From a virus: a stretch of DNA of 51,655 bases. A program made the translations under genes and the position numbers. Numbering within the stretch: the first letter of the stretch is position 1; each line of letters begins with the position of its first letter. Positions 1 to 51,655 of the stretch are shown piece after piece. The DNA is taken from IMG/VR virus record IMGVR_UViG_3300042557_000873, positions 1-51,655 of that record. One strand, written 5' to 3'. A model generated the notes under the pieces. It saw only the letters and a program-made list of their open reading frames with translations, ran no database searches and was not told where the DNA came from.

Positions 1-1950
1 GATGTTCCTGAACTTCCGCTACTACCTGAAGATCCTGTACTTCCACTAGATCCCGATGTACCTGTAGAACCTGATGTTCCTGAACTACCGCTAGACCCTG
101 TTGAACCTGATGAACCACTTGATCCTGTACTACCGCTTGACCCACTTGATCCTGAACTACCGCTTGACCCACTAGTTCCTGTTGATCCTGAAGAACCACT
201 TGATCCCGCACTTCCGCTAGAACCTGATGTCCCTGAAGATCCAGATGTACCAGTACTTCCTGATGAACCTGAGCTACCCGCAGAACCACTTGAACCTGTA
301 CTACCTGATGTCCCACTTGATCCTGATGTGCCTGTACTACCACTACTTCCTGAAGAACCCGCACTTCCACTTGACCCACTACTTCCGCTAGTCCCTGATG
401 ATCCTGAAGAACCACTTGATCCTGTACTACCGCTTGATCCCGATACTCCTGAGGTACCGCTACTTCCACTTGTTCCTGACAAACCGCTTACACCTGATGT
501 TCCGCTTGAACCTGAACTTCCTGATGTTCCGCTAGTTCCTGAAGATCCACTCGATCCTGTACTACCACTTGAACCTGATGTTCCTGTCGATCCACTACTT
601 CCGCTTGTACCTGATGATCCTGAAGAACCAGCACTTCCACTTGATCCTGTAGATCCACTTGATCCTGAAGAACCTGATGTTCCTGTACTACCTGAAGAAC
701 CTGAACTTCCACTTGAACCTGCAGAACCACTTGATCCACTACTTCCACTTGTACCTGTTGATCCTGAACTTCCTGATGATCCGGCACTACCACTTGAACC
801 TGTAGTTCCCGATGTACCTGAGCTACCACTAGTACCCGTTGATCCTGAAGATCCACTACTACCTGAAGAACCGCTTGATCCTGAAGATCCCGATGTACCT
901 ACACTTCCGCTAGTTCCTGAAGAACCACTTGATCCAGATGTACCTGTTGATCCCGATGTACCTGCCGAACCTGATGATCCACTTGTACCTGTTAATCCAG
1001 AACTACCTGATGTTCCTGAACTTCCGCTACTACCTGAAGATCCTGTACTTCCACTAGATCCCGATGTACCTGTAGAACCTGATGTTCCTGAACTACCGCT
1101 AGACCCTGTTGAACCTGATGAACCACTTGATCCTGAACTACCGCTTGACCCACTAGTTCCTGTTGATCCTGAAGAACCAGATGTACCTGAAGTACCACTT
1201 GATCCATTTGATCCTGAAGTACCACTAGTACCTGATGAACCACTACTACCTGATGAACCACTACTACCTGATGAACCACTACTACCTGATGTTCCTACAG
1301 ATCCGCTTGATCCTGCCGTACCGCTTGTACCTGTCGATCCTGAACTACCTGATGTTCCTGCAGATCCGCTTGTTCCTGAAGTACCGCTTATACCTGATGA
1401 CCCGCTTGTTCCTGCAGATCCAGATGATCCGCTTGATCCAGATGATCCGCTTGATCCTGAAGAACCTGAAGAACCACTTGTTCCATTTATACCTGATGTT
1501 CCTGAAGATCCTGATGTTCCCGCAGATCCACTACTACCACTTGATCCTGATGTTCCCGCAGATCCACTACTACCACTTGATCCTGTAGATCCACTAGATC
1601 CTGATGTTCCGGCAGAACCGCTAGACCCTGAACTACCTGACGTACCGCTACTTCCACTTGACCCTGAACTACCTGATGTGCCGCTACTTCCACTTGAACC
1701 TGAAGATCCGCTAGTTCCCGATGAACCATTTGTTCCACTAGTACCACTTGATCCTGAACTACCTGATGATCCTGAAGATCCTGATGACCCACTAGTACCA
1801 CTTGATCCTGAACTTCCACTAGTACCGTTAGAACCTGAAGTACCACTAGAACCTGAGGATCCTGATGAACCGCTAGAACCTGAAGTACCACTTGATCCTG
1901 ATGAACCTGAACTACCATTTGATCCTGCGGCCCCTGATGCGGTTATTCCT
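1..1950 (-). repeat. Tandem and dispersed direct repeats inside the Gly-X-Y coding array
   Basis: The array is built on 9-base (three-codon) units with higher-order copies. Bases 1-127 are identical to 1009-1135. The identity resumes at 155-198 and 1136-1179 after a 27-base unit (128-154) missing from the second copy. An 18-base unit is repeated three times at 1231-1284. A 36-base unit is repeated twice at 1511-1582, and another near-identical 36-base pair lies around 1625-1695. All differences are multiples of nine bases, so the reading frame and the Gly-X-Y register are kept. Confidence 0.85.
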
Positions 1951-2732
1951 GTAATACTAATAACTCCACCTTGATTATCATATAAATCTATAGTACTTGA
2001 TCCACTAAAATACGTACCACCTGTTGTAAAAGTGTCGCCTGTAATATTAACACCATTAACAATTAGAGATCCCCCCGATACGGTTAAACCTGTAACAACA
2101 TCAAATGATGCGGTAAACACACCACCGTTATCATCGTATATTGTAAAACTATTATCATTATTATATGTAAATCCTGTAATACAACAACCACCTGTATCTA
2201 ACAATCTCCAATTAGAATTTGCAGTTCCGCCACTGTGTCCTTGAATAGTTGACCCCGTCCAAGCATTAATTAGGGCTTGTCCTGCAGCTGAATTACTTTT
2301 TACTGTAGTTCCAAATTTTGATTGTACCACCGTTGGTCCTCCAGGTCCTGAAGCCGCCAATGCATTATTCCAAAGTGTTGTATAATTTGGAATGTTATAT
2401 TGAAATATTTCTTGTGTTGAATATACATATGCTAACATACCAAGTCTTCTACGACCTGATGAAATGTTATCAGAATTTAATGTCAAAACATCAGGTGAAA
2501 AAACTGACCCGCTACCTTTTTGAAATTGTATTGGAATTGTGTTACCTGAAAATTCGATATCTCCTTGAGATCCTGTTGGTATGGTATATATTAAATCCTG
2601 AAGTTCGTAAACCTCAACATATCCCCCAACACCATATATACTAAAATTAGTACCGAATGTTTGACTTGGTTGGACTGAAAAAGTCCCAACCGCTAATAAA
2701 GGTGTTTGTGGATTTTTATATGGATTTGCCAT
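1..2732 (-). CDS. Collagen-like Gly-X-Y repeat tail-fibre/adhesin protein, C-terminus cut by window edge
   Basis: The minus strand reads in one open frame from ATG at 2732 to the window edge (at least 910 codons). Residues 1 to about 264 form a non-repetitive virion-like domain beginning MANPYKNPQT, with beta-type segments near its end such as SGGSLIVNG. From about residue 265 onward the protein is an unbroken Gly-X-Y array, mostly GSS, GTS and GSA with occasional GVS, GLS or GLT, and no proline in the triplets I translated. Gly-X-Y repeats occur in phage tail fibres and surface filaments. Ser/Thr in nearly two thirds of positions would suit O-glycosylation (inference). It starts 12 bases after the upstream gene's stop, so the two are probably co-transcribed. 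No late-type motif precedes it. The exact adhesion role and the C-terminal domain are not visible. Confidence 0.85.
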   Translation of the reverse strand, partial: MANPYKNPQTPLLAVGTFSVQPSQTFGTNFSIYGVGGYVEVYELQDLIYTIPTGSQGDIEFSGNTIPIQFQKGSGSVFSPDVLTLNSDNISSGRRRLGMLAYVYSTQEIFQYNIPNYTTLWNNALAASGPGGPTVVQSKFGTTVKSNSAAGQALINAWTGSTIQGHSGGTANSNWRLLDTGGCCITGFTYNNDNSFTIYDDNGGVFTASFDVVTGLTVSGGSLIVNGVNITGDTFTTGGTYFSGSSTIDLYDNQGGVISITGITASGAAGSNGSSGSSGSSGTSGSSGSSGSSGSSGTSGSNGTSGSSGSSGTSGSSGSSGSSGSSGSSGTSGTNGSSGTSGSSGSSGSSGTSGSSGSSGSSGTSGSSGSSGSAGTSGSSGSTGSSGSSGSAGTSGSSGSSGSAGTSGSSGTSGINGTSGSSGSSGSSGSSGSSGSSGSAGTSGSSGISGTSGTSGSAGTSGSSGSTGTSGTAGSSGSVGTSGSSGSSGSSGSSGSSGSSGTSGTSGSNGSSGTSGTSGSSGSTGTSGSSGSSGSSGSSGSTGSSGSSGTSGSTGTSGSSGSTGSSGSSGSSGTSGSSGLTGTSGSSGSAGTSGSTGTSGSSGSSGTSGSVGTSGSSGSSGSSGSSGSSGSTGTSGSSGTSGTTGSSGSAGSSGSSGSTGTSGSSGSSGSAGSSGSSGSSGSTGTSGSSGSSGSTGSSGSAGSSGSSGTSGSSGSTGTSGSSGSTGSSGSSGTSGTSGSSGSSGTSGVSGLSGTSGSSGTSGVSGSSGSTGSSGSSGSSGTSGSSGSSGSAGSSGSSGSTGTSGSSGTSGSTGSSGSAGSSGSSGSTGTSGSSGTSGSSGSAGSSGSSGSTGTSGSSGSSGSSGSSGSTGSSGSSGSTGSSGSSGTSGSTGTSGSSGSTGSSGSSGSSGT

Positions 2733-2744
2733 TTTATACTAATT

Positions 2745-3770
2745 TTATGGTTGGGTATCGCTACCTCTAAAATAAATATTGTTATTATTGTTTAATCTAA
2801 ATATTTGGTTAGGGAATGTTGTATAAACTCGATAAGTTCCTGAAGGAATTGTTGATCCTGTGTAGTTAACTAAATAACTATTAATTGTAGGTTCAGTTCC
2901 AACAGACTCTTGTTGAGTTGGGTTACCCATTGCATTTATGTAGATTTCAGTTTGTATTTCATTATTTGTTGCAATTACAGGAATAAACCAAGTGTACCAT
3001 GCTTTTGAAAGTACTGTACCTGATTTAATTTCTGTTGTGAAGAAATTATATTTACTAATTGGGTTTCCAAATGCATCATCACCACCTGTAGTCTGTGGAA
3101 CAGATTGAACAACTATACTTGGGAATTGTCCATTAGTCCATGAAGCGTAATTCATATATAAATTCATATCTATATTAAATTGTGCCTGACTTTGTGTTGG
3201 TTGAGAAGCGTTTGTAAATCCGAAGAAGTTAGATCCATTTGCGTACATATACGAACCAATTGCGGATGATCCTGAAACAGGTTCTATAAACAAATACGCA
3301 AAATAATTCGGAGGTGTAGTCGGTGTCGGCGTCGGCGTTGGCGTCGGCGTTTGTGACAAACAAGGTGGTAATGTAGTCGTTGGTGTCGGTGTAGGTCTTG
3401 GGGTTCTTGTTGGTGTCGGTGTAGGGTTTTGTGTTGGTGCAGGTGTTGCAGAAGCACAAGGTTCGTATGTTGGTGTTACTGTTGGTGTCGGTGTAGGTGT
3501 TGGCGTTGCAGTTCTTGTTGGTGTTACTGTTGGTGTCGGTGTAGGTGTTGGACGTGGTACTTGTAATATATTAGTACATTTGTCTTCATATGTATAAATT
3601 GTGTATGTTCCGTAAACTTCTCTTGGTGGTATTAATAACGAAGGTTCAAAAATCAACGGTAATGTTACATCTCCCAAATTTATTACAACAGGATCATTAT
3701 CAGGCGTGAACAAAACATTGGCTAGTTCACCGTCGTGATTGATACTATTTATTGTAATAATTTGACTCAT
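2745..3770 (-). CDS. Putative tail-fibre/virion protein with Thr-Pro-rich linker
   Basis: This 341-residue protein starts MSQIITINSI; an in-frame start seven codons upstream is less likely because it would overlap the AT-rich promoter-like motif at 3781-3789. Residues 1 to about 68 form a small beta-type domain. Residues about 70-151 are a Thr-Pro linker (PTPTPTPTVTPT and variants) interrupted by single Cys residues. The rest is a Tyr/Asn/Thr-rich globular domain without recognised family. Such linkers join domains of extracellular or virion proteins and are common sites of O-glycosylation. It lies between the collagen-like protein and a larger protein that also has a TP linker, so all three probably belong to one fibre complex. 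I do not recognise a precise function. Confidence 0.7.
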   Translation of the reverse strand: MSQIITINSINHDGELANVLFTPDNDPVVINLGDVTLPLIFEPSLLIPPREVYGTYTIYTYEDKCTNILQVPRPTPTPTPTVTPTRTATPTPTPTPTVTPTYEPCASATPAPTQNPTPTPTRTPRPTPTPTTTLPPCLSQTPTPTPTPTPTTPPNYFAYLFIEPVSGSSAIGSYMYANGSNFFGFTNASQPTQSQAQFNIDMNLYMNYASWTNGQFPSIVVQSVPQTTGGDDAFGNPISKYNFFTTEIKSGTVLSKAWYTWFIPVIATNNEIQTEIYINAMGNPTQQESVGTEPTINSYLVNYTGSTIPSGTYRVYTTFPNQIFRLNNNNNIYFRGSDTQP

Positions 3771-3780
3771 TGTATTTCTC

Positions 3781-3789
3781 AATAAATAC
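3781..3789 (-). promoter_or_regulatory. Late-type promoter motif GTATTTATT
   Basis: Read on the minus strand, GTATTTATT ends 10 bases before the ATG at 3770. It matches the (G/A)(T/A)TATTTAT element found before most structural genes of this window. Confidence 0.5.
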
Positions 3790-3818
3790 AACCATAACCT
3801 TATTTATCTCTTTTTGAT

Positions 3819-6065
3819 TTAACCTAAAGTAAAAGAAACTCTACCTGTTGACCCTGATGATGTTGTGGTTGTAGTTGTTACATCATTAGAAATCTTGTAT
3901 GTATAATCGTTAGGTGCACATGTTTCGGTATTACAAACGGGGCAATCAGGATCAAACATCATAAATTTATCCTTCAATAATTTAAAATTATGTTTGACTT
4001 CAGGTGCCGATAAAGGTTCCGTATAAAATCTAAATTGAGATATACCACCTTCAAAAGTTCCTCCAAAATTCTCCTCTAAAAGAATGTGTGTTTTTAATTT
4101 ATTTAAAGTAGTTGCACTTAAAATATTTTCAGGAAAACATTCAGGATCTTGTATGTAATCACCAATAGTTGTTGCCGTACAAGCAGATAATGTTAAATTT
4201 TCATGTAAACCTTGAGTTCCTCCACCCCAAGACATATTAAATGGAACTGCAACTTGTTTTTCTTTGTCAGTATCTAAAGCTCTTGGTATGACTTCTTCAA
4301 AGTCTTCAATTGTGTAGAATATTCTTCCATTAATAAAAATTCTTAATCTACCTCTTCTAAACTTAGTTTCATCTAACCACGTTTGATTTAATTGTACTAT
4401 CTCAACTTGTTGTGGAATTTCATAACCATTTGTAACAGGTGGTCCAATTAAAGAGATTGCATTGTTTGCAAGTGAAGCCAAAAACTCAACTCTTGTAATT
4501 TGATCTAAACCTCCAAACCACCTTAAATCACAATAATCAATAAATGTATATCTTTCAAACACAACGTCTAATTGAAACCAATGTTCGTACTCCAACCAAG
4601 CAGGATTAGTTTGTAAACAAAAAGGATAAATCGGTGGCGTACAAATGTCTTGTATTGTGTAACCCGTTACATATGTTTGCCCTGTTATACATGTTCCTGT
4701 GGTCTCACAATCTCCCGTTATTTTTAAAACTCTAATACCAATTCCTGGATTTTTTGGGTCACCACATAATCTGATAGAAAAATTGTTGGATAGGGCATCT
4801 AACTTAGGATCTTTTTCACAAGTATCTTCAATGGATGAAAATGTATCTGATGGATATGGTGGTGGACAACCGCAACTATCACACCCACAGTTTGGACACG
4901 ATGTACAACAAGGTTTTGGTGGACACGAAACAACAGTTGGATAAGTATCACAAGGAGGTGTTGGAGTCGGAGTTGGTGTTGGTGTGGGGGAAGGTACTAT
5001 AATTGTATTGCATTTATGTTCAAAACACATCCAACCACAAGTAAGACAAGGTTCTAAATCACATTCACAACCACAAGTTAGTTTAGTTTCATAATTTCCA
5101 TGACAAAGATTACAACCATAATTAATATGTGGATCATAAACACCACCAATTGGTCTTGGTGGGTATACGTATATACATCTACTATTTTTTACTTCGTAGT
5201 TACAACACGCACATGTTTGAAAACATCCTGCCAATTCTGAAGTCACTCTAACATAATTAGGATCACATTTTGGTGAACCATCAGCATAATGGTAAAATTT
5301 ATTTTCAGCTCTTGTTCCTAAATAAAATAAAGTATTTTTATTATTTGGATAAATTTGATTTAGTGTTTCGTAACCAGGTTTCGGGGTATATTCGTTAATG
5401 AGTCTAGGTTTTAATATCATTTCAACAGACCACCCTTTTTTCATTCTTTCGGGTAGAATTTCATAATCATAACCAAACAATTTATAAAATCCTTGATAAA
5501 ACCCACCATATAATTCAACGTATCTTCCCACTTGTGGATTATTTTTAGATACCATTTCATAAGCAGTATATTTTGGTATCCCTGAAAATCTATTATTTTG
5601 TGGGACATTTGTAGTTGTTTGAATAAACTTCATTCGTCTATCATAAAACATTCTATCAAACTTAACCGCATCTGTGAATAAACCATTTGTATAATTTAAA
5701 GTTTCACCAACAATATTATCAACTAAACCGTTATCTATTCCCGTTAAACCAATATCGCAAGTTGTTCCTGCGGTAAAACAATCAATTCTTAAATCCTTAG
5801 GTTCATAAAATGATTCTGAGATTACAACATTATTAGGGTTATATACACCATAGGTTAATGTTAAGTTTTGAGTTGATAATGGACTATTTAAATCAACATT
5901 CACTGGTAATTTCTCACCATTGTCTGCACCTATTATATATGGAGAAAAAACTACCTCTTGATTAAAGTCTACCTCATCAGACGCCAAAGACATATCTTGC
6001 CCATCATAAATGAGTTGTAACTTTAACTTTGGGTAGTTATATTGATTTATATTTTGGTATGCCAT
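3819..6065 (-). CDS. Large Cys-rich virion protein with TP linker and LamG-like C-terminal domain
   Basis: This 748-residue protein is probably a tail or fibre component. Residues about 1-260 are a beta-rich domain. Residues about 263-410 are extremely Cys-rich, with clusters such as CACC, CGCECD and CPNCGCDSCGC, and are split by a TP linker at about 359-371. Residues about 430-720 resemble a laminin-G/concanavalin-like jelly roll: they contain a long hydrophobic beta pattern and end in GGISQFRFYTEPLSAPEV, typical of the last strands of that fold. The final residues are a Thr/Ser-rich tail. LamG domains often bind sugars, so receptor or glycan binding is an inference. It is divergent from the gene at 6119 and the first gene of the leftward fibre group. 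The late-type motif lies 10 bases before its ATG. Confidence 0.75.
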   Translation of the reverse strand: MAYQNINQYNYPKLKLQLIYDGQDMSLASDEVDFNQEVVFSPYIIGADNGEKLPVNVDLNSPLSTQNLTLTYGVYNPNNVVISESFYEPKDLRIDCFTAGTTCDIGLTGIDNGLVDNIVGETLNYTNGLFTDAVKFDRMFYDRRMKFIQTTTNVPQNNRFSGIPKYTAYEMVSKNNPQVGRYVELYGGFYQGFYKLFGYDYEILPERMKKGWSVEMILKPRLINEYTPKPGYETLNQIYPNNKNTLFYLGTRAENKFYHYADGSPKCDPNYVRVTSELAGCFQTCACCNYEVKNSRCIYVYPPRPIGGVYDPHINYGCNLCHGNYETKLTCGCECDLEPCLTCGWMCFEHKCNTIIVPSPTPTPTPTPTPPCDTYPTVVSCPPKPCCTSCPNCGCDSCGCPPPYPSDTFSSIEDTCEKDPKLDALSNNFSIRLCGDPKNPGIGIRVLKITGDCETTGTCITGQTYVTGYTIQDICTPPIYPFCLQTNPAWLEYEHWFQLDVVFERYTFIDYCDLRWFGGLDQITRVEFLASLANNAISLIGPPVTNGYEIPQQVEIVQLNQTWLDETKFRRGRLRIFINGRIFYTIEDFEEVIPRALDTDKEKQVAVPFNMSWGGGTQGLHENLTLSACTATTIGDYIQDPECFPENILSATTLNKLKTHILLEENFGGTFEGGISQFRFYTEPLSAPEVKHNFKLLKDKFMMFDPDCPVCNTETCAPNDYTYKISNDVTTTTTTSSGSTGRVSFTLG

Positions 6066-6075
6066 GTGTTTTACT

Positions 6076-6084
6076 TATAAATAC
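6076..6084 (-). promoter_or_regulatory. Late-type promoter motif GTATTTATA (leftward)
   Basis: The minus-strand motif ends 10 bases before the ATG at 6065. Together with the rightward copy at 6096-6104 it forms a compact divergent pair within a 53-base intergenic gap. Confidence 0.55.
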
Positions 6085-6095
6085 AACAAATCAAA

Positions 6096-6104
6096 GTATT
6101 TATT
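6096..6104 (+). promoter_or_regulatory. Late-type promoter motif GTATTTATT (rightward)
   Basis: The motif ends 14 bases before ATG 6119 and supports that start over the in-frame upstream alternative, which would run into the divergent gene. Confidence 0.55.
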
Positions 6105-6118
6105 GTAAAAACTATATC

Positions 6119-7003
6119 ATGGTAGAATTGAATAAAGAGTATTTTGAAAAACCGTATTATTTCTTTTTAAAAGATAAAGGGAATAAAATTGGTATATATT
6201 ATTCTGTATCTGAAACATTATCTGAATCTAGGAAAGAAGATGAATTTATTGAAGTTGATATATCAGTATTCGAGGAAATCCAAGATTTAATCTCAAAAAT
6301 TTTAAAATCAGGTAAAAAATTAACAAAACAACAAGTTCATAAATTAATTGATTCTAAAACTAAAAAAGAAACTAAAGATGGTGAAATTGATGAGTTAGTT
6401 GATCCTGATGGATCTATAATAAGTTCTAATATACCAGTATTAAATCAAAGAAATTTGGCCAAGAAAACTATGGACCAAACTGTTCGTATGACTAGAGCAC
6501 AACAATGGCCGTTTATCCGTGTCTACTATGGTGAATCTGAAGATGCGAGAAATAACACATTAAGTGAAGTTGATCAATCTGAATCTTTTGGTTTTGAAGA
6601 AACTGAATTTGCACCTACTTATGATGTTGCAAATAAAATATTAAAAAAGATGGAGGTTGAGGACCCTATTGAAAGGGATGAAAGATTAAAAAGATTGGGG
6701 TTTGATAGAAATTTAGATAAAGAATTAAAAAACGAAAAGAAACGAGGTCGGTGTAAAATTTGTTTCACAAAAAGAAGATTGTCTGAATTAGAAAAAGAAA
6801 AAATGGAAACTTTGATTGATGAAATATTACTTTCAAAAAAATCAAAAGACAAAGAAGTTGTAAAAAAAACAAAAGAAGACGATAAATTATCTAAACCAGT
6901 CTCTAAAATTTTAATAAGAAATATTGAAGCAATTAAAAGGCTTGCAGATAAAGAAGGTATTAGTATTGATAAATTGGTAAAACATTTAAAACAAGGTGAA
7001 TAG
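6119..7003 (+). CDS. Conserved-type phage protein, unknown function
   Basis: This 294-residue protein starts MVELNKEYFE. I chose this ATG because the promoter-like motif lies just upstream and the 30 codons before it overlap the divergent gene. The sequence is highly charged and Lys-rich. A central WPFIRVYYGESEDAR segment is followed by acidic stretches, a lone CKIC pair near residue 212 (too few Cys for a clear zinc site) and a helical Lys/Glu-rich C-terminus. I recognise no family. It leads a rightward group of five genes with overlapping or nearly abutting ends. The position next to fibre genes suggests a structural or assembly role, but this is inference. Confidence 0.65.
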   Translation: MVELNKEYFEKPYYFFLKDKGNKIGIYYSVSETLSESRKEDEFIEVDISVFEEIQDLISKILKSGKKLTKQQVHKLIDSKTKKETKDGEIDELVDPDGSIISSNIPVLNQRNLAKKTMDQTVRMTRAQQWPFIRVYYGESEDARNNTLSEVDQSESFGFEETEFAPTYDVANKILKKMEVEDPIERDERLKRLGFDRNLDKELKNEKKRGRCKICFTKRRLSELEKEKMETLIDEILLSKKSKDKEVVKKTKEDDKLSKPVSKILIRNIEAIKRLADKEGISIDKLVKHLKQGE

Positions 7004-7466
7004 TAATTTATATAATAAAACTATTGAGCTACCAAAAGAAGTAGTTGAATATCTTCAAGTATGTTTTGATCATATTCCTAATTCAGACCCGTCAATTGAA
7101 GGTCACAAAAGAAATGAAGAATTAAGAGATACTGGATACGTAACATACCAACAACTTGGTAGAATAAAAAATTGGTTTGATAATTATGAAGGTGATGGGA
7201 CGGACGCTCCTTTTATTTTAAATGGTGCCGACTACATGAAAAATTGGGTTGAGAATACAATTCAAGGACTAAGAAAAAATGATAATTTTTCAAATCAAGT
7301 ACAAAACGATTATATGCCAAATGAAATAGATGATAAATTAATTAAAGATTTAGGACCTATTGCGGATATGTTAAGACCTTCTAAAGAACATAGCACTTTT
7401 TCACAAGATGTTAGAATTAAAGAAGACCTTGACAGAATAAACCAAATAATGAAACAAATAATTTAA
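6996..7466 (+). CDS. Hypothetical protein
   Basis: This 156-residue protein starts at a GTG that overlaps the previous stop codon by eight bases. It is predicted soluble and alpha-helical, with no Cys cluster, signal peptide or membrane segment. A conserved-looking core reads YQQLGRIKNWFDNYEG. No family is recognised. It is translationally coupled to the genes on both sides, with a one-base gap to the next ORF. Confidence 0.6.
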   Translation: MNSNLYNKTIELPKEVVEYLQVCFDHIPNSDPSIEGHKRNEELRDTGYVTYQQLGRIKNWFDNYEGDGTDAPFILNGADYMKNWVENTIQGLRKNDNFSNQVQNDYMPNEIDDKLIKDLGPIADMLRPSKEHSTFSQDVRIKEDLDRINQIMKQII

Positions 7467-7467
7467 A

Positions 7468-7752
7468 ATGCAAACAGAAAGATTAGATTTTAGCCAACCA
7501 GCAAATGATTTGACTGCAGTTGCTGACATCCAAAGAAAGAGCCTTCTTGTAAAAAACGATTACAAAACGGTAAATCCTTATTCTGCGGTTAACCCTGATG
7601 CTTTGTCAGATGGAGATGAGTCAGGTAAAGGTACAGGAATTTTCTTAGATACAATCAATGGTGGTTCATCAATTGATATTATTGAAAGAAAAAATGAAAT
7701 AAAAATCAATGAATACCAACCAAACAAACCATATACGACTCCATCAGCATAA
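7468..7752 (+). CDS. Hypothetical small protein
   Basis: This 94-residue soluble protein starts MQTERLDFSQ. It has low-complexity polar stretches and a Gly/Ser-rich middle (SGKGTGIFLDTINGGSS) and ends in a Pro/Thr-rich tail. Its stop shares a base with the start of the WYL-like gene. No family is recognised; a small virion or assembly component would fit the context. Confidence 0.55.
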   Translation: MQTERLDFSQPANDLTAVADIQRKSLLVKNDYKTVNPYSAVNPDALSDGDESGKGTGIFLDTINGGSSIDIIERKNEIKINEYQPNKPYTTPSA

Positions 7753-8150
7753 TGAAACTTTACAACACATTAAATAAACTTATTTTAGAGGTAGCAACAG
7801 CTGATCAAATAACTGATGCTATAAGAAATAAAAAAGTATGTGTTATTTATTACAACGGTGATGAACCTGGAGGTAAAGGTTTAAGAGTTATTGAACCTGT
7901 AGCTTACGGTTATAGTAAAAGAGGTAACCCCGTATTAAGAGCTTGGGATAGAGAAGGATCTTCTCATAGAGCATTTTTAGGTAAGAAACCTCTTCCGAGT
8001 TGGAGATTTTTTAGAGTGGATAAAATGGAATTTATTCGGCCTACTCAAGAAATTTTTGATACTCCTCGACCAGGTTACAATCCTACGGGAGATAGAAGTA
8101 TGGAAAGAATGATAATTAACGCAGTATTTGGAAACGAAAATATAACATAA
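7752..8150 (+). CDS. WYL-like domain protein
   Basis: This 132-residue protein matches the general pattern of the WYL sensor fold: VCVIYYNGD, then LRVIEPVAYGYS, then a hydrophobic strand VLRAWD, then WRFFRVDKMEFIRP. WYL domains bind ligands or nucleic acids in bacterial regulators, but here there is no DNA-binding HTH domain, so it is a stand-alone WYL-like module. The N-terminus MKLYNTLNKLILE is a short amphipathic helix ending in I-L-E, resembling the capsid-targeting leaders of T4 internal head proteins. Regulator and packaged virion protein are therefore both possible. The family assignment is by pattern only. Confidence 0.55.
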   Translation: MKLYNTLNKLILEVATADQITDAIRNKKVCVIYYNGDEPGGKGLRVIEPVAYGYSKRGNPVLRAWDREGSSHRAFLGKKPLPSWRFFRVDKMEFIRPTQEIFDTPRPGYNPTGDRSMERMIINAVFGNENIT

Positions 8151-8151
8151 T

Positions 8152-8769
8152 ATGAATTCAGAATCAGAATTACTACAAAAATTAATGGTCTCAAAAAAGA
8201 TCATGGAAAAACACAATGACATGGGTAGAGGTCAAGCTCGTAACATAAACATGGGTAATGATTTCTCAAGTCCAATGGTTGAGAATTATGAGGCTCCAGC
8301 TGCAAGATATAATTTACCTGCAGATTTAATGGAAGAAACAAGACCTGTATCACAACCAAGACAATCTAATGTACCTATGGAAGATAGAATTGCAAGTTCT
8401 AAATTACCTGACGAAATTAAAAGACTAATGATGGAACACCCCATCCAACAACCTACAATGGGTATGTCATCAGGAGCGGTTTTAAGTAATGATTTAGTAG
8501 AAAAAGCTTCAAGGTTAATGAATACAAATGCTAAAGGAGATCAAATTATTGAAGGTAAACAAAGACAACAAACACAACAAGTACAAACATCAAGTTCATT
8601 ATCGGCAAATCAAATAAGAGAAATTGTTAGAGAAACAGTCCAAGACGTTTTAAAAGAAAACGGTCTTTTGGTTGAATCTGAGTCAAATAGTGGGGAAATG
8701 TTTAAATTTAGAGTTGGTCAACATTTATTTGAAGGTAAAGTTTTGAAAGTTAAAAAAATCGCAAAATAA
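8152..8769 (+). CDS. Hypothetical polar protein with C-terminal amphipathic helix
   Basis: This 205-residue protein is rich in Met, Gln and Asn. The N-terminal two thirds look disordered (GRGQARNINMGND and similar). A clear helix follows near residue 160, IREIVRETVQDVLKENGLL. A small beta-type end domain, FKFRVGQHLFEGKVLKVKK, completes the protein. No family is recognised. It is the last gene before a strong terminator, so it ends the 6119-8769 transcription unit. Confidence 0.6.
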   Translation: MNSESELLQKLMVSKKIMEKHNDMGRGQARNINMGNDFSSPMVENYEAPAARYNLPADLMEETRPVSQPRQSNVPMEDRIASSKLPDEIKRLMMEHPIQQPTMGMSSGAVLSNDLVEKASRLMNTNAKGDQIIEGKQRQQTQQVQTSSSLSANQIREIVRETVQDVLKENGLLVESESNSGEMFKFRVGQHLFEGKVLKVKKIAK

Positions 8770-8793
8770 AAAATACTTTTCAGGCGTGAAATA

Positions 8794-8825
8794 AATACTC
8801 ATCTTATGATGGGTATTTTTTTTTA
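8794..8825 (+). terminator. Rho-independent terminator
   Basis: A 10-bp stem (AATACTCATC pairing with GATGGGTATT, one G-U pair) has a four-base loop TTAT and is followed directly by a run of T. It lies 25 bases after the stop at 8769 and separates the structural group from the sugar block. Confidence 0.85.
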
Positions 8826-8828
8826 TTA

Positions 8829-8859
8829 TTGATTATTGTGTGTAAAATTCTTAGATTTC
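8829..8859 (+). promoter_or_regulatory. Bacteroidota-type housekeeping promoter (near consensus)
   Basis: TTG at 8829-8831 and TAGATTTC at 8852-8859 are separated by 20 bases. The Bacteroidota primary-sigma consensus is TTG, a 19-21 base gap, then TAnnTTTG; only the last base differs. It follows a terminator and lies 14 bases before ATG 8874, so it would drive the sugar/nucleotide block from host RNA polymerase. Confidence 0.5.
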
Positions 8860-8873
8860 TACAAAAGAAATTT

Positions 8874-10085
8874 ATGTCTAAAATTAAAGTATTAGTATTA
8901 CCTTCCGACACAAGTGGTGTTGGTAAATATCGTTCAGTAGATCCACATATCAATCTACAAAATTTATATCCTGATGATTTCCACATTGATATTGATTATA
9001 AACCAAGAATTAATGATTTGAATTATTGGCAAAATTATCAAATAGTTCATTTTCATAGAAATTTTGGTGATTTGGATCAATGTCCAACAATAATTAAGTC
9101 TTTGAGGAGTTTGGGTATTATTGTAATTGCGGATATTGACGATTATTGGTTACCTACAAAAGAACACCCAATTCACAACCTAATTATTAATGATAAAATG
9201 CACCTTAAGATTGTAGAAAATCTAAAGGCGTCAGATTATGTAACAACAACTACAGAAATTTTTGCTAACGAAATTAGAAAATTTAACAAAAATGTTATTG
9301 TTTTCCCTAACGCAATTGATCCAAAAGAAGGTCAGTTTACAGAACCAACACTTCCTTCTGATAAAGTTCGTGTTGGTTGGTTAGGTGGATCATCACATTT
9401 ACATGATTTAAAGTTGTTAGATGGTATGGTTAATAAACTTTCTCCTCTACAAGAAAAATTACAATACTATCTTTGTGGTTTTGACACAAGAGGAAGTGTT
9501 ACAGAAATTAACAAAGATACTGGAGAAAAAAGACAAAGACCGATTAAGCCTCAAGAAACGGTTTGGTCGATGTATGAACATATTTTTACAGACAACTATA
9601 AAATTATTTCACCTGAATACAAATTGTTTTTAGATAGATTTAAAGAGGAAGAATATCCTGCAATCAAAACTGAAAACTATGTTAGAGTTTGGACTAGACC
9701 TACCGATTCATACGCAAGAAATTACGCTAAATTTGACATTTCATTAGCACCAATTAAAAATCACATTTTTAATAGAATGAAATCTCAATTAAAAGTTATT
9801 GAGGCCGGATTTTACAAAAAAGCTCTCATAGCATCCAATATAGGTCCTTACACAATTGATTTGAAACATTCATTAAAAAATGGTCAGTTTGTCGATGGAA
9901 ATGCATTATTAGTTGATGAGTCAAAAAATCATAGTGATTGGGTAAAAAGTATTAAAAAACTTGTTGAGAACCCTAATATGATTATAGATCTTGGTGAAAA
10001 ACTATATGAAACAGTAAAAGACAAATACGACATAAACAACGTGTCTCACGAAAGAGCATCGTTTTATAAATCATTAATAAAATAA
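8874..10085 (+). CDS. GT-B fold glycosyltransferase (family 4-like)
   Basis: This 403-residue protein begins MSKIKVLVLPSDTSGVGKYR. The in-frame GTG 15 codons upstream was rejected because it falls inside the promoter-like sequence. The N-terminal half has Rossmann-type strands (VLVLPSD, IIVIADIDDYW). The linker strand VRVGWLGGSSH begins the C-terminal nucleotide-sugar-binding half, which contains KSQLKVIEAGFYKKALIAS, the usual E-x7-E-like helix region of GT4 enzymes in a modified form. It should transfer a sugar from a nucleotide-sugar donor; donor and acceptor are unknown. It is the first gene of the long sugar block, two bases before the cytidylyltransferase-like gene. Confidence 0.8.
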   Translation: MSKIKVLVLPSDTSGVGKYRSVDPHINLQNLYPDDFHIDIDYKPRINDLNYWQNYQIVHFHRNFGDLDQCPTIIKSLRSLGIIVIADIDDYWLPTKEHPIHNLIINDKMHLKIVENLKASDYVTTTTEIFANEIRKFNKNVIVFPNAIDPKEGQFTEPTLPSDKVRVGWLGGSSHLHDLKLLDGMVNKLSPLQEKLQYYLCGFDTRGSVTEINKDTGEKRQRPIKPQETVWSMYEHIFTDNYKIISPEYKLFLDRFKEEEYPAIKTENYVRVWTRPTDSYARNYAKFDISLAPIKNHIFNRMKSQLKVIEAGFYKKALIASNIGPYTIDLKHSLKNGQFVDGNALLVDESKNHSDWVKSIKKLVENPNMIIDLGEKLYETVKDKYDINNVSHERASFYKSLIK

Positions 10086-10087
10086 TT

Positions 10088-10540
10088 ATGGATCAGAAAA
10101 AAGGAAAAATAGGATTTACAGCGGGTAACTTTGACTTGTTACATCCAGGTTACATTTACACATTTGAAACTGCAAAAGAACATTGCGATTATTTTATGGT
10201 ATTTCTACAAAGGGATCCATCAGAAACTAGATACACAAAATATAAACCTGTCATCCCATTATACGAAAGATATAAAACATTAATGTCAATTAAGTACATT
10301 GATGAGGTAGTTTGTTATGACGATGAAGAAGATCTACAAAGATTAATTGAATTTTACAAACCTGATGTAAGAATCTTAGGTGATGATTATATCGGTAAAA
10401 GATTTACAGGAGACCATTTACCAATAGATGTTATCTATACTACAAGATCTCACGGATGGTCAACTACAAAAATTAAAGATCTTATTACGATACAAACTTT
10501 AAAACAAAATCCTGAAATTATTAAAAAAGTTGAGTTATGA
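10088..10540 (+). CDS. Cytidylyltransferase-like nucleotidyltransferase (TagD/GCT type)
   Basis: This 150-residue protein has the HxGH-superfamily nucleotidyltransferase layout: GFTAGNFDLLHPGY at residues 9-22 and RSHGWSTTK at 120-128, the counterpart of the R-T-x-G-I-S-T-T signature of glycerol-3-phosphate cytidylyltransferases. Such enzymes activate a polyol- or sugar-phosphate with CTP. The first motif is HPGY instead of HxGH: the second catalytic His is Tyr22, so activity is uncertain. The length fits single-domain TagD enzymes (about 130-150 residues). It overlaps the next gene by four bases (ATGA) within the glycosyltransferase block, which suggests a role in making an activated precursor. 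Confidence 0.8.
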   Translation: MDQKKGKIGFTAGNFDLLHPGYIYTFETAKEHCDYFMVFLQRDPSETRYTKYKPVIPLYERYKTLMSIKYIDEVVCYDDEEDLQRLIEFYKPDVRILGDDYIGKRFTGDHLPIDVIYTTRSHGWSTTKIKDLITIQTLKQNPEIIKKVEL

Positions 10541-11262
10541 TTAATATCCCAATAACAAAAATTTTATTTTTAGATATTGAAACTGTTGGTGGTTGTGCCG
10601 ATTACCAATCATGCATTCAATCAAATCCAAGAGTTGCAGAACAATTTGACAAATATTTTGATTGGTTTTTAAAAAGATTTCCTGAAGACAAAGAATGGGG
10701 GGAAGATAGAACAACCGAAGAACATATGGATATTGTATTTAGAAAAAGAGCAGCACTTGTTCCTGAATTTGCAAAAATCGTATGTGTATCCATGGCTTTT
10801 GTTTTAGATAATGGCGAAACCAAAAAACAAACATTTTCGGGTGATGATGAATATAAATTACTTTTGGAGGTTAGGGATTTGTTAAATAGATGTCATAAAT
10901 TGGATTTTTATCTTTGTGGTCACAACCTCAAAAACTTTGACATTCCGATGTTGGCAAAACGAATGATTGTGAATGGAATTATGCCATCAAAGATTCTTCC
11001 TTCATACGATACAAAACCTTGGGAAGTTAAGGCGATTGACACTAAAGAAATTTGGCAATATGGTGCGTACACTGCAATTGGGTCATTAGATTTGATGTGT
11101 GCATGTTTAGATATCCCAACACCAAAAGATGGTGAGGTAAATGGAGGAATGGTTCACGAAGCATATTGGGGACACAACAGATTGAAAGAAATATCCGAAT
11201 ATTGTGAAAAAGATGTTGAGGTATTGATTGACGCAATAATGAAATTAAAAAGTTTAAAATAA
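10537..11262 (+). CDS. DnaQ-like 3'-5' exonuclease (PolB exonuclease-related)
   Basis: This 241-residue protein carries the three DEDD-type exonuclease motifs: I, FLDIET (Asp13, Glu15); II, CGHNLKNFDIPML (Asp135); III, YCEKD (Tyr222, Asp226, the DEDDy type). The order and spacing match predicted exonucleases related to the proofreading domain of family B polymerases (PF10108-like); there is no polymerase domain. It would degrade DNA or RNA 3' ends using two metal ions. It overlaps the dUTPase start by one base. Its place in a sugar block may simply reflect a shared middle-gene unit of DNA-metabolism and sugar genes. Confidence 0.85.
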   Translation: MINIPITKILFLDIETVGGCADYQSCIQSNPRVAEQFDKYFDWFLKRFPEDKEWGEDRTTEEHMDIVFRKRAALVPEFAKIVCVSMAFVLDNGETKKQTFSGDDEYKLLLEVRDLLNRCHKLDFYLCGHNLKNFDIPMLAKRMIVNGIMPSKILPSYDTKPWEVKAIDTKEIWQYGAYTAIGSLDLMCACLDIPTPKDGEVNGGMVHEAYWGHNRLKEISEYCEKDVEVLIDAIMKLKSLK

Positions 11263-11870
11263 TGAGTAAAGAATTAGATAACATTAACGAGGAAGAAATT
11301 AATATGTTAATGAAACTACTTGATGAAATTGAAGTAGATGAATCCGAAGATATTGATTACAATGCGATTATGGATTCTTTTGGAATTGACATTGAGGAAT
11401 TAGAAAAGGAAATGGAAGAGTACGTCCCTAAAATTGAAATGGGGGTTGTAAAATCAAATGAAGATACGGTTTTTCCATCGTATAATTATGAATCTGATTC
11501 AGGATTTGATTTGTATTCAATTGAGGAATGTTGGATACACGCATTTGATAGAAAATTAATTAACACTGGTTTGATCCTTGACATTCCTGAAGGATATGAA
11601 ATACAGGTAAGATCTAAAAGTGGTTTAGCCCTTAAACAAGGTCTTATGGTTTTAAACTCTCCAGGCACAGTAGATCAAGGATATTTAGGTGAAATCCAAG
11701 TTATACTTTTCAACACTACAAATCAAAAGGTAAAAATTGAAAAGGGTCAAAAAATTGCACAAGCGGTTCTTTGTCCTGTTGTATCAGGAAAATGGGTTGA
11801 GTTTGTGGAAAAAAATAAATTAGAAAATAAAGATAGAAACGATAACGGTTTCGGATCAACAGGGGTATGA
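11262..11870 (+). CDS. dut: dUTPase (deoxyuridine 5'-triphosphate nucleotidohydrolase) with acidic N-terminal extension
   Basis: This 202-residue protein hydrolyses dUTP to dUMP and pyrophosphate, keeping uracil out of phage DNA and supplying the dTMP precursor. All five trimeric-dUTPase motifs are present: DSGFDLY (79-85), RSKSG (117-121), GTVDQGYLGE (135-144, with the sugar-stacking Tyr141), KGQKIAQAVL (161-170) and NDNGFGSTGV (193-202). The usual length is about 145 residues. The first 58 residues here are an extra, very acidic helical extension (about 20 Asp/Glu) of unknown role. Motif 3 lacks the common Arg (YLGE in place of YRGE). It overlaps both neighbours by one to four bases. Confidence 0.95.
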   Translation: MSKELDNINEEEINMLMKLLDEIEVDESEDIDYNAIMDSFGIDIEELEKEMEEYVPKIEMGVVKSNEDTVFPSYNYESDSGFDLYSIEECWIHAFDRKLINTGLILDIPEGYEIQVRSKSGLALKQGLMVLNSPGTVDQGYLGEIQVILFNTTNQKVKIEKGQKIAQAVLCPVVSGKWVEFVEKNKLENKDRNDNGFGSTGV

Positions 11871-13369
11871 TTACAATAGTTTATTCAACACATAAAGACG
11901 AAAACTATAATAACAAATTTAAACAACACTTATTACAAACTGTTGGTTTAAAAGATGTTCAAATTTTAGAGTTTGTAAATCACAATCAATATTCTCTTTC
12001 ACAAGTTTATAATAGTGGTATTACACAATCTATTTATAATATTGTGGTTTGTTGTCATAATGATATTAAATTAGAGAAAAATTGGGGTAAAAAATTATTG
12101 GAAGATTTTTCAAATAATAATAGTTTTGGCATAATTGGAAAAGCGGGATCATGTTATTTTCCTGAAACAGGAGTTTATTGGGATAGGATGCATTATACAA
12201 TGGTAGGTCAAGTTTACCACCACCCTAAAGGTCAAAAAAAATGGTTAAATAAATATTCTTCAAAATTACCATTTTTAATTCCTGTTGTAACAATTGATGG
12301 TCTTTTTATTTCTTTTGATAAAAACAAAATTAAACACAAATTTGATGAAACAATTGGTAAATTTCACTTCTATGATCATTTGTTTTGTTTACCAAATTAT
12401 TTAGATGGTGTAAAAATTGGGGTCACCTCATCTTTTGAGATTATTCATGAATCCGTGGGTCAACCAAATAAAGAATTTTTTGATAGTAAAGAAAAATTTC
12501 TTGAGAAATGGGGAAGTAATCTACCATTAGATTTGAAGCCATCTGAAGTCTATGTTCCACAAATTAAAATTAAACCAATAAAAAATGTTGGTAAAGTAGC
12601 GGTTATAATCCCAACTAAGGGAAAAGTTGAAATCTTAAAAAAATGTGTTGATTCTTTTCATAAAAATTGTGATGAAAATCTATATGATATTTTTGTTGCC
12701 GATACAGGATCTTCGGAAGAAGAAAAAAAATGGGTCAAAGAAAATATTAGTAATATAAATTTAATAGAATATGATTACTACAATTTTGGTAAGATAAATA
12801 ATGATGTTGTTAAAAATCACATTACTAATGATTATGAGTTTTTGTTATTTTGTAATAATGATGTTGAGTTATTAAATAATATCATTTACGGAATGTTAAA
12901 AACTTTTAAAACAAAAACCAAAGTAGGTACTGTTGGTGCTAGACTGCACTACCCAAACAACACAGTTCAACACGACGGAATTTCAATAATAATGAAACAA
13001 ACCTCTAAGACTATAGTTGTTGATCATTTGACAAAAGAAACATATTATAAATTTATAACCGAAACTCAAGAAGTCGGAGGTAATACCGCAGCATTAATGA
13101 TGATCAGAAAAAAAATGTTTGATTCTTTAGGTGGTTTTAATGAGAAATTTACACATTGTTTTGAGGATGCATATTTAAATTTACAAATAATAAAAAATGG
13201 ATATCTTAATTATTGTTGTGGTGAGTGTGTTGCATATCATTACGAATCATTAACAAGAAATATTGATGAATCTAAAAAAGAATATATTGATGAATTTGAC
13301 CAAATAATGTCTCCATACATAAGGGAAAATTTTGATAAATTTAAAAAATACACTATAATATCAAATTAA
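11867..13369 (+). CDS. Two-domain GT-A glycosyltransferase (family 2-like)
   Basis: This 500-residue protein has two tandem GT-A-like domains. Residues 1 to about 225 (ITIVYSTHKDENYNNKF, then NIVVCCHNDIKLE) resemble an N-terminal GT2-like domain with an HND metal site. From about residue 242, KVAVIIPTKGKVEILKKCVDSF opens a classic GT2 domain with FCNNDVELL as its DxD equivalent, GGNTAALMMIRKKMFDSLGGFNE as the acceptor-side motif and FEDAYLNLQI as the catalytic-base region. This arrangement recalls rhamnosyltransferase-type GT2 enzymes. It could add two different sugars. It overlaps dUTPase by four bases and abuts another GT2 gene. Confidence 0.85.
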   Translation: MITIVYSTHKDENYNNKFKQHLLQTVGLKDVQILEFVNHNQYSLSQVYNSGITQSIYNIVVCCHNDIKLEKNWGKKLLEDFSNNNSFGIIGKAGSCYFPETGVYWDRMHYTMVGQVYHHPKGQKKWLNKYSSKLPFLIPVVTIDGLFISFDKNKIKHKFDETIGKFHFYDHLFCLPNYLDGVKIGVTSSFEIIHESVGQPNKEFFDSKEKFLEKWGSNLPLDLKPSEVYVPQIKIKPIKNVGKVAVIIPTKGKVEILKKCVDSFHKNCDENLYDIFVADTGSSEEEKKWVKENISNINLIEYDYYNFGKINNDVVKNHITNDYEFLLFCNNDVELLNNIIYGMLKTFKTKTKVGTVGARLHYPNNTVQHDGISIIMKQTSKTIVVDHLTKETYYKFITETQEVGGNTAALMMIRKKMFDSLGGFNEKFTHCFEDAYLNLQIIKNGYLNYCCGECVAYHYESLTRNIDESKKEYIDEFDQIMSPYIRENFDKFKKYTIISN

Positions 13370-13370
13370 T

Positions 13371-13931
13371 ATGGAATCAATTATAACTTTTATAATCCCG
13401 TCTTTAAATAGACCAACAATTTTGAGAACAGTAGATTCATTATTGAATCAAACTAATCCAAATTGGAAAGCAATTATACTTTATGATGGAGTTGACGGGA
13501 CTGAATTTAATAATGAAAAAATTAAAACTATCCGATTACCAAAAAAAGGATTGATGGGACCAAACAATGGTCAATCTGGTTTGGTAAGAAATGAAGGGAT
13601 TAAAATTGCAGACACCGAATGGATTGGATTTTTAGACGATGATGACACTATACATCCAAATTATGTACAAACACTTTCAGAGAAATATCAAAAAAATGAT
13701 TTTGTTGTTTGGAGAATGAAATATTTAAATGGGTTAGTTTTACCTGGCCTTACCGAAAACGACCTGAGATTCTCTAGGGTAGGTATATCTTTTTGTTTTA
13801 AAAGAAGTTTAGGTACAATTTTATTTGATGTGAATCGTGATGGTGAAGACTTTGATTTTTTAATGAAATTAAAAGGTTTAACGAATAATTGGGTCATAAC
13901 CCCTGAAATATATTATAATGTAAGACACTAA
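13371..13931 (+). CDS. Small GT2-like glycosyltransferase
   Basis: This 186-residue protein starts ESIITFIIPSLNRPTILRTVDSLLNQ, the standard GT2 N-terminus, and has FLDDDDTIHP at the metal-binding DxD position and EDFDFLMKLK in the catalytic-base region. It is shorter than typical GT2 enzymes (about 230-300 residues) but keeps all core motifs, so it is a minimal catalytic domain and not an obvious fragment. Donor and acceptor are unknown. It shares one base with the next gene. Confidence 0.85.
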   Translation: MESIITFIIPSLNRPTILRTVDSLLNQTNPNWKAIILYDGVDGTEFNNEKIKTIRLPKKGLMGPNNGQSGLVRNEGIKIADTEWIGFLDDDDTIHPNYVQTLSEKYQKNDFVVWRMKYLNGLVLPGLTENDLRFSRVGISFCFKRSLGTILFDVNRDGEDFDFLMKLKGLTNNWVITPEIYYNVRH

Positions 13932-14590
13932 TGAAAATACTAATCAAATTTCCAACTAGAGGTAGACAAGAAAAATTTTTTAAGGTTTTGGATATGTATT
14001 ATTCCTTTGCCAACAATTTAGATTTAATTGAATTTCAAATTTCTATAGATTCAGACGACCTTTCAATGAATAACGATGAAGTTATTCATAAATTCTCAAC
14101 ATACAAAAACTTAAAATACTCAATAGGTGAGAGTGTAAACAAAATACATGCCGTAAATAGGGATATAGTTGTTGGTGATTGGGACATAATATTGTTGGCA
14201 TCAGATGACATGATACCAAAAATAAAAGGTTATGATGACATTATTAGAACAAAAATGAGAGATATCTATCCTGATACTGATGGTATTCTATGGTTTCATG
14301 ATGGAAACCGAAAAGACCTTAACACTTTATGTATTTTAGGTAGAGAATATTATAAAAGATTCAACTACATATACCACCCTGATTATAAATCTTTATGGGC
14401 GGATAATGAATTTATGGTGGTTGGTAACATTTTGAAAAAACAGACATTCATCGATCAAGTAATTATTCACCACGAACATCCAGACTGGGGTTATGGTGGT
14501 GGAGATCAAATTCATAAATTAAACGTAAATAATAATAATCACGACATGGGAGTTTTTATGAGACGACAAAAAAATAATTTTGATTTATGA
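13931..14590 (+). CDS. GT-A-like glycosyltransferase
   Basis: This 219-residue protein begins MKILIKFPTRGRQEKFFKVL, a GT2-like start with an S/T-R-G-R loop. ILLASDDMIP at about residues 90-99 is the DxD-type metal site and HHEHPDWGYGGGDQ is a conserved C-terminal His/Asp cluster. Proteins of this form are common in phages with large glycosyltransferase clusters; their acceptors are unknown. It overlaps the following gene by four bases (ATGA), giving translational coupling. Confidence 0.75.
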   Translation: MKILIKFPTRGRQEKFFKVLDMYYSFANNLDLIEFQISIDSDDLSMNNDEVIHKFSTYKNLKYSIGESVNKIHAVNRDIVVGDWDIILLASDDMIPKIKGYDDIIRTKMRDIYPDTDGILWFHDGNRKDLNTLCILGREYYKRFNYIYHPDYKSLWADNEFMVVGNILKKQTFIDQVIIHHEHPDWGYGGGDQIHKLNVNNNNHDMGVFMRRQKNNFDL

Positions 14591-15234
14591 AAAAAATAAT
14601 TTCTTTTAGTTTATGGGGTGACAATCCAGTTTACACCCAGGGAGCAATTAGAAATGCCGAATTGGCAAAAGAAATTTATCCTGATTGGGTTTGTAGATAT
14701 TATATTGGTAAATCAACACCAAATAATATTATTGAAAGTTTGAGAAATTTTGATAATACTGAAGTTATTGAAATGGATAATGAGGGAGATTGGACTGGAA
14801 TGTTTTGGAGATTTTACCCCGCCGGTGAAGATGATGTTGATGTTGTTATTGTCAGGGACTGCGATTCAAGATTAAACAATAGAGAAAAAGAAGCTGTTAA
14901 TGAATGGTTAAATTCGGATAAAGGATTTCATATAATGAGGGACCACCCTTGGCACACAACCGCAATACTTGGTGGTATGTGGGGTTCAAAAAAAGGAGTA
15001 ACTCCAAACATTAAACAACAAATAGAAAATTACGTTAAAGGTAATTTTTGGCAAGTTGACCAAAATTTTTTAAGAGATGTAATCTACCCGACAGTAAAAA
15101 ATAACTCTTTAGTACACGATGAGTTTTTTGACAAAAAACCTTTTCCAACAAAAAGAGAACCGAAAAGATTTGTAGGACAAGCCTTCAATGATAAAGATGA
15201 ATTATTACATCCTGAACATATTAATTTAATATAA
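14587..15234 (+). CDS. Glycosyltransferase-like protein
   Basis: This 215-residue protein begins MKKIISFSLWGDNPVYTQGAI. VVIVRDCDSRLNNREK at about residue 96 supplies a D-x-D metal site. MRDHPWHTTAILGGMWGSKKG and WQVDQNFLRDVIYP complete the pattern of a small GT-A enzyme related to those in bacterial capsule clusters. No membrane segment is seen, so it should act in the cytoplasm. It overlaps the previous gene by four bases and the next by one. Confidence 0.7.
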   Translation: MKKIISFSLWGDNPVYTQGAIRNAELAKEIYPDWVCRYYIGKSTPNNIIESLRNFDNTEVIEMDNEGDWTGMFWRFYPAGEDDVDVVIVRDCDSRLNNREKEAVNEWLNSDKGFHIMRDHPWHTTAILGGMWGSKKGVTPNIKQQIENYVKGNFWQVDQNFLRDVIYPTVKNNSLVHDEFFDKKPFPTKREPKRFVGQAFNDKDELLHPEHINLI

Positions 15235-15989
15235 TGTTAGAACATAAAATATATTGTTGGTGGTTAAATAATGAAGATATGTCACAGAATAGACATGTCT
15301 CGTTGAATGATTTAAGAAATAAATCTAATTGTGAAGTTATTTTTATAACTAAAGATAATCTTAAAGATTATATTTTACCTGACTATCCTCTACACGAAGG
15401 GTATCAATATTTGTCTGAAATACAAAAAGGGGACTATCTTAAATGTTATTTTATGCATCATTATGGTGGTGGTTATTCTGACATCAAAAAAACTTTAGGT
15501 TCTTGGATCCCTTTTTTTAATCAATTAAATAATAATGAAAATTTATATGCTATAGGTTATGGTGAAAAGGAACCTGGTCATGTTGCAAGATTAGAAAACT
15601 GTGATTTAGACCCAACTAAGTCAAAATATTGTTTGGATTTTACAACAAATGAAGATGGTACCAAATGGAGTTCATCACACATAGTAAGAGAATGGTTTCA
15701 TTTAATTGGTAATGGTGCATTTATATGTAAAAAAAATACACCATTTACAAGAGATTGGTGGAATGGATTAAACGAAAAGATGGATGGATATTTAGAGGAT
15801 CTTAAAAAAAATCCATCTTCTTGGGGTAGAGATTCTAAAGACCATATAAATCCAAATACAGGGCAGATGTCTAATTACCCAATAAGATGGGCGGTAATAA
15901 ATGGTAATATTTTTCACCCCCTTACCTTAAAATATAAGGATCATATTCTTAAAAACTTACACTATCCAATAACAATAAATTACCAATAA
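15234..15989 (+). CDS. GT32-like glycosyltransferase with altered DxD motif
   Basis: This 251-residue protein begins MLEHKIYCWWLNNEDMSQNR. KGDYLKCYFMHHYGGGYSDIK near residues 63-83 corresponds to the glycosyltransferase-32 (sugar-binding DXD) signature, in which a helix with an aromatic pair precedes GG-x-Y-x-D-x-D. The second Asp is replaced by Lys (SDIK), so either the metal site is reorganised or activity is lost. WFHLIGNGAFICKKNTPF fits the acceptor loop. It is separated from the following GT2 gene by 11 bases. Confidence 0.75.
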   Translation: MLEHKIYCWWLNNEDMSQNRHVSLNDLRNKSNCEVIFITKDNLKDYILPDYPLHEGYQYLSEIQKGDYLKCYFMHHYGGGYSDIKKTLGSWIPFFNQLNNNENLYAIGYGEKEPGHVARLENCDLDPTKSKYCLDFTTNEDGTKWSSSHIVREWFHLIGNGAFICKKNTPFTRDWWNGLNEKMDGYLEDLKKNPSSWGRDSKDHINPNTGQMSNYPIRWAVINGNIFHPLTLKYKDHILKNLHYPITINYQ

Positions 15990-16000
15990 ACTATAAACAA

Positions 16001-16720
16001 ATGAAAATTAGCTTAGTAATCCCATCAACACCAAATCACTTTCGTTATATAGATTGTATATTAAAAAATTACGAAAATGGAACTGAAAAACCTGATGAAG
16101 TAATTATATCCGTATCAGAAGGAAACAGAATTAATTCTCAACTTGTTGAAGAATTAAAATCTAAATATAGTAATTCTTTTGGTCGATTAGAATTTGTGTT
16201 AAACAACAGGCAAGTTATGGAGGGTCCTAACAGAGGTATTGGGTCTGAACATACCACATGTGAATATATAACTTATCACGATTCAGACGATATACCTCAT
16301 CCACAAAGAATAGAAATTATAAAACATTTTTTTAAAAATTACGACATACTACATTTGAATCATTCTTATAAATATGAAACGGGATTTGATGAAATAAAAA
16401 TTGAAGACATTAAAATTGCGGATTCAAAAAAATTGTATAGTGATCATTTTGGGGATGGGAATTATACTGAAAGACCTTTAAACTATTTTCCTGACCCAAA
16501 TAATAGAGCTTATGGTTGTTGTGTAGGTTTTTGGGTTTGTGGTGGACCAACAACGATTCATAGAAGTGTTTTGGATCATATTAAGTGGAATGAAAATAGA
16601 ATCCTATCATATGATTACGATTTTTGTATGGATGTATTATTTAAATTTAATAAATCTATGGCAATTGACTCAACGTTAATTTGGTATAATAAAACGGGTA
16701 ATGCTTCTTGGGCTTGTTAA
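16001..16720 (+). CDS. GT2-like glycosyltransferase
   Basis: This 239-residue protein starts MKISLVIPSTPNHFRYID. YHDSDDIPHPQRIE carries the D-x-D metal site. GCCVGFWVCGGPTTIHRSVLD is a typical GT2 acceptor segment and SYDYDFCMDVLFKF the likely catalytic-base region. It is a cytoplasmic, single-domain enzyme of normal length. The high similarity in architecture to its neighbours suggests that the cluster grew by duplication and capture of GT-A genes. Confidence 0.8.
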   Translation: MKISLVIPSTPNHFRYIDCILKNYENGTEKPDEVIISVSEGNRINSQLVEELKSKYSNSFGRLEFVLNNRQVMEGPNRGIGSEHTTCEYITYHDSDDIPHPQRIEIIKHFFKNYDILHLNHSYKYETGFDEIKIEDIKIADSKKLYSDHFGDGNYTERPLNYFPDPNNRAYGCCVGFWVCGGPTTIHRSVLDHIKWNENRILSYDYDFCMDVLFKFNKSMAIDSTLIWYNKTGNASWAC

Positions 16721-16731
16721 TTTTATAATTT

Positions 16732-17412
16732 ATGAAATATATTTACCACCATTTAGGTTTAGGTGACCATATAATATGTAACGGACTTGTAAGACATTTT
16801 TGTGATTTACATGATGGAATTTCTATATTTTGTAAAACAAACAATTATGAAAATGTATCATGTATGTTCAGAGATGACGATAGAATAAAAATAATACCGT
16901 TGAAAGATGATAACGAAGTTATTAATTATATAAATCGTAATAAACTACATAATGATTTAATAAAAGTTGGTTTTGATAGTCTTTGGATTGGTAATCCCAA
17001 AACATTTGATATTGGTTTTTATAATACTGCAAATATACCATTTGAGTACAGATTCACAAAGTTTAAGTTTGAAAGGGACTATGAATTAGAAAAACAAATC
17101 ATGAATGAGTTGAACCCAACAGGGGAGGATTATATATTTATTCACGACGACAAAACAAGGGGATTTTCAATTGACAGGAATAAAATTAGAAAAGATTTAA
17201 AAATAATTGAAAATGATGTTAAATATAATTTATTCCATATGTTAGGGATTATTGAGAATGCTAATGAAGTTCATATAATGCAATCATCATTCAAAGATTT
17301 TATCAACTCATTTAGACTTGATAAACCTTTATTCTATTATCATACTTATGTTAGGGATTACCCAGATAGTTACAACACAGAAGGACACAATAAATTTATA
17401 AAAATTAATTAA
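16732..17412 (+). CDS. GT-B/GT9-like putative glycosyltransferase
   Basis: This 226-residue protein starts MKYIYHHLGLGDHIICNGLVRHF, resembling the G-x-GD-x-I/L opening of heptosyltransferase-type (GT9) and related GT-B proteins. YIFIHDDKTRGFSIDR would be the inter-domain strand and IENANEVHIMQSSFKDF the C-terminal donor-site helix region. It is shorter than GT9 enzymes (about 330-350 residues), so the assignment is tentative. It is followed after three bases by a small helical protein. Confidence 0.55.
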   Translation: MKYIYHHLGLGDHIICNGLVRHFCDLHDGISIFCKTNNYENVSCMFRDDDRIKIIPLKDDNEVINYINRNKLHNDLIKVGFDSLWIGNPKTFDIGFYNTANIPFEYRFTKFKFERDYELEKQIMNELNPTGEDYIFIHDDKTRGFSIDRNKIRKDLKIIENDVKYNLFHMLGIIENANEVHIMQSSFKDFINSFRLDKPLFYYHTYVRDYPDSYNTEGHNKFIKIN

Positions 17413-17415
17413 ATA

Positions 17416-17763
17416 ATGATCGGAGAAAAAATAGAAGATTTGATTAAAAACAAGACACAAAAACTTTTAAACGAAGGTAAAAATGTCGAATTACCTGAAG
17501 ATATCATTGAGACAGATAATTTAGGTGAAGTGATTGAAAAATTATCAATTTTACATTGTAGAATGTGGTATTTAGAAGATGCTATTAGTGACGCAAAGTC
17601 TGATAATGAAATTGCGGAATTGAAAAGAAAAATAGATATTTGTTTTAAAATTAAAAGACCTAAATACGTCCAAGCAATTAATAGAATGGTTGAAAATTCT
17701 ATAGTGAATAATAAGTCTTTAGTTGAGGATTCTGTTAAATTATATAAAGGGGTAAATGAATAA
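17416..17763 (+). CDS. Small helical protein of the sugar cluster, unknown function
   Basis: This 115-residue, all-helical, charged protein has a central LGEVIEKLSILHCRMWYLEDAI segment. Similar short helical proteins with an E-K-L-S-I-L-like stretch occur beside sugar-nucleotide genes in bacterial clusters, but I cannot name a family with confidence. It overlaps the following epimerase-like gene by eight bases, which ties it to that step. Confidence 0.6.
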   Translation: MIGEKIEDLIKNKTQKLLNEGKNVELPEDIIETDNLGEVIEKLSILHCRMWYLEDAISDAKSDNEIAELKRKIDICFKIKRPKYVQAINRMVENSIVNNKSLVEDSVKLYKGVNE

Positions 17764-18541
17764 TTTAGTAATTGGGAATACTTCACAATTAAGTTATTAT
17801 TTCCCAAAAGATTACGAAAAGATTTCCTCAAGAAATTTAGATTTTAATAAAATAAAAGAAAAAAAATATAATAGGATATATCTTTTATTTGCGGAACAAA
17901 GAACATTCTTAAATGAAACTTTAGATTTTTTTAAAGAAGTTAATTTTAATTACACATTGAAAGTAATAGACGAGTTAAAAGACGTATGTAATAAAATTGT
18001 AATTTATTCTACTTCTGAATTGTGGAATAAATACGATGGCTGTGTGTCGGTAAATGATCCATATAATTATAACCCAACATCATATATCACATCTAAAGAA
18101 CATTTATGTAATCACATAAATAACAATCGAGAAAACTATAGTAATGTGATCATTATTTACCCATTTAATTTTAACTCAGTCCACAGAAAAGAGGGATTCT
18201 TGTTTGGTAAAATATTCAAATCAATTTTGAATGACGAAAAAATTTCAATTGGTAACGTAGATTTTGAAAGGGATTTAATTCACCCAAGTGTAATTGTGAA
18301 TGAATCAATAAAAACTAATGAGGACATATTAGTAGGGTCAGGTGAGTTATATAATGTAAAAAACTTTATTAAGGATATCTTTACACTATACAATAAAAAT
18401 TCAGATGAATATATTTTAACTGATAATAAGAACAATTTAAATAATAAACGAAATGGTTACTATAGTTGTAAAAAATATTCTAACTATAATGACCTATTAA
18501 ATCTTTCAATAAAAGACATATATGAGTATAAAGTTAGTTAA
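17756..18541 (+). CDS. Degenerate NAD-dependent epimerase/dehydratase-like protein
   Basis: This 261-residue protein looks like a shortened extended-SDR protein. The start NNLVIGNTSQLSYYFPKD stands where a Rossmann G-x-x-G-x-x-G loop is expected but keeps only part of it. VIYSTSELW corresponds to the S/T-x-E strand, and YNPTSYITSKEHLCNHI contains a Y-x-x-x-K. The C-terminal substrate-binding part is small. It may be a sugar-nucleotide epimerase or reductase with altered cofactor binding, or a non-catalytic partner. It overlaps the ColD-like gene by 20 bases, the first of four consecutive sugar-nucleotide genes. Confidence 0.6.
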   Translation: MNNLVIGNTSQLSYYFPKDYEKISSRNLDFNKIKEKKYNRIYLLFAEQRTFLNETLDFFKEVNFNYTLKVIDELKDVCNKIVIYSTSELWNKYDGCVSVNDPYNYNPTSYITSKEHLCNHINNNRENYSNVIIIYPFNFNSVHRKEGFLFGKIFKSILNDEKISIGNVDFERDLIHPSVIVNESIKTNEDILVGSGELYNVKNFIKDIFTLYNKNSDEYILTDNKNNLNNKRNGYYSCKKYSNYNDLLNLSIKDIYEYKVS

Positions 18542-19673
18542 AGACACCATTGATTTTGATGATGTATCATTATTAATTGAGTGGTTAAAAACAAACCCAA
18601 GATTAACAAAAGGAGATCTAACAATCGAATTTGAGAAGGCTTGGTCTAAGTGGTTAGGAGTTAAATATTCGGTATTTGTTAATTCAGGTTCTTCTGCAAA
18701 TTTAGCGGCAATATATTCTTTTATGTTGTCAAATAGAATGAGAAATAAAAAAATTGTGGTACCCGCCGTTTCTTGGGTTACTACCGTAACACCCGCAATA
18801 CAACTTGGTTTAGAACCAATAATGTGTGAATGTGATGTGGATAATTTAGGTTTAGATATAAATCATTTGAAAGAAATTATTAAAAAAGACGACCCATCTG
18901 CAATTATTTTAGTTCATGTTTTAGGGATTCCTAATAATATGGATGAAATTGTCGAACTATGTAATGAAAATAATATCTTGTTAGTTGAGGACACTTGTGA
19001 GTCTATTGGTTCAAAATATAACGATAAAATGGTTGGTACTTTTGGTAAGATGTCAACATTTTCTTTTTATTTTGGTCACCATATCTCAACTATAGAAGGT
19101 GGTATGATATCTACAAATGATGAAGAATTATACCATATTTTACTATCGGTTAGATCACATGGTTGGGATAGAGATTTACCAAAAGAAACTCAAATTAAAT
19201 TGAGGGAAAAATATAATATAAATAATTTTAGGGCCCTATATACGTTCTATTATCCAGGTTTCAATCTTAGATCAACAGACCTACAAGCATTTTTAGGATT
19301 GGGTCAGTTAAAAAAAATAGATCAAATTGTTGAAAACAGACATAAAAATTATTTGAAATATAAAAATGAAATAAAAAATGATTTTTGGAATGTTTCAGAA
19401 CCAAAAGGATCATACGTGTCAAATTTTTCATTCCCAATAATTACAAAAAATATTGATAAATTAATTAAAAAATTAAATGAAAATGATGTTGAGTGTAGAC
19501 CATTAATTTGTGGTTCAATTAATGAACATCCGTTTTGGTATGAAAGATATGGTAAACAAGAATTACCAAATTCAAAATTAGTACATGAGTACGGATTGTA
19601 TTTACCAAACAATCATCAAATGACAGATGAAGAATTGGATAAAGTTATAAAAATTGTAAACGAAAATATATGA
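18522..19673 (+). CDS. ColD/RfbH-type PLP-dependent sugar 3-dehydratase (GDP-4-keto-6-deoxymannose 3-dehydratase-like)
   Basis: This 383-residue protein belongs to the DegT/DnrJ/EryC1/StrS fold. It has VNSGSSANLAAIYS (53-66), VPAVSWVTTVTP (80-91) and LLVEDTCESIGS (153-164, the PLP ring-binding Asp region). The segment STFSFYFGHHISTIEGG (178-194) has His186 where aminotransferases carry the Schiff-base Lys. This His is the hallmark of the 3-dehydratases ColD and RfbH/E1, which remove the C3 hydroxyl instead of transaminating. The length equals ColD (about 388), and the HILLSVRSHGWDRDLP and NDVECRPLICG segments match it in type. RfbH also needs an iron-sulfur partner, but no Cys cluster is seen here. 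The adjacent Gmd would supply the ColD substrate. It overlaps Gmd by four bases. Confidence 0.88.
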   Translation: MSIKLVKDTIDFDDVSLLIEWLKTNPRLTKGDLTIEFEKAWSKWLGVKYSVFVNSGSSANLAAIYSFMLSNRMRNKKIVVPAVSWVTTVTPAIQLGLEPIMCECDVDNLGLDINHLKEIIKKDDPSAIILVHVLGIPNNMDEIVELCNENNILLVEDTCESIGSKYNDKMVGTFGKMSTFSFYFGHHISTIEGGMISTNDEELYHILLSVRSHGWDRDLPKETQIKLREKYNINNFRALYTFYYPGFNLRSTDLQAFLGLGQLKKIDQIVENRHKNYLKYKNEIKNDFWNVSEPKGSYVSNFSFPIITKNIDKLIKKLNENDVECRPLICGSINEHPFWYERYGKQELPNSKLVHEYGLYLPNNHQMTDEELDKVIKIVNENI

Positions 19674-20647
19674 AAAAAGCGTTGATAACAGGTATTAACG
19701 GTCAGGATGGTTCTTACTTGGCGGAACTTTTATTAGAAAAAGGTTATGAAGTTTGGGGAACAGTAAAAAGAAACTCCGTTTCTGAAACTCAATCATCAAG
19801 AATTGAAAATCTTAGAGATAGTAATTCAGTAAATCTTGAATATGCTGATTTGTCTGACATGGCTTCACTAGTTCGTGTTTTGAGTAAAGTACAACCTGAT
19901 GAGGTTTATAATTTAGCGGCACAATCTCACGTAAGAATTAGTTTTGACCAACCAATATACACGGCAAATGTTACAGGTGTTGGTACATTAAATTTATTAG
20001 AAGCGGTTAGGTTGGTTTCACCACATTCAAAAATATATCAAGCATCTTCTTCTGAAATGTTTGGTAATAGTATTGACAACGATGGTTATCAAAGAGAAAC
20101 AACACCAATGAATCCTGTGTCACCTTATGGGTGTGCAAAAGTATTTTCATATAATATTTGTAGAAATTATAGAAATTCTTATGGTATGAAAATATGGAAT
20201 GGTATTTTATTTAATCATGAATCACCTAGAAGAGGGACAAACTTTGTAACTAATAAAGTTGTAAAAGCGGCAGTAAGAATTAGTTTGGGATTACAAGATA
20301 AATTACATTTGGGGAATCTTGAAGCAACGAGAGATTGGGGTCATGCAAAAGATTACGTTGAAGCAATGTGGTTAATGTTACAAACTGATAAACCTGATGA
20401 TTATGTATGTGCCACTGGTATATCTCACTCTGTGAGGGATCTATGTAAATATACATTCTCAAAATTAGGTTTAGATTTTAACAACTATGTTATTGTTGAC
20501 GAAAAACATTTCAGACCTGAAGAGTTAGAAAATTTAAAAGGAGACTCAACTAAAATGAGAAAAGCTTTGTCTTGGGAACCTAAATACACATTTGAATCTA
20601 TGATAGATGAGATGGTTGAATATTGGTTAGATTATTATGGAAAATAA
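19670..20647 (+). CDS. gmd: GDP-mannose 4,6-dehydratase
   Basis: This 325-residue extended-SDR enzyme converts GDP-D-mannose to GDP-4-keto-6-deoxy-D-mannose using NADP. The GINGQDGSYLAELLLEKGYEVWG start is the characteristic Gmd Rossmann loop. The catalytic set is S127-S128-E129 (ASSSEMFG) with Y153 and K157 (SPYGCAKVFS). NLAAQSHVRISFD and GNLEATRDWGHAKDYVEAMW are Gmd signatures. The length is near the family norm (about 340-370). It sits between the ColD-like and Fcl/ColC-like genes, overlapping both (4 and 11 bases), so one pathway is indicated. Confidence 0.95.
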   Translation: MKKALITGINGQDGSYLAELLLEKGYEVWGTVKRNSVSETQSSRIENLRDSNSVNLEYADLSDMASLVRVLSKVQPDEVYNLAAQSHVRISFDQPIYTANVTGVGTLNLLEAVRLVSPHSKIYQASSSEMFGNSIDNDGYQRETTPMNPVSPYGCAKVFSYNICRNYRNSYGMKIWNGILFNHESPRRGTNFVTNKVVKAAVRISLGLQDKLHLGNLEATRDWGHAKDYVEAMWLMLQTDKPDDYVCATGISHSVRDLCKYTFSKLGLDFNNYVIVDEKHFRPEELENLKGDSTKMRKALSWEPKYTFESMIDEMVEYWLDYYGK

Positions 20648-21548
20648 AATATTAATAACAGGTGGATATGGTTTAGTTGGTTCTGAGTTTGTCGGTGAAC
20701 AATATTTCAAACCTACATCAAAAGAATATGATCTAAGAAAAACAGAAGACACTAATAGATTAATGGTTAAACATTTTGATGGTGTCATACATTGTGCAGG
20801 TAAAGTAGGTGGTGTTGGTGGTAATATGAATCACAAAGGTGAATTTTTTTACGATAATATAATGATGAATACGAATGTGATTGAGGGTGCTAGATTATCT
20901 AAAGTTAAAAATTTAGTGGCTTTTTTATCAACATGCGTGTTTCCTGATCAAGTTGATTATCCTCTAACTGAGAAAAAAATTCATTTAGGACCACCTCATT
21001 TCTCTAACGACGCTTATGCATATTCAAAAAGAATGACAGACATTCAAATCAGATCGTATAAAGAACAATACGGATTAAATTATAAATCTGTCATACCTTG
21101 TAACATTTATGGTCCAAACGATAACTACGATGTTGTTAATGGACACGTAATACCATCTCTTATACATAAATGTTATTTAGCAAGAGAAAATAAAACCCCA
21201 CTTAAAATATGGGGTTCTGGAAAACCATTGAGGGAGTTTATTTTTAGTAGAGATGTTGCAAAACTAACTGAATGGGTTTTACACAATTATAATGAAAATG
21301 AACCAATTATATTGTCAACTTCAGAGGAAGTACAAATTATGGATGTCGTAAGTATAATTGTTGAATTAATGAATTTTAAAGGTGAGGTAATATATGACTC
21401 ATCAAAACCTGACGGTCAATTTAGAAAACCGTCAGACAATTTCAAAATAAAACATTATTTACCTAATTTTGAATTTACCCCAATTTACGAAGGTTTGAAA
21501 GAAACTATACATTTTTTTGAGAGTAACTATAATAAAATTAGAAAATAA
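20637..21548 (+). CDS. GDP-L-fucose synthase / ColC-type epimerase-reductase
   Basis: This 303-residue extended-SDR enzyme has GGYGLVGSEFV as the NADP loop, CAGKVGGVGGN typical of GDP-fucose synthases, and the catalytic residues Ser98 and Cys100 (LSTCVFP), Tyr127 and Lys131 (YAYSK), and His170 (NGHVIPSL). GDP-fucose synthase and ColC are homologous C3/C5 or C5 epimerases with 4-keto reductase activity, and sequence motifs alone do not separate them. With Gmd only, the product would be GDP-L-fucose; with the ColD-like enzyme acting first it would be GDP-L-colitose. The gene starts inside the last codons of gmd. Confidence 0.9.
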   Translation: MENKILITGGYGLVGSEFVGEQYFKPTSKEYDLRKTEDTNRLMVKHFDGVIHCAGKVGGVGGNMNHKGEFFYDNIMMNTNVIEGARLSKVKNLVAFLSTCVFPDQVDYPLTEKKIHLGPPHFSNDAYAYSKRMTDIQIRSYKEQYGLNYKSVIPCNIYGPNDNYDVVNGHVIPSLIHKCYLARENKTPLKIWGSGKPLREFIFSRDVAKLTEWVLHNYNENEPIILSTSEEVQIMDVVSIIVELMNFKGEVIYDSSKPDGQFRKPSDNFKIKHYLPNFEFTPIYEGLKETIHFFESNYNKIRK

Positions 21549-21551
21549 TAT

Positions 21552-22547
21552 ATGATAAGAAACATACTAGTAACAGGTGGTTTGGGATATATTGGTAGCC
21601 ACACTGTTGTCCAATTAATAGAAAATAACTACAATGTTATAATTTTAGATAATTTGTCTAACTCAGATCTAACCATGTTAGATAAGATTGAGGTTATTAC
21701 CAATAAAAAACCAAAACTATATATCGGTGACATAAGGGATAAAAACTTACTTAATAAAATTTTGAGTGAGAATATAATAACTGACGTAATTCATTTTGCA
21801 GCATTAAAATCTGTATATGAATCAACAATTAAACCATTAGAATATTATGAAAATAATGTTGTTGGTACAATTACATTATTAGAAATGATGAAAAAGTTTA
21901 ACGTTAAAAATTTAATTTTTTCATCTTCTTGTACCGTGTATGGTGAACCTGATAACTATCCAGTAACCGAACATACACCAGTAAAAAAACCTAAAACAAC
22001 TTACGGACTAACTAAAAGTATTTGTGAAACAATAATAGAAGATATCACAGATATCAGATGTGTTTGCTTAAGATACTTTAACCCTATCGGTAATCATAAA
22101 ACAGGAATTATTTACGAAAAACCAAATGGTGTCCCTGAAAATTTAATGCCATACTTAATAGGTGTTATAAAAGGAGAATATGAATATTTGAGAGTCTTTG
22201 GTAACGACTACAATACAAAAGATGGTACTGCAATACGAGATTATATAGACGTTAATGATTTAGCAAATGCTCACGTAAAATCATTAAATGTTGTCAACGA
22301 TATAACACATGAAATAATCAATGTTGGTACTGGAAATGGGTATAGTGTTATGGAAATTATCAACACATTTAAAAATAAAGGTTATGATGTACCCTATAAA
22401 ATATATCCAAAAAGAACCGGAGATATAGAAAAAATATGGGCCGATATAAGTAAGTCCAAAAAGATCTTAAATTGGGAACCAAAAAATAACATTTCAAACA
22501 GTATAGATTCCATAATAAACTCAATAAACCTTGATGTTGACAAATAA
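21552..22547 (+). CDS. galE: UDP-glucose 4-epimerase
   Basis: This 331-residue extended-SDR enzyme interconverts UDP-glucose and UDP-galactose (possibly the N-acetyl forms). TGGLGYIGSHTVVQL is the NAD loop, HFAALKSVYESTIKPLEYY is a GalE signature, SSSCTVYG supplies the catalytic Ser and Tyr151-Lys155 (TTYGLTK) the Y-x-x-x-K. CLRYFNPIGNH and DGTAIRDYIDVNDLA are also typical. The length matches GalE (about 338). It is three bases from the fucose-synthase-type gene and is the last sugar-nucleotide gene before PhoH. Confidence 0.93.
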   Translation: MIRNILVTGGLGYIGSHTVVQLIENNYNVIILDNLSNSDLTMLDKIEVITNKKPKLYIGDIRDKNLLNKILSENIITDVIHFAALKSVYESTIKPLEYYENNVVGTITLLEMMKKFNVKNLIFSSSCTVYGEPDNYPVTEHTPVKKPKTTYGLTKSICETIIEDITDIRCVCLRYFNPIGNHKTGIIYEKPNGVPENLMPYLIGVIKGEYEYLRVFGNDYNTKDGTAIRDYIDVNDLANAHVKSLNVVNDITHEIINVGTGNGYSVMEIINTFKNKGYDVPYKIYPKRTGDIEKIWADISKSKKILNWEPKNNISNSIDSIINSINLDVDK

Positions 22548-22571
22548 AACATCGTAGAGTAAAATTAAAAT

Positions 22572-23303
22572 ATGACAAGAAGAAAACCACAACCAACAGA
22601 GGAACCTTATGTACCTTTGAATTCTAAAAGAGATATAATCTCCCAAGTAGTTAAGAAAAAACAAAAAAGTAAATTTCTTACCGAAAATCAAAAAATATAT
22701 TACGAAACATTATTAAATAATCAAATTACAATCTGTTCAGGTCCTGCGGGTGTTGGTAAAAGTTTTATTGCCATGAAAACAGCGGTAGATCTTTTATTAG
22801 ATGATGGTAATGGATATGATAAAATCATAATTGTAAGACCAGCGGTTGAGGCAGAAGAAAAATTAGGAGCTTTACCTGGTAATTTAGAAGAAAAATTAGA
22901 TCCATATATTTTCCCATCTTACTATTTGTTAAATAAAATTATTGGTAAAGAGGCTAGAGAAAAATTAAAAGATGCAGAAGTAATTGAGGTTTTTGCTTTA
23001 GCATATATGAGAGGTATGACAATAGACAATTCAATTTTAATTTTTGAGGAAGCACAAAATGCAACACCAAAACAAATGAAATTACTATTGACAAGAATTG
23101 GTACCAACACTAAATTCTTTATCTCTGGCGACATTGAGCAAACCGATAGATATAAAGATAAAAAACACTCAGGTCTTTATGATGCGATAACAAGATTTAA
23201 TGGTATAAACGGAATTGGGATTTTTGAGTTTGGCGATAAAGATGGTGTAAGAAATCCAATAATTACTAAAATATTACAAAAATATGATGAAGATAGGGAT
23301 TGA
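22572..23303 (+). CDS. phoH: PhoH-like ATPase
   Basis: This 243-residue P-loop ATPase has Walker A GPAGVGKS (57-64), a VRPAVEAEEKLGALPGNLEEKLDPY motif typical of PhoH, Walker B ILIFEEAQN (155-163, with Glu where Asp is usual) and a sensor-type ISGDIEQTD. PhoH-like proteins are predicted RNA- or nucleotide-metabolism ATPases and are very common in myophages; their role in infection is not settled. It overlaps the next gene by 20 bases. Confidence 0.93.
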   Translation: MTRRKPQPTEEPYVPLNSKRDIISQVVKKKQKSKFLTENQKIYYETLLNNQITICSGPAGVGKSFIAMKTAVDLLLDDGNGYDKIIIVRPAVEAEEKLGALPGNLEEKLDPYIFPSYYLLNKIIGKEAREKLKDAEVIEVFALAYMRGMTIDNSILIFEEAQNATPKQMKLLLTRIGTNTKFFISGDIEQTDRYKDKKHSGLYDAITRFNGINGIGIFEFGDKDGVRNPIITKILQKYDEDRD

Positions 23304-23949
23304 TATTAATGGTGTATTGAGAGATACGGTTGGTAAATTTACTCAACTATATGAAAAACATTTGATCGAGAGTAATGAAAATGAAGAGGTTATTCAAACA
23401 ACCTATGAACTTGATATGTCAGGTAATACAACACCAATAACAGAAAATTTAGAAAAATTTGAATATAAAAAAATATCGGATGTCGATTCTTTAGAGTTGG
23501 ATAAACATTTTTCTTTCAGAAGTAAGGATGAGTTATTTAATTTTATGTACGAAGAATATGCGATGGAATTATTTGGACACGCTCCATCTACAGAAATGAC
23601 GACATTTAATATACTTAATGAAATTTATTTTAATTTAAGAGATAAGAATGAATTAGTAATTGTTTCAGGAGAAATAGGTAAATCAAAACCATCTTCATTG
23701 TTTTTCTTATCAAAATTTGGATGTTTGTTGGAAAAAGTAGTTTTTTTCAGTGAAATAACAAAAAACAATATGTGGGATCAAATAGATATTTTACTTACCG
23801 CAGATCCTATTCTATTATTAGAAAAACCTGTAGGTAAAATTGTTGTTAAGTTTAACACTTCCTACAATAAACAAATCAAATCAGATTATGAAATTTCTTC
23901 ACTTTCTGAATTTGAACAGATAATACAAAACCTTAAACAAAATGTTTAA
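23284..23949 (+). CDS. HAD-like phosphatase/nucleotidase-type protein
   Basis: This 221-residue protein starts MMKIGIDINGVLRDTVGKF, the first HAD motif, but as D7-I-N9-G; phosphatases normally have D-x-D. LVIVSGEIGKSKPSSLFFLSKF carries the Ser and Lys of motifs II/III, and WDQIDILLTADPILL the acidic motif IV region. HAD-like 5'-nucleotidases and phosphatases of this size occur next to PhoH in other myophages. The Asn9 in place of the acid/base Asp would reduce ordinary phosphatase activity, so the reaction is uncertain. Confidence 0.7.
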   Translation: MMKIGIDINGVLRDTVGKFTQLYEKHLIESNENEEVIQTTYELDMSGNTTPITENLEKFEYKKISDVDSLELDKHFSFRSKDELFNFMYEEYAMELFGHAPSTEMTTFNILNEIYFNLRDKNELVIVSGEIGKSKPSSLFFLSKFGCLLEKVVFFSEITKNNMWDQIDILLTADPILLLEKPVGKIVVKFNTSYNKQIKSDYEISSLSEFEQIIQNLKQNV

Positions 23950-24196
23950 AATTCTTGGTGAAAATTACTACGTCGACTTAGATAAAATTGAAAAAGAAGT
24001 TGAGTTAGTAGGTACAAGTGGGGAATCCCAAATCCATTTAGTTAAATACGAGATGATAAAAAATATGGTAGAAACTATTCTTACTGAAAACGAAGTGGTT
24101 GATGAAAATATGGGTTTCAAAACTAATGAAGTTACCCTTCCTTTTAAAATCTCTTTTAATACATTACTAATGAAAAAAATAATAAATAAATTATAA
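23942..24196 (+). CDS. Hypothetical small protein
   Basis: This 84-residue acidic protein (MFKILGENYYVDLDKIEKEV) is alpha/beta in character and lacks Cys or membrane segments. It overlaps the preceding HAD-like gene by eight bases and lies five bases before a glycosyltransferase. No family is recognised. Confidence 0.6.
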   Translation: MFKILGENYYVDLDKIEKEVELVGTSGESQIHLVKYEMIKNMVETILTENEVVDENMGFKTNEVTLPFKISFNTLLMKKIINKL

Positions 24197-24201
24197 TAGA
24201 T

Positions 24202-25260
24202 ATGAATACAGAACAAATCACAAAATTGGAAAATTCTATCAACAACATGAAAGAAAAGTTGTCTAGAATTTATTTCATAGTACAAGACACAAAAGGAAAC
24301 GCTAAGGCATCTGTTAGATACATTTACCAAATGGCATTAACATTAAAAAGAAACGGATATAACTCAATTATCCTTCATGAAAAACCTGAATACTACGGTG
24401 TTGAGACTTGGTTAGGAGACGAGTATATGTCTGAATTAGAACACAGAGCCATTGAGGGTACTAGTTTAGAAATTTCACCAGATGATTTAATTATCATTCC
24501 TGAAATTTATGGTTTTATCATGGACCAAATTACTAAATTACCTTGTGGTAAAATTGTTCTTTGTCAAGCATTTGACCATATATTTGAGACTTTACAACCA
24601 GGTCAAACTTGGAGTCAATTAGGGTTCTACAAATGTATCACAACTTCTAACAAACAAAAAGAACTTATTGAGTCAGTTATGAGAAATGTATATGTTGATG
24701 TTATTTCACCATATGTTTCAGATACATTCCAAAAAAATGTCTTCCCACCTAAAACTATTGTGAACATTCACACAAGAGACCATAGAGATACGACTAATCT
24801 AATCAAAACATTTTATGCTAAATTCCCACAATATAGATGGATCACATTTAGAGATTTAAGAGGTTTGTCTGAAGAAGAATTTAGTGAAGCAATGAAAGAT
24901 AGTTTTATCTCTGTTTGGATTGACCAAACAAGTTCTTTTGGGACTTTCCCATTAGAGTCTATGAAAATGGGTATTCCAGTATTAGGTTTAGTTCCTGACT
25001 ATGTACCGTCATGGATGAACGAAGACAATGGTCTGTGGGTAAATAATAAAACAATTATTGTTGATGTATTATCTGATTATATCCAAAATTGGTTAGAAGA
25101 TAATTTAAATCCTGAATTGTTCTCTAATATGGATTTAACAATTGAATCAATCAATGATTTTGAGAAATTCCAAACAGAAACATTAGAATTGTTTGGTAAA
25201 ATGTTTGAGAGTAGAATCACTTCTTTTGAAGATCAACTAGAAAAAATTGAAACAGTATAA
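24202..25260 (+). CDS. GT-B glycosyltransferase (family 4-like)
   Basis: This 352-residue protein has an N-terminal domain with SRIYFIVQDTKGNAKASVRYIYQMALTL, the donor/acceptor loop pattern of GT4 enzymes, and a second Rossmann domain from about residue 185 (TIVNIHTRDHRD, RWITFRDLRGLS). SFGTFPLESMKMGIPVLGLVP is the E-containing donor-binding motif of GT-B enzymes (normally E-x7-E; one Glu is seen). It is co-transcribed with the GT2 gene just downstream. Donor and acceptor are unknown. Confidence 0.8.
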   Translation: MNTEQITKLENSINNMKEKLSRIYFIVQDTKGNAKASVRYIYQMALTLKRNGYNSIILHEKPEYYGVETWLGDEYMSELEHRAIEGTSLEISPDDLIIIPEIYGFIMDQITKLPCGKIVLCQAFDHIFETLQPGQTWSQLGFYKCITTSNKQKELIESVMRNVYVDVISPYVSDTFQKNVFPPKTIVNIHTRDHRDTTNLIKTFYAKFPQYRWITFRDLRGLSEEEFSEAMKDSFISVWIDQTSSFGTFPLESMKMGIPVLGLVPDYVPSWMNEDNGLWVNNKTIIVDVLSDYIQNWLEDNLNPELFSNMDLTIESINDFEKFQTETLELFGKMFESRITSFEDQLEKIETV

Positions 25261-25262
25261 TT

Positions 25263-26069
25263 ATGAGTATCGAAAATAAAATATCAGTTATTTTACCTAT
25301 TAAATCAGGTAAAGCAATAGACTTCAAAGAGTTCTTTGATAAGTGTATCCAATCAATCAGAAATCAAGGTGATTATTTAAATGAACTAATTATTGTTCAT
25401 GGTTCTGAAGATTATTTAACTAACTTCTTAAACGATTATGAATTTAGTGGATTGACAGTTGTTAATGAGGTTTGGGATAAAGAACCTAATTTTGCAAAAC
25501 AAGTGAATAGAGGTGTCGAGTTAGCAAAATCAGAATGGTGCTCAATCGCTGAGTTTGATGACGAGTATTCAAATATTTGGTTTAAAAACGCAACTAAATA
25601 TATGGATATTTATAAAGATGTAGATGCTTTTTTACCAATCGTTGTTGACGTTGATGATAAGTTAGTTTTCGCAGGGTTTACTAATGAAGCGACTTTCGCG
25701 GCAAACGTATCGACAGATATGGGAATTTTGACAAATGAAACATTACAAACATATCAAAATTTCCAAACATCTGGTATGGTTTTCAAAAAAGAAAAATACC
25801 AAGAAGTTGGTGGTATTAAGTCTAACATTAAACTTACTTTCGGATATGAATTATTTTTAAGACTTACCCACAATTCAGTAAAAATTATGACAATACCTCG
25901 TATTGGTTATAAACACATGAATTTAAGAGAAGGATCTATATTTTGGAATTACAAAAATGGTGATGACAGATTAGATCAAGACGAAGCAAGGTTTTGGATT
26001 GAGTCAGCCAAAAAAGAATATTTTTTCAAAAACGAAAGAGATATAAATTATGAACCACAAAATATTTGA
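25263..26069 (+). CDS. GT2-like glycosyltransferase
   Basis: This 268-residue protein starts ENKISVILPIKSGKAIDFKEFFDKC. EWCSIAEFDDEYSNIW supplies an FDDE metal site and the FGYELFLRL segment a catalytic-base region. Its overall layout is that of GT2 enzymes, with a somewhat longer C-terminus. Its stop codon overlaps the start of the late sigma factor gene (TGATG), so the last glycosyltransferase and the sigma factor are translationally coupled. Confidence 0.8.
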   Translation: MSIENKISVILPIKSGKAIDFKEFFDKCIQSIRNQGDYLNELIIVHGSEDYLTNFLNDYEFSGLTVVNEVWDKEPNFAKQVNRGVELAKSEWCSIAEFDDEYSNIWFKNATKYMDIYKDVDAFLPIVVDVDDKLVFAGFTNEATFAANVSTDMGILTNETLQTYQNFQTSGMVFKKEKYQEVGGIKSNIKLTFGYELFLRLTHNSVKIMTIPRIGYKHMNLREGSIFWNYKNGDDRLDQDEARFWIESAKKEYFFKNERDINYEPQNI

Positions 26070-26812
26070 TGGTAAACAATGAAACTGAAGTTTTAACAGA
26101 AAAGAAGAAGAAAGGAAGAAAACCAAAAGTTAATAATTATTTTGATGAACGAGAAGAGACGGCGGTTAAAATGTTTTTAATCGCCGAAACTTATGAAGAA
26201 AGAAACAAAATATATAACGAATTTTTGAAAGAACCTTTAGATAAAATGATATCTTCAATTATTAGAAGATATAAATTGTACAGGAAGGATATGAACTACG
26301 AAGAAATACACGTAGATACACATTCTTTTCTTATGACAAAGATTGAGAAATTTAAACCTTCTAAAGAGAAGAAAGCATACTCATACTTTGGGACGATCTG
26401 TAAAAATTATTTGATGGGTCAAATAATGAAAGATCAAAAAGAAATGAATAGAAAAATATCTTATGAAGATATTTCATCTGATCTTTCCAATAGAGCTGAA
26501 ATGTCATATTTTATTGATAATGACGAATTAAGTTCTGAAACAATTATAAAAAAGTTTCTTGAGAGACTGAAAGATAATTTAGATAATAATGAGACTAATG
26601 ATCAAGAACATAAATTAGGTTCTGCGATTTATGACTTATTTGAAAACTATAATCAAATTTTTCACGAATCAAGTAACAACAAGTTTAATAAGAATCTTAT
26701 CCTTTTTGAATTGAGAGAAATGACTAATTTATCTACCAAAGAAATAAGAAATTCTATTAAAAAATATAAAAAGTTATATTTTGATTTAGTTCAAGAATTA
26801 CTGAAAGATTGA
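26069..26812 (+). CDS. T4 gp55-like late sigma factor
   Basis: This 247-residue protein begins with a basic segment (KKKKGRKPK). The core resembles sigma region 2 as in T4 gp55: FLIAETYEERNKIYNEFLKEPLDKMI, then YRKDMNYEEIHVDTHSFLMTKIEKFKPSKEKKAYSYFGTICKNYLMGQ, in which the YSYFGTICKNYL block is the most diagnostic. A C-terminal helical part (EMTNLSTKEIRNSIKKY) could be a reduced HTH. gp55 directs host RNA polymerase to -10-only late promoters together with gp33 and the sliding clamp. The start is the ATG in TGATG; the in-frame TTG one codon upstream is unlikely. It is followed by the structural genes it would control. Confidence 0.85.
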   Translation: MVNNETEVLTEKKKKGRKPKVNNYFDEREETAVKMFLIAETYEERNKIYNEFLKEPLDKMISSIIRRYKLYRKDMNYEEIHVDTHSFLMTKIEKFKPSKEKKAYSYFGTICKNYLMGQIMKDQKEMNRKISYEDISSDLSNRAEMSYFIDNDELSSETIIKKFLERLKDNLDNNETNDQEHKLGSAIYDLFENYNQIFHESSNNKFNKNLILFELREMTNLSTKEIRNSIKKYKKLYFDLVQELLKD

Positions 26813-26823
26813 TATTTACTAGT

Positions 26824-27195
26824 ATGCCAAGACCACCAAAAAAAGAGATAAATTTATCGAAAGAGTCAATGTTATCTTTGATGCAAGAAATCTACAATGA
26901 ATTAGTAGAACAAAGAAACACCGCAATTAGAATCCAAAACAAAATGTTGACAATGATGAAGGAACCTGAGGATATGACTCTTATTGGTCCTGTAATTGAA
27001 AAACAACAAAAAATAATTAATGACTGTGTCGAAAAAAAATTAACACTTTCAAAATTACAATCGACAATGTGGCAAAAATCGACGGATAAAGAACAGGACT
27101 TCACTCTTTCTGATTTAGATATGGATGATGTGGCAATTCAAAGTCTACTTCAAAAAGACATCAACAATGATGGGACCTATAAAATGAAAAAATAA
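26824..27195 (+). CDS. Small helical protein downstream of late sigma factor
   Basis: This 123-residue protein starts MPRPPKKEINLSKESM and consists of two or three long helices followed by an acidic segment (LSDLDMDDVAIQSLLQ) and a short basic tail. The size and the position after the gp55-like gene invite comparison with T4 gp33, the late co-activator (112 residues), but I see no specific gp33 motif, so this stays an unproven idea. GATATTTACT just upstream (26811-26820) is an imperfect late-type motif. Confidence 0.6.
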   Translation: MPRPPKKEINLSKESMLSLMQEIYNELVEQRNTAIRIQNKMLTMMKEPEDMTLIGPVIEKQQKIINDCVEKKLTLSKLQSTMWQKSTDKEQDFTLSDLDMDDVAIQSLLQKDINNDGTYKMKK

Positions 27196-27202
27196 TTTTT
27201 AT

Positions 27203-29122
27203 ATGGCTGTCGATATTAATGAAGATTTAAAAAAAGCAAGTAACAAAACAGGTGTTTATAAAACTTATAAAGAATATAAAAAAAGTTACGAAAGCTTAAA
27301 AAAGAAAGCGGGTAGTTCTCAAGAAACCGCAAATAAATTTTTATCTCAACCACTTACAGATTATAAGAAGTGGAGAAAGAAACACACCGCAAATGCTAAA
27401 ACATTTTTAGATGAATTAATCCAACAACTCAAACAAACTAAAGGTTCTGGTGTTGAGACTGATAAATTAATCAAAAGAATCTTTTTAAATTCTTTAAAAA
27501 AGATTAAACCCCAACTTAAAACAATCTTAATTGAGGAGGCGATAAAAGCTTTGGGTTGTAGTAATACAATGACTACAATACCATCAACATACTATGTTCC
27601 AGTAAGGTGTGTCGATTTGTTTGGGTCTTTTGAATTGGGTCCTGACGATAAAATTGGTAAATTTTTCTACGAACAAAAACCTATTCAGTATAATGATTTT
27701 CCATTTTCAATGAATAGAGAACTTTACCAAAGAACTCAAAATTTAAATCAACCTTATCAGGCAGTTGCTGGATCCCCATATAGAGGTAAATCAAACCAAA
27801 ATTTATTTAATGTTACATATATAGAAACCTACACGGATCCAATAACATTACTACCCGTAAATGAACCAACCTTCAAAGTTGACATAAGTACGAGAGTAGG
27901 TCTTCCGGCTGTTGATATTTTTTTAGCGGATTATTATGAATCAATAGATATTTTGGATTATAAACAGTTCTTCGCAAATCTAACTGATTACGTTACAGGT
28001 GTTATTTCATTTGGTAGAGGTGATGGATTTTTAAAAATACAAACCATTCAAAAAGTTTTATTAATCATGCAAAGAATACTTGGTCTTTGTTCTGACTCCA
28101 ATAAAGAAATTAATGTGGGGGCATCATCTAAAGTATCTGAAGTTGATAATGTTGATGAGTCATTTTATGAATTTAACGATATTGATTTAAGAATTATAGA
28201 ACAAAGTATTTCAGACATAAAATTGGGTGTTGTAGAATTTGAGGAATGTGATAACATCAAAGTTCCTTTAAATTTAGAAGCGACGCTAACGGCATTAGAT
28301 AATTTACAATTTAATGAAGATACTTCAGATTTAAATGAGATTGAAGCCGCATCAGGAATAATCTACCCAACATTAGATGACGGATTTAAACTATCATTAG
28401 ATGCAGGTTTTTTTGAACAATTTTTAAAAGCTTTAGTCAATACTGTTTTGTCACCAAAGAATGTTTTACCAATCATGACATTGGCCGCGATGTATGACCA
28501 ACCGTTTTACAAACAAGTTTCAAATATTGAGGATTTTCAAAAAAAGTTTAGAACATTTTTTAATGAATTTATGACTAAAGTTACCGCAATTTTTACTAAG
28601 GAAGTTTTTAATGAATTAAAGAAAGAAGTCAAAGCATTAGTAAAATTATTACTTCAAGATATCAACGATGAAAAGATAAAAAAACGTTACAGAATGGTTT
28701 TAGCGATTGTTGCAATTATACCAGGATTGGCAGTAATCACTAAAGATTTTAGAGATTGTAAAAGTGTTTTAGATGAACTTCTACAATTACTTAATATTGG
28801 GGTTAAAAAAAGATTAAGCGCTTTGGCCGAAAAAGGAGGAGATTTACCATTACCCCTTTTATTATCTGCCAAACTACTAGACGGATATTCACCGACAAGA
28901 TCATTTTTAAATACTGTTCAAAATTTACAAGAAATTGGTGTACCAACCGGACCAATGCCAGATGGTAGTCCAAATAAATTTTTAGCATCAATTAAAGCGA
29001 TGATTGATGGTAACGCACAAGAAATTGAGGAGAATGGTAAAGTCGCTATCGGTATTGGTCCATTAACTATAACACCGGCTGGTGTAACAATCCCAAAAGA
29101 CGCATATGGAAAGTTCATTTAA
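27203..29122 (+). CDS. Large putative virion/baseplate protein
   Basis: This 639-residue protein has a Lys-rich helical N-terminus (KTYKEYKKSYESLKKKAG), a mixed alpha/beta middle and a C-terminal half with hydrophobic helices (VLAIVAIIPGLAVITKDF at about residue 500) that could be an amphipathic or buried helix. It ends in a Gly-Pro-rich beta segment (IGIGPLTITPAGVTIP). I do not recognise the family. It directly precedes a gp5-like baseplate gene and overlaps the small gene between them by 17 bases, so a baseplate or tail role is likely from context. Confidence 0.65.
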   Translation: MAVDINEDLKKASNKTGVYKTYKEYKKSYESLKKKAGSSQETANKFLSQPLTDYKKWRKKHTANAKTFLDELIQQLKQTKGSGVETDKLIKRIFLNSLKKIKPQLKTILIEEAIKALGCSNTMTTIPSTYYVPVRCVDLFGSFELGPDDKIGKFFYEQKPIQYNDFPFSMNRELYQRTQNLNQPYQAVAGSPYRGKSNQNLFNVTYIETYTDPITLLPVNEPTFKVDISTRVGLPAVDIFLADYYESIDILDYKQFFANLTDYVTGVISFGRGDGFLKIQTIQKVLLIMQRILGLCSDSNKEINVGASSKVSEVDNVDESFYEFNDIDLRIIEQSISDIKLGVVEFEECDNIKVPLNLEATLTALDNLQFNEDTSDLNEIEAASGIIYPTLDDGFKLSLDAGFFEQFLKALVNTVLSPKNVLPIMTLAAMYDQPFYKQVSNIEDFQKKFRTFFNEFMTKVTAIFTKEVFNELKKEVKALVKLLLQDINDEKIKKRYRMVLAIVAIIPGLAVITKDFRDCKSVLDELLQLLNIGVKKRLSALAEKGGDLPLPLLLSAKLLDGYSPTRSFLNTVQNLQEIGVPTGPMPDGSPNKFLASIKAMIDGNAQEIEENGKVAIGIGPLTITPAGVTIPKDAYGKFI

Positions 29123-29339
29123 CATTGACGAAAAAAGAATCAAAGCTAACGAGGTTTTATTGATAATAAAAGAACATAAAGAAAGATCAAACAGAGATCT
29201 CCAAATTGCAATGGAGTTTATTAATGAAGACCACAAAGTAACTAAAGAATCTATAATAAAACTCACACACCATTTAGATGCATTAGAAAATACCTATAAT
29301 GTTTTACATAAAGAATATACTGAAAGAACTAAAATTTAA
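29106..29339 (+). CDS. Small helical protein, probable virion assembly factor
   Basis: This 77-residue protein is all helical and charged, probably a coiled coil (IIKEHKERSNRDLQIAMEF). It is sandwiched between a large virion protein (17-base overlap) and the gp5-like gene (one-base overlap), which suggests a small baseplate component or chaperone. No family is recognised. Confidence 0.6.
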   Translation: MESSFNIDEKRIKANEVLLIIKEHKERSNRDLQIAMEFINEDHKVTKESIIKLTHHLDALENTYNVLHKEYTERTKI

Positions 29340-30889
29340 TGAGTGAACAAAAGATAATATTTCAAGGTTATGTAATTAACAATCAAGATCCTTTAATGTT
29401 AGGAAGAATTAGAGCTTTACCAATAGATCAAGTTGAGGCAGATGTATTACCTACTAATTGGAACCCTGAAAAGGATATTTGGACTGAAAGAGATCCTTTG
29501 ATTTATTTACCTTTGTTACCTTATTATGTGAGTCAAGTACCTAAAGTTGAGGAGTATATTCACATTTTTTACTATAATAAAGATTATGTTGTAGATAACA
29601 CTAAATTCTACATTCAGGGTCCTATAACAAGACCTCAGAACAATTTTTACGAAAATTGGCATAACTCTGAGTCAATGTTGGCTAGTGGTGTATTTTTGAA
29701 GCAAGCTAACAATATTAAAGATCCTATAAGTTTTGAAATCAAAGGTCAGGCAAAAGGTATTTATCCTGAACCTGGTGATAATGCGTTATTAGGTAGAGGA
29801 ACCGCAGACGTTATTGTAAAACAGGATGAGGTTTTAGTGAGAGCAGGTAAGAACATACCAACCCAAACCGCAGGATTTAATCTACCAACACCAAGATTAA
29901 ATCGAGGGTTTTTACAAATATCAAATTTTGATTTAGAAAGAGTTGAAAAAGATCCTATTAAAAAAACAATTCTAAAAAATAAACCTCAATTAGTTAAAAA
30001 ATTAATTGAGTGGGAAGTTACGAATCAAGTAACTATTACTGGAAATACTTCAGGTGGTGGTGTTACAGGATCTACGTTTTATAACGGTAATATAAGTCTA
30101 TATTCATTATTACCTAAAGACAAAACTAAAACTAGTGAAATCTATATGGATACCCCGTTAGATCAATATAAAAGTGGACCTGAATATACTTTAGTATTTA
30201 CAGGAAAAACTTTAGATGAGGGAGTAAAAATTATAAATCAATTTATAAATGGGTTGAATGAAGGAAAAATTAATATTCAAGGGTATGAACAATTTCCTTT
30301 TGATAATGATTTGAGGATCTCAAGTCAATTCCCATTCTATTTTAGACCAACAAAAAATAATATTGACAAATTAAGTTCAACAGGATCTACAGATTTCAAT
30401 ATGGTTAACAACTTCTTTACTAAAGTAAAATTATTACCATCAGATAGACAATTTGGTAGTGTTTTAGTTTGGGCTAAAAATGTTGTTGGTCAACAATTGA
30501 CACCTGAAACAGAAACATTAAGGCAAAATACGTATAACCCTAATCCTGTTTCTTACGGAACAGTTGCCGCAGACTTTTTATATTTATTATCACATAAATC
30601 TGACATACCTTCGAAAAGAAAAATTATGTTGGAGCCTAAAGAAACTTTATATGGTATCCCACAACCATATTTTACTGAGAACATTTTGCAAAACACTGAT
30701 CCTATGGTTAGAGGAAATGAGCTAATGAAACTTTTAAAATTAATAGTGGACTTTTTAGGGGCACACGTACACAACATAAATGAAGCTCCAATTCCAATCG
30801 GAGTTGATGGGACTAAATTAGAAGAAATCTACAAAATTCTACAAGACGCTGACAATTCGATATTAAATCAAAATATTCGAATTAATTGA
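29339..30889 (+). CDS. gp5-like baseplate hub protein with N-terminal OB-fold
   Basis: This 516-residue protein starts with QGYVINNQDPLMLGRIRALP, the G-x-V-x-(N/D)-x-DP-x3-GR-x-R pattern of the OB-fold of gp5/VgrG-type baseplate hub proteins. No lysozyme domain is visible; the middle and C-terminal parts are unassigned. YPEPGDNALLGRGTADVIVKQDEVLVRAG around residues 140-170 is a beta-rich segment reminiscent of the gp5 barrel region. LLKLIVDFLGAHVHNINEAP near the C-terminus is a hydrophobic helix followed by His residues. It likely sits at the tail tip in the infecting baseplate. Confidence 0.7.
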   Translation: MSEQKIIFQGYVINNQDPLMLGRIRALPIDQVEADVLPTNWNPEKDIWTERDPLIYLPLLPYYVSQVPKVEEYIHIFYYNKDYVVDNTKFYIQGPITRPQNNFYENWHNSESMLASGVFLKQANNIKDPISFEIKGQAKGIYPEPGDNALLGRGTADVIVKQDEVLVRAGKNIPTQTAGFNLPTPRLNRGFLQISNFDLERVEKDPIKKTILKNKPQLVKKLIEWEVTNQVTITGNTSGGGVTGSTFYNGNISLYSLLPKDKTKTSEIYMDTPLDQYKSGPEYTLVFTGKTLDEGVKIINQFINGLNEGKINIQGYEQFPFDNDLRISSQFPFYFRPTKNNIDKLSSTGSTDFNMVNNFFTKVKLLPSDRQFGSVLVWAKNVVGQQLTPETETLRQNTYNPNPVSYGTVAADFLYLLSHKSDIPSKRKIMLEPKETLYGIPQPYFTENILQNTDPMVRGNELMKLLKLIVDFLGAHVHNINEAPIPIGVDGTKLEEIYKILQDADNSILNQNIRIN

Positions 30890-30896
30890 TATTTAT
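30888..30896 (+). promoter_or_regulatory. Late-type promoter motif GATATTTAT
   Basis: The motif lies one base pair upstream of the gp5-like stop codon and ends 13 bases before ATG 30910. It is part of the palindrome-like TATTTATAAATA. Confidence 0.5.
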
Positions 30897-30909
30897 AAAT
30901 AAAAGATAA

Positions 30910-32376
30910 ATGTCAATTAATAATTCTTATTTCAGTAGAAACAACACCATAGTTTTTAACAGTTATGTAAACACAGGGAGAAATCCTGTTATGCAACTAT
31001 ATTACGGAGATGGTGGTTTAGTAAATCCAATAGGATATTCTCGTTTTATTTTTGACTTAGATTTAACACTTCTAAGAGAAAAATTGGCAACAGGGATTAT
31101 TTCAACAGGGTGTACTGATAATACTAGACATATACTCAAAATGACTAACACATCTTCATTTAGTGAAGATTTATTAAACACATCTATGCCTGATGGTAGT
31201 CTTAGAGCAACATCATTTGATTTAATTTTATTTAGAATACCCCCAAGAGATTTAGACCCTAACCAACCACAATATTGGGATGAAGGCGTTGGTTATGATT
31301 TTTATGATATTCCTGATGGATTGGGTCCTAATAGAGCGTATTCAAATAGGCCATCAAACTGGTATCAAACCACAACTATAGATACTTGGGAACAAGCAGG
31401 AATCTACAATAACATGAATTTAGGTCCAGTACCTTTTTCAGGATTAACAATAGTAGATATACAACATTTTGAATTTGGTAATGAAGATATTGAATTTGAT
31501 ATGACTGACGAAATTAATGATTTGTTGATCGGTGGAATTGTTAACCCTTCAGGTTGGGGTATTGCTTATTTACCTGAAGTTGAGAATTTGATGGGTACCA
31601 CAGGTGCTTATTCTGTAGGTTTCTTTACAAGACATACACAAACATTTTATGAACCATACCTTCAAACAACATATAATGATCTAATCGAAGATGATAGAAA
31701 TAATTTTACATTAGGAACTGTAAACAAATTATATCTATATGTTTATGAAGATGGTGATTTTAAAAATTTAGATACTCCACCATTAGTGACAATTTCAGAT
31801 TCTTCGGGAACACCTGTTACAGGGTTAATTAATTTACCATCTTGCCAAAGAACTAAAGGGGTTTATGAAATAACAATACCACCCCTCATAGGATACAAGA
31901 CCCCATGTTTATTTACAGATACTTGGTCAAATATAAAATTAAATGGTTTTTCATTACCAAATGAGATAAATGAATTTACTATCTACCCAACTAAAAGATC
32001 TGTACAAATTGGTACAAATACAAACGATCCCGCACAATATGGGTTTACTTATTATGGATTGAAACAAAACGAAAAGATTTTAAACTCTGAAATTAGAAAA
32101 GTTGGTGTCATTATTAAACAGGCATATACAACAAATAAACAGCTTCCAAATGTCGATGGACAATACAGAGTTTATGTTAGAGAAGGTCAAACTGAAGTTA
32201 TAGTTCAGGATTGGACTAACTTAAATAGGACACCTAATGAATACTATTTTATTTTTGATATGAGAGATAAAATACCTAATGAATATTTTGTCGATCTGAA
32301 AGTTACAACATCTGGACAGGTTAATGTTTACAAACAACAAATAAATTTCCAAATCGTAAATGAGAAAGTAGAATAA
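30910..32376 (+). CDS. Putative virion structural protein
   Basis: This 488-residue protein is beta-rich throughout, with strands rich in Tyr, Thr and Asn. RFIFDLDLTLLREKL near residue 40 is a small helix, and the last 150 residues (SEIRKVGVIIKQAY, QYRVYVREGQTEVIV) form a compact beta domain. It has no signal peptide or membrane segment. No family is recognised. It has its own late-type motif and follows the baseplate hub gene, so it is probably a tail or baseplate surface protein. Confidence 0.65.
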   Translation: MSINNSYFSRNNTIVFNSYVNTGRNPVMQLYYGDGGLVNPIGYSRFIFDLDLTLLREKLATGIISTGCTDNTRHILKMTNTSSFSEDLLNTSMPDGSLRATSFDLILFRIPPRDLDPNQPQYWDEGVGYDFYDIPDGLGPNRAYSNRPSNWYQTTTIDTWEQAGIYNNMNLGPVPFSGLTIVDIQHFEFGNEDIEFDMTDEINDLLIGGIVNPSGWGIAYLPEVENLMGTTGAYSVGFFTRHTQTFYEPYLQTTYNDLIEDDRNNFTLGTVNKLYLYVYEDGDFKNLDTPPLVTISDSSGTPVTGLINLPSCQRTKGVYEITIPPLIGYKTPCLFTDTWSNIKLNGFSLPNEINEFTIYPTKRSVQIGTNTNDPAQYGFTYYGLKQNEKILNSEIRKVGVIIKQAYTTNKQLPNVDGQYRVYVREGQTEVIVQDWTNLNRTPNEYYFIFDMRDKIPNEYFVDLKVTTSGQVNVYKQQINFQIVNEKVE

Positions 32377-32380
32377 AGAA

Positions 32381-32389
32381 GTATTTATA
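32381..32389 (+). promoter_or_regulatory. Late-type promoter motif GTATTTATA
   Basis: The motif ends 12 bases before ATG 32402, between two structural genes that would not otherwise need a separate promoter. Confidence 0.5.
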
Positions 32390-32401
32390 AATAAAAAAGA
32401 C

Positions 32402-32791
32402 ATGTCAACATTTCAAATACTTTTATGTACTGATGAACAATACGTTCTTGGTGAATCGGGAGAAGAAACTCTAAATGCCGGTGAAACTTGGGCTTTCAGT
32501 GGTGCTAATGGACAAATTATATGTGGTACAGTTGTTGCGGCAGCTGCTGGGGTTCCAAACTATTCTGCAGTAACCCTTTATGATGGATGTGGAGAATGTT
32601 TAAACGCAACACTTGAGTTTTTTACTGCAGGAACACCATATGAAGCTTGTGTCATATGTTGCCCTTGTGGTACAGGTTCGACTGTTAATTCAGTATCAAC
32701 CCCTCATCCTACATGGACAGGTTTAAATGGACAAGTAGTTGTTCAAGCAAATGCTGTTGAGTTAGGAGGAATGAACGGATTATACGCTTAA
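32402..32791 (+). CDS. Small Cys-containing putative virion protein
   Basis: This 129-residue, Ala/Gly/Thr-rich beta protein has nine Cys, including CGEC and CVICCPCG. That suggests a metal-bound or disulfide-stabilised surface protein, matching the Cys richness of the 748-residue fibre protein. It has its own late-type motif, and the DUF5872-like gene follows after two bases. No family is recognised. Confidence 0.6.
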   Translation: MSTFQILLCTDEQYVLGESGEETLNAGETWAFSGANGQIICGTVVAAAAGVPNYSAVTLYDGCGECLNATLEFFTAGTPYEACVICCPCGTGSTVNSVSTPHPTWTGLNGQVVVQANAVELGGMNGLYA

Positions 32792-32793
32792 TT

Positions 32794-33267
32794 ATGAATG
32801 TTTTAGATAAAATCATCAGAAAAGTTATTCAAGAAAATATAGGAGATAAACCATCAAAACAAGAAATGGAATCTTCAAGATATATGTTCTTTTCAAATTT
32901 GGAACAAATGAAAAGACAATGTGATCTTCTTTTGGAAATCGATCATAATATGATCGAAGAAATATTAGATCAAGGTCATGATTGGGCTCAGGATCATATT
33001 GCCGAGGCAAAAAACAATTTAGATCAAGTTTTTGATTTTTTAATGAATGAAACAAATTCTGAATTTGATGCTGAGATGAAAGATAATGTGATGATGGAAG
33101 GTAGAAAAAAAACAGGAACAAAACTTTGTGCTAGAGGTAAATCAGCAGCCAAAGCTAAGTTCGACGTTTACCCTTCGGCGTACGCCAACGGATACGCAGT
33201 TCAGGTATGTAAAGGGACCAAACCTGGATTGGACGGTAAAAAAAGATGTTCAGGAGCATATTGTTAA
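32794..33267 (+). CDS. DUF5872-type C-terminal-motif protein, possible internal head protein
   Basis: This 157-residue protein has a C-terminal domain with CARGKSAAKAKFDVYPSAYANGYAVQVC, a signature seen in many T4-like phage proteins of unknown function. The middle is helical and acidic (EEILDQGHDWAQDHIAEAKN). The N-terminus MNVLDKIIRKVIQE is a basic amphipathic helix ending in I-Q-E, closely similar to that of the protein at 33754-34698 and to T4 capsid-targeting peptides. Co-packaging with the genome is a reasonable inference. Confidence 0.7.
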   Translation: MNVLDKIIRKVIQENIGDKPSKQEMESSRYMFFSNLEQMKRQCDLLLEIDHNMIEEILDQGHDWAQDHIAEAKNNLDQVFDFLMNETNSEFDAEMKDNVMMEGRKKTGTKLCARGKSAAKAKFDVYPSAYANGYAVQVCKGTKPGLDGKKRCSGAYC

Positions 33268-33285
33268 ATTTTTTTAACTTCCTTT

Positions 33286-33315
33286 TTGTTAATCAATATT
33301 TTTTTTATATATTTG
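33286..33315 (+). promoter_or_regulatory. Bacteroidota housekeeping promoter (consensus)
   Basis: TTG at 33286-33288 is followed after exactly 19 bases by TATATTTG at 33308-33315, a perfect match to TTG-N19-TAnnTTTG, the Bacteroidota primary-sigma consensus. It lies in the gap before ATG 33340. Transcription would start just after it and give a leader of about 17 bases. Confidence 0.75.
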
Positions 33316-33339
33316 TAGTTAGAAACATAAACACTAACT

Positions 33340-33753
33340 ATGAAAAACTTTTTTAAAAGACTCTACAAAAGATTTAAGGTCAAAATGGCAAAAAGAATGA
33401 GAAAATCTATGCCAACTCATGAAGAAATAGAACCTTATGAAAAAACCGCATTCAAAATTGTTGTGAAAATGATATCACATAAAAAATCTGATTTTATGAT
33501 TGCACCTATGTCTAACAAAAGGTACATTATAAATGAAGAATTAGGTCTTTTCGTCCTTATTGATTTTGGAAGAGTTGAGATTACTAATCACGTATTTCAT
33601 TATGATGTAAAAATGAGTAGTAGAGATTTTGAACGTGTTACCTACTTATACGATACTGAAACTGAAAAAAGAAGAAACCTAACTGAAGCTGAAGTAAAAT
33701 CGAATATTAAAAATTCTTTAGTTAAGGTTTACAATAAAATATCTGAACAATAG
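33340..33753 (+). CDS. Basic phage protein under host-type promoter, unknown function
   Basis: This 137-residue protein starts MKNFFKRLYKRFKVKMAKRM, a strongly basic amphipathic N-terminus; a shorter start at 33385 is possible. The middle has VLIDFGRVEITNHVFHYD, a compact alpha/beta pattern. It is the only gene of its unit, has a Bacteroidota consensus promoter instead of the late motif, and ends tail to tail with the next gene. These features fit an early-expressed host-interaction protein (inference). No family is recognised. Confidence 0.65.
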   Translation: MKNFFKRLYKRFKVKMAKRMRKSMPTHEEIEPYEKTAFKIVVKMISHKKSDFMIAPMSNKRYIINEELGLFVLIDFGRVEITNHVFHYDVKMSSRDFERVTYLYDTETEKRRNLTEAEVKSNIKNSLVKVYNKISEQ

Positions 33754-34698
33754 TTATTTTCTTGGTTTGTAAGAAGTCATAACAGGTTTTTGTCCTTTAC
33801 CCGTTTGAGTGTCTTTTTTCTCCGCGGCTCTTTTTTGTTGACAAGCAGCTCTTTTAGCCGAATCTGACATCTTACCAGCAACTCCTGCGGCACGACATTT
33901 TGGGTATGAACCTTTAGAAGTGTCGTGTCGTCCACAGGGAGGGTGTTTTCCGTCGACTTTTCTACAAATATTAACCCAAGGACCTTTTGGTTGAGAAGAT
34001 CCCTTAGGTTTCTTCTTTTTACCAAACCAAACAGCTAAGTCTTCATTAATTGTTTCAGGATAATCAATATCTCTTTTATAAGAACCATCTTTATTTTTTT
34101 CCCAAACACCAACATTTCTTTTAATATTTTTTTTCAAGGTATTTTTTAATGATTTTTTATTAAAATCTGTTGGTACCTTTACAGTAAATGGATCTAATTC
34201 ATTTTTTTTCCACTCCAAACTTCCAATTTCTAATGGAGCATTATATGGTCCAGCTGTAACAGTGGAACTAATTTCGTTCAATAAATTATCATAAGATAAA
34301 TCAACCCACTCATTAAATTTTACTTTTTTTGTAAAAGGTCTCATTGGACTATCCCCTTTAGGTATTTTATGATTATACATATATTGATTTATAACACCAC
34401 CATCGTCATCTCCTGTCGCTAAATCAGGATGTTTTTTTATAAAATTAGTTATATTGTTTGCCTCTTTTTCTAATTTCACTATTTGATCCCTTCTTAAATC
34501 CATTTTATGGTCTAAACTATCATATTGGACTAATGGACTATCGTATTTAGAAACAGGTACATTAAATGGTGCTAAACTATCATCATTAAAAGGTCTGAAA
34601 CCTGGTTGTACTGGTGTGACATACGCTCCTGCAGCACCTCCTCTTTGTGAAGTGGCCTCTTTAATAACTTTTTTAATTATTTGATTTAGTCTATCCAT
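33754..34698 (-). CDS. DUF5872-type basic protein, possible internal head protein
   Basis: This 314-residue protein ends in a strongly conserved-looking block, WVNICRKVDGKHPPCGR then YPKCRAAGVAGKMSDSAKRAACQQKRAAE, the DUF5872-type pattern of myophages, with four Cys spaced like a small metal site. The total charge is basic. The N-terminus MDRLNQIIKKVIKEAT matches that of the protein at 32794 (xxLxxIIxKVIxE) and has an I-K-E|A cut-site pattern. Function is unknown; binding to packaged DNA is an inference. It lies tail to tail with the gene at 33340, with no gap. Confidence 0.7.
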   Translation of the reverse strand: MDRLNQIIKKVIKEATSQRGGAAGAYVTPVQPGFRPFNDDSLAPFNVPVSKYDSPLVQYDSLDHKMDLRRDQIVKLEKEANNITNFIKKHPDLATGDDDGGVINQYMYNHKIPKGDSPMRPFTKKVKFNEWVDLSYDNLLNEISSTVTAGPYNAPLEIGSLEWKKNELDPFTVKVPTDFNKKSLKNTLKKNIKRNVGVWEKNKDGSYKRDIDYPETINEDLAVWFGKKKKPKGSSQPKGPWVNICRKVDGKHPPCGRHDTSKGSYPKCRAAGVAGKMSDSAKRAACQQKRAAEKKDTQTGKGQKPVMTSYKPRK

Positions 34699-34710
34699 TT
34701 TATTATAATT

Positions 34711-34719
34711 ATAAATATC
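34711..34719 (-). promoter_or_regulatory. Late-type promoter motif GATATTTAT (leftward; overlapping TATAAATA rightward)
   Basis: The minus-strand motif ends 12 bases before ATG 34698. The plus strand of the same site reads TATAAATA (34710-34717), identical to the T4 late -10 box and 15 bases before ATG 34733, so one site may serve both divergent genes. Confidence 0.5.
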
Positions 34720-34732
34720 TCACTTTTTAAAT

Positions 34733-34942
34733 ATGGAAGAAGAAAACAAAATCTATGGTAATTTATTTGGGTCTATTAACTTGTTAAGTGAAGATCATTT
34801 AGAACTTATATTAAGTACGATGGATAAAGAACACGCACTTTATTATTTAATTGAATCTGTTAAATCAGCATACTCTAAGGGTGTGTTTACAATTGGTGAA
34901 TCTGAAGTAATCTCTAAATCTATTAGAACTTTAATAAAATAA
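34733..34942 (+). CDS. Small acidic helical protein
   Basis: This 69-residue protein (MEEENKIYGNLFGSINLLSE) is helical, acidic and without Cys. It is one of two plus-strand genes embedded in the leftward head block. It is divergent from the DUF5872-type gene and runs into a bidirectional terminator shared with the capsid gene. No family is recognised. Confidence 0.6.
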   Translation: MEEENKIYGNLFGSINLLSEDHLELILSTMDKEHALYYLIESVKSAYSKGVFTIGESEVISKSIRTLIK

Positions 34943-34969
34943 AAAAGGTCAGATTTCTCTGACCTTTTT
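34942..34969. terminator. Bidirectional Rho-independent terminator
   Basis: A perfect 12-bp stem (AAAAAGGTCAGA and TCTGACCTTTTT) has a TTTC loop and A/T tracts on both flanks. It ends the gene at 34733 from one side and the major capsid gene (stop at 34989) from the other. Confidence 0.9.
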
Positions 34970-34988
34970 CTTATTCGGTTTTAATTGA

Positions 34989-36938
34989 TTATCTCAATTC
35001 TCTCAAGTCGAATGTTCTAACTCCATCAACTGTGATACGTCCGTAGAAACGGTTGTTAACCATTTTCTTAGCGTAACGTGTCATAATACCTTTAATAGGT
35101 GTAAAGTTGAATGGGTTGTACATTGTAGGTGTCAATTGTAGAGGTACATACGGTGCGTAGATGTAACCTGTGTCTAACAATGATGTTCCTTTGTGACCGA
35201 TTAACACTTGGTTAGGCGGGAAGTAAGGATCACGGTAAACTTGGTATCTACCAGATAATGTACCAACTCTTTCAATACCCATGTTGTATTGATCTTGCTC
35301 AGGAGCCGCGTTAGATACGTGGAAGTATTCTAAATCGTCAAAGATAGCAGAAACCTCAGATGAAACAACGATCCAGTTAGCACCACCTCTCAAAGTAGAT
35401 TTGTGGATTTGTGCTGACAATTGGTTGATTGCTGTAATCAAAGTTTGGTTCCAGTCTTTTTGAGTGTAAGATACTTGGTTGTTGATTCTTCTCCATCCGT
35501 TGTAATCCCAACGTAATTGCCATGCTGCACCTTTACGTAAGTCACGTAAGATTTCACGGTCAATCTCAGCTGCTACTTGCTCAGATAACAATGCCGTTAA
35601 CTCAGCTTCAGCGTCGATGTTATGGAATGCTGCAACGTCTTGAGCTAATTCAGGAGACCATTGTGCTCTTAGTTTTCTTTCTGTAACAGATACAGTTACT
35701 GACTCAAGGTCAAAAGAAACCTCACCAATTTGATCTTCGAACTCAAGGTTAGCATATCTTCTATACCATGCAGTAAATGAAGTAGCTGATCCACCTGATG
35801 CGATTGTAGTACCTGTGTAACCATCTAAAGATGTTGCGTCACAGTCAGCACATACAGGACAAGAAAGGTCAACTTCTAACCAAATACATCCGTTAGCGTC
35901 ACAAATGTCATTATAGTTACCACCGTTACCTGTTGGAGGTGTGTAATCTACAGTGTTGTTATCACCTGCGTTTCTGAATTGTGTGTTTGCGTTAGTTCCG
36001 TATTTAACAATACCTTTACCATAGATTTGAGTTACAACTCTAAACAATAGAGGTGCGTATACTGTAGATCCGTTGTAAGTAGTTGTTGTCACACTACAAG
36101 GTGAACTTGTGTTAGCAGAGAACCCGTTAGCTGCGTACAATCTAAGGTCAGAAAGGAATGATTCTGTATCCATTTCGTTACCGTCAGGACCAATTAATTT
36201 ACCTGCTCCTGCACTTGCAAATCCACAAAGTTTAACGATTACTTTTCTATAGTTTCCAGCTGGTATAATTTGTCCTGATCCAATGTTAGCGTCAACCAAT
36301 GCTGATCCAGCCCAAGCTTGAACAGATGTAGTTGCAGTAACTGCAGTCCATTTACCTTTAGAGTAGTCAAATAATCCTGGAGGATCTAAAGACGCTTCAT
36401 TACCTTCATAGAATAAATCATAAAGATCTTTCTTGTAATAGTAATCATTGTCAGGGTATCCTTGATTAGGATTGTTTAATCCTGCGTTAACAGCTTCAGG
36501 AGATCCAATAGGCGCGTAGTGGTCACCACCAGCAGTACTGTTAGATTGAGGTGTCGAGTTAGGATATAAGTTAGCATACTCAGAAGATGCGTTTGCATAT
36601 CCTTGGATTCTTGGTACAAAGTAGAACAATTTACCAATAGGTAAGTTCATAGCTTGTACTGATACGATGTCGTTAGCTAACAATTTAGAGAAAACTCTTC
36701 TTACGATTGGGAAAACAACTGTTTCGAACGCTCCGTTTGATTGGCCGTCAGAAGTTGCTTCGTTGATCAAGTAAGATGCTTGGTTTTCGTATAATTGTGC
36801 AACGTTTTCTTTTAAGTGACCTTTTAGACCATCCAAAAAGCCTAATTTGTCCCACTTGTTAATTGTGTCTTCTTTGATAACTTTAAGGTGTTTCAACCCG
36901 ATGTTACCTACAAGACCTGATTCTAATAATGCTCCCAT
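34989..36938 (-). CDS. gp23-type major capsid protein
   Basis: This 649-residue protein forms the T4-type capsid shell. Residues 1-60 are a helical, charged delta-like leader ending LINE. The following TVVFPIVRRVFSKLLANDIVSVQAMNLPIGKLFYF matches the conserved gp23 N-arm/HK97-fold region. ERKLRAQWSPELAQDVAAFHNIDAEAELTALLSEQVAAEIDREILRDL is the long conserved helix, and GRITVDGVRTFDLREL closes the protein. Predicted prohead-protease cutting falls at Glu60|Ala61 (LINE|AT), near the T4 position 65/66. It is longer than T4 gp23 (521), owing to a middle Cys- and Gly-rich insertion at about residues 130-400. It is the last gene of the head operon, with a terminator behind it. Confidence 0.93.
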   Translation of the reverse strand: MGALLESGLVGNIGLKHLKVIKEDTINKWDKLGFLDGLKGHLKENVAQLYENQASYLINEATSDGQSNGAFETVVFPIVRRVFSKLLANDIVSVQAMNLPIGKLFYFVPRIQGYANASSEYANLYPNSTPQSNSTAGGDHYAPIGSPEAVNAGLNNPNQGYPDNDYYYKKDLYDLFYEGNEASLDPPGLFDYSKGKWTAVTATTSVQAWAGSALVDANIGSGQIIPAGNYRKVIVKLCGFASAGAGKLIGPDGNEMDTESFLSDLRLYAANGFSANTSSPCSVTTTTYNGSTVYAPLLFRVVTQIYGKGIVKYGTNANTQFRNAGDNNTVDYTPPTGNGGNYNDICDANGCIWLEVDLSCPVCADCDATSLDGYTGTTIASGGSATSFTAWYRRYANLEFEDQIGEVSFDLESVTVSVTERKLRAQWSPELAQDVAAFHNIDAEAELTALLSEQVAAEIDREILRDLRKGAAWQLRWDYNGWRRINNQVSYTQKDWNQTLITAINQLSAQIHKSTLRGGANWIVVSSEVSAIFDDLEYFHVSNAAPEQDQYNMGIERVGTLSGRYQVYRDPYFPPNQVLIGHKGTSLLDTGYIYAPYVPLQLTPTMYNPFNFTPIKGIMTRYAKKMVNNRFYGRITVDGVRTFDLRELR

Positions 36939-36968
36939 TTTTTTAGGTTTTTTATTTTTAGTTTATGT

Positions 36969-38585
36969 TTATTTTATTTTTCCCATTAAATCCTTCATTC
37001 TCAAGAATTGAGGATTTTCATAAGTTTTTGATTCAATCAAATTCACTGCCGATCCTGTTTCAACAGTTCTATTTACAGTTCTTTCAATTGACTCAGTTAA
37101 TTTTTGTTCTGATGAAGAGCCAGTTGAGTTTAACTCATTTTTAATAACTCTGTACAGATTTTTTGATTCTTTCAAAGATTCAACATTATCAAATCTTCTT
37201 AAGATGTTAACTTTTTCTTGTTTAGTAGTTGAATGTTCAGTGAACAAACGAGTAGCGTATGCCAAATTAGAGTTAAACACAGCAACTTCATTCAATTTAG
37301 TTCTAAAAACGTCAAGTGCTTTTTTGTACTCATCATTTTTATTTTTCAATAATTGAACTTCTTCATTAACTCTTGTGTTAGGTCTTTGTCTAATTTCTTT
37401 TCTATTCACATTTTGGTCAGAACCTTTTCTGTTACCAACTTTGTTAGCTCTAGGATAACTATTAGTTCTCACAGCTTCTTTAGTTTCTTTCTTTTCATAG
37501 TCTTTATAGTGACCATCTTTATCACCTACTTTGTGACCTTTACTTCTCTTGTAGTCACCTTTGTTACCACCCCACTCTTTTTCTTCTTTATATTCAAATT
37601 TAGCTTTACCTGTACCCATAGCCTTAGTTCCTTTTCCAAAAGCTTCTTTTCTTTTTTCATTGAACCCTCCGCCCATGTTAGGTTTTTTGTCATAGCTAAA
37701 TTTTGGACCTTTTCCAATTCCAACACCTTTTGGTTTAACAGATTTTTTAATTGATTCCATGATACCTTCCATGTCAAACTCAGCTTCCATTTCCATCATG
37801 TCATCATCCATTTCCATCATGTCGTATTCCATCATGTCATCATCCATTTCCATCATGTCATCTTCTTCTTCAAGACCTAAACCGCCTTTGATAGCACCTG
37901 TTGCAGCACCACCCCAAGACCATTCGTCAAGTTCGTCAGAGTCCATCATGTCGTATTCCATCATGTCATCATCCATTTCCATCATGTCATCTTCCATTTC
38001 CATCATGTCGTCGGATCCGTCCATTTCTATTTCGTAAATTGTTTCATTCATATCTTCTTCAGATTCACCCAATTGGATCATGTATTCGTTATCACCGTCT
38101 GTAAGATGAACTGTATTCTCACCTTCTTTTTTCACAACGATTCCATCATTATCACCCATAGCTTTAAAAACTCTTAAGACTTCAGCGTCAGAAGCTCCTG
38201 TCATATCGATAGTTTCTTCATCTTCCATTTCGTCTCCTTCCATGTCCACATCTTCCATTTCGTCTTCACCTTCCATATCAGAATCTTCAGTGTCCATTTC
38301 CATTTCAGCATCAGCCTCCATATCATCGTCCATTTCTTCATCTTCCATTTCAGTTTCTGTGTCCATTTCAGCCTCTCCACCTGTTACGGGTTCATCTTGC
38401 TCATCAATCTCCTCATCTTTTTTTGATTCTTTAAGAGATTCTTTTACTAATTGTTTGATTTCTTCACTCATCGTCGATTGAAGTATTCCTTTTGCATTTT
38501 CTTGTAAGGTCTCTTCCAAATTTCTAATTTGGTAAAGAGCATCCTCTACTACATTTTGGTTATTTGCCATATTTGTATTTTTCAT
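36969..38585 (-). CDS. gp22-like prohead scaffold/core protein, acidic with Met-Asp repeats
   Basis: This 538-residue protein sits exactly where T4 has the gene 22 scaffold. The N-terminal third is an extremely acidic region (EMDTETEMEDEEMDDDMEAD). Residues about 190-270 hold imperfect repeats of DDDMMEYDMMEM, in two longer blocks separated by a Gly/Trp-rich patch. A Lys/Gly-rich linker follows, then a coiled C-terminal domain (LLKNKNDEYKKALDVFRTK) typical of scaffolds and several (L/I)-x-E cut-site candidates. Scaffold proteins are cut and expelled during maturation. The late-type motif is 10 bases before this ATG, which supports it over the Met six codons later. Confidence 0.8.
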   Translation of the reverse strand: MKNTNMANNQNVVEDALYQIRNLEETLQENAKGILQSTMSEEIKQLVKESLKESKKDEEIDEQDEPVTGGEAEMDTETEMEDEEMDDDMEADAEMEMDTEDSDMEGEDEMEDVDMEGDEMEDEETIDMTGASDAEVLRVFKAMGDNDGIVVKKEGENTVHLTDGDNEYMIQLGESEEDMNETIYEIEMDGSDDMMEMEDDMMEMDDDMMEYDMMDSDELDEWSWGGAATGAIKGGLGLEEEDDMMEMDDDMMEYDMMEMDDDMMEMEAEFDMEGIMESIKKSVKPKGVGIGKGPKFSYDKKPNMGGGFNEKRKEAFGKGTKAMGTGKAKFEYKEEKEWGGNKGDYKRSKGHKVGDKDGHYKDYEKKETKEAVRTNSYPRANKVGNRKGSDQNVNRKEIRQRPNTRVNEEVQLLKNKNDEYKKALDVFRTKLNEVAVFNSNLAYATRLFTEHSTTKQEKVNILRRFDNVESLKESKNLYRVIKNELNSTGSSSEQKLTESIERTVNRTVETGSAVNLIESKTYENPQFLRMKDLMGKIK

Positions 38586-38595
38586 TTATTATCAA

Positions 38596-38604
38596 ATAAA
38601 TATC
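38596..38604 (-). promoter_or_regulatory. Late-type promoter motif GATATTTAT
   Basis: The minus-strand motif ends 10 bases before ATG 38585 and lies just after a terminator, so the scaffold and capsid genes have their own promoter. Confidence 0.6.
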
Positions 38605-38643
38605 ATAGATTTTAAAAAAAATTTATTTCTTGGGTATTTCAGA

Positions 38644-38683
38644 CAAAAAAAAATGGGAGAAGACATTTTTGTCAACTCCCATT
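38644..38683 (-). terminator. Rho-independent terminator (leftward)
   Basis: On the minus strand, an 8-bp arm AATGGGAG pairs with CTCCCATT, with an inner GACA/TGTC stem, followed by eight T. It is placed after the gene ending at 38704 and before the scaffold promoter. Confidence 0.85.
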
Positions 38684-38703
38684 CCTTTAAATTCTTGTTA
38701 CTA

Positions 38704-38916
38704 TTAACCTTCTATAACCTCATCAATTTTTGATTCGACGATTGCGGTGATTCTCCAATCCATAGAATAATTTTCGTAAACCTTGGTAACTTTAGCTTCA
38801 ACATCAGTAGGTGAGTACCCACGAACCAATTTTTCTTCTCTCAGCTTTTTAATCTTACCTGTGTTCTCATCAACCATATCAGTGGTGATTTTTGCTACAA
38901 AATATTTTTCGTCCAT
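38704..38916 (-). CDS. Small DUF4494-like protein
   Basis: This 70-residue protein reads MDEKYFVAKITTDMVDENTG and contains a KLVRGYSPTDVEAKVTKVYE segment, resembling the small alpha/beta DUF4494 proteins known mainly from Bacteroidota and their phages. Function is unknown. It lies six bases after the prohead protease gene and before a terminator, so it is the last gene of the protease unit. The family call is by pattern. Confidence 0.55.
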   Translation of the reverse strand: MDEKYFVAKITTDMVDENTGKIKKLREEKLVRGYSPTDVEAKVTKVYENYSMDWRITAIVESKIDEVIEG

Positions 38917-38922
38917 AATTAA

Positions 38923-39651
38923 TTATTTATTCAAATAATCGGACAATCTATTCATTAAGTCAAGTGATTTTGATCCTGTTTCACCAATATGTCTTTCGGC
39001 TTGCATTTTTTTCTCCTCATCTAAATTCTCTTCGTAATTCATTCTTTCGTCTTTATCTCTGAAAAGATATGCTCCTGGCGTGGATGGAGATGATACTAAG
39101 TCAAAACAAATTAATTCAAAATCATCCTGTACTTCGTTTTGTTCACCAACTTTTTTAAGAGACCCAACACCACGAGAAGATATACCTAATGTTACACCTT
39201 GACGAAGATAGTTAGCTGCTAAATCCCCTTTTGTTGATACAATCCCTCTTTCGTGAAAACCAGGACTTGTAAGTAATTTTAATTTACCTAATAACACAGG
39301 ACCCTCCCACCATATATCGGTAATGGCGTGGGATACTCGATCTAAATCTATTAGAGATGATTCAGGGTGATTTAACTCAGAAAGAGCGGTTCCTTTTTGA
39401 ATCATCTTTTTATAATTGTCAGCTTCTCTTTTGAGAATCTTTTCAGGGTAAACTCTCCCGTTTCTATTTGGGGTATTGTATTTTTGTAATACCGCATAAA
39501 ACTCAAATGGTTTTGAATGGTCTAACATATCTCTGTTCTCTCTAATCATAGATAAGTTTCTTCTTTCATTTGGGTCTATATATCCTGCGTCATACTCAAC
39601 AAGAATCCCTTTTCCTGAATCTCTTGGTCCTAATATTTTTAAATCGCTCAT
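38923..39651 (-). CDS. gp21-type prohead maturation protease
   Basis: This 242-residue serine protease cleaves scaffold, capsid and internal head proteins during T4-type prohead maturation. The catalytic His is at LNHPES (His95) and the Ser in GISSRGVG (Ser158 or Ser159), with FELICFDLVSSPSTPGAYL giving the conserved C-terminal strand and the likely acidic residue. NGRVYPEKILKREADNY and WEGPVLLGKLKLL are further signatures of this family. The length is close to T4 gp21 (212). It lies in gene-21 position between portal and scaffold. The late-type motif lies 13 bases before ATG 39651. Confidence 0.92.
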   Translation of the reverse strand: MSDLKILGPRDSGKGILVEYDAGYIDPNERRNLSMIRENRDMLDHSKPFEFYAVLQKYNTPNRNGRVYPEKILKREADNYKKMIQKGTALSELNHPESSLIDLDRVSHAITDIWWEGPVLLGKLKLLTSPGFHERGIVSTKGDLAANYLRQGVTLGISSRGVGSLKKVGEQNEVQDDFELICFDLVSSPSTPGAYLFRDKDERMNYEENLDEEKKMQAERHIGETGSKSLDLMNRLSDYLNK

Positions 39652-39664
39652 TTAATATTTTATT

Positions 39665-39673
39665 TATAAATAC
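39665..39673 (-). promoter_or_regulatory. Late-type promoter motif GTATTTATA
   Basis: The minus-strand motif ends 13 bases before the protease ATG and overlaps the stop codon of the preceding gene. Confidence 0.55.
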
Positions 39674-40140
39674 TAAACAGTTTCAGTTTCTTTCTTAACA
39701 AGTTTTTGATTTCCGTTTTTTGTAAGAAAACATTTGAAGTATCTGTTTTTACTAAAAGCATCACTGTAAACTTCTTTGATTAAATTTTTAACTGATTTTT
39801 TTAATTTTGGTGATTTGAAATCCATTGGTTCTAATACAAATAAATTTATTTCTAAATTCATGAAGGATTTCTTTTTTAATTGTAGTCCGCTTGTTCTGAG
39901 GTCTAAATCTACAATAAATTTTGTGTCAAATGTATCTTTGTTTATATTTTCTAACACACAGTGTTTAACTGATCTTGTCATATTTAAAACAACTCTGTTC
40001 CAATTTTCCACTTCTTCTTTAGGTTCTACCCATGTTTGGATGTTGATGTAAATTGACTTTAAGTTTTGAGAATCAATAGTCCCATACTGGGCTTTGAATG
40101 TTCGATATCCACTTAATTTTGTGGTTTTTCCTTTTTTCAT
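39673..40140 (-). CDS. Conserved-position head gene, unknown function
   Basis: This 155-residue basic protein is predicted alpha/beta, with strands such as SIYINIQTWV and TKFIVDLDLRTSG. It stands between the portal region and the prohead protease, where T4 has the small core genes 67 and 68, but it is longer, is not acidic, and I see no similarity to either. The last 25 residues are Lys-rich. Confidence 0.65.
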   Translation of the reverse strand: MKKGKTTKLSGYRTFKAQYGTIDSQNLKSIYINIQTWVEPKEEVENWNRVVLNMTRSVKHCVLENINKDTFDTKFIVDLDLRTSGLQLKKKSFMNLEINLFVLEPMDFKSPKLKKSVKNLIKEVYSDAFSKNRYFKCFLTKNGNQKLVKKETETV

Positions 40141-40186
40141 AGAATTTTTTCATGCTCTGAATGTTTATTTTTGATTAAATCTAACA

Positions 40187-40203
40187 AATATTTATATTTA
40201 TAT
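40187..40203 (+). promoter_or_regulatory. Double late-type motif upstream of the bS21 gene
   Basis: AATATTTAT (40187-40195) is immediately followed by an overlapping ATATTTATA (40194-40202), ending about 18 bases before ATG 40221. It is placed between two divergently read genes. Confidence 0.5.
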
Positions 40204-40220
40204 CAACAACCAAAAATTTT

Positions 40221-40406
40221 ATGTTATTAGTAGAAGTAAAAAAAGGAAACATTGAGAAGGCCCTAAAAGACCTGAAAGGAAAAGTTATTAGAACCAAACA
40301 AAACTCAGCTTTGTTTGAGAGAAAAGAGTTTGTAAAACCTTCAGTTAAGAAAAGAGCCCAAATCATTAAGGCTTCCTATATTCAAAAATTAAAGTCCCTC
40401 GTTTAG
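40221..40406 (+). CDS. rpsU: Ribosomal protein bS21
   Basis: This 61-residue basic protein has the bS21 pattern: MLLVEVKKGNIEKALKDLK, then LFERKEFVKPSVKKRAQIIK and ASYIQKLKSL. The KPSVKKRAQI segment and the length are those of Bacteroidota bS21. bS21 sits next to the 3' end of 16S rRNA on the small subunit platform; in Bacteroidota it helps hide the anti-Shine-Dalgarno sequence. A phage copy could replace host bS21 and change which mRNAs are translated (inference). The gene reads against its neighbours in the head block and overlaps the end of the leftward gene by 18 bases. Confidence 0.93.
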   Translation: MLLVEVKKGNIEKALKDLKGKVIRTKQNSALFERKEFVKPSVKKRAQIIKASYIQKLKSLV

Positions 40407-41099
40407 TTTTCCTAACTTATAGTAATTCAATTCGTTAAACGATTCGTTTTGCAATTTGTTTAAAACTTGATCTATAGTCTTTGACGTTTCTTCGTCTGAG
40501 CTATCTTTTTGCGAGTTTAATTTTTCAAAAACATCTGACTTCAATTTATTATAGTTTTCAATCAAAGTTTCTTTTGGGGTAGATAACAATTTCTTTAATT
40601 CTTTTCTTTCAGATTCAGAAAGTGACTGAATGTATTTCTCAACAGTTTTGTTTGCAACATTCACCATAGATTTTAAAGGTACATTAATTATCTCTTTTTT
40701 TTCTTGTTCTTTAGTTTTTAAATTTTCTAAAATAACTTTCTTACTTTTAATTTTGTTTTCTAAAGTTAAAACATTTGTTGAGAATAGATTGTCAATTTCT
40801 TTGTATGTATTTTCACACTGAACATGACCAACCCACATTTTAAGTTCTTTCACACTGAAAGGAGAAACTTTATTAAATAAGTTTTCGTATGCGGTTATTG
40901 ATTCATTTATGAATTCATTTGCAATACTTTCCTGAAGACCTTTATTACTTGATAATTCGTCGTACAAGAAAAATATTTTTGATATATTTTTGTTTTTTAA
41001 AACTAACTCTTCAAATACGAATAAGTTATCCTTTAGAGTACCTTTTTTATAGGATTCAGTTAAATGTGTTTCTATTTTTGATTTTAATTCTCCGAACAT
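40389..41099 (-). CDS. Helical head-block protein, unknown function
   Basis: This 236-residue protein is almost entirely helical and Lys/Glu-rich, with coiled-coil character (LENKIKSKKVILENLKTKEQ). The position after the portal gene corresponds to the T4 core genes 67/68. The N-terminus (MFGELKSKIETHLTESY) includes an L-T-E|S candidate cut site. A prohead core or internal role is likely from context only. Its last 18 bases overlap the 3' end of the bS21 gene on the other strand. Confidence 0.65.
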   Translation of the reverse strand: MFGELKSKIETHLTESYKKGTLKDNLFVFEELVLKNKNISKIFFLYDELSSNKGLQESIANEFINESITAYENLFNKVSPFSVKELKMWVGHVQCENTYKEIDNLFSTNVLTLENKIKSKKVILENLKTKEQEKKEIINVPLKSMVNVANKTVEKYIQSLSESERKELKKLLSTPKETLIENYNKLKSDVFEKLNSQKDSSDEETSKTIDQVLNKLQNESFNELNYYKLGKLNEGL

Positions 41100-41113
41100 T
41101 TTTGTTTTTTCTA

Positions 41114-41122
41114 ATAAATATC
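41114..41122 (-). promoter_or_regulatory. Late-type promoter motif GATATTTAT
   Basis: The minus-strand motif ends 14 bases before ATG 41099. Confidence 0.5.
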
Positions 41123-41134
41123 AACTTAATTTGT

Positions 41135-41221
41135 TTATTTCGTCATATTCAGTATCTGTTGTTTCTTCATCTTAAGAAGAAACTTCATATTTTTTTCAGT
41201 AAAATTTTTAAATTTACTCAT
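41135..41221 (-). CDS. Possible very small ORF after portal gene (28 residues)
   Basis: Below the usual ORF size: MSKFKNFTEKNMKFLLKMKK and eight more residues, then a stop. A late-type motif lies four bases upstream (41226-41234), and the position fits a T4 gene 67/68-type small core gene. In the -1 frame, the sequence after the Leu-Leu-Lys codons reads DEETTDTEYDEINKLS, which looks more protein-like than the annotated end. A one-base indel may have altered the end. Existence is uncertain. Confidence 0.35.
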   Translation of the reverse strand: MSKFKNFTEKNMKFLLKMKKQQILNMTK

Positions 41222-41232
41222 GTAAATAAATA

Positions 41233-43044
41233 TTAATCACCAAGAAGTTTATTTAATTCATCTTCAATAAGACCTAAAGATCCGTTCATTTTTTTAAAAT
41301 CTAAAAACTCATCTTCATCAAAATCATCATCTTTAGATTCTAATATTAGTTTATTTTTTTCTTTTCTAATACTTTCAGGAACCGTTGGTGCCGCTTCTGC
41401 AGGTGCTGCTTCTGCAGGTGCCGCTTCGGCTCCTGGTGCTGCTCCCTCAGCCCCTGGTGCTGCAGGTGCTGTAGGTGTCATTGTTCCACCTGTTACAGGT
41501 TTATAAAGTCTATCTACAGTATCAAAAATACCTGTTTTTGTGATAATTGTTGCGGTATTATCAAGTTCAGTAGAAACCGCTCTCTCCATTCTAATTTGTT
41601 GTAACTCAAGTTTAATTTCTTCATCTGAGAAACCAAAGATATGTTTCTTCGCCCAAGTAGCTGAAACAGGTTGGATTGATTTTGGAATTTCACTAACCAT
41701 ATCTTTGTATAGTGTTACTTTTTCTTTCCAAACATCAATCATTAACAAGTCGGCTTGTTTTGATGGGTTTGTAAGTTGTAAAGTAAAATTTGACAACTCA
41801 TCCTCAAATCCCATAAGGAATAAGTGGATGATTGCAATTTTGTTCATTTCTGCAATTGCAGATTTTTGAATTCTATTGATTGTTCTTGCAAAACGAATAT
41901 CTAATAATGATAAGTTTTTACCATCACCTACAGGTTCCTCAAATCCTAAATAAGCTTTAGGAATACGAAGTGCTGTAACTAATTTCTTTTGGATATATTC
42001 AATATCTGCAATTTCAGATAAGTTTTGTGCTCCCTGTAAAGTTTCAATCGGACTTTGTTGTGCCGGATCACGTACAGGAATAAAGTAATCTTGATCTACC
42101 GCCATTTGGTTAAATCGTAAATCCACATTTCCTGTTTTTCTATCAACAACTTGATCTCTTTTAAATTTGTTTGCAACTCTTTGTACGTATGGTTCTACGT
42201 CTTTGTCATCCATGTTACCAACGTAAACTTTAAATACTCTTCTTTCAGGTGCTCTTGATGTTCTATAAATTAACATCGCATCTTCTGCCAATACCAACTG
42301 TTTCCAAATACGACGAGCTTTTTCTAACATCGATGTTCCATAAGGTAGTTTTCTATCATCACCCAATAATCTAAAGTGAGCGACCTCCCAAGTATTAAAT
42401 TCTGTGTCTCTTGATTTCCACGAAAACTTAAGTGCCTTTCTGTTTAAATTCATTGTTGCTTGATATGTTCTTGAGTCAACTCCTCTTTCTAATCTTTCAA
42501 TTTCAATATTAGGTAGTTGTAAACATCCTGTAACTCCTTTTTCAGGGTCCAATTTTAAATAAACAAAATTATCACCATACTTACACATGTTTCTAATCCA
42601 CATAGGTAAGTTGGTGTTTATATCTAAAGTATTGATGAATAAATCAACTAATATACTTTTTATTCTTTTGGATTCTGAGTAAACCTGTAAAACATAACCG
42701 TTTTGATCAGGTGTTGTTGATTCCTCAGCATAGATATCTAAAGCAGTTGATATCTCAGGAGTATATTCCATCGATTCATAGTCATAGAATGCTGCTAATC
42801 TTGTTGGTTCGTAATATACGGCTTGAGTATATAAATTATTTTCTACTTTAGCCCAATTACCACTTAAATAAAGAGATTGCTGATTTTGAAGTTTTGCCTT
42901 TTCGTATTCAGCTTTATCTTGAGTTTTTAAAATTTCTTTTTTATCTAACTTGTAATCAGGTTGACCTTGACCTAATGTAGAATCAGGTCCAAAAGTCGTC
43001 GCTAACCTTTGCCAAACCGTTAGATTTTTATTGTTATTTTCCAT
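41233..43044 (-). CDS. gp20-type portal protein
   Basis: This 603-residue protein forms the dodecameric DNA entry vertex and initiates prohead assembly. RLAAFYDYESMEYTPEISTALDIYAEES near residue 85 is the classic T4 gp20 start of the portal core. WIRNMCKYGDNFVYLKLD, YGTSMLEKARRIWKQLVLAEDAMLIYRTSRAPERRVFKV and ADIEYIQKKLVTALRIPKAYLGFEE are further conserved blocks. The C-terminal 100 residues add an Ala/Pro-rich linker (EAAPAEAAPAEAAP) and an acidic end that T4 lacks. The length is slightly above T4 gp20 (524). It is 37 bases after the small gene 43082-43264 and carries its own late-type motif. Confidence 0.95.
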   Translation of the reverse strand: MENNNKNLTVWQRLATTFGPDSTLGQGQPDYKLDKKEILKTQDKAEYEKAKLQNQQSLYLSGNWAKVENNLYTQAVYYEPTRLAAFYDYESMEYTPEISTALDIYAEESTTPDQNGYVLQVYSESKRIKSILVDLFINTLDINTNLPMWIRNMCKYGDNFVYLKLDPEKGVTGCLQLPNIEIERLERGVDSRTYQATMNLNRKALKFSWKSRDTEFNTWEVAHFRLLGDDRKLPYGTSMLEKARRIWKQLVLAEDAMLIYRTSRAPERRVFKVYVGNMDDKDVEPYVQRVANKFKRDQVVDRKTGNVDLRFNQMAVDQDYFIPVRDPAQQSPIETLQGAQNLSEIADIEYIQKKLVTALRIPKAYLGFEEPVGDGKNLSLLDIRFARTINRIQKSAIAEMNKIAIIHLFLMGFEDELSNFTLQLTNPSKQADLLMIDVWKEKVTLYKDMVSEIPKSIQPVSATWAKKHIFGFSDEEIKLELQQIRMERAVSTELDNTATIITKTGIFDTVDRLYKPVTGGTMTPTAPAAPGAEGAAPGAEAAPAEAAPAEAAPTVPESIRKEKNKLILESKDDDFDEDEFLDFKKMNGSLGLIEDELNKLLGD

Positions 43045-43065
43045 ATTAAAAGTTTAACTATAGAT

Positions 43066-43074
43066 ATAAATATT
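43066..43074 (-). promoter_or_regulatory. Late-type promoter motif AATATTTAT
   Basis: The minus-strand motif ends 21 bases before the portal ATG at 43044, in the short gap after the preceding stop. Confidence 0.45.
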
Positions 43075-43081
43075 TCAATAG

Positions 43082-43264
43082 TTAGTTAGTCGTCGATCCA
43101 CTCAAAGATTGTAACGCTTCTTTTTGTGTAGGCGTTAGATCATAAGGGTTTGTTTTTTTAAAAGTCACAGGAAATACTTTTTGTCCTGTTGTCACTTCAC
43201 CTGAAACAACCAATCTTGATCCATTTGCAATTCTACCTGTTTTTGCTCTAAAATCTAATCCCAT
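43082..43264 (-). CDS. Small protein between terminase and portal genes
   Basis: This 60-residue protein (MGLDFRAKTGRIANGSRLVV) is basic, with a beta-type core and a Ser/Thr-rich tail. It begins four bases after the terminase stop. T4 has the tail sheath and tail tube genes 18 and 19 at this place; this protein is far too short to be either. No family is recognised. Confidence 0.55.
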   Translation of the reverse strand: MGLDFRAKTGRIANGSRLVVSGEVTTGQKVFPVTFKKTNPYDLTPTQKEALQSLSGSTTN

Positions 43265-43268
43265 AATT

Positions 43269-45047
43269 TTATTTCATTAAACCACCAAATAACCAACCAT
43301 ATGTTTGATAGTCGTCTCTTGATGGACCATTATTATGTAATCCCATTCTATCTCTAAGTACATTCTGATTGGGTATTACAGGATCAAAATGTGCCTCTTT
43401 AGCAACCGCATCATTATTTACGACAGCCCAAGACTCAATCATATTTTTTGTGTGTTCAGTAGCTCTTTCTAATTTTGAAAATGAGGATTCTCCAACATAT
43501 AACGCCATTGATATACCCATAATAAGGTCATCGTGTTGACCTTTTTGGTGGTCAGGTCTACCGTTTATGTAGACAAATGTGTTCATCTCGTTATACAAAC
43601 GAACACTTCTAATACCAAATTTATGTCTTACACTTTCCTCAAATGCCGCAATAATCTGAACTCTTTTATTGTTAAAGTTAATACCTGGTATCTTATCAGC
43701 CGAAGTTTTATTTACCGCCCATATATTCATAGAATCAACTCCATCAATATATAAACTTTTATAACCCAACTCTTGCATTTTTCTAACTGTCGTTATACCC
43801 ATACCACCGGTAATATCGACAACAACAAACGCATTATACATCATGCCCCACTTATATGCTACTTCCGCCAAAGTATCAGGTGGAATTTTTCCTACATATT
43901 CTAAGACTTGTTCTCTTTCGTCAAAATCAATTATTTGAATAGATGAAAAGTCTTCACTATCACCTCGAGAAACATCGACACCCATAATGTACTTGTGACC
44001 TTCAATTGGTTCTTTCCAAATCCATAAGGAATTACCCATAAGTTTCGAAGGTGGTTCTTGTATTGTATTTTCTTTAATAAACTCTAATTGTTTGTTATCA
44101 AATACGTTGTCTCCCGAACCTAAAAATTCACAATTTAACTCTTGGTTAATTTTACGTTTATCGTATTTAAGTTTTTTAACCATTTTTTCATACCAAGAAG
44201 AACAAGGTTTGTATCCTTGACTAAAAAAATGTTTCATTTCATCATAATCCCTATTAAATGGATCAGTATGAGCCCAAGAAATATTTTTTGATTCATCAAA
44301 ATCTTCACGATTTAAAAGATAATGAACAATATCATCGGTTGGTACCAAATAAAGATCCTTGGCATATCTTGGATCTCTATACCAATACATCTCAGAAATT
44401 TTGAAGTTATTCATTCCTTTCAATGATTGGTCATATATTTCATAATAAATTGGGTCATATCCGTTTGGTGTAGAAACCACAATTACCTTACCCCCTGTGG
44501 ATAAGGATGCCATACAAGCCGCCCAGAAATCACTATCGGCTTCGATAAACGCCGCTTCATCAAATACAAGAATTGTTGGGGTAAATCCACGAAGGGCATC
44601 TTTTGATGTTGCCACCGCTTTAACCTCAGATCCGTTATTTAATTTATAATGTCTTTGTGAATTTTTATCGTTTGAGAATCCAGCTCCCACCCAATTTGGC
44701 CATTGATCAACAAAGGCTCTAATCTTATTTGCCATTTCCATTGACGTATCAAGTTTGTTGGCAATAATTAGAATTTTTTCAGGTTGAGTTTTTTTAGCAA
44801 ATACCAATCGTTTAGATATCCAAGCTGCGGTTACTGTTGATACTCCGGCCTGACGATACTTTAACGCAATGTTTTCTTCAAATTTTTCGTAGTCATCTAA
44901 CAATGATACTTGATCAGGAAATAGTTCCAAAGGAACGTATTTGGATACTGTGTTATCGTATGTTTGTAAATATGTTTTTAGAGCGTATGGAGTATCACTC
45001 ATACATCTAGCATATTCAATTAAGACTTGTTCTTTAGTTAATCCCAT
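43269..45047 (-). CDS. Terminase large subunit (gp17-type)
   Basis: This 592-residue packaging motor ATPase/nuclease pumps DNA into the prohead through the portal. The ATPase domain has the motif YRQAGVSTVTAAW (64-76), where T4 gp17 has SRQLGKT; the P-loop Lys is absent, as in a subset of T4-type terminases that rely on the upstream Arg. Walker B is ILVFDEAAF (159-167), followed by the coupling motif VVSTPNGYDP. The C-terminal RNase H-like nuclease shows MGVDVSRGDSEDFSS and VVDITGGMGITTVRK as metal-binding acidic sites, with QKGQHDDLIMGISMALY at the end. The length matches gp17 (610). The late-type motif lies five bases upstream. Confidence 0.96.
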   Translation of the reverse strand: MGLTKEQVLIEYARCMSDTPYALKTYLQTYDNTVSKYVPLELFPDQVSLLDDYEKFEENIALKYRQAGVSTVTAAWISKRLVFAKKTQPEKILIIANKLDTSMEMANKIRAFVDQWPNWVGAGFSNDKNSQRHYKLNNGSEVKAVATSKDALRGFTPTILVFDEAAFIEADSDFWAACMASLSTGGKVIVVSTPNGYDPIYYEIYDQSLKGMNNFKISEMYWYRDPRYAKDLYLVPTDDIVHYLLNREDFDESKNISWAHTDPFNRDYDEMKHFFSQGYKPCSSWYEKMVKKLKYDKRKINQELNCEFLGSGDNVFDNKQLEFIKENTIQEPPSKLMGNSLWIWKEPIEGHKYIMGVDVSRGDSEDFSSIQIIDFDEREQVLEYVGKIPPDTLAEVAYKWGMMYNAFVVVDITGGMGITTVRKMQELGYKSLYIDGVDSMNIWAVNKTSADKIPGINFNNKRVQIIAAFEESVRHKFGIRSVRLYNEMNTFVYINGRPDHQKGQHDDLIMGISMALYVGESSFSKLERATEHTKNMIESWAVVNNDAVAKEAHFDPVIPNQNVLRDRMGLHNNGPSRDDYQTYGWLFGGLMK

Positions 45048-45052
45048 ATTAC

Positions 45053-45061
45053 ATAAATATC
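45053..45061 (-). promoter_or_regulatory. Late-type promoter motif GATATTTAT
   Basis: The minus-strand motif ends only five bases before the terminase ATG at 45047. The short spacing would give an almost leaderless transcript if it is a -10 element. Confidence 0.45.
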
Positions 45062-45085
45062 AATTCAGGGATTTTGTTGTAAAGT

Positions 45086-45946
45086 CTATTTTTTACCAAT
45101 AGAAAACATTTTACCTATAGGTAGTTCCATTGGTGCCTCAGCAGAAAACATAGTAACTTTTTTTGGTCTACGAATTATCATAGACTTCATTTTTTTAGAT
45201 TTTTTTTTTACTGTCTCAATAATATCTTTTTTAGTCATTTTTGGTGAGATATTATTATCTACCATTTCAGATATTTTTTTTTCCAGAAATTTTTCAAACT
45301 GTTCTTTTGTTTCCTTCTTTTTGCTTTTGACAGTTTTTTCAGGGTGTTTTTTTTCTGGCATATTTTTATATTGTTTTTTTGACGTTGAGTCAGAAAACTC
45401 TTTTGCCATTTTACACCACTTACATTTCTTATCTGAACATTTGTTACAACGAGCCCAAAATAAACCTTGTTGAGCTTTAGACTCAAACTTTTCAGTGATT
45501 TCTGACTCTGCCATACCCATATTGGATCTGTTGTTATCAGAATCATCGTCCATACCATCAGGTGCCATATCATTAGCCATGTGAGGGGCTTCTTGGCCTG
45601 TGTATTTTTGTAACTCAACATCTCCTTGAGCATTTGATGAAGTAACATCATCAGTTTCATCTTCAGACAATTCTTTTTCAACAACTTCAACAGTACCTGG
45701 TTGTGCGTTTGGTACAGGTTTTAAACTTACGGTAGTTTGACCAGGTTTTAAAGGAATGTTACCACCTTTAGGGCCTACAATAGTTTTAGTTGTTTGTTGT
45801 TGTTGGACTTGCTCGTTGTTTTCTTCTTTTTTCATTTTTTTAAATTTCTCAAAAAGAAGATTTATTTGAGATTCAGTCATTACTGATACAGTCTTTGATG
45901 AAAGACCGTTTTCTATTAAAAATTTTATTTTGTTATTAGTTTTCAT
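45086..45946 (-). CDS. Zinc-finger-like head-block protein (DUF3008-like core)
   Basis: This 286-residue protein starts at ATG 45946; the in-frame TTG two codons upstream is less likely. SKAQQGLFWARCNKCSDKKCKWCKMAKEFS near residue 165 combines an S-K-A-Q-Q-type start of DUF3008-like phage proteins with a four-Cys zinc-binding pattern; KQYKNMPEKKHPEK follows. The C-terminal part is strongly basic (KKKSKKMKSMIIRRPKK). The first part is acidic and Gln-rich. It lies where T4 has the small terminase gene 16, but I see no gp16 features. The N-terminus ending FLIE|N also fits the capsid-targeting pattern. Confidence 0.6.
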   Translation of the reverse strand: MKTNNKIKFLIENGLSSKTVSVMTESQINLLFEKFKKMKKEENNEQVQQQQTTKTIVGPKGGNIPLKPGQTTVSLKPVPNAQPGTVEVVEKELSEDETDDVTSSNAQGDVELQKYTGQEAPHMANDMAPDGMDDDSDNNRSNMGMAESEITEKFESKAQQGLFWARCNKCSDKKCKWCKMAKEFSDSTSKKQYKNMPEKKHPEKTVKSKKKETKEQFEKFLEKKISEMVDNNISPKMTKKDIIETVKKKSKKMKSMIIRRPKKVTMFSAEAPMELPIGKMFSIGKK

Positions 45947-46343
45947 ATACAACTTCTTTTTCGAATTGTAATACTATATCTCTTTCATATAGTTTGTTTT
46001 TAACAGATTCTTCGTTTTCTCCAAATTGGAATACCAATCTTTTAACAATAGAAAAATCCACATTATCTGTTTCTTTTTCCCATCCTAACGCAATTACTCC
46101 GTCCATAGAATCAATAACTGAAAATACATCAGAATCTTGAACCAATTCGAATGTTACCTCTTCATTAATCAGTGTACCAACTTTTTTAATATACTCTAAA
46201 TCAGGTGGTAAAGGATATCCATTTGCCGGTTTAGATTCCCAATTTTCTCCAAATACTTCTAAAGTGTCAGAAAAAATAAATTCATAAATATTGTCCCCTT
46301 TATAGTTAGGACCTAAACCATTAATATAGATTAATTGATTCAT
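45936..46343 (-). CDS. Hypothetical protein of the terminase operon
   Basis: This 135-residue acidic alpha/beta protein (MNQLIYINGLGPNYKGDNIY) has FIFSDTLEVFGENWESKPANGYPLPP as its most distinctive part. It overlaps the upstream gene by four bases (ATGA) and the downstream one by eleven, so all three are translationally coupled. No family is recognised; by context it belongs to DNA packaging or head assembly. Confidence 0.65.
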   Translation of the reverse strand: MNQLIYINGLGPNYKGDNIYEFIFSDTLEVFGENWESKPANGYPLPPDLEYIKKVGTLINEEVTFELVQDSDVFSVIDSMDGVIALGWEKETDNVDFSIVKRLVFQFGENEESVKNKLYERDIVLQFEKEVVYEN

Positions 46344-47887
46344 AAAATGTTTCCAGTTCTTGTTATTTTAACTTCATTGATTCCTTTCTTGAAAATCAAA
46401 TTTTTCTTTTCAGACAAACCAATAAGTTCTACCCTTGGGTTTTCCGAAATAAATTCAAGAGCCGAATCCATTTGATCTACAGTTTCAGAAAGTCTTATAA
46501 CATTCTTTTTATTCAATTGGTAATTTTTATTAGATTTCAAATTTTGTTTTTTTACTTCTTCTTCTGAAATTGTAAAATATCTACTTAAGACCTTATCTAC
46601 TGATGATTCACCAAAAGTTCCGTGTGTGAAAGCGTCTGTTTCAGGATAGAAATGTCTTTTTCTTCTACCTTTTGATGCGTAATCTTCTTCATCAATTTCT
46701 TCAAAATCAATAACATCATAGTCATCTTCATCATCTTCTGTTTGTTCACCTGTCATACCTCTCATTGCGGCATTACCATAAGCAGCTGGTAAGTAATCTC
46801 TAAAGGCGTCGCCATAACTTCCATATTCTTCGGCCATTTCAGGTGATGGTATTTCTTCTTCACCTTCAGGTGACGGTGGAGGGGGAACCATTTCTTGTTC
46901 TTCCTCATAACCTTCAACTTCAGCCTCCATATCCATTTCTTCATCACCACCTTCTTCATCTTCATCACCACCTTCTAATTTTGAAATGATTTCTTCGATG
47001 TCGTCCTCATCTAAAACGTCAACATCAAGTGCCGATAAAATTGAATTGATTACGTATTTAACGTTTTGAGAAGAAAGTTCTTTTTCTTCCTCATAAGATC
47101 TAATTTTTTGTGCTAACTTACCAACAAGAATTTGTATTCTTTTAAGGTCTGAAACTTTCTTTTCTTTTGGTTTTTTCTCAACGTCAATTTCTAGTTCCTC
47201 TTCGCCTTCAGGTGCCGGTGGCATTTCACCTTCTTCTCCTTCAGGTGCCGGTGGCATTTCTCCTCCTTCTTCAGGGGATGGAGGTAATTCACCACCACCT
47301 TCTTCAGGTGCCGGTGGTAATTCTGTTCCTGCATCGGGAGCTGGTGGTAATTCGGCTCCTGCATCAGGTGCCGGTGGTAATTCAGCCCCCGCATCGGGTG
47401 CTGGTGGTAAAGCCGCTCCTGCATCAGGTGCTGGTGGTAGAGCCGCTCCTGCATCAGGTGCTGGTGGTAATTCTCCACCCGCTTCAGGTGCTGCCGCTTT
47501 AGGTTTTTTAGTTTTTAGTACGTACTTTTTTTTTTGCTCTCCAATAAGGGGAGTACCTTCTTCGTTTTCAAAAAGGGTATTAACTTCTTTTGTTATTAAG
47601 TTAAGACGTTTTAAAGCCTGAGAATAAGATGGATAATATTTTCTACCTTTCATTGGTTCAATATAGTCGAACTCAGATTCATTGATAGATTTTTTGATAA
47701 TATAACCTTGTCTTTCTTTAGCGATTTCATATGTGTTACCATCAGCCAAATTTATTCTATATTCGGATGACTTTGTCTCATTTACTGATTGAGGAATATT
47801 TTCATTGTAACGAGCAATTTCCATTATTCGTCTGATTTTATCCATTCCCTCAAGTTTTTCACTTCCAATAGGTCTAAGTCCTGCCAT
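46340..47887 (-). CDS. Acidic protein with Pro-Ala-Pro-Asp repeats, unknown function
   Basis: This 515-residue protein has three parts. Residues 1 to about 130 form a globular basic domain (MDKIRRIMEIARYNEN). Residues about 130-230 are an array of ELPPAPDAGA units (about six close copies) that grades into EGGEMPPAPEG units. The middle and end are very acidic, with a helical domain (ISKLEGGDEDEEGGDEEMDME), and a short alpha/beta domain closes the protein. Such repeats are flexible spacers. It is the first gene of the terminase group. No family is recognised; a head or neck component is possible. Confidence 0.65.
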   Translation of the reverse strand: MAGLRPIGSEKLEGMDKIRRIMEIARYNENIPQSVNETKSSEYRINLADGNTYEIAKERQGYIIKKSINESEFDYIEPMKGRKYYPSYSQALKRLNLITKEVNTLFENEEGTPLIGEQKKKYVLKTKKPKAAAPEAGGELPPAPDAGAALPPAPDAGAALPPAPDAGAELPPAPDAGAELPPAPDAGTELPPAPEEGGGELPPSPEEGGEMPPAPEGEEGEMPPAPEGEEELEIDVEKKPKEKKVSDLKRIQILVGKLAQKIRSYEEEKELSSQNVKYVINSILSALDVDVLDEDDIEEIISKLEGGDEDEEGGDEEMDMEAEVEGYEEEQEMVPPPPSPEGEEEIPSPEMAEEYGSYGDAFRDYLPAAYGNAAMRGMTGEQTEDDEDDYDVIDFEEIDEEDYASKGRRKRHFYPETDAFTHGTFGESSVDKVLSRYFTISEEEVKKQNLKSNKNYQLNKKNVIRLSETVDQMDSALEFISENPRVELIGLSEKKNLIFKKGINEVKITRTGNIL

Positions 47888-47920
47888 ATTTGTGTTATTT
47901 AATGTAAATTATTTTTTCTT

Positions 47921-47929
47921 AATAAATAT
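47921..47929 (-). promoter_or_regulatory. Late-type promoter motif ATATTTATT
   Basis: The minus-strand motif ends 33 bases before ATG 47887, farther than usual. Confidence 0.4.
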
Positions 47930-47963
47930 ATCGATAAACGTAATTATTTTTAATTACCGATTT

Positions 47964-48701
47964 TTATTGTTTCATCGACAATTTTTTGTCTATAAGATCT
48001 GTTGGTAATTCGTATAACTTTTCAATGTACCCATTTCTTCTTAGTAATTTGAATACTAAATTTTCTAAAGACATCTCTCCATTTTTTTCGAGTCCGCAAT
48101 TTCTAAATTTCTTTAATTTTTCTTTGTACTTTTTAACTAAACGTTTGATCTCATCTGGATCTTCATCACTTATATTATCAATTACACCATCGATAATTCT
48201 CATCCATTGATTTGCTTTTTCTTTAAGAAGATCAATATCAATACTTTTATTCTCAGATTTTTTTGGTTCATTAACCCACATATCATACAGAACAGAATAT
48301 ATACCACTACTAAAAGTTGTCTCACTTTCACTTTGAACGAAACATTCAACATCGTACCCAAATAGTTTTATATTGTGTCGATCATTAAATATTATTTTTT
48401 TCAAATCAAAAAATTCAACGTATAGTTCTTGTGAGTTGTTTGGGAATTGGTTATAGTTTACAACTATATGTAAATCTATATCTGAAAACTTTGACCAGTT
48501 GTAATTAACTAATGATCCGATCATAATTATGTCAGTCACAATTACATCAACACCTAAAAAATCTATAAAGACATTTGCGGTTTCTAAAAGTTTCTCTCTT
48601 ACTTCAGGTCTCATCATATATGACTTACCTTCCTTCTCCCAAATTTTAGGATTAAGATTGTCTTGAGATTCAAAACTTTTTATAATTTCTGAAGTATCCA
48701 T
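47964..48701 (-). CDS. Nucleotidyltransferase-fold protein (pol-beta superfamily)
   Basis: This 245-residue protein has IMIGSLVNYNWSKFSDIDLHIVV at residues 59-81, the G-S-x(10)-D-x-D signature of the nucleotidyltransferase fold (Gly62, Ser63, Asp74, Asp76). A third acidic strand may be YDVECFV. The rest is helical (DEIKRLVKKYKEKLKKF). Such proteins add nucleotides to small molecules, proteins or RNA ends; the substrate cannot be told from the sequence. The late-type motif lies only three bases upstream of the ATG. Confidence 0.8.
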   Translation of the reverse strand: MDTSEIIKSFESQDNLNPKIWEKEGKSYMMRPEVREKLLETANVFIDFLGVDVIVTDIIMIGSLVNYNWSKFSDIDLHIVVNYNQFPNNSQELYVEFFDLKKIIFNDRHNIKLFGYDVECFVQSESETTFSSGIYSVLYDMWVNEPKKSENKSIDIDLLKEKANQWMRIIDGVIDNISDEDPDEIKRLVKKYKEKLKKFRNCGLEKNGEMSLENLVFKLLRRNGYIEKLYELPTDLIDKKLSMKQ

Positions 48702-48704
48702 ACA

Positions 48705-48713
48705 GATAAATAC
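48705..48713 (-). promoter_or_regulatory. Late-type motif GTATTTATC, unusually close to start
   Basis: The minus-strand motif ends three bases before ATG 48701. If it is a -10 box, the transcript would begin inside the gene, so either the start lies downstream or the motif has another role here. Confidence 0.35.
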
Positions 48714-48720
48714 TTTCTAA

Positions 48721-48963
48721 TTATAGTTTCTTATATGTATGTGCTTTGGAAATATTTTTGTTAAAGAAGTTTCCTTGAGATTCTGCCATTCTAAATTGAG
48801 TGTATGTTTGATGTGGTACTTCACTATACTCATATCTTGCTCCGTTTTTAAACTCCGCAATCATTTTTTTTGTTAATGTATCGTATTGTGTTCTTACAAT
48901 ATTTGATGATTGGACTTCATTTAAAATCGTAGTTCCGCTAATTATTTCACTTGTTATTGCCAT
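48721..48963 (-). CDS. KTSC domain protein
   Basis: This 80-residue protein matches the KTSC domain: V-x-SSNI then YDTLTKKMIAEFKNGARYEYSEVP, followed by YTQFRMAESQGNFFNKNI. KTSC domains are small beta-barrel-like modules common in phages and bacteria, with a proposed nucleic-acid or enzyme-associated role that is not proven. It overlaps the upstream gene by 17 bases. Confidence 0.88.
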   Translation of the reverse strand: MAITSEIISGTTILNEVQSSNIVRTQYDTLTKKMIAEFKNGARYEYSEVPHQTYTQFRMAESQGNFFNKNISKAHTYKKL

Positions 48964-49264
48964 TTGGATTTGGTTTTCTTAATGGGGTTATGTCATCTAT
49001 ATGACGAAGTTTATCCATAATATAATAACCAACTTCGTCTCCGTCAACATCAAAACCATAATCTCTAATTGTTTGGTCTATTTCTCGAATCAATGGTTGG
49101 ATGTTTCTGTGATAAAACATTAATTCTTCAGGATAATACGGAGGTTTTTCAATATCCTTTTGTGTCCACCCTTCTCTTTGGAATATTTCTCTAATCTTGA
49201 GATAATTTTTTTCTAACTCTTTTGTTAGTCCCAAAGACTCTGCAAATTTTTTCCATGACTCCAT
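48947..49264 (-). CDS. Hypothetical helical protein
   Basis: This 105-residue protein starts MESWKKFAESLGLTKELEKN; the in-frame TTG seven codons upstream was rejected because the late-type motif 49269-49277 lies across it. The sequence is helical with a KPPYYPEEL loop and a DVDGDEVGYYIMDKL acidic segment. No family is recognised. It starts the three-gene unit 49264-47964, directly behind a terminator. Confidence 0.6.
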   Translation of the reverse strand: MESWKKFAESLGLTKELEKNYLKIREIFQREGWTQKDIEKPPYYPEELMFYHRNIQPLIREIDQTIRDYGFDVDGDEVGYYIMDKLRHIDDITPLRKPNPNGNNK

Positions 49265-49268
49265 AGGT

Positions 49269-49277
49269 ATAAATATG
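49269..49277 (-). promoter_or_regulatory. Late-type promoter motif CATATTTAT
   Basis: The minus-strand motif ends four bases before ATG 49264, just downstream of the terminator at 49284-49308. Confidence 0.4.
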
Positions 49278-49283
49278 CGAAAC

Positions 49284-49308
49284 AAAAAAATCCACCCGAA
49301 GGTGGATT
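49284..49308 (-). terminator. Rho-independent terminator (leftward)
   Basis: Minus-strand arms AATCCACC and GGTGGATT close a four-base loop TTCG and are followed by T residues. It terminates the gene at 49406-49897. The stem arms are the same as those of the terminator at 49931-49959. The gap 49309-49405 shows nothing else. Confidence 0.88.
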
Positions 49309-49405
49309 AAATTTATTTAATATTAATAGATTATTTCACTTGTTATTACCATAGGTTTTTATTTAAAAAATAATTTGAAGAAAAAAACAAAAGTGAATGA
49401 AAAAT

Positions 49406-49897
49406 TTAATTGTCGTATAATGGAGTTGTCGCCCTATAACTTAATTCTAATGTTGGGTGATATGTTATACAAAACCTTTTTAACATCAATCTCATATTTT
49501 CGTCTTTTATTTTAAAATGTTTTCCTGTTTCTGTTCCCGTTGAAAGAGGTAAGTCGGATAATGTTTCTAAATCTTCACAAGTAACATTATAAAATTTTCC
49601 ATTTATTTCTATTGCAATTTCGGAGTTTGGATTCCAAGACTGTGACTTATTAACCCTCCCAATTTTGCTATCTCCCAAATTATCGTATGCCAAATCTAAA
49701 ATTTTGAGGTAATTCGCATTTTTTCCTGTAGAGTCATCATATGTTGGCACATCTACACCATTAATTTTTACTGTTTTTGTACCTCCACCACCTGCAGCAA
49801 CTGGTTGAGTTGTCACTGTTGTTGCTTGTTCCGAGATTAAAGGTCTAACATCACCCATGGTAGACTCTAATAATTGTTTAAATCTATTTACATTCAT
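49406..49897 (-). CDS. Hypothetical protein with head-targeting-like N-terminus
   Basis: This 163-residue protein starts MNVNRFKQLLESTMGDVRPL, a basic amphipathic helix with L-L-E|S and shortly after I-S-E|Q cut-site patterns like those of T4 capsid-targeting leaders. A Thr/Gly-rich linker (TTQPVAAGGGGTKT) leads into a compact alpha/beta domain with EIAIEINGKFYNVTCEDLETL. No family is recognised. It is a single-gene unit framed by two terminators and preceded by its own late-type motif. Confidence 0.65.
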   Translation of the reverse strand: MNVNRFKQLLESTMGDVRPLISEQATTVTTQPVAAGGGGTKTVKINGVDVPTYDDSTGKNANYLKILDLAYDNLGDSKIGRVNKSQSWNPNSEIAIEINGKFYNVTCEDLETLSDLPLSTGTETGKHFKIKDENMRLMLKRFCITYHPTLELSYRATTPLYDN

Positions 49898-49915
49898 AAT
49901 TTTTTGTATTTGATA

Positions 49916-49924
49916 ATAAATATT
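49916..49924 (-). promoter_or_regulatory. Late-type promoter motif AATATTTAT
   Basis: The minus-strand motif ends 18 bases before ATG 49897, after the terminator of the DnaK gene. Confidence 0.5.
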
Positions 49925-49930
49925 ACAAAT

Positions 49931-49959
49931 AAAAAAAAATCCACCATAAAGGTGGATTT
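49931..49959 (-). terminator. Rho-independent terminator (leftward)
   Basis: Minus-strand arms AAATCCACC and GGTGGATTT (loop of five bases) are followed by a long T run. It is placed 21 bases after the dnaK stop. Its core stem is identical to that of the terminator at 49284-49308. Confidence 0.9.
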
Positions 49960-49980
49960 CTAACTTTAAAATTTAAGAGA

Positions 49981-51655
49981 TTATTTCACTTCCTCGAACT
50001 CTACATTTGCAAAGTCTTCTTCCGTTACTTCATCGTTGTTTGTTTGTTCATACAACTTTTGACTTATGTTTTGGAATTTTTTATTAACCTCTTCCATTAA
50101 AACTTTTACTTCAGAAATTTCTTTCTTGTCGTAAGCGGATTTTAATTTATTGATTGAATCGTTGATCTCAGTTTTTTCATCTTCGGTAATCTTACCTTCA
50201 AGATCCTCCATTGATTTACCAACTTGGAACATTAAAGAGTCCGCAGAATTTAATGTATCTACATCTTCTTTTAATTTTTTATCCGATTCAGCATTCATTT
50301 CAGCCTCTTGTTTCATTCTTTCAATCTCTTCTTTTGATAAACTTGAAGATGATTCAATTCGAATTGATTGTACTTTGTTAGTTGCTTTGTCAACCGCAGA
50401 AACATTAATAATACCATTAGCGTCGATATCAAAAGTCACCTCAATTTGTGGAGTTCCTCGTCTTGATGGTGGAATACCATCCAAGTTAAATTTACCGATG
50501 GTTCTGTTGTCTTTTGCCATTGCTCTTTCACCTTGTAGAACATGAATCTCCACTATAGGTTGATTATCAACCGCTGTTGAGAATGTTTCTGATTTTTTTG
50601 TTGGGATTGTTGTATTTGCACTGATCAATTTTGTAAACACACCACCCATAGTTTCAATACCTAATGAAAGTGGAGTTACGTCTAACAACAATACGTCTGT
50701 TACATCACCAGCTAAAACACCACCTTGAATTGCTGCACCTAAAGCAACTACCTCATCAGGATTTACCCCTTTTGAAGGTTCTTTACCGAAGAATTTTTTA
50801 ACCGCTTCTTGGATGGAAGGTATACGAGTAGATCCACCAACTAAGATAATCTCGTCAATCTCACCAACAGTAAGATTTGCGTTAGACATTGCTCTTTTAC
50901 AAGGTTCAATTGTTCTATCTACCAAAGATTGTGTTAATTGATCAAACTTAGATTTTGTAATAGTCATTACCAAGTGTTTTGGACCTGTGGAATCTGCAGT
51001 CACATACGGTAAGTTGATTTCAGTTTGAGGTGAAGAAGATAATTCAATTTTAGCTTTCTCAGCCGCCTCACGAAGTCTTTGAAGTGCCATAGGATCTTTA
51101 GAAATATCCATCCCATTTTCCTTTTTAAACTCAGAAATTAAATGATCAATTAACGCTTGGTCAAAGTCGTCACCACCTAAATGAGTATCTCCGTCAGTTG
51201 ACAATACTTCAAATACACCATCACCAAGTTCTAATACGGATACATCGTGTGTTCCACCACCACAGTCAAATACTACGATTTTCATGTCTTTAGACATTTT
51301 ATCAAGACCATAAGCTAATGCTGCTGCGGTTGGTTCATTGATAATTCTTTTTACGGTAAGTCCTGCAATTTCACCAGCTTCTTTTGTTGCTTGGCGTTGA
51401 GCGTCATTAAAATACGCCGGAACAGTAATAACCGCTTCGGTAACGGATTGACCCAAATAGTCTTCAGCGGTTTGTTTCATTTTTTGAAGAATTGCGGCTG
51501 AGAGTTCTTGTGGTGAATAAGTTCTATCATTAATTTGAACTTTTGGTGAGTTATTTTCTTTAACTACCTTGTAAGGGACCTTTGATGTTTCGTTTTTAAT
51601 TTCATCAAAAGAAGACCCCATAAATCTTTTAATTGAGTAAATTGTTTTGTCAGGG
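49981..51655 (-). CDS. dnaK: DnaK (Hsp70) chaperone, N-terminus cut by window edge
   Basis: About 557 residues are visible; the open frame continues past the edge ([16 protein letters not shown], the normal DnaK sequence at about residue 60). The ATPase domain shows [53 protein letters not shown] and [12 protein letters not shown]. The linker [18 protein letters not shown] leads into the substrate-binding domain, and the C-terminus ends in the acidic EEVK type. GGGTHDVS and the sequence around it look like Bacteroidota DnaK, so acquisition from a host is likely. An ATP-dependent foldase could help fold capsid or tail proteins. It ends at a terminator sharing its stem with that of the next unit, which argues that it belongs to the phage genome. 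Confidence 0.97.

What the first reader, a model, noticed from the sequence alone, without database searches (positions are those of the whole stretch)
18522..21548. Phage-encoded route to GDP-L-colitose: ColD-type dehydratase between other sugar genes, with Gmd and Fcl/ColC
The sequence shows three consecutive overlapping genes: a DegT-fold enzyme with His186 where the PLP Lys should be (FYFGHHISTIEGG), Gmd with its catalytic residues, and a GDP-fucose-synthase/ColC homologue with Ser98, Cys100, Tyr127, Lys131 and His170. Established knowledge: the Lys-to-His change marks ColD/RfbH 3-dehydratases, and Gmd, ColD and ColC convert GDP-mannose to GDP-L-colitose. Gmd and Fcl occur in some phages, but to my knowledge a dideoxysugar branch is rare there. 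Inference: the phage makes a 3,6-dideoxysugar to decorate itself or to alter the host surface.
Basis: partly seen in the sequence, partly recalled or inferred. Interest (0 to 1): 0.88.

Follow-up and report, generated by a model that had tools for sequence, protein, structure and literature searches.

The report
Phage dideoxy-sugar pathway with swappable reductase
This T4-like virus carries genes that look able to turn a common sugar into a rare 3,6-dideoxy sugar; the key enzyme is identified correctly, but such genes are common in viruses, and the last step may well be done by a neighbouring gene that was overlooked rather than by the one first proposed.

Summary
The three genes are real and correctly read. 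The first is a ColD-type 3-dehydratase: His186 replaces the Lys, the CxC pair of RfbH-like proteins is absent, E. coli ColD is its best solved relative, and the two group together in a careful tree (98/88.6). The second is Gmd. The third is a GDP-fucose-synthase homologue (FclA), but a clade with the characterised ColC is rejected (AU p 3e-53), so naming it ColC is unsupported. A fourth gene was missed: a short SDR (17756-18541) overlapping ColD by 20 nt, a remote Gmd relative with intact Thr/Tyr/Lys. In 35 related virus records this SDR and a second Fcl type (FclB) never co-occur; on a tree of 42 ColD rows they exchange at least 7 times. Four of the 35 hold SDR and ColD but no Fcl. Best reading: Gmd and ColD make GDP-4-keto-3,6-dideoxymannose, the SDR reduces it, FclA makes GDP-L-fucose. 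Colitose is neither shown nor excluded: in other lineages Fcl proteins sit beside ColD without the SDR, and the SDR also occurs without ColD. The module is not rare: at least 582 viral relatives, and cyanophages ACG-2014f and S-CAM7 carry Gmd-Fcl-ColD. The product needs chemistry.

The parts
17416..17763 (+). small DUF4254-like protein (115 aa); family often adjacent to the SDR or ColD in phages
   Evidence: Pfam PF14063 E 6.8e-4, 19.9 bits, below its cut-off of 27; adjacent to the SDR in 39 of 80 SDR loci
17756..18541 (+). short extended SDR (261 aa), Gmd-related, proposed reductase of the ColD product; overlaps ColD by 20 nt
   Evidence: Pfam GDP_Man_Dehyd E 3.6e-6; T86, Y110, K114 invariant in 23 rows; AF2 pLDDT 92.3, Foldseek best GDP-mannose 4,6-dehydratase; alternates with FclB
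18522..19673 (+). ColD-type 3-dehydratase, His186
19670..20647 (+). Gmd, GDP-mannose 4,6-dehydratase (325 aa)
   Evidence: TIGR01472 E 2.6e-124, 414.9 bits against a cut-off of 415; PDB 1n7g E 1.8e-101
20637..21548 (+). GDP-L-fucose-synthase homologue (FclA), not in the clade of E. coli ColC
21552..22547 (+). UDP-glucose 4-epimerase GalE
   Evidence: TIGR01179 366.8 bits, cut-off 262.3
16732..17412 (+). compact GT-B protein, GT9/heptosyltransferase-like, candidate transferase
   Evidence: AF2 pLDDT 95.5; Foldseek 3tov (GT9) E 2.9e-6; no Pfam hit
16001..16720 (+). GT2 glycosyltransferase
   Evidence: PF00535 E 1.2e-6
13931..14590 (+). glycosyltransferase of phrog_14945
   Evidence: E 3.2e-15
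11867..13369 (+). two-domain GT2-type glycosyltransferase
   Evidence: PF13712 and PF00535

Best explanation
A T4-like phage makes a GDP-3,6-dideoxyhexose from host GDP-mannose. Gmd makes GDP-4-keto-6-deoxy-D-mannose; the ColD-type enzyme (PMP, His186 as acid/base, glutamate to regenerate PMP, no Fe-S reductase) removes the C3 hydroxyl; the overlapping SDR (17756-18541) most likely reduces the C4 keto group. The Fcl homologue most likely makes GDP-L-fucose from the same Gmd product, so the phage supplies two deoxysugars to its glycosyltransferases. In sister phages FclB, an Fcl-type enzyme, stands in the SDR's slot and would give colitose. Shown: families, residues, gene order, exchange pattern. 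Inferred: every reaction, the stereochemistry and the acceptor (virion or host surface).
For: ColD: PF01041 E 4.2e-75; ColD best in PDB, 247.7 bits vs 163.4 for RfbH/E1 and 127.2 for perosamine synthase; His for Lys; no CxC pair; groups with E. coli ColD, 98/88.6. Partner: of 35 related records SDR in 20, FclB in 14, both in 0; FclA in 16, each with SDR; four with SDR and no Fcl. In a wider set of 37 SDR records, ten with SDR and ColD show no Fcl match, among them records of 162, 159 and 95 kb. At least 7 exchanges SDR/FclB on 42 ColD rows, 4 forced by starred branches. L039 vs L043: ColD 93%, Gmd 94% identical, other shared genes 61-88%, only the gene before ColD differs among the shared stretch. 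SDR abuts or overlaps ColD in 45 of 80 SDR loci; ColD within 1.2 kb downstream in 62 of 80. Clade of FclA with ColC rejected.
Against: The SDR is not bound to ColD: 18 of 80 SDR loci lack it next door; 10 of those 18 records have no ColD match and 4 only a weak one, and five of the 10 have a strong Fcl match (G040, G041, G042, G044, G045), so the SDR may act on another sugar. Nor is Fcl bound to the SDR: FclA-type genes lie next to or near ColD without SDR in phages L148, L158, L167, L179, L180, L182, L184, L185 and in 11 of 80 bacterial loci, and FclC-type genes in others; in more distant phages SDR and another Fcl co-occur (L136, L149, L218, L221). Fold comparison ties epimerases, dehydratases and reductases. 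The Cys/His/Tyr/Lys set is the same in ColC and GDP-fucose synthases, so FclA could act as ColC. Records are fragments and several of the 35 are near-copies.
Confidence: 0.42

Rival explanations
1. Colitose: Gmd, ColD, then the window's Fcl acting as ColC (5-epimerase/4-reductase); the SDR does something else.
For: Gene order ColD-Gmd-Fcl with overlaps; Cys100, His170, Tyr127, Lys131 invariant in 12 rows including E. coli ColC; cyanophages carry Gmd-Fcl-ColD; Fcl of the FclA or FclC kind beside ColD without SDR in other phages and in bacteria; GT11 genes in 11 of 17 FclB loci, the kind of transferase that E. coli O55 also has (annotated alpha-1,2-fucosyltransferase; that this is GT11 is recalled).
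Against: FclA not in the ColC clade (AU p 3e-53); among 35 near relatives FclA occurs only with the SDR (16 of 16); records with SDR and ColD but no Fcl; no GT10/GT11 among 15 proteins scanned around the module in the window.
Confidence: 0.33
2. SDR and Fcl work in tandem on the ColD product (one epimerises, one reduces), or the SDR makes a GDP-rhamnose-type sugar alongside.
For: SDR fold close to GDP-4-keto-6-deoxymannose reductases 2pk3 and 6x3b; FclA with SDR in 16 of 16 near relatives; SDR with Fcl and no ColD in five records.
Against: Records with SDR and ColD but no Fcl; FclB alone in the SDR's slot in an otherwise conserved locus.
Confidence: 0.13
3. The DegT protein is an aminotransferase, an RfbH-type CDP-hexose enzyme, or inactive.
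For: A tree with RfbH-like rows nearer than E. coli ColD is not firmly rejected (AU p 0.064); PHROGs calls its family aminotransferase.
Against: His186, no CxC pair, RfbH model NF011936 at 233.7 bits vs cut-off 423, Gmd next to it.
Confidence: 0.07

Closest known systems
E. coli O55 ColD/ColC/Gmd genes (NC_013941)
   Same: Gmd, His-type DegT 3-dehydratase, Fcl-family protein; ColD and ColC overlap
   Different: window ColD 35% identical; window Fcl outside the ColC clade; extra SDR; no ManC/ManB family named among the 25 window proteins scanned with Pfam
Cyanophages ACG-2014f and S-CAM7: Gmd-Fcl-ColD
   Same: same three families, FYFGHHMTT(I/V)EGG, contiguous genes, glycosyltransferases next door
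   Different: no SDR hit in the stretch read; Fcl on the WcaG side of the tree; annotated aminotransferase, hypothetical protein or CDP-4-keto-6-deoxy-D-glucose-3-dehydrase
Phage GDP-sugar genes in print (gmd, fcl, rmd, gme)
   Same: phage-encoded enzymes of the GDP-mannose branch (passages of PMC9602691, PMC12911398, PMC10436341)
   Different: no 3-dehydratase or colitose named in the passages seen
GDP-4-keto-6-deoxymannose reductase 2pk3 (for the SDR)
   Same: model aligns over its whole length, Z 23.9, rmsd 2.8, 257 residues, 18% identity
   Different: ties with dehydratases and epimerases; 261 vs 309 residues; no NCBIfam hit at 1e-3

Membership tests
ColD (GDP-4-keto-6-deoxymannose 3-dehydratase) | DegT/aspartate-aminotransferase-fold family | tested here: met
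   PF01041 E 4.2e-75
ColD (GDP-4-keto-6-deoxymannose 3-dehydratase) | His instead of the PLP Lys | tested here: met
   His186 aligned with the ColD His; 178 His and 13 Lys among 191 rows collected here
ColD (GDP-4-keto-6-deoxymannose 3-dehydratase) | no [2Fe-2S] cysteines (stated in a passage of PMC8987622) | tested here: met
   window has Leu and Lys where two of three RfbH-like rows have a CxC pair
ColD (GDP-4-keto-6-deoxymannose 3-dehydratase) | groups with characterised ColD, apart from RfbH-like and Lys-type | tested here: met
   98/88.6 in a careful tree of 47 chosen rows; the alternative is not firmly rejected, p 0.064
ColD (GDP-4-keto-6-deoxymannose 3-dehydratase) | 3-dehydratase activity on GDP-4-keto-6-deoxymannose | not testable with these tools
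   needs enzyme assay
RfbH/E1 | NF011936 cut-off and Fe-S cysteines | tested here: not met
   233.7 of 423 bits
Gmd | TIGR01472 curated cut-off | tested here: inconclusive
   414.9 vs 415 bits; E129, Y153, K157 present
ColC (GDP-colitose synthase) | same clade as E. coli O55 ColC | tested here: not met
   ten FclA rows with ColC held together: AU p 3.08e-53
ColC (GDP-colitose synthase) | Cys, Tyr, Lys, His active-site set | tested here: met
   C100, Y127, K131, H170 invariant in 12 rows; S98 is Ser or Thr; shared with GDP-fucose synthase, so not diagnostic
GDP-L-fucose synthase | NF047922 curated cut-off | tested here: not met
   210.7 of 500 bits, although the best PDB rows are GDP-L-fucose synthases
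GDP-4-keto-6-deoxymannose reductase (for the SDR) | family model or distinctive fold match | tested here: inconclusive
   0 NCBIfam families at 1e-3; fold comparable to many SDRs

The most novel reading that the evidence does not exclude
A phage cassette switch sets the handedness of a dideoxysugar: with FclB the ColD product becomes GDP-L-colitose, with the SDR a GDP-linked D-sugar (3,6-dideoxy-D-mannose, i.e. GDP-D-tyvelose, or its C4 epimer), whereas tyvelose is known, as far as I recall, only from the CDP route. The SDR family was seen only in viruses in the samples searched.
Probability: 0.25. Interest if true: 0.75.

Novelty: new variant of a known kind. Interest (0 to 1): 0.5.

Why it matters
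It corrects a pathway assignment made by proximity and residues (ColC) and names a testable partner for a 3-dehydratase that is common in viruses but often annotated as an aminotransferase. If the SDR and FclB give different sugars, phages change the chemistry of a surface glycan by exchanging one gene, which would bear on receptor masking and host recognition in aquatic viruses.

Tried and rejected
Considered and dropped: perosamine synthase (Lys absent), RfbH (no CxC pair, model below cut-off), ColC by residues (same set in both Fcl kinds). Fold search of the SDR did not separate reductase from epimerase or dehydratase. GT10/GT11 as a marker of L-sugars was ambiguous: GT11 in 11 of 17 FclB and 8 of 24 SDR loci, GT10 in 0 and 8 (loci chosen by me). 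Whether the SDR exists in bacteria: 0 of 398 and 0 of 296 genomes drawn from two phyla at E 1e-15, with 5 of 5 virus records found as positive control; 0 of the 80 genome loci; other phyla not searched; in five bacterial genomes weak hits of about 30 bits in 2. Literature: searches listed no title or abstract start on phage-encoded colitose or a phage GDP-3-dehydratase; only open-licence PMC papers are held and listings were cut at 12 to 25 rows. Papers seen as passages only: PMC8987622, PMC8204192, PMC10665884, PMC9602691, PMC10452541, PMC5513705, PMC10436341, PMC12911398. The active-site regular expression failed; one search used the alignment column. In one search I chose the rows and set two labels by hand (L031 FclB, L019 SDR). 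Searches took 35 of the 45 loci. The 62 of 80 counts any ColD-model hit over 100 bits, including an RfbH-like one (L258) and short pieces (L257, L230). On rechecking the calls I added Fcl beside ColD without SDR, and SDR beside other Fcl kinds, as evidence against; for that I lowered the best explanation from 0.45 to 0.42 and the novel case from 0.27 to 0.25, and raised the colitose rival from 0.30 to 0.33.
Full report
Observation. The three genes exist as described and overlap. Gmd keeps Glu129, Tyr153 and Lys157; where the human enzyme has a catalytic Thr (recalled) the window has Ser127, as has the plant enzyme in the alignment.

What the DegT protein is. Pfam: DegT_DnrJ_EryC1. Against solved structures the top four sequences are ColD and its variants (247.7 bits for the first), then RfbH/E1 (163.4), then perosamine synthase (127.2). 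His186 stands in the Lys column; across 191 relatives collected here the column is His in 178 and Lys in 13. Two of three RfbH-like rows have a CxC pair where window and E. coli ColD have Leu and Lys; one of them, L004:15562-16860, has RfbH/E1 as best PDB hit. In a careful tree of 47 chosen rows the His-type proteins and E. coli ColD lie on one side, 98/88.6, against RfbH-like and Lys-type rows; a tree with RfbH nearer than E. coli ColD is not firmly rejected (p 0.064). His catalysis and the missing Fe-S cluster of ColD are from passages of PMC8987622.

The Fcl homologue. Its best solved relatives are human (292 bits) and Naegleria (274) GDP-fucose synthases; the E. coli enzyme scores 153. FclB scores 208 and 141 against the human and E. 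coli enzymes. In a tree of 96 Fcl-like proteins window type FclA and FclB share one side, E. coli ColC and WcaG the other; a clade of ten FclA rows with ColC is rejected. FclB sits on a stem of 0.84, which may mark a change of substrate (inference). The Cys/Tyr/Lys/His set is invariant in all 12 rows compared and cannot tell the two functions apart.

The fourth gene. The SDR is related to Gmd (phmmer E 3.8e-6; 25% identity to the window Gmd in a global alignment). In 23 rows T86, Y110, K114, E47-Q48-R49-T50, W90, R144 and H176 are invariant, so it looks active; at E88, the place of Gmd's Glu, rows have Glu, Asp or Met, which fits a reductase better than a 4,6-dehydratase (reading, inference). 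The model has pLDDT 92.3 and pTM 0.90; Foldseek ranks GDP-mannose dehydratases first and a GDP-4-keto-6-deoxymannose reductase 25th; by Z-score these tie with UDP-sugar epimerases.

Exchange pattern. In 35 of the 45 related IMG/VR loci, searched as whole records, the SDR is found in 20, FclA in 16, FclB in 14; SDR and FclB never together, FclA only with the SDR (in one record just the SDR end at the contig edge); four have the SDR and no Fcl, one has neither. On a tree of 42 ColD proteins (26 SDR-linked, 16 FclB-linked) at least 7 changes are needed, 4 forced by starred branches; none of 500 shuffles was as low (mean 13.1), so the label is also clustered. Clearest case: L039 and L043, with ColD 93% and Gmd 94% identical and the other shared genes 61-88%, differ in the gene before ColD, SDR in one, FclB in the other. 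In a wider set, ten records with SDR and ColD show no Fcl match, up to 162 kb, and L139, L140, L142, L143, L144, L151 and L154 have SDR and ColD with no Gmd or Fcl hit in the stretch held, up to 6 kb each side.

Results against. 18 of 80 SDR loci lack ColD as neighbour; of those 18 records 10 have no ColD match, 4 a weak one, 4 a strong one elsewhere. Five of the 10 have a strong Fcl match. Outside the near relatives, FclA-side genes lie near ColD without the SDR in eight phage loci (L148, L158, L167, L179, L180, L182, L184, L185) and 11 of 80 bacterial loci, and FclC-side genes in further ones; there an Fcl may well be the partner of ColD. SDR and another Fcl kind co-occur in L136, L149, L218 and L221. 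So SDR and ColD are linked, not obligate partners.

Abundance and precedent. In 50,697 phage records 83 match ColD at 1e-5 and 2 the SDR; one of these, LR756501, has the SDR without ColD within 4 kb. ACG-2014f and S-CAM7 carry Gmd, an Fcl and ColD side by side. Phage GDP-sugar genes are in print (passages); no listing or passage seen named a phage 3-dehydratase or colitose.

Context. The window is a virus record of 51,655 bases with T4-like capsid, portal, head-protease and terminase genes. GC is 28.8% in the module and 31.9% in the window. Around the module are several glycosyltransferases and a compact GT9-like protein; the acceptor is unknown. No GT10 or GT11 was found in the 15 window proteins scanned, while such genes lie near ColD in many relatives.

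Verdict. ColD and Gmd: strong. GDP-L-colitose: possible, not favoured for this window. Most likely a GDP-3,6-dideoxyhexose finished by the SDR, with GDP-fucose from the Fcl.

Noticed in passing
49981-51621 (-): HSP70/DnaK-like protein of 546 aa in a T4-like phage (Pfam HSP70 E 4.8e-221; phrog_22485 of unknown function).
   Followed up: no
17416-17763 (+): DUF4254-like 115-aa protein recurs next to SDR and ColD in phages, sometimes between them; role unknown.
   Followed up: partly
16732-17412 (+): 226-aa GT9-like protein; family in 24 viral and 0 bacterial loci of the sets.
   Followed up: partly
L004 15562-16860: A 642-kb uncultured phage record carries an RfbH/E1-like 3-dehydratase beside its ColD-like one.
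   Followed up: partly
L039 8120-9175, L043 4208-5275: Gene of the UDP-glucose/GDP-mannose dehydrogenase family next to Gmd in these relatives.
   Followed up: no
22572-23303 (+): PhoH-like gene directly after the sugar module, at the same place in many relatives.
   Followed up: no
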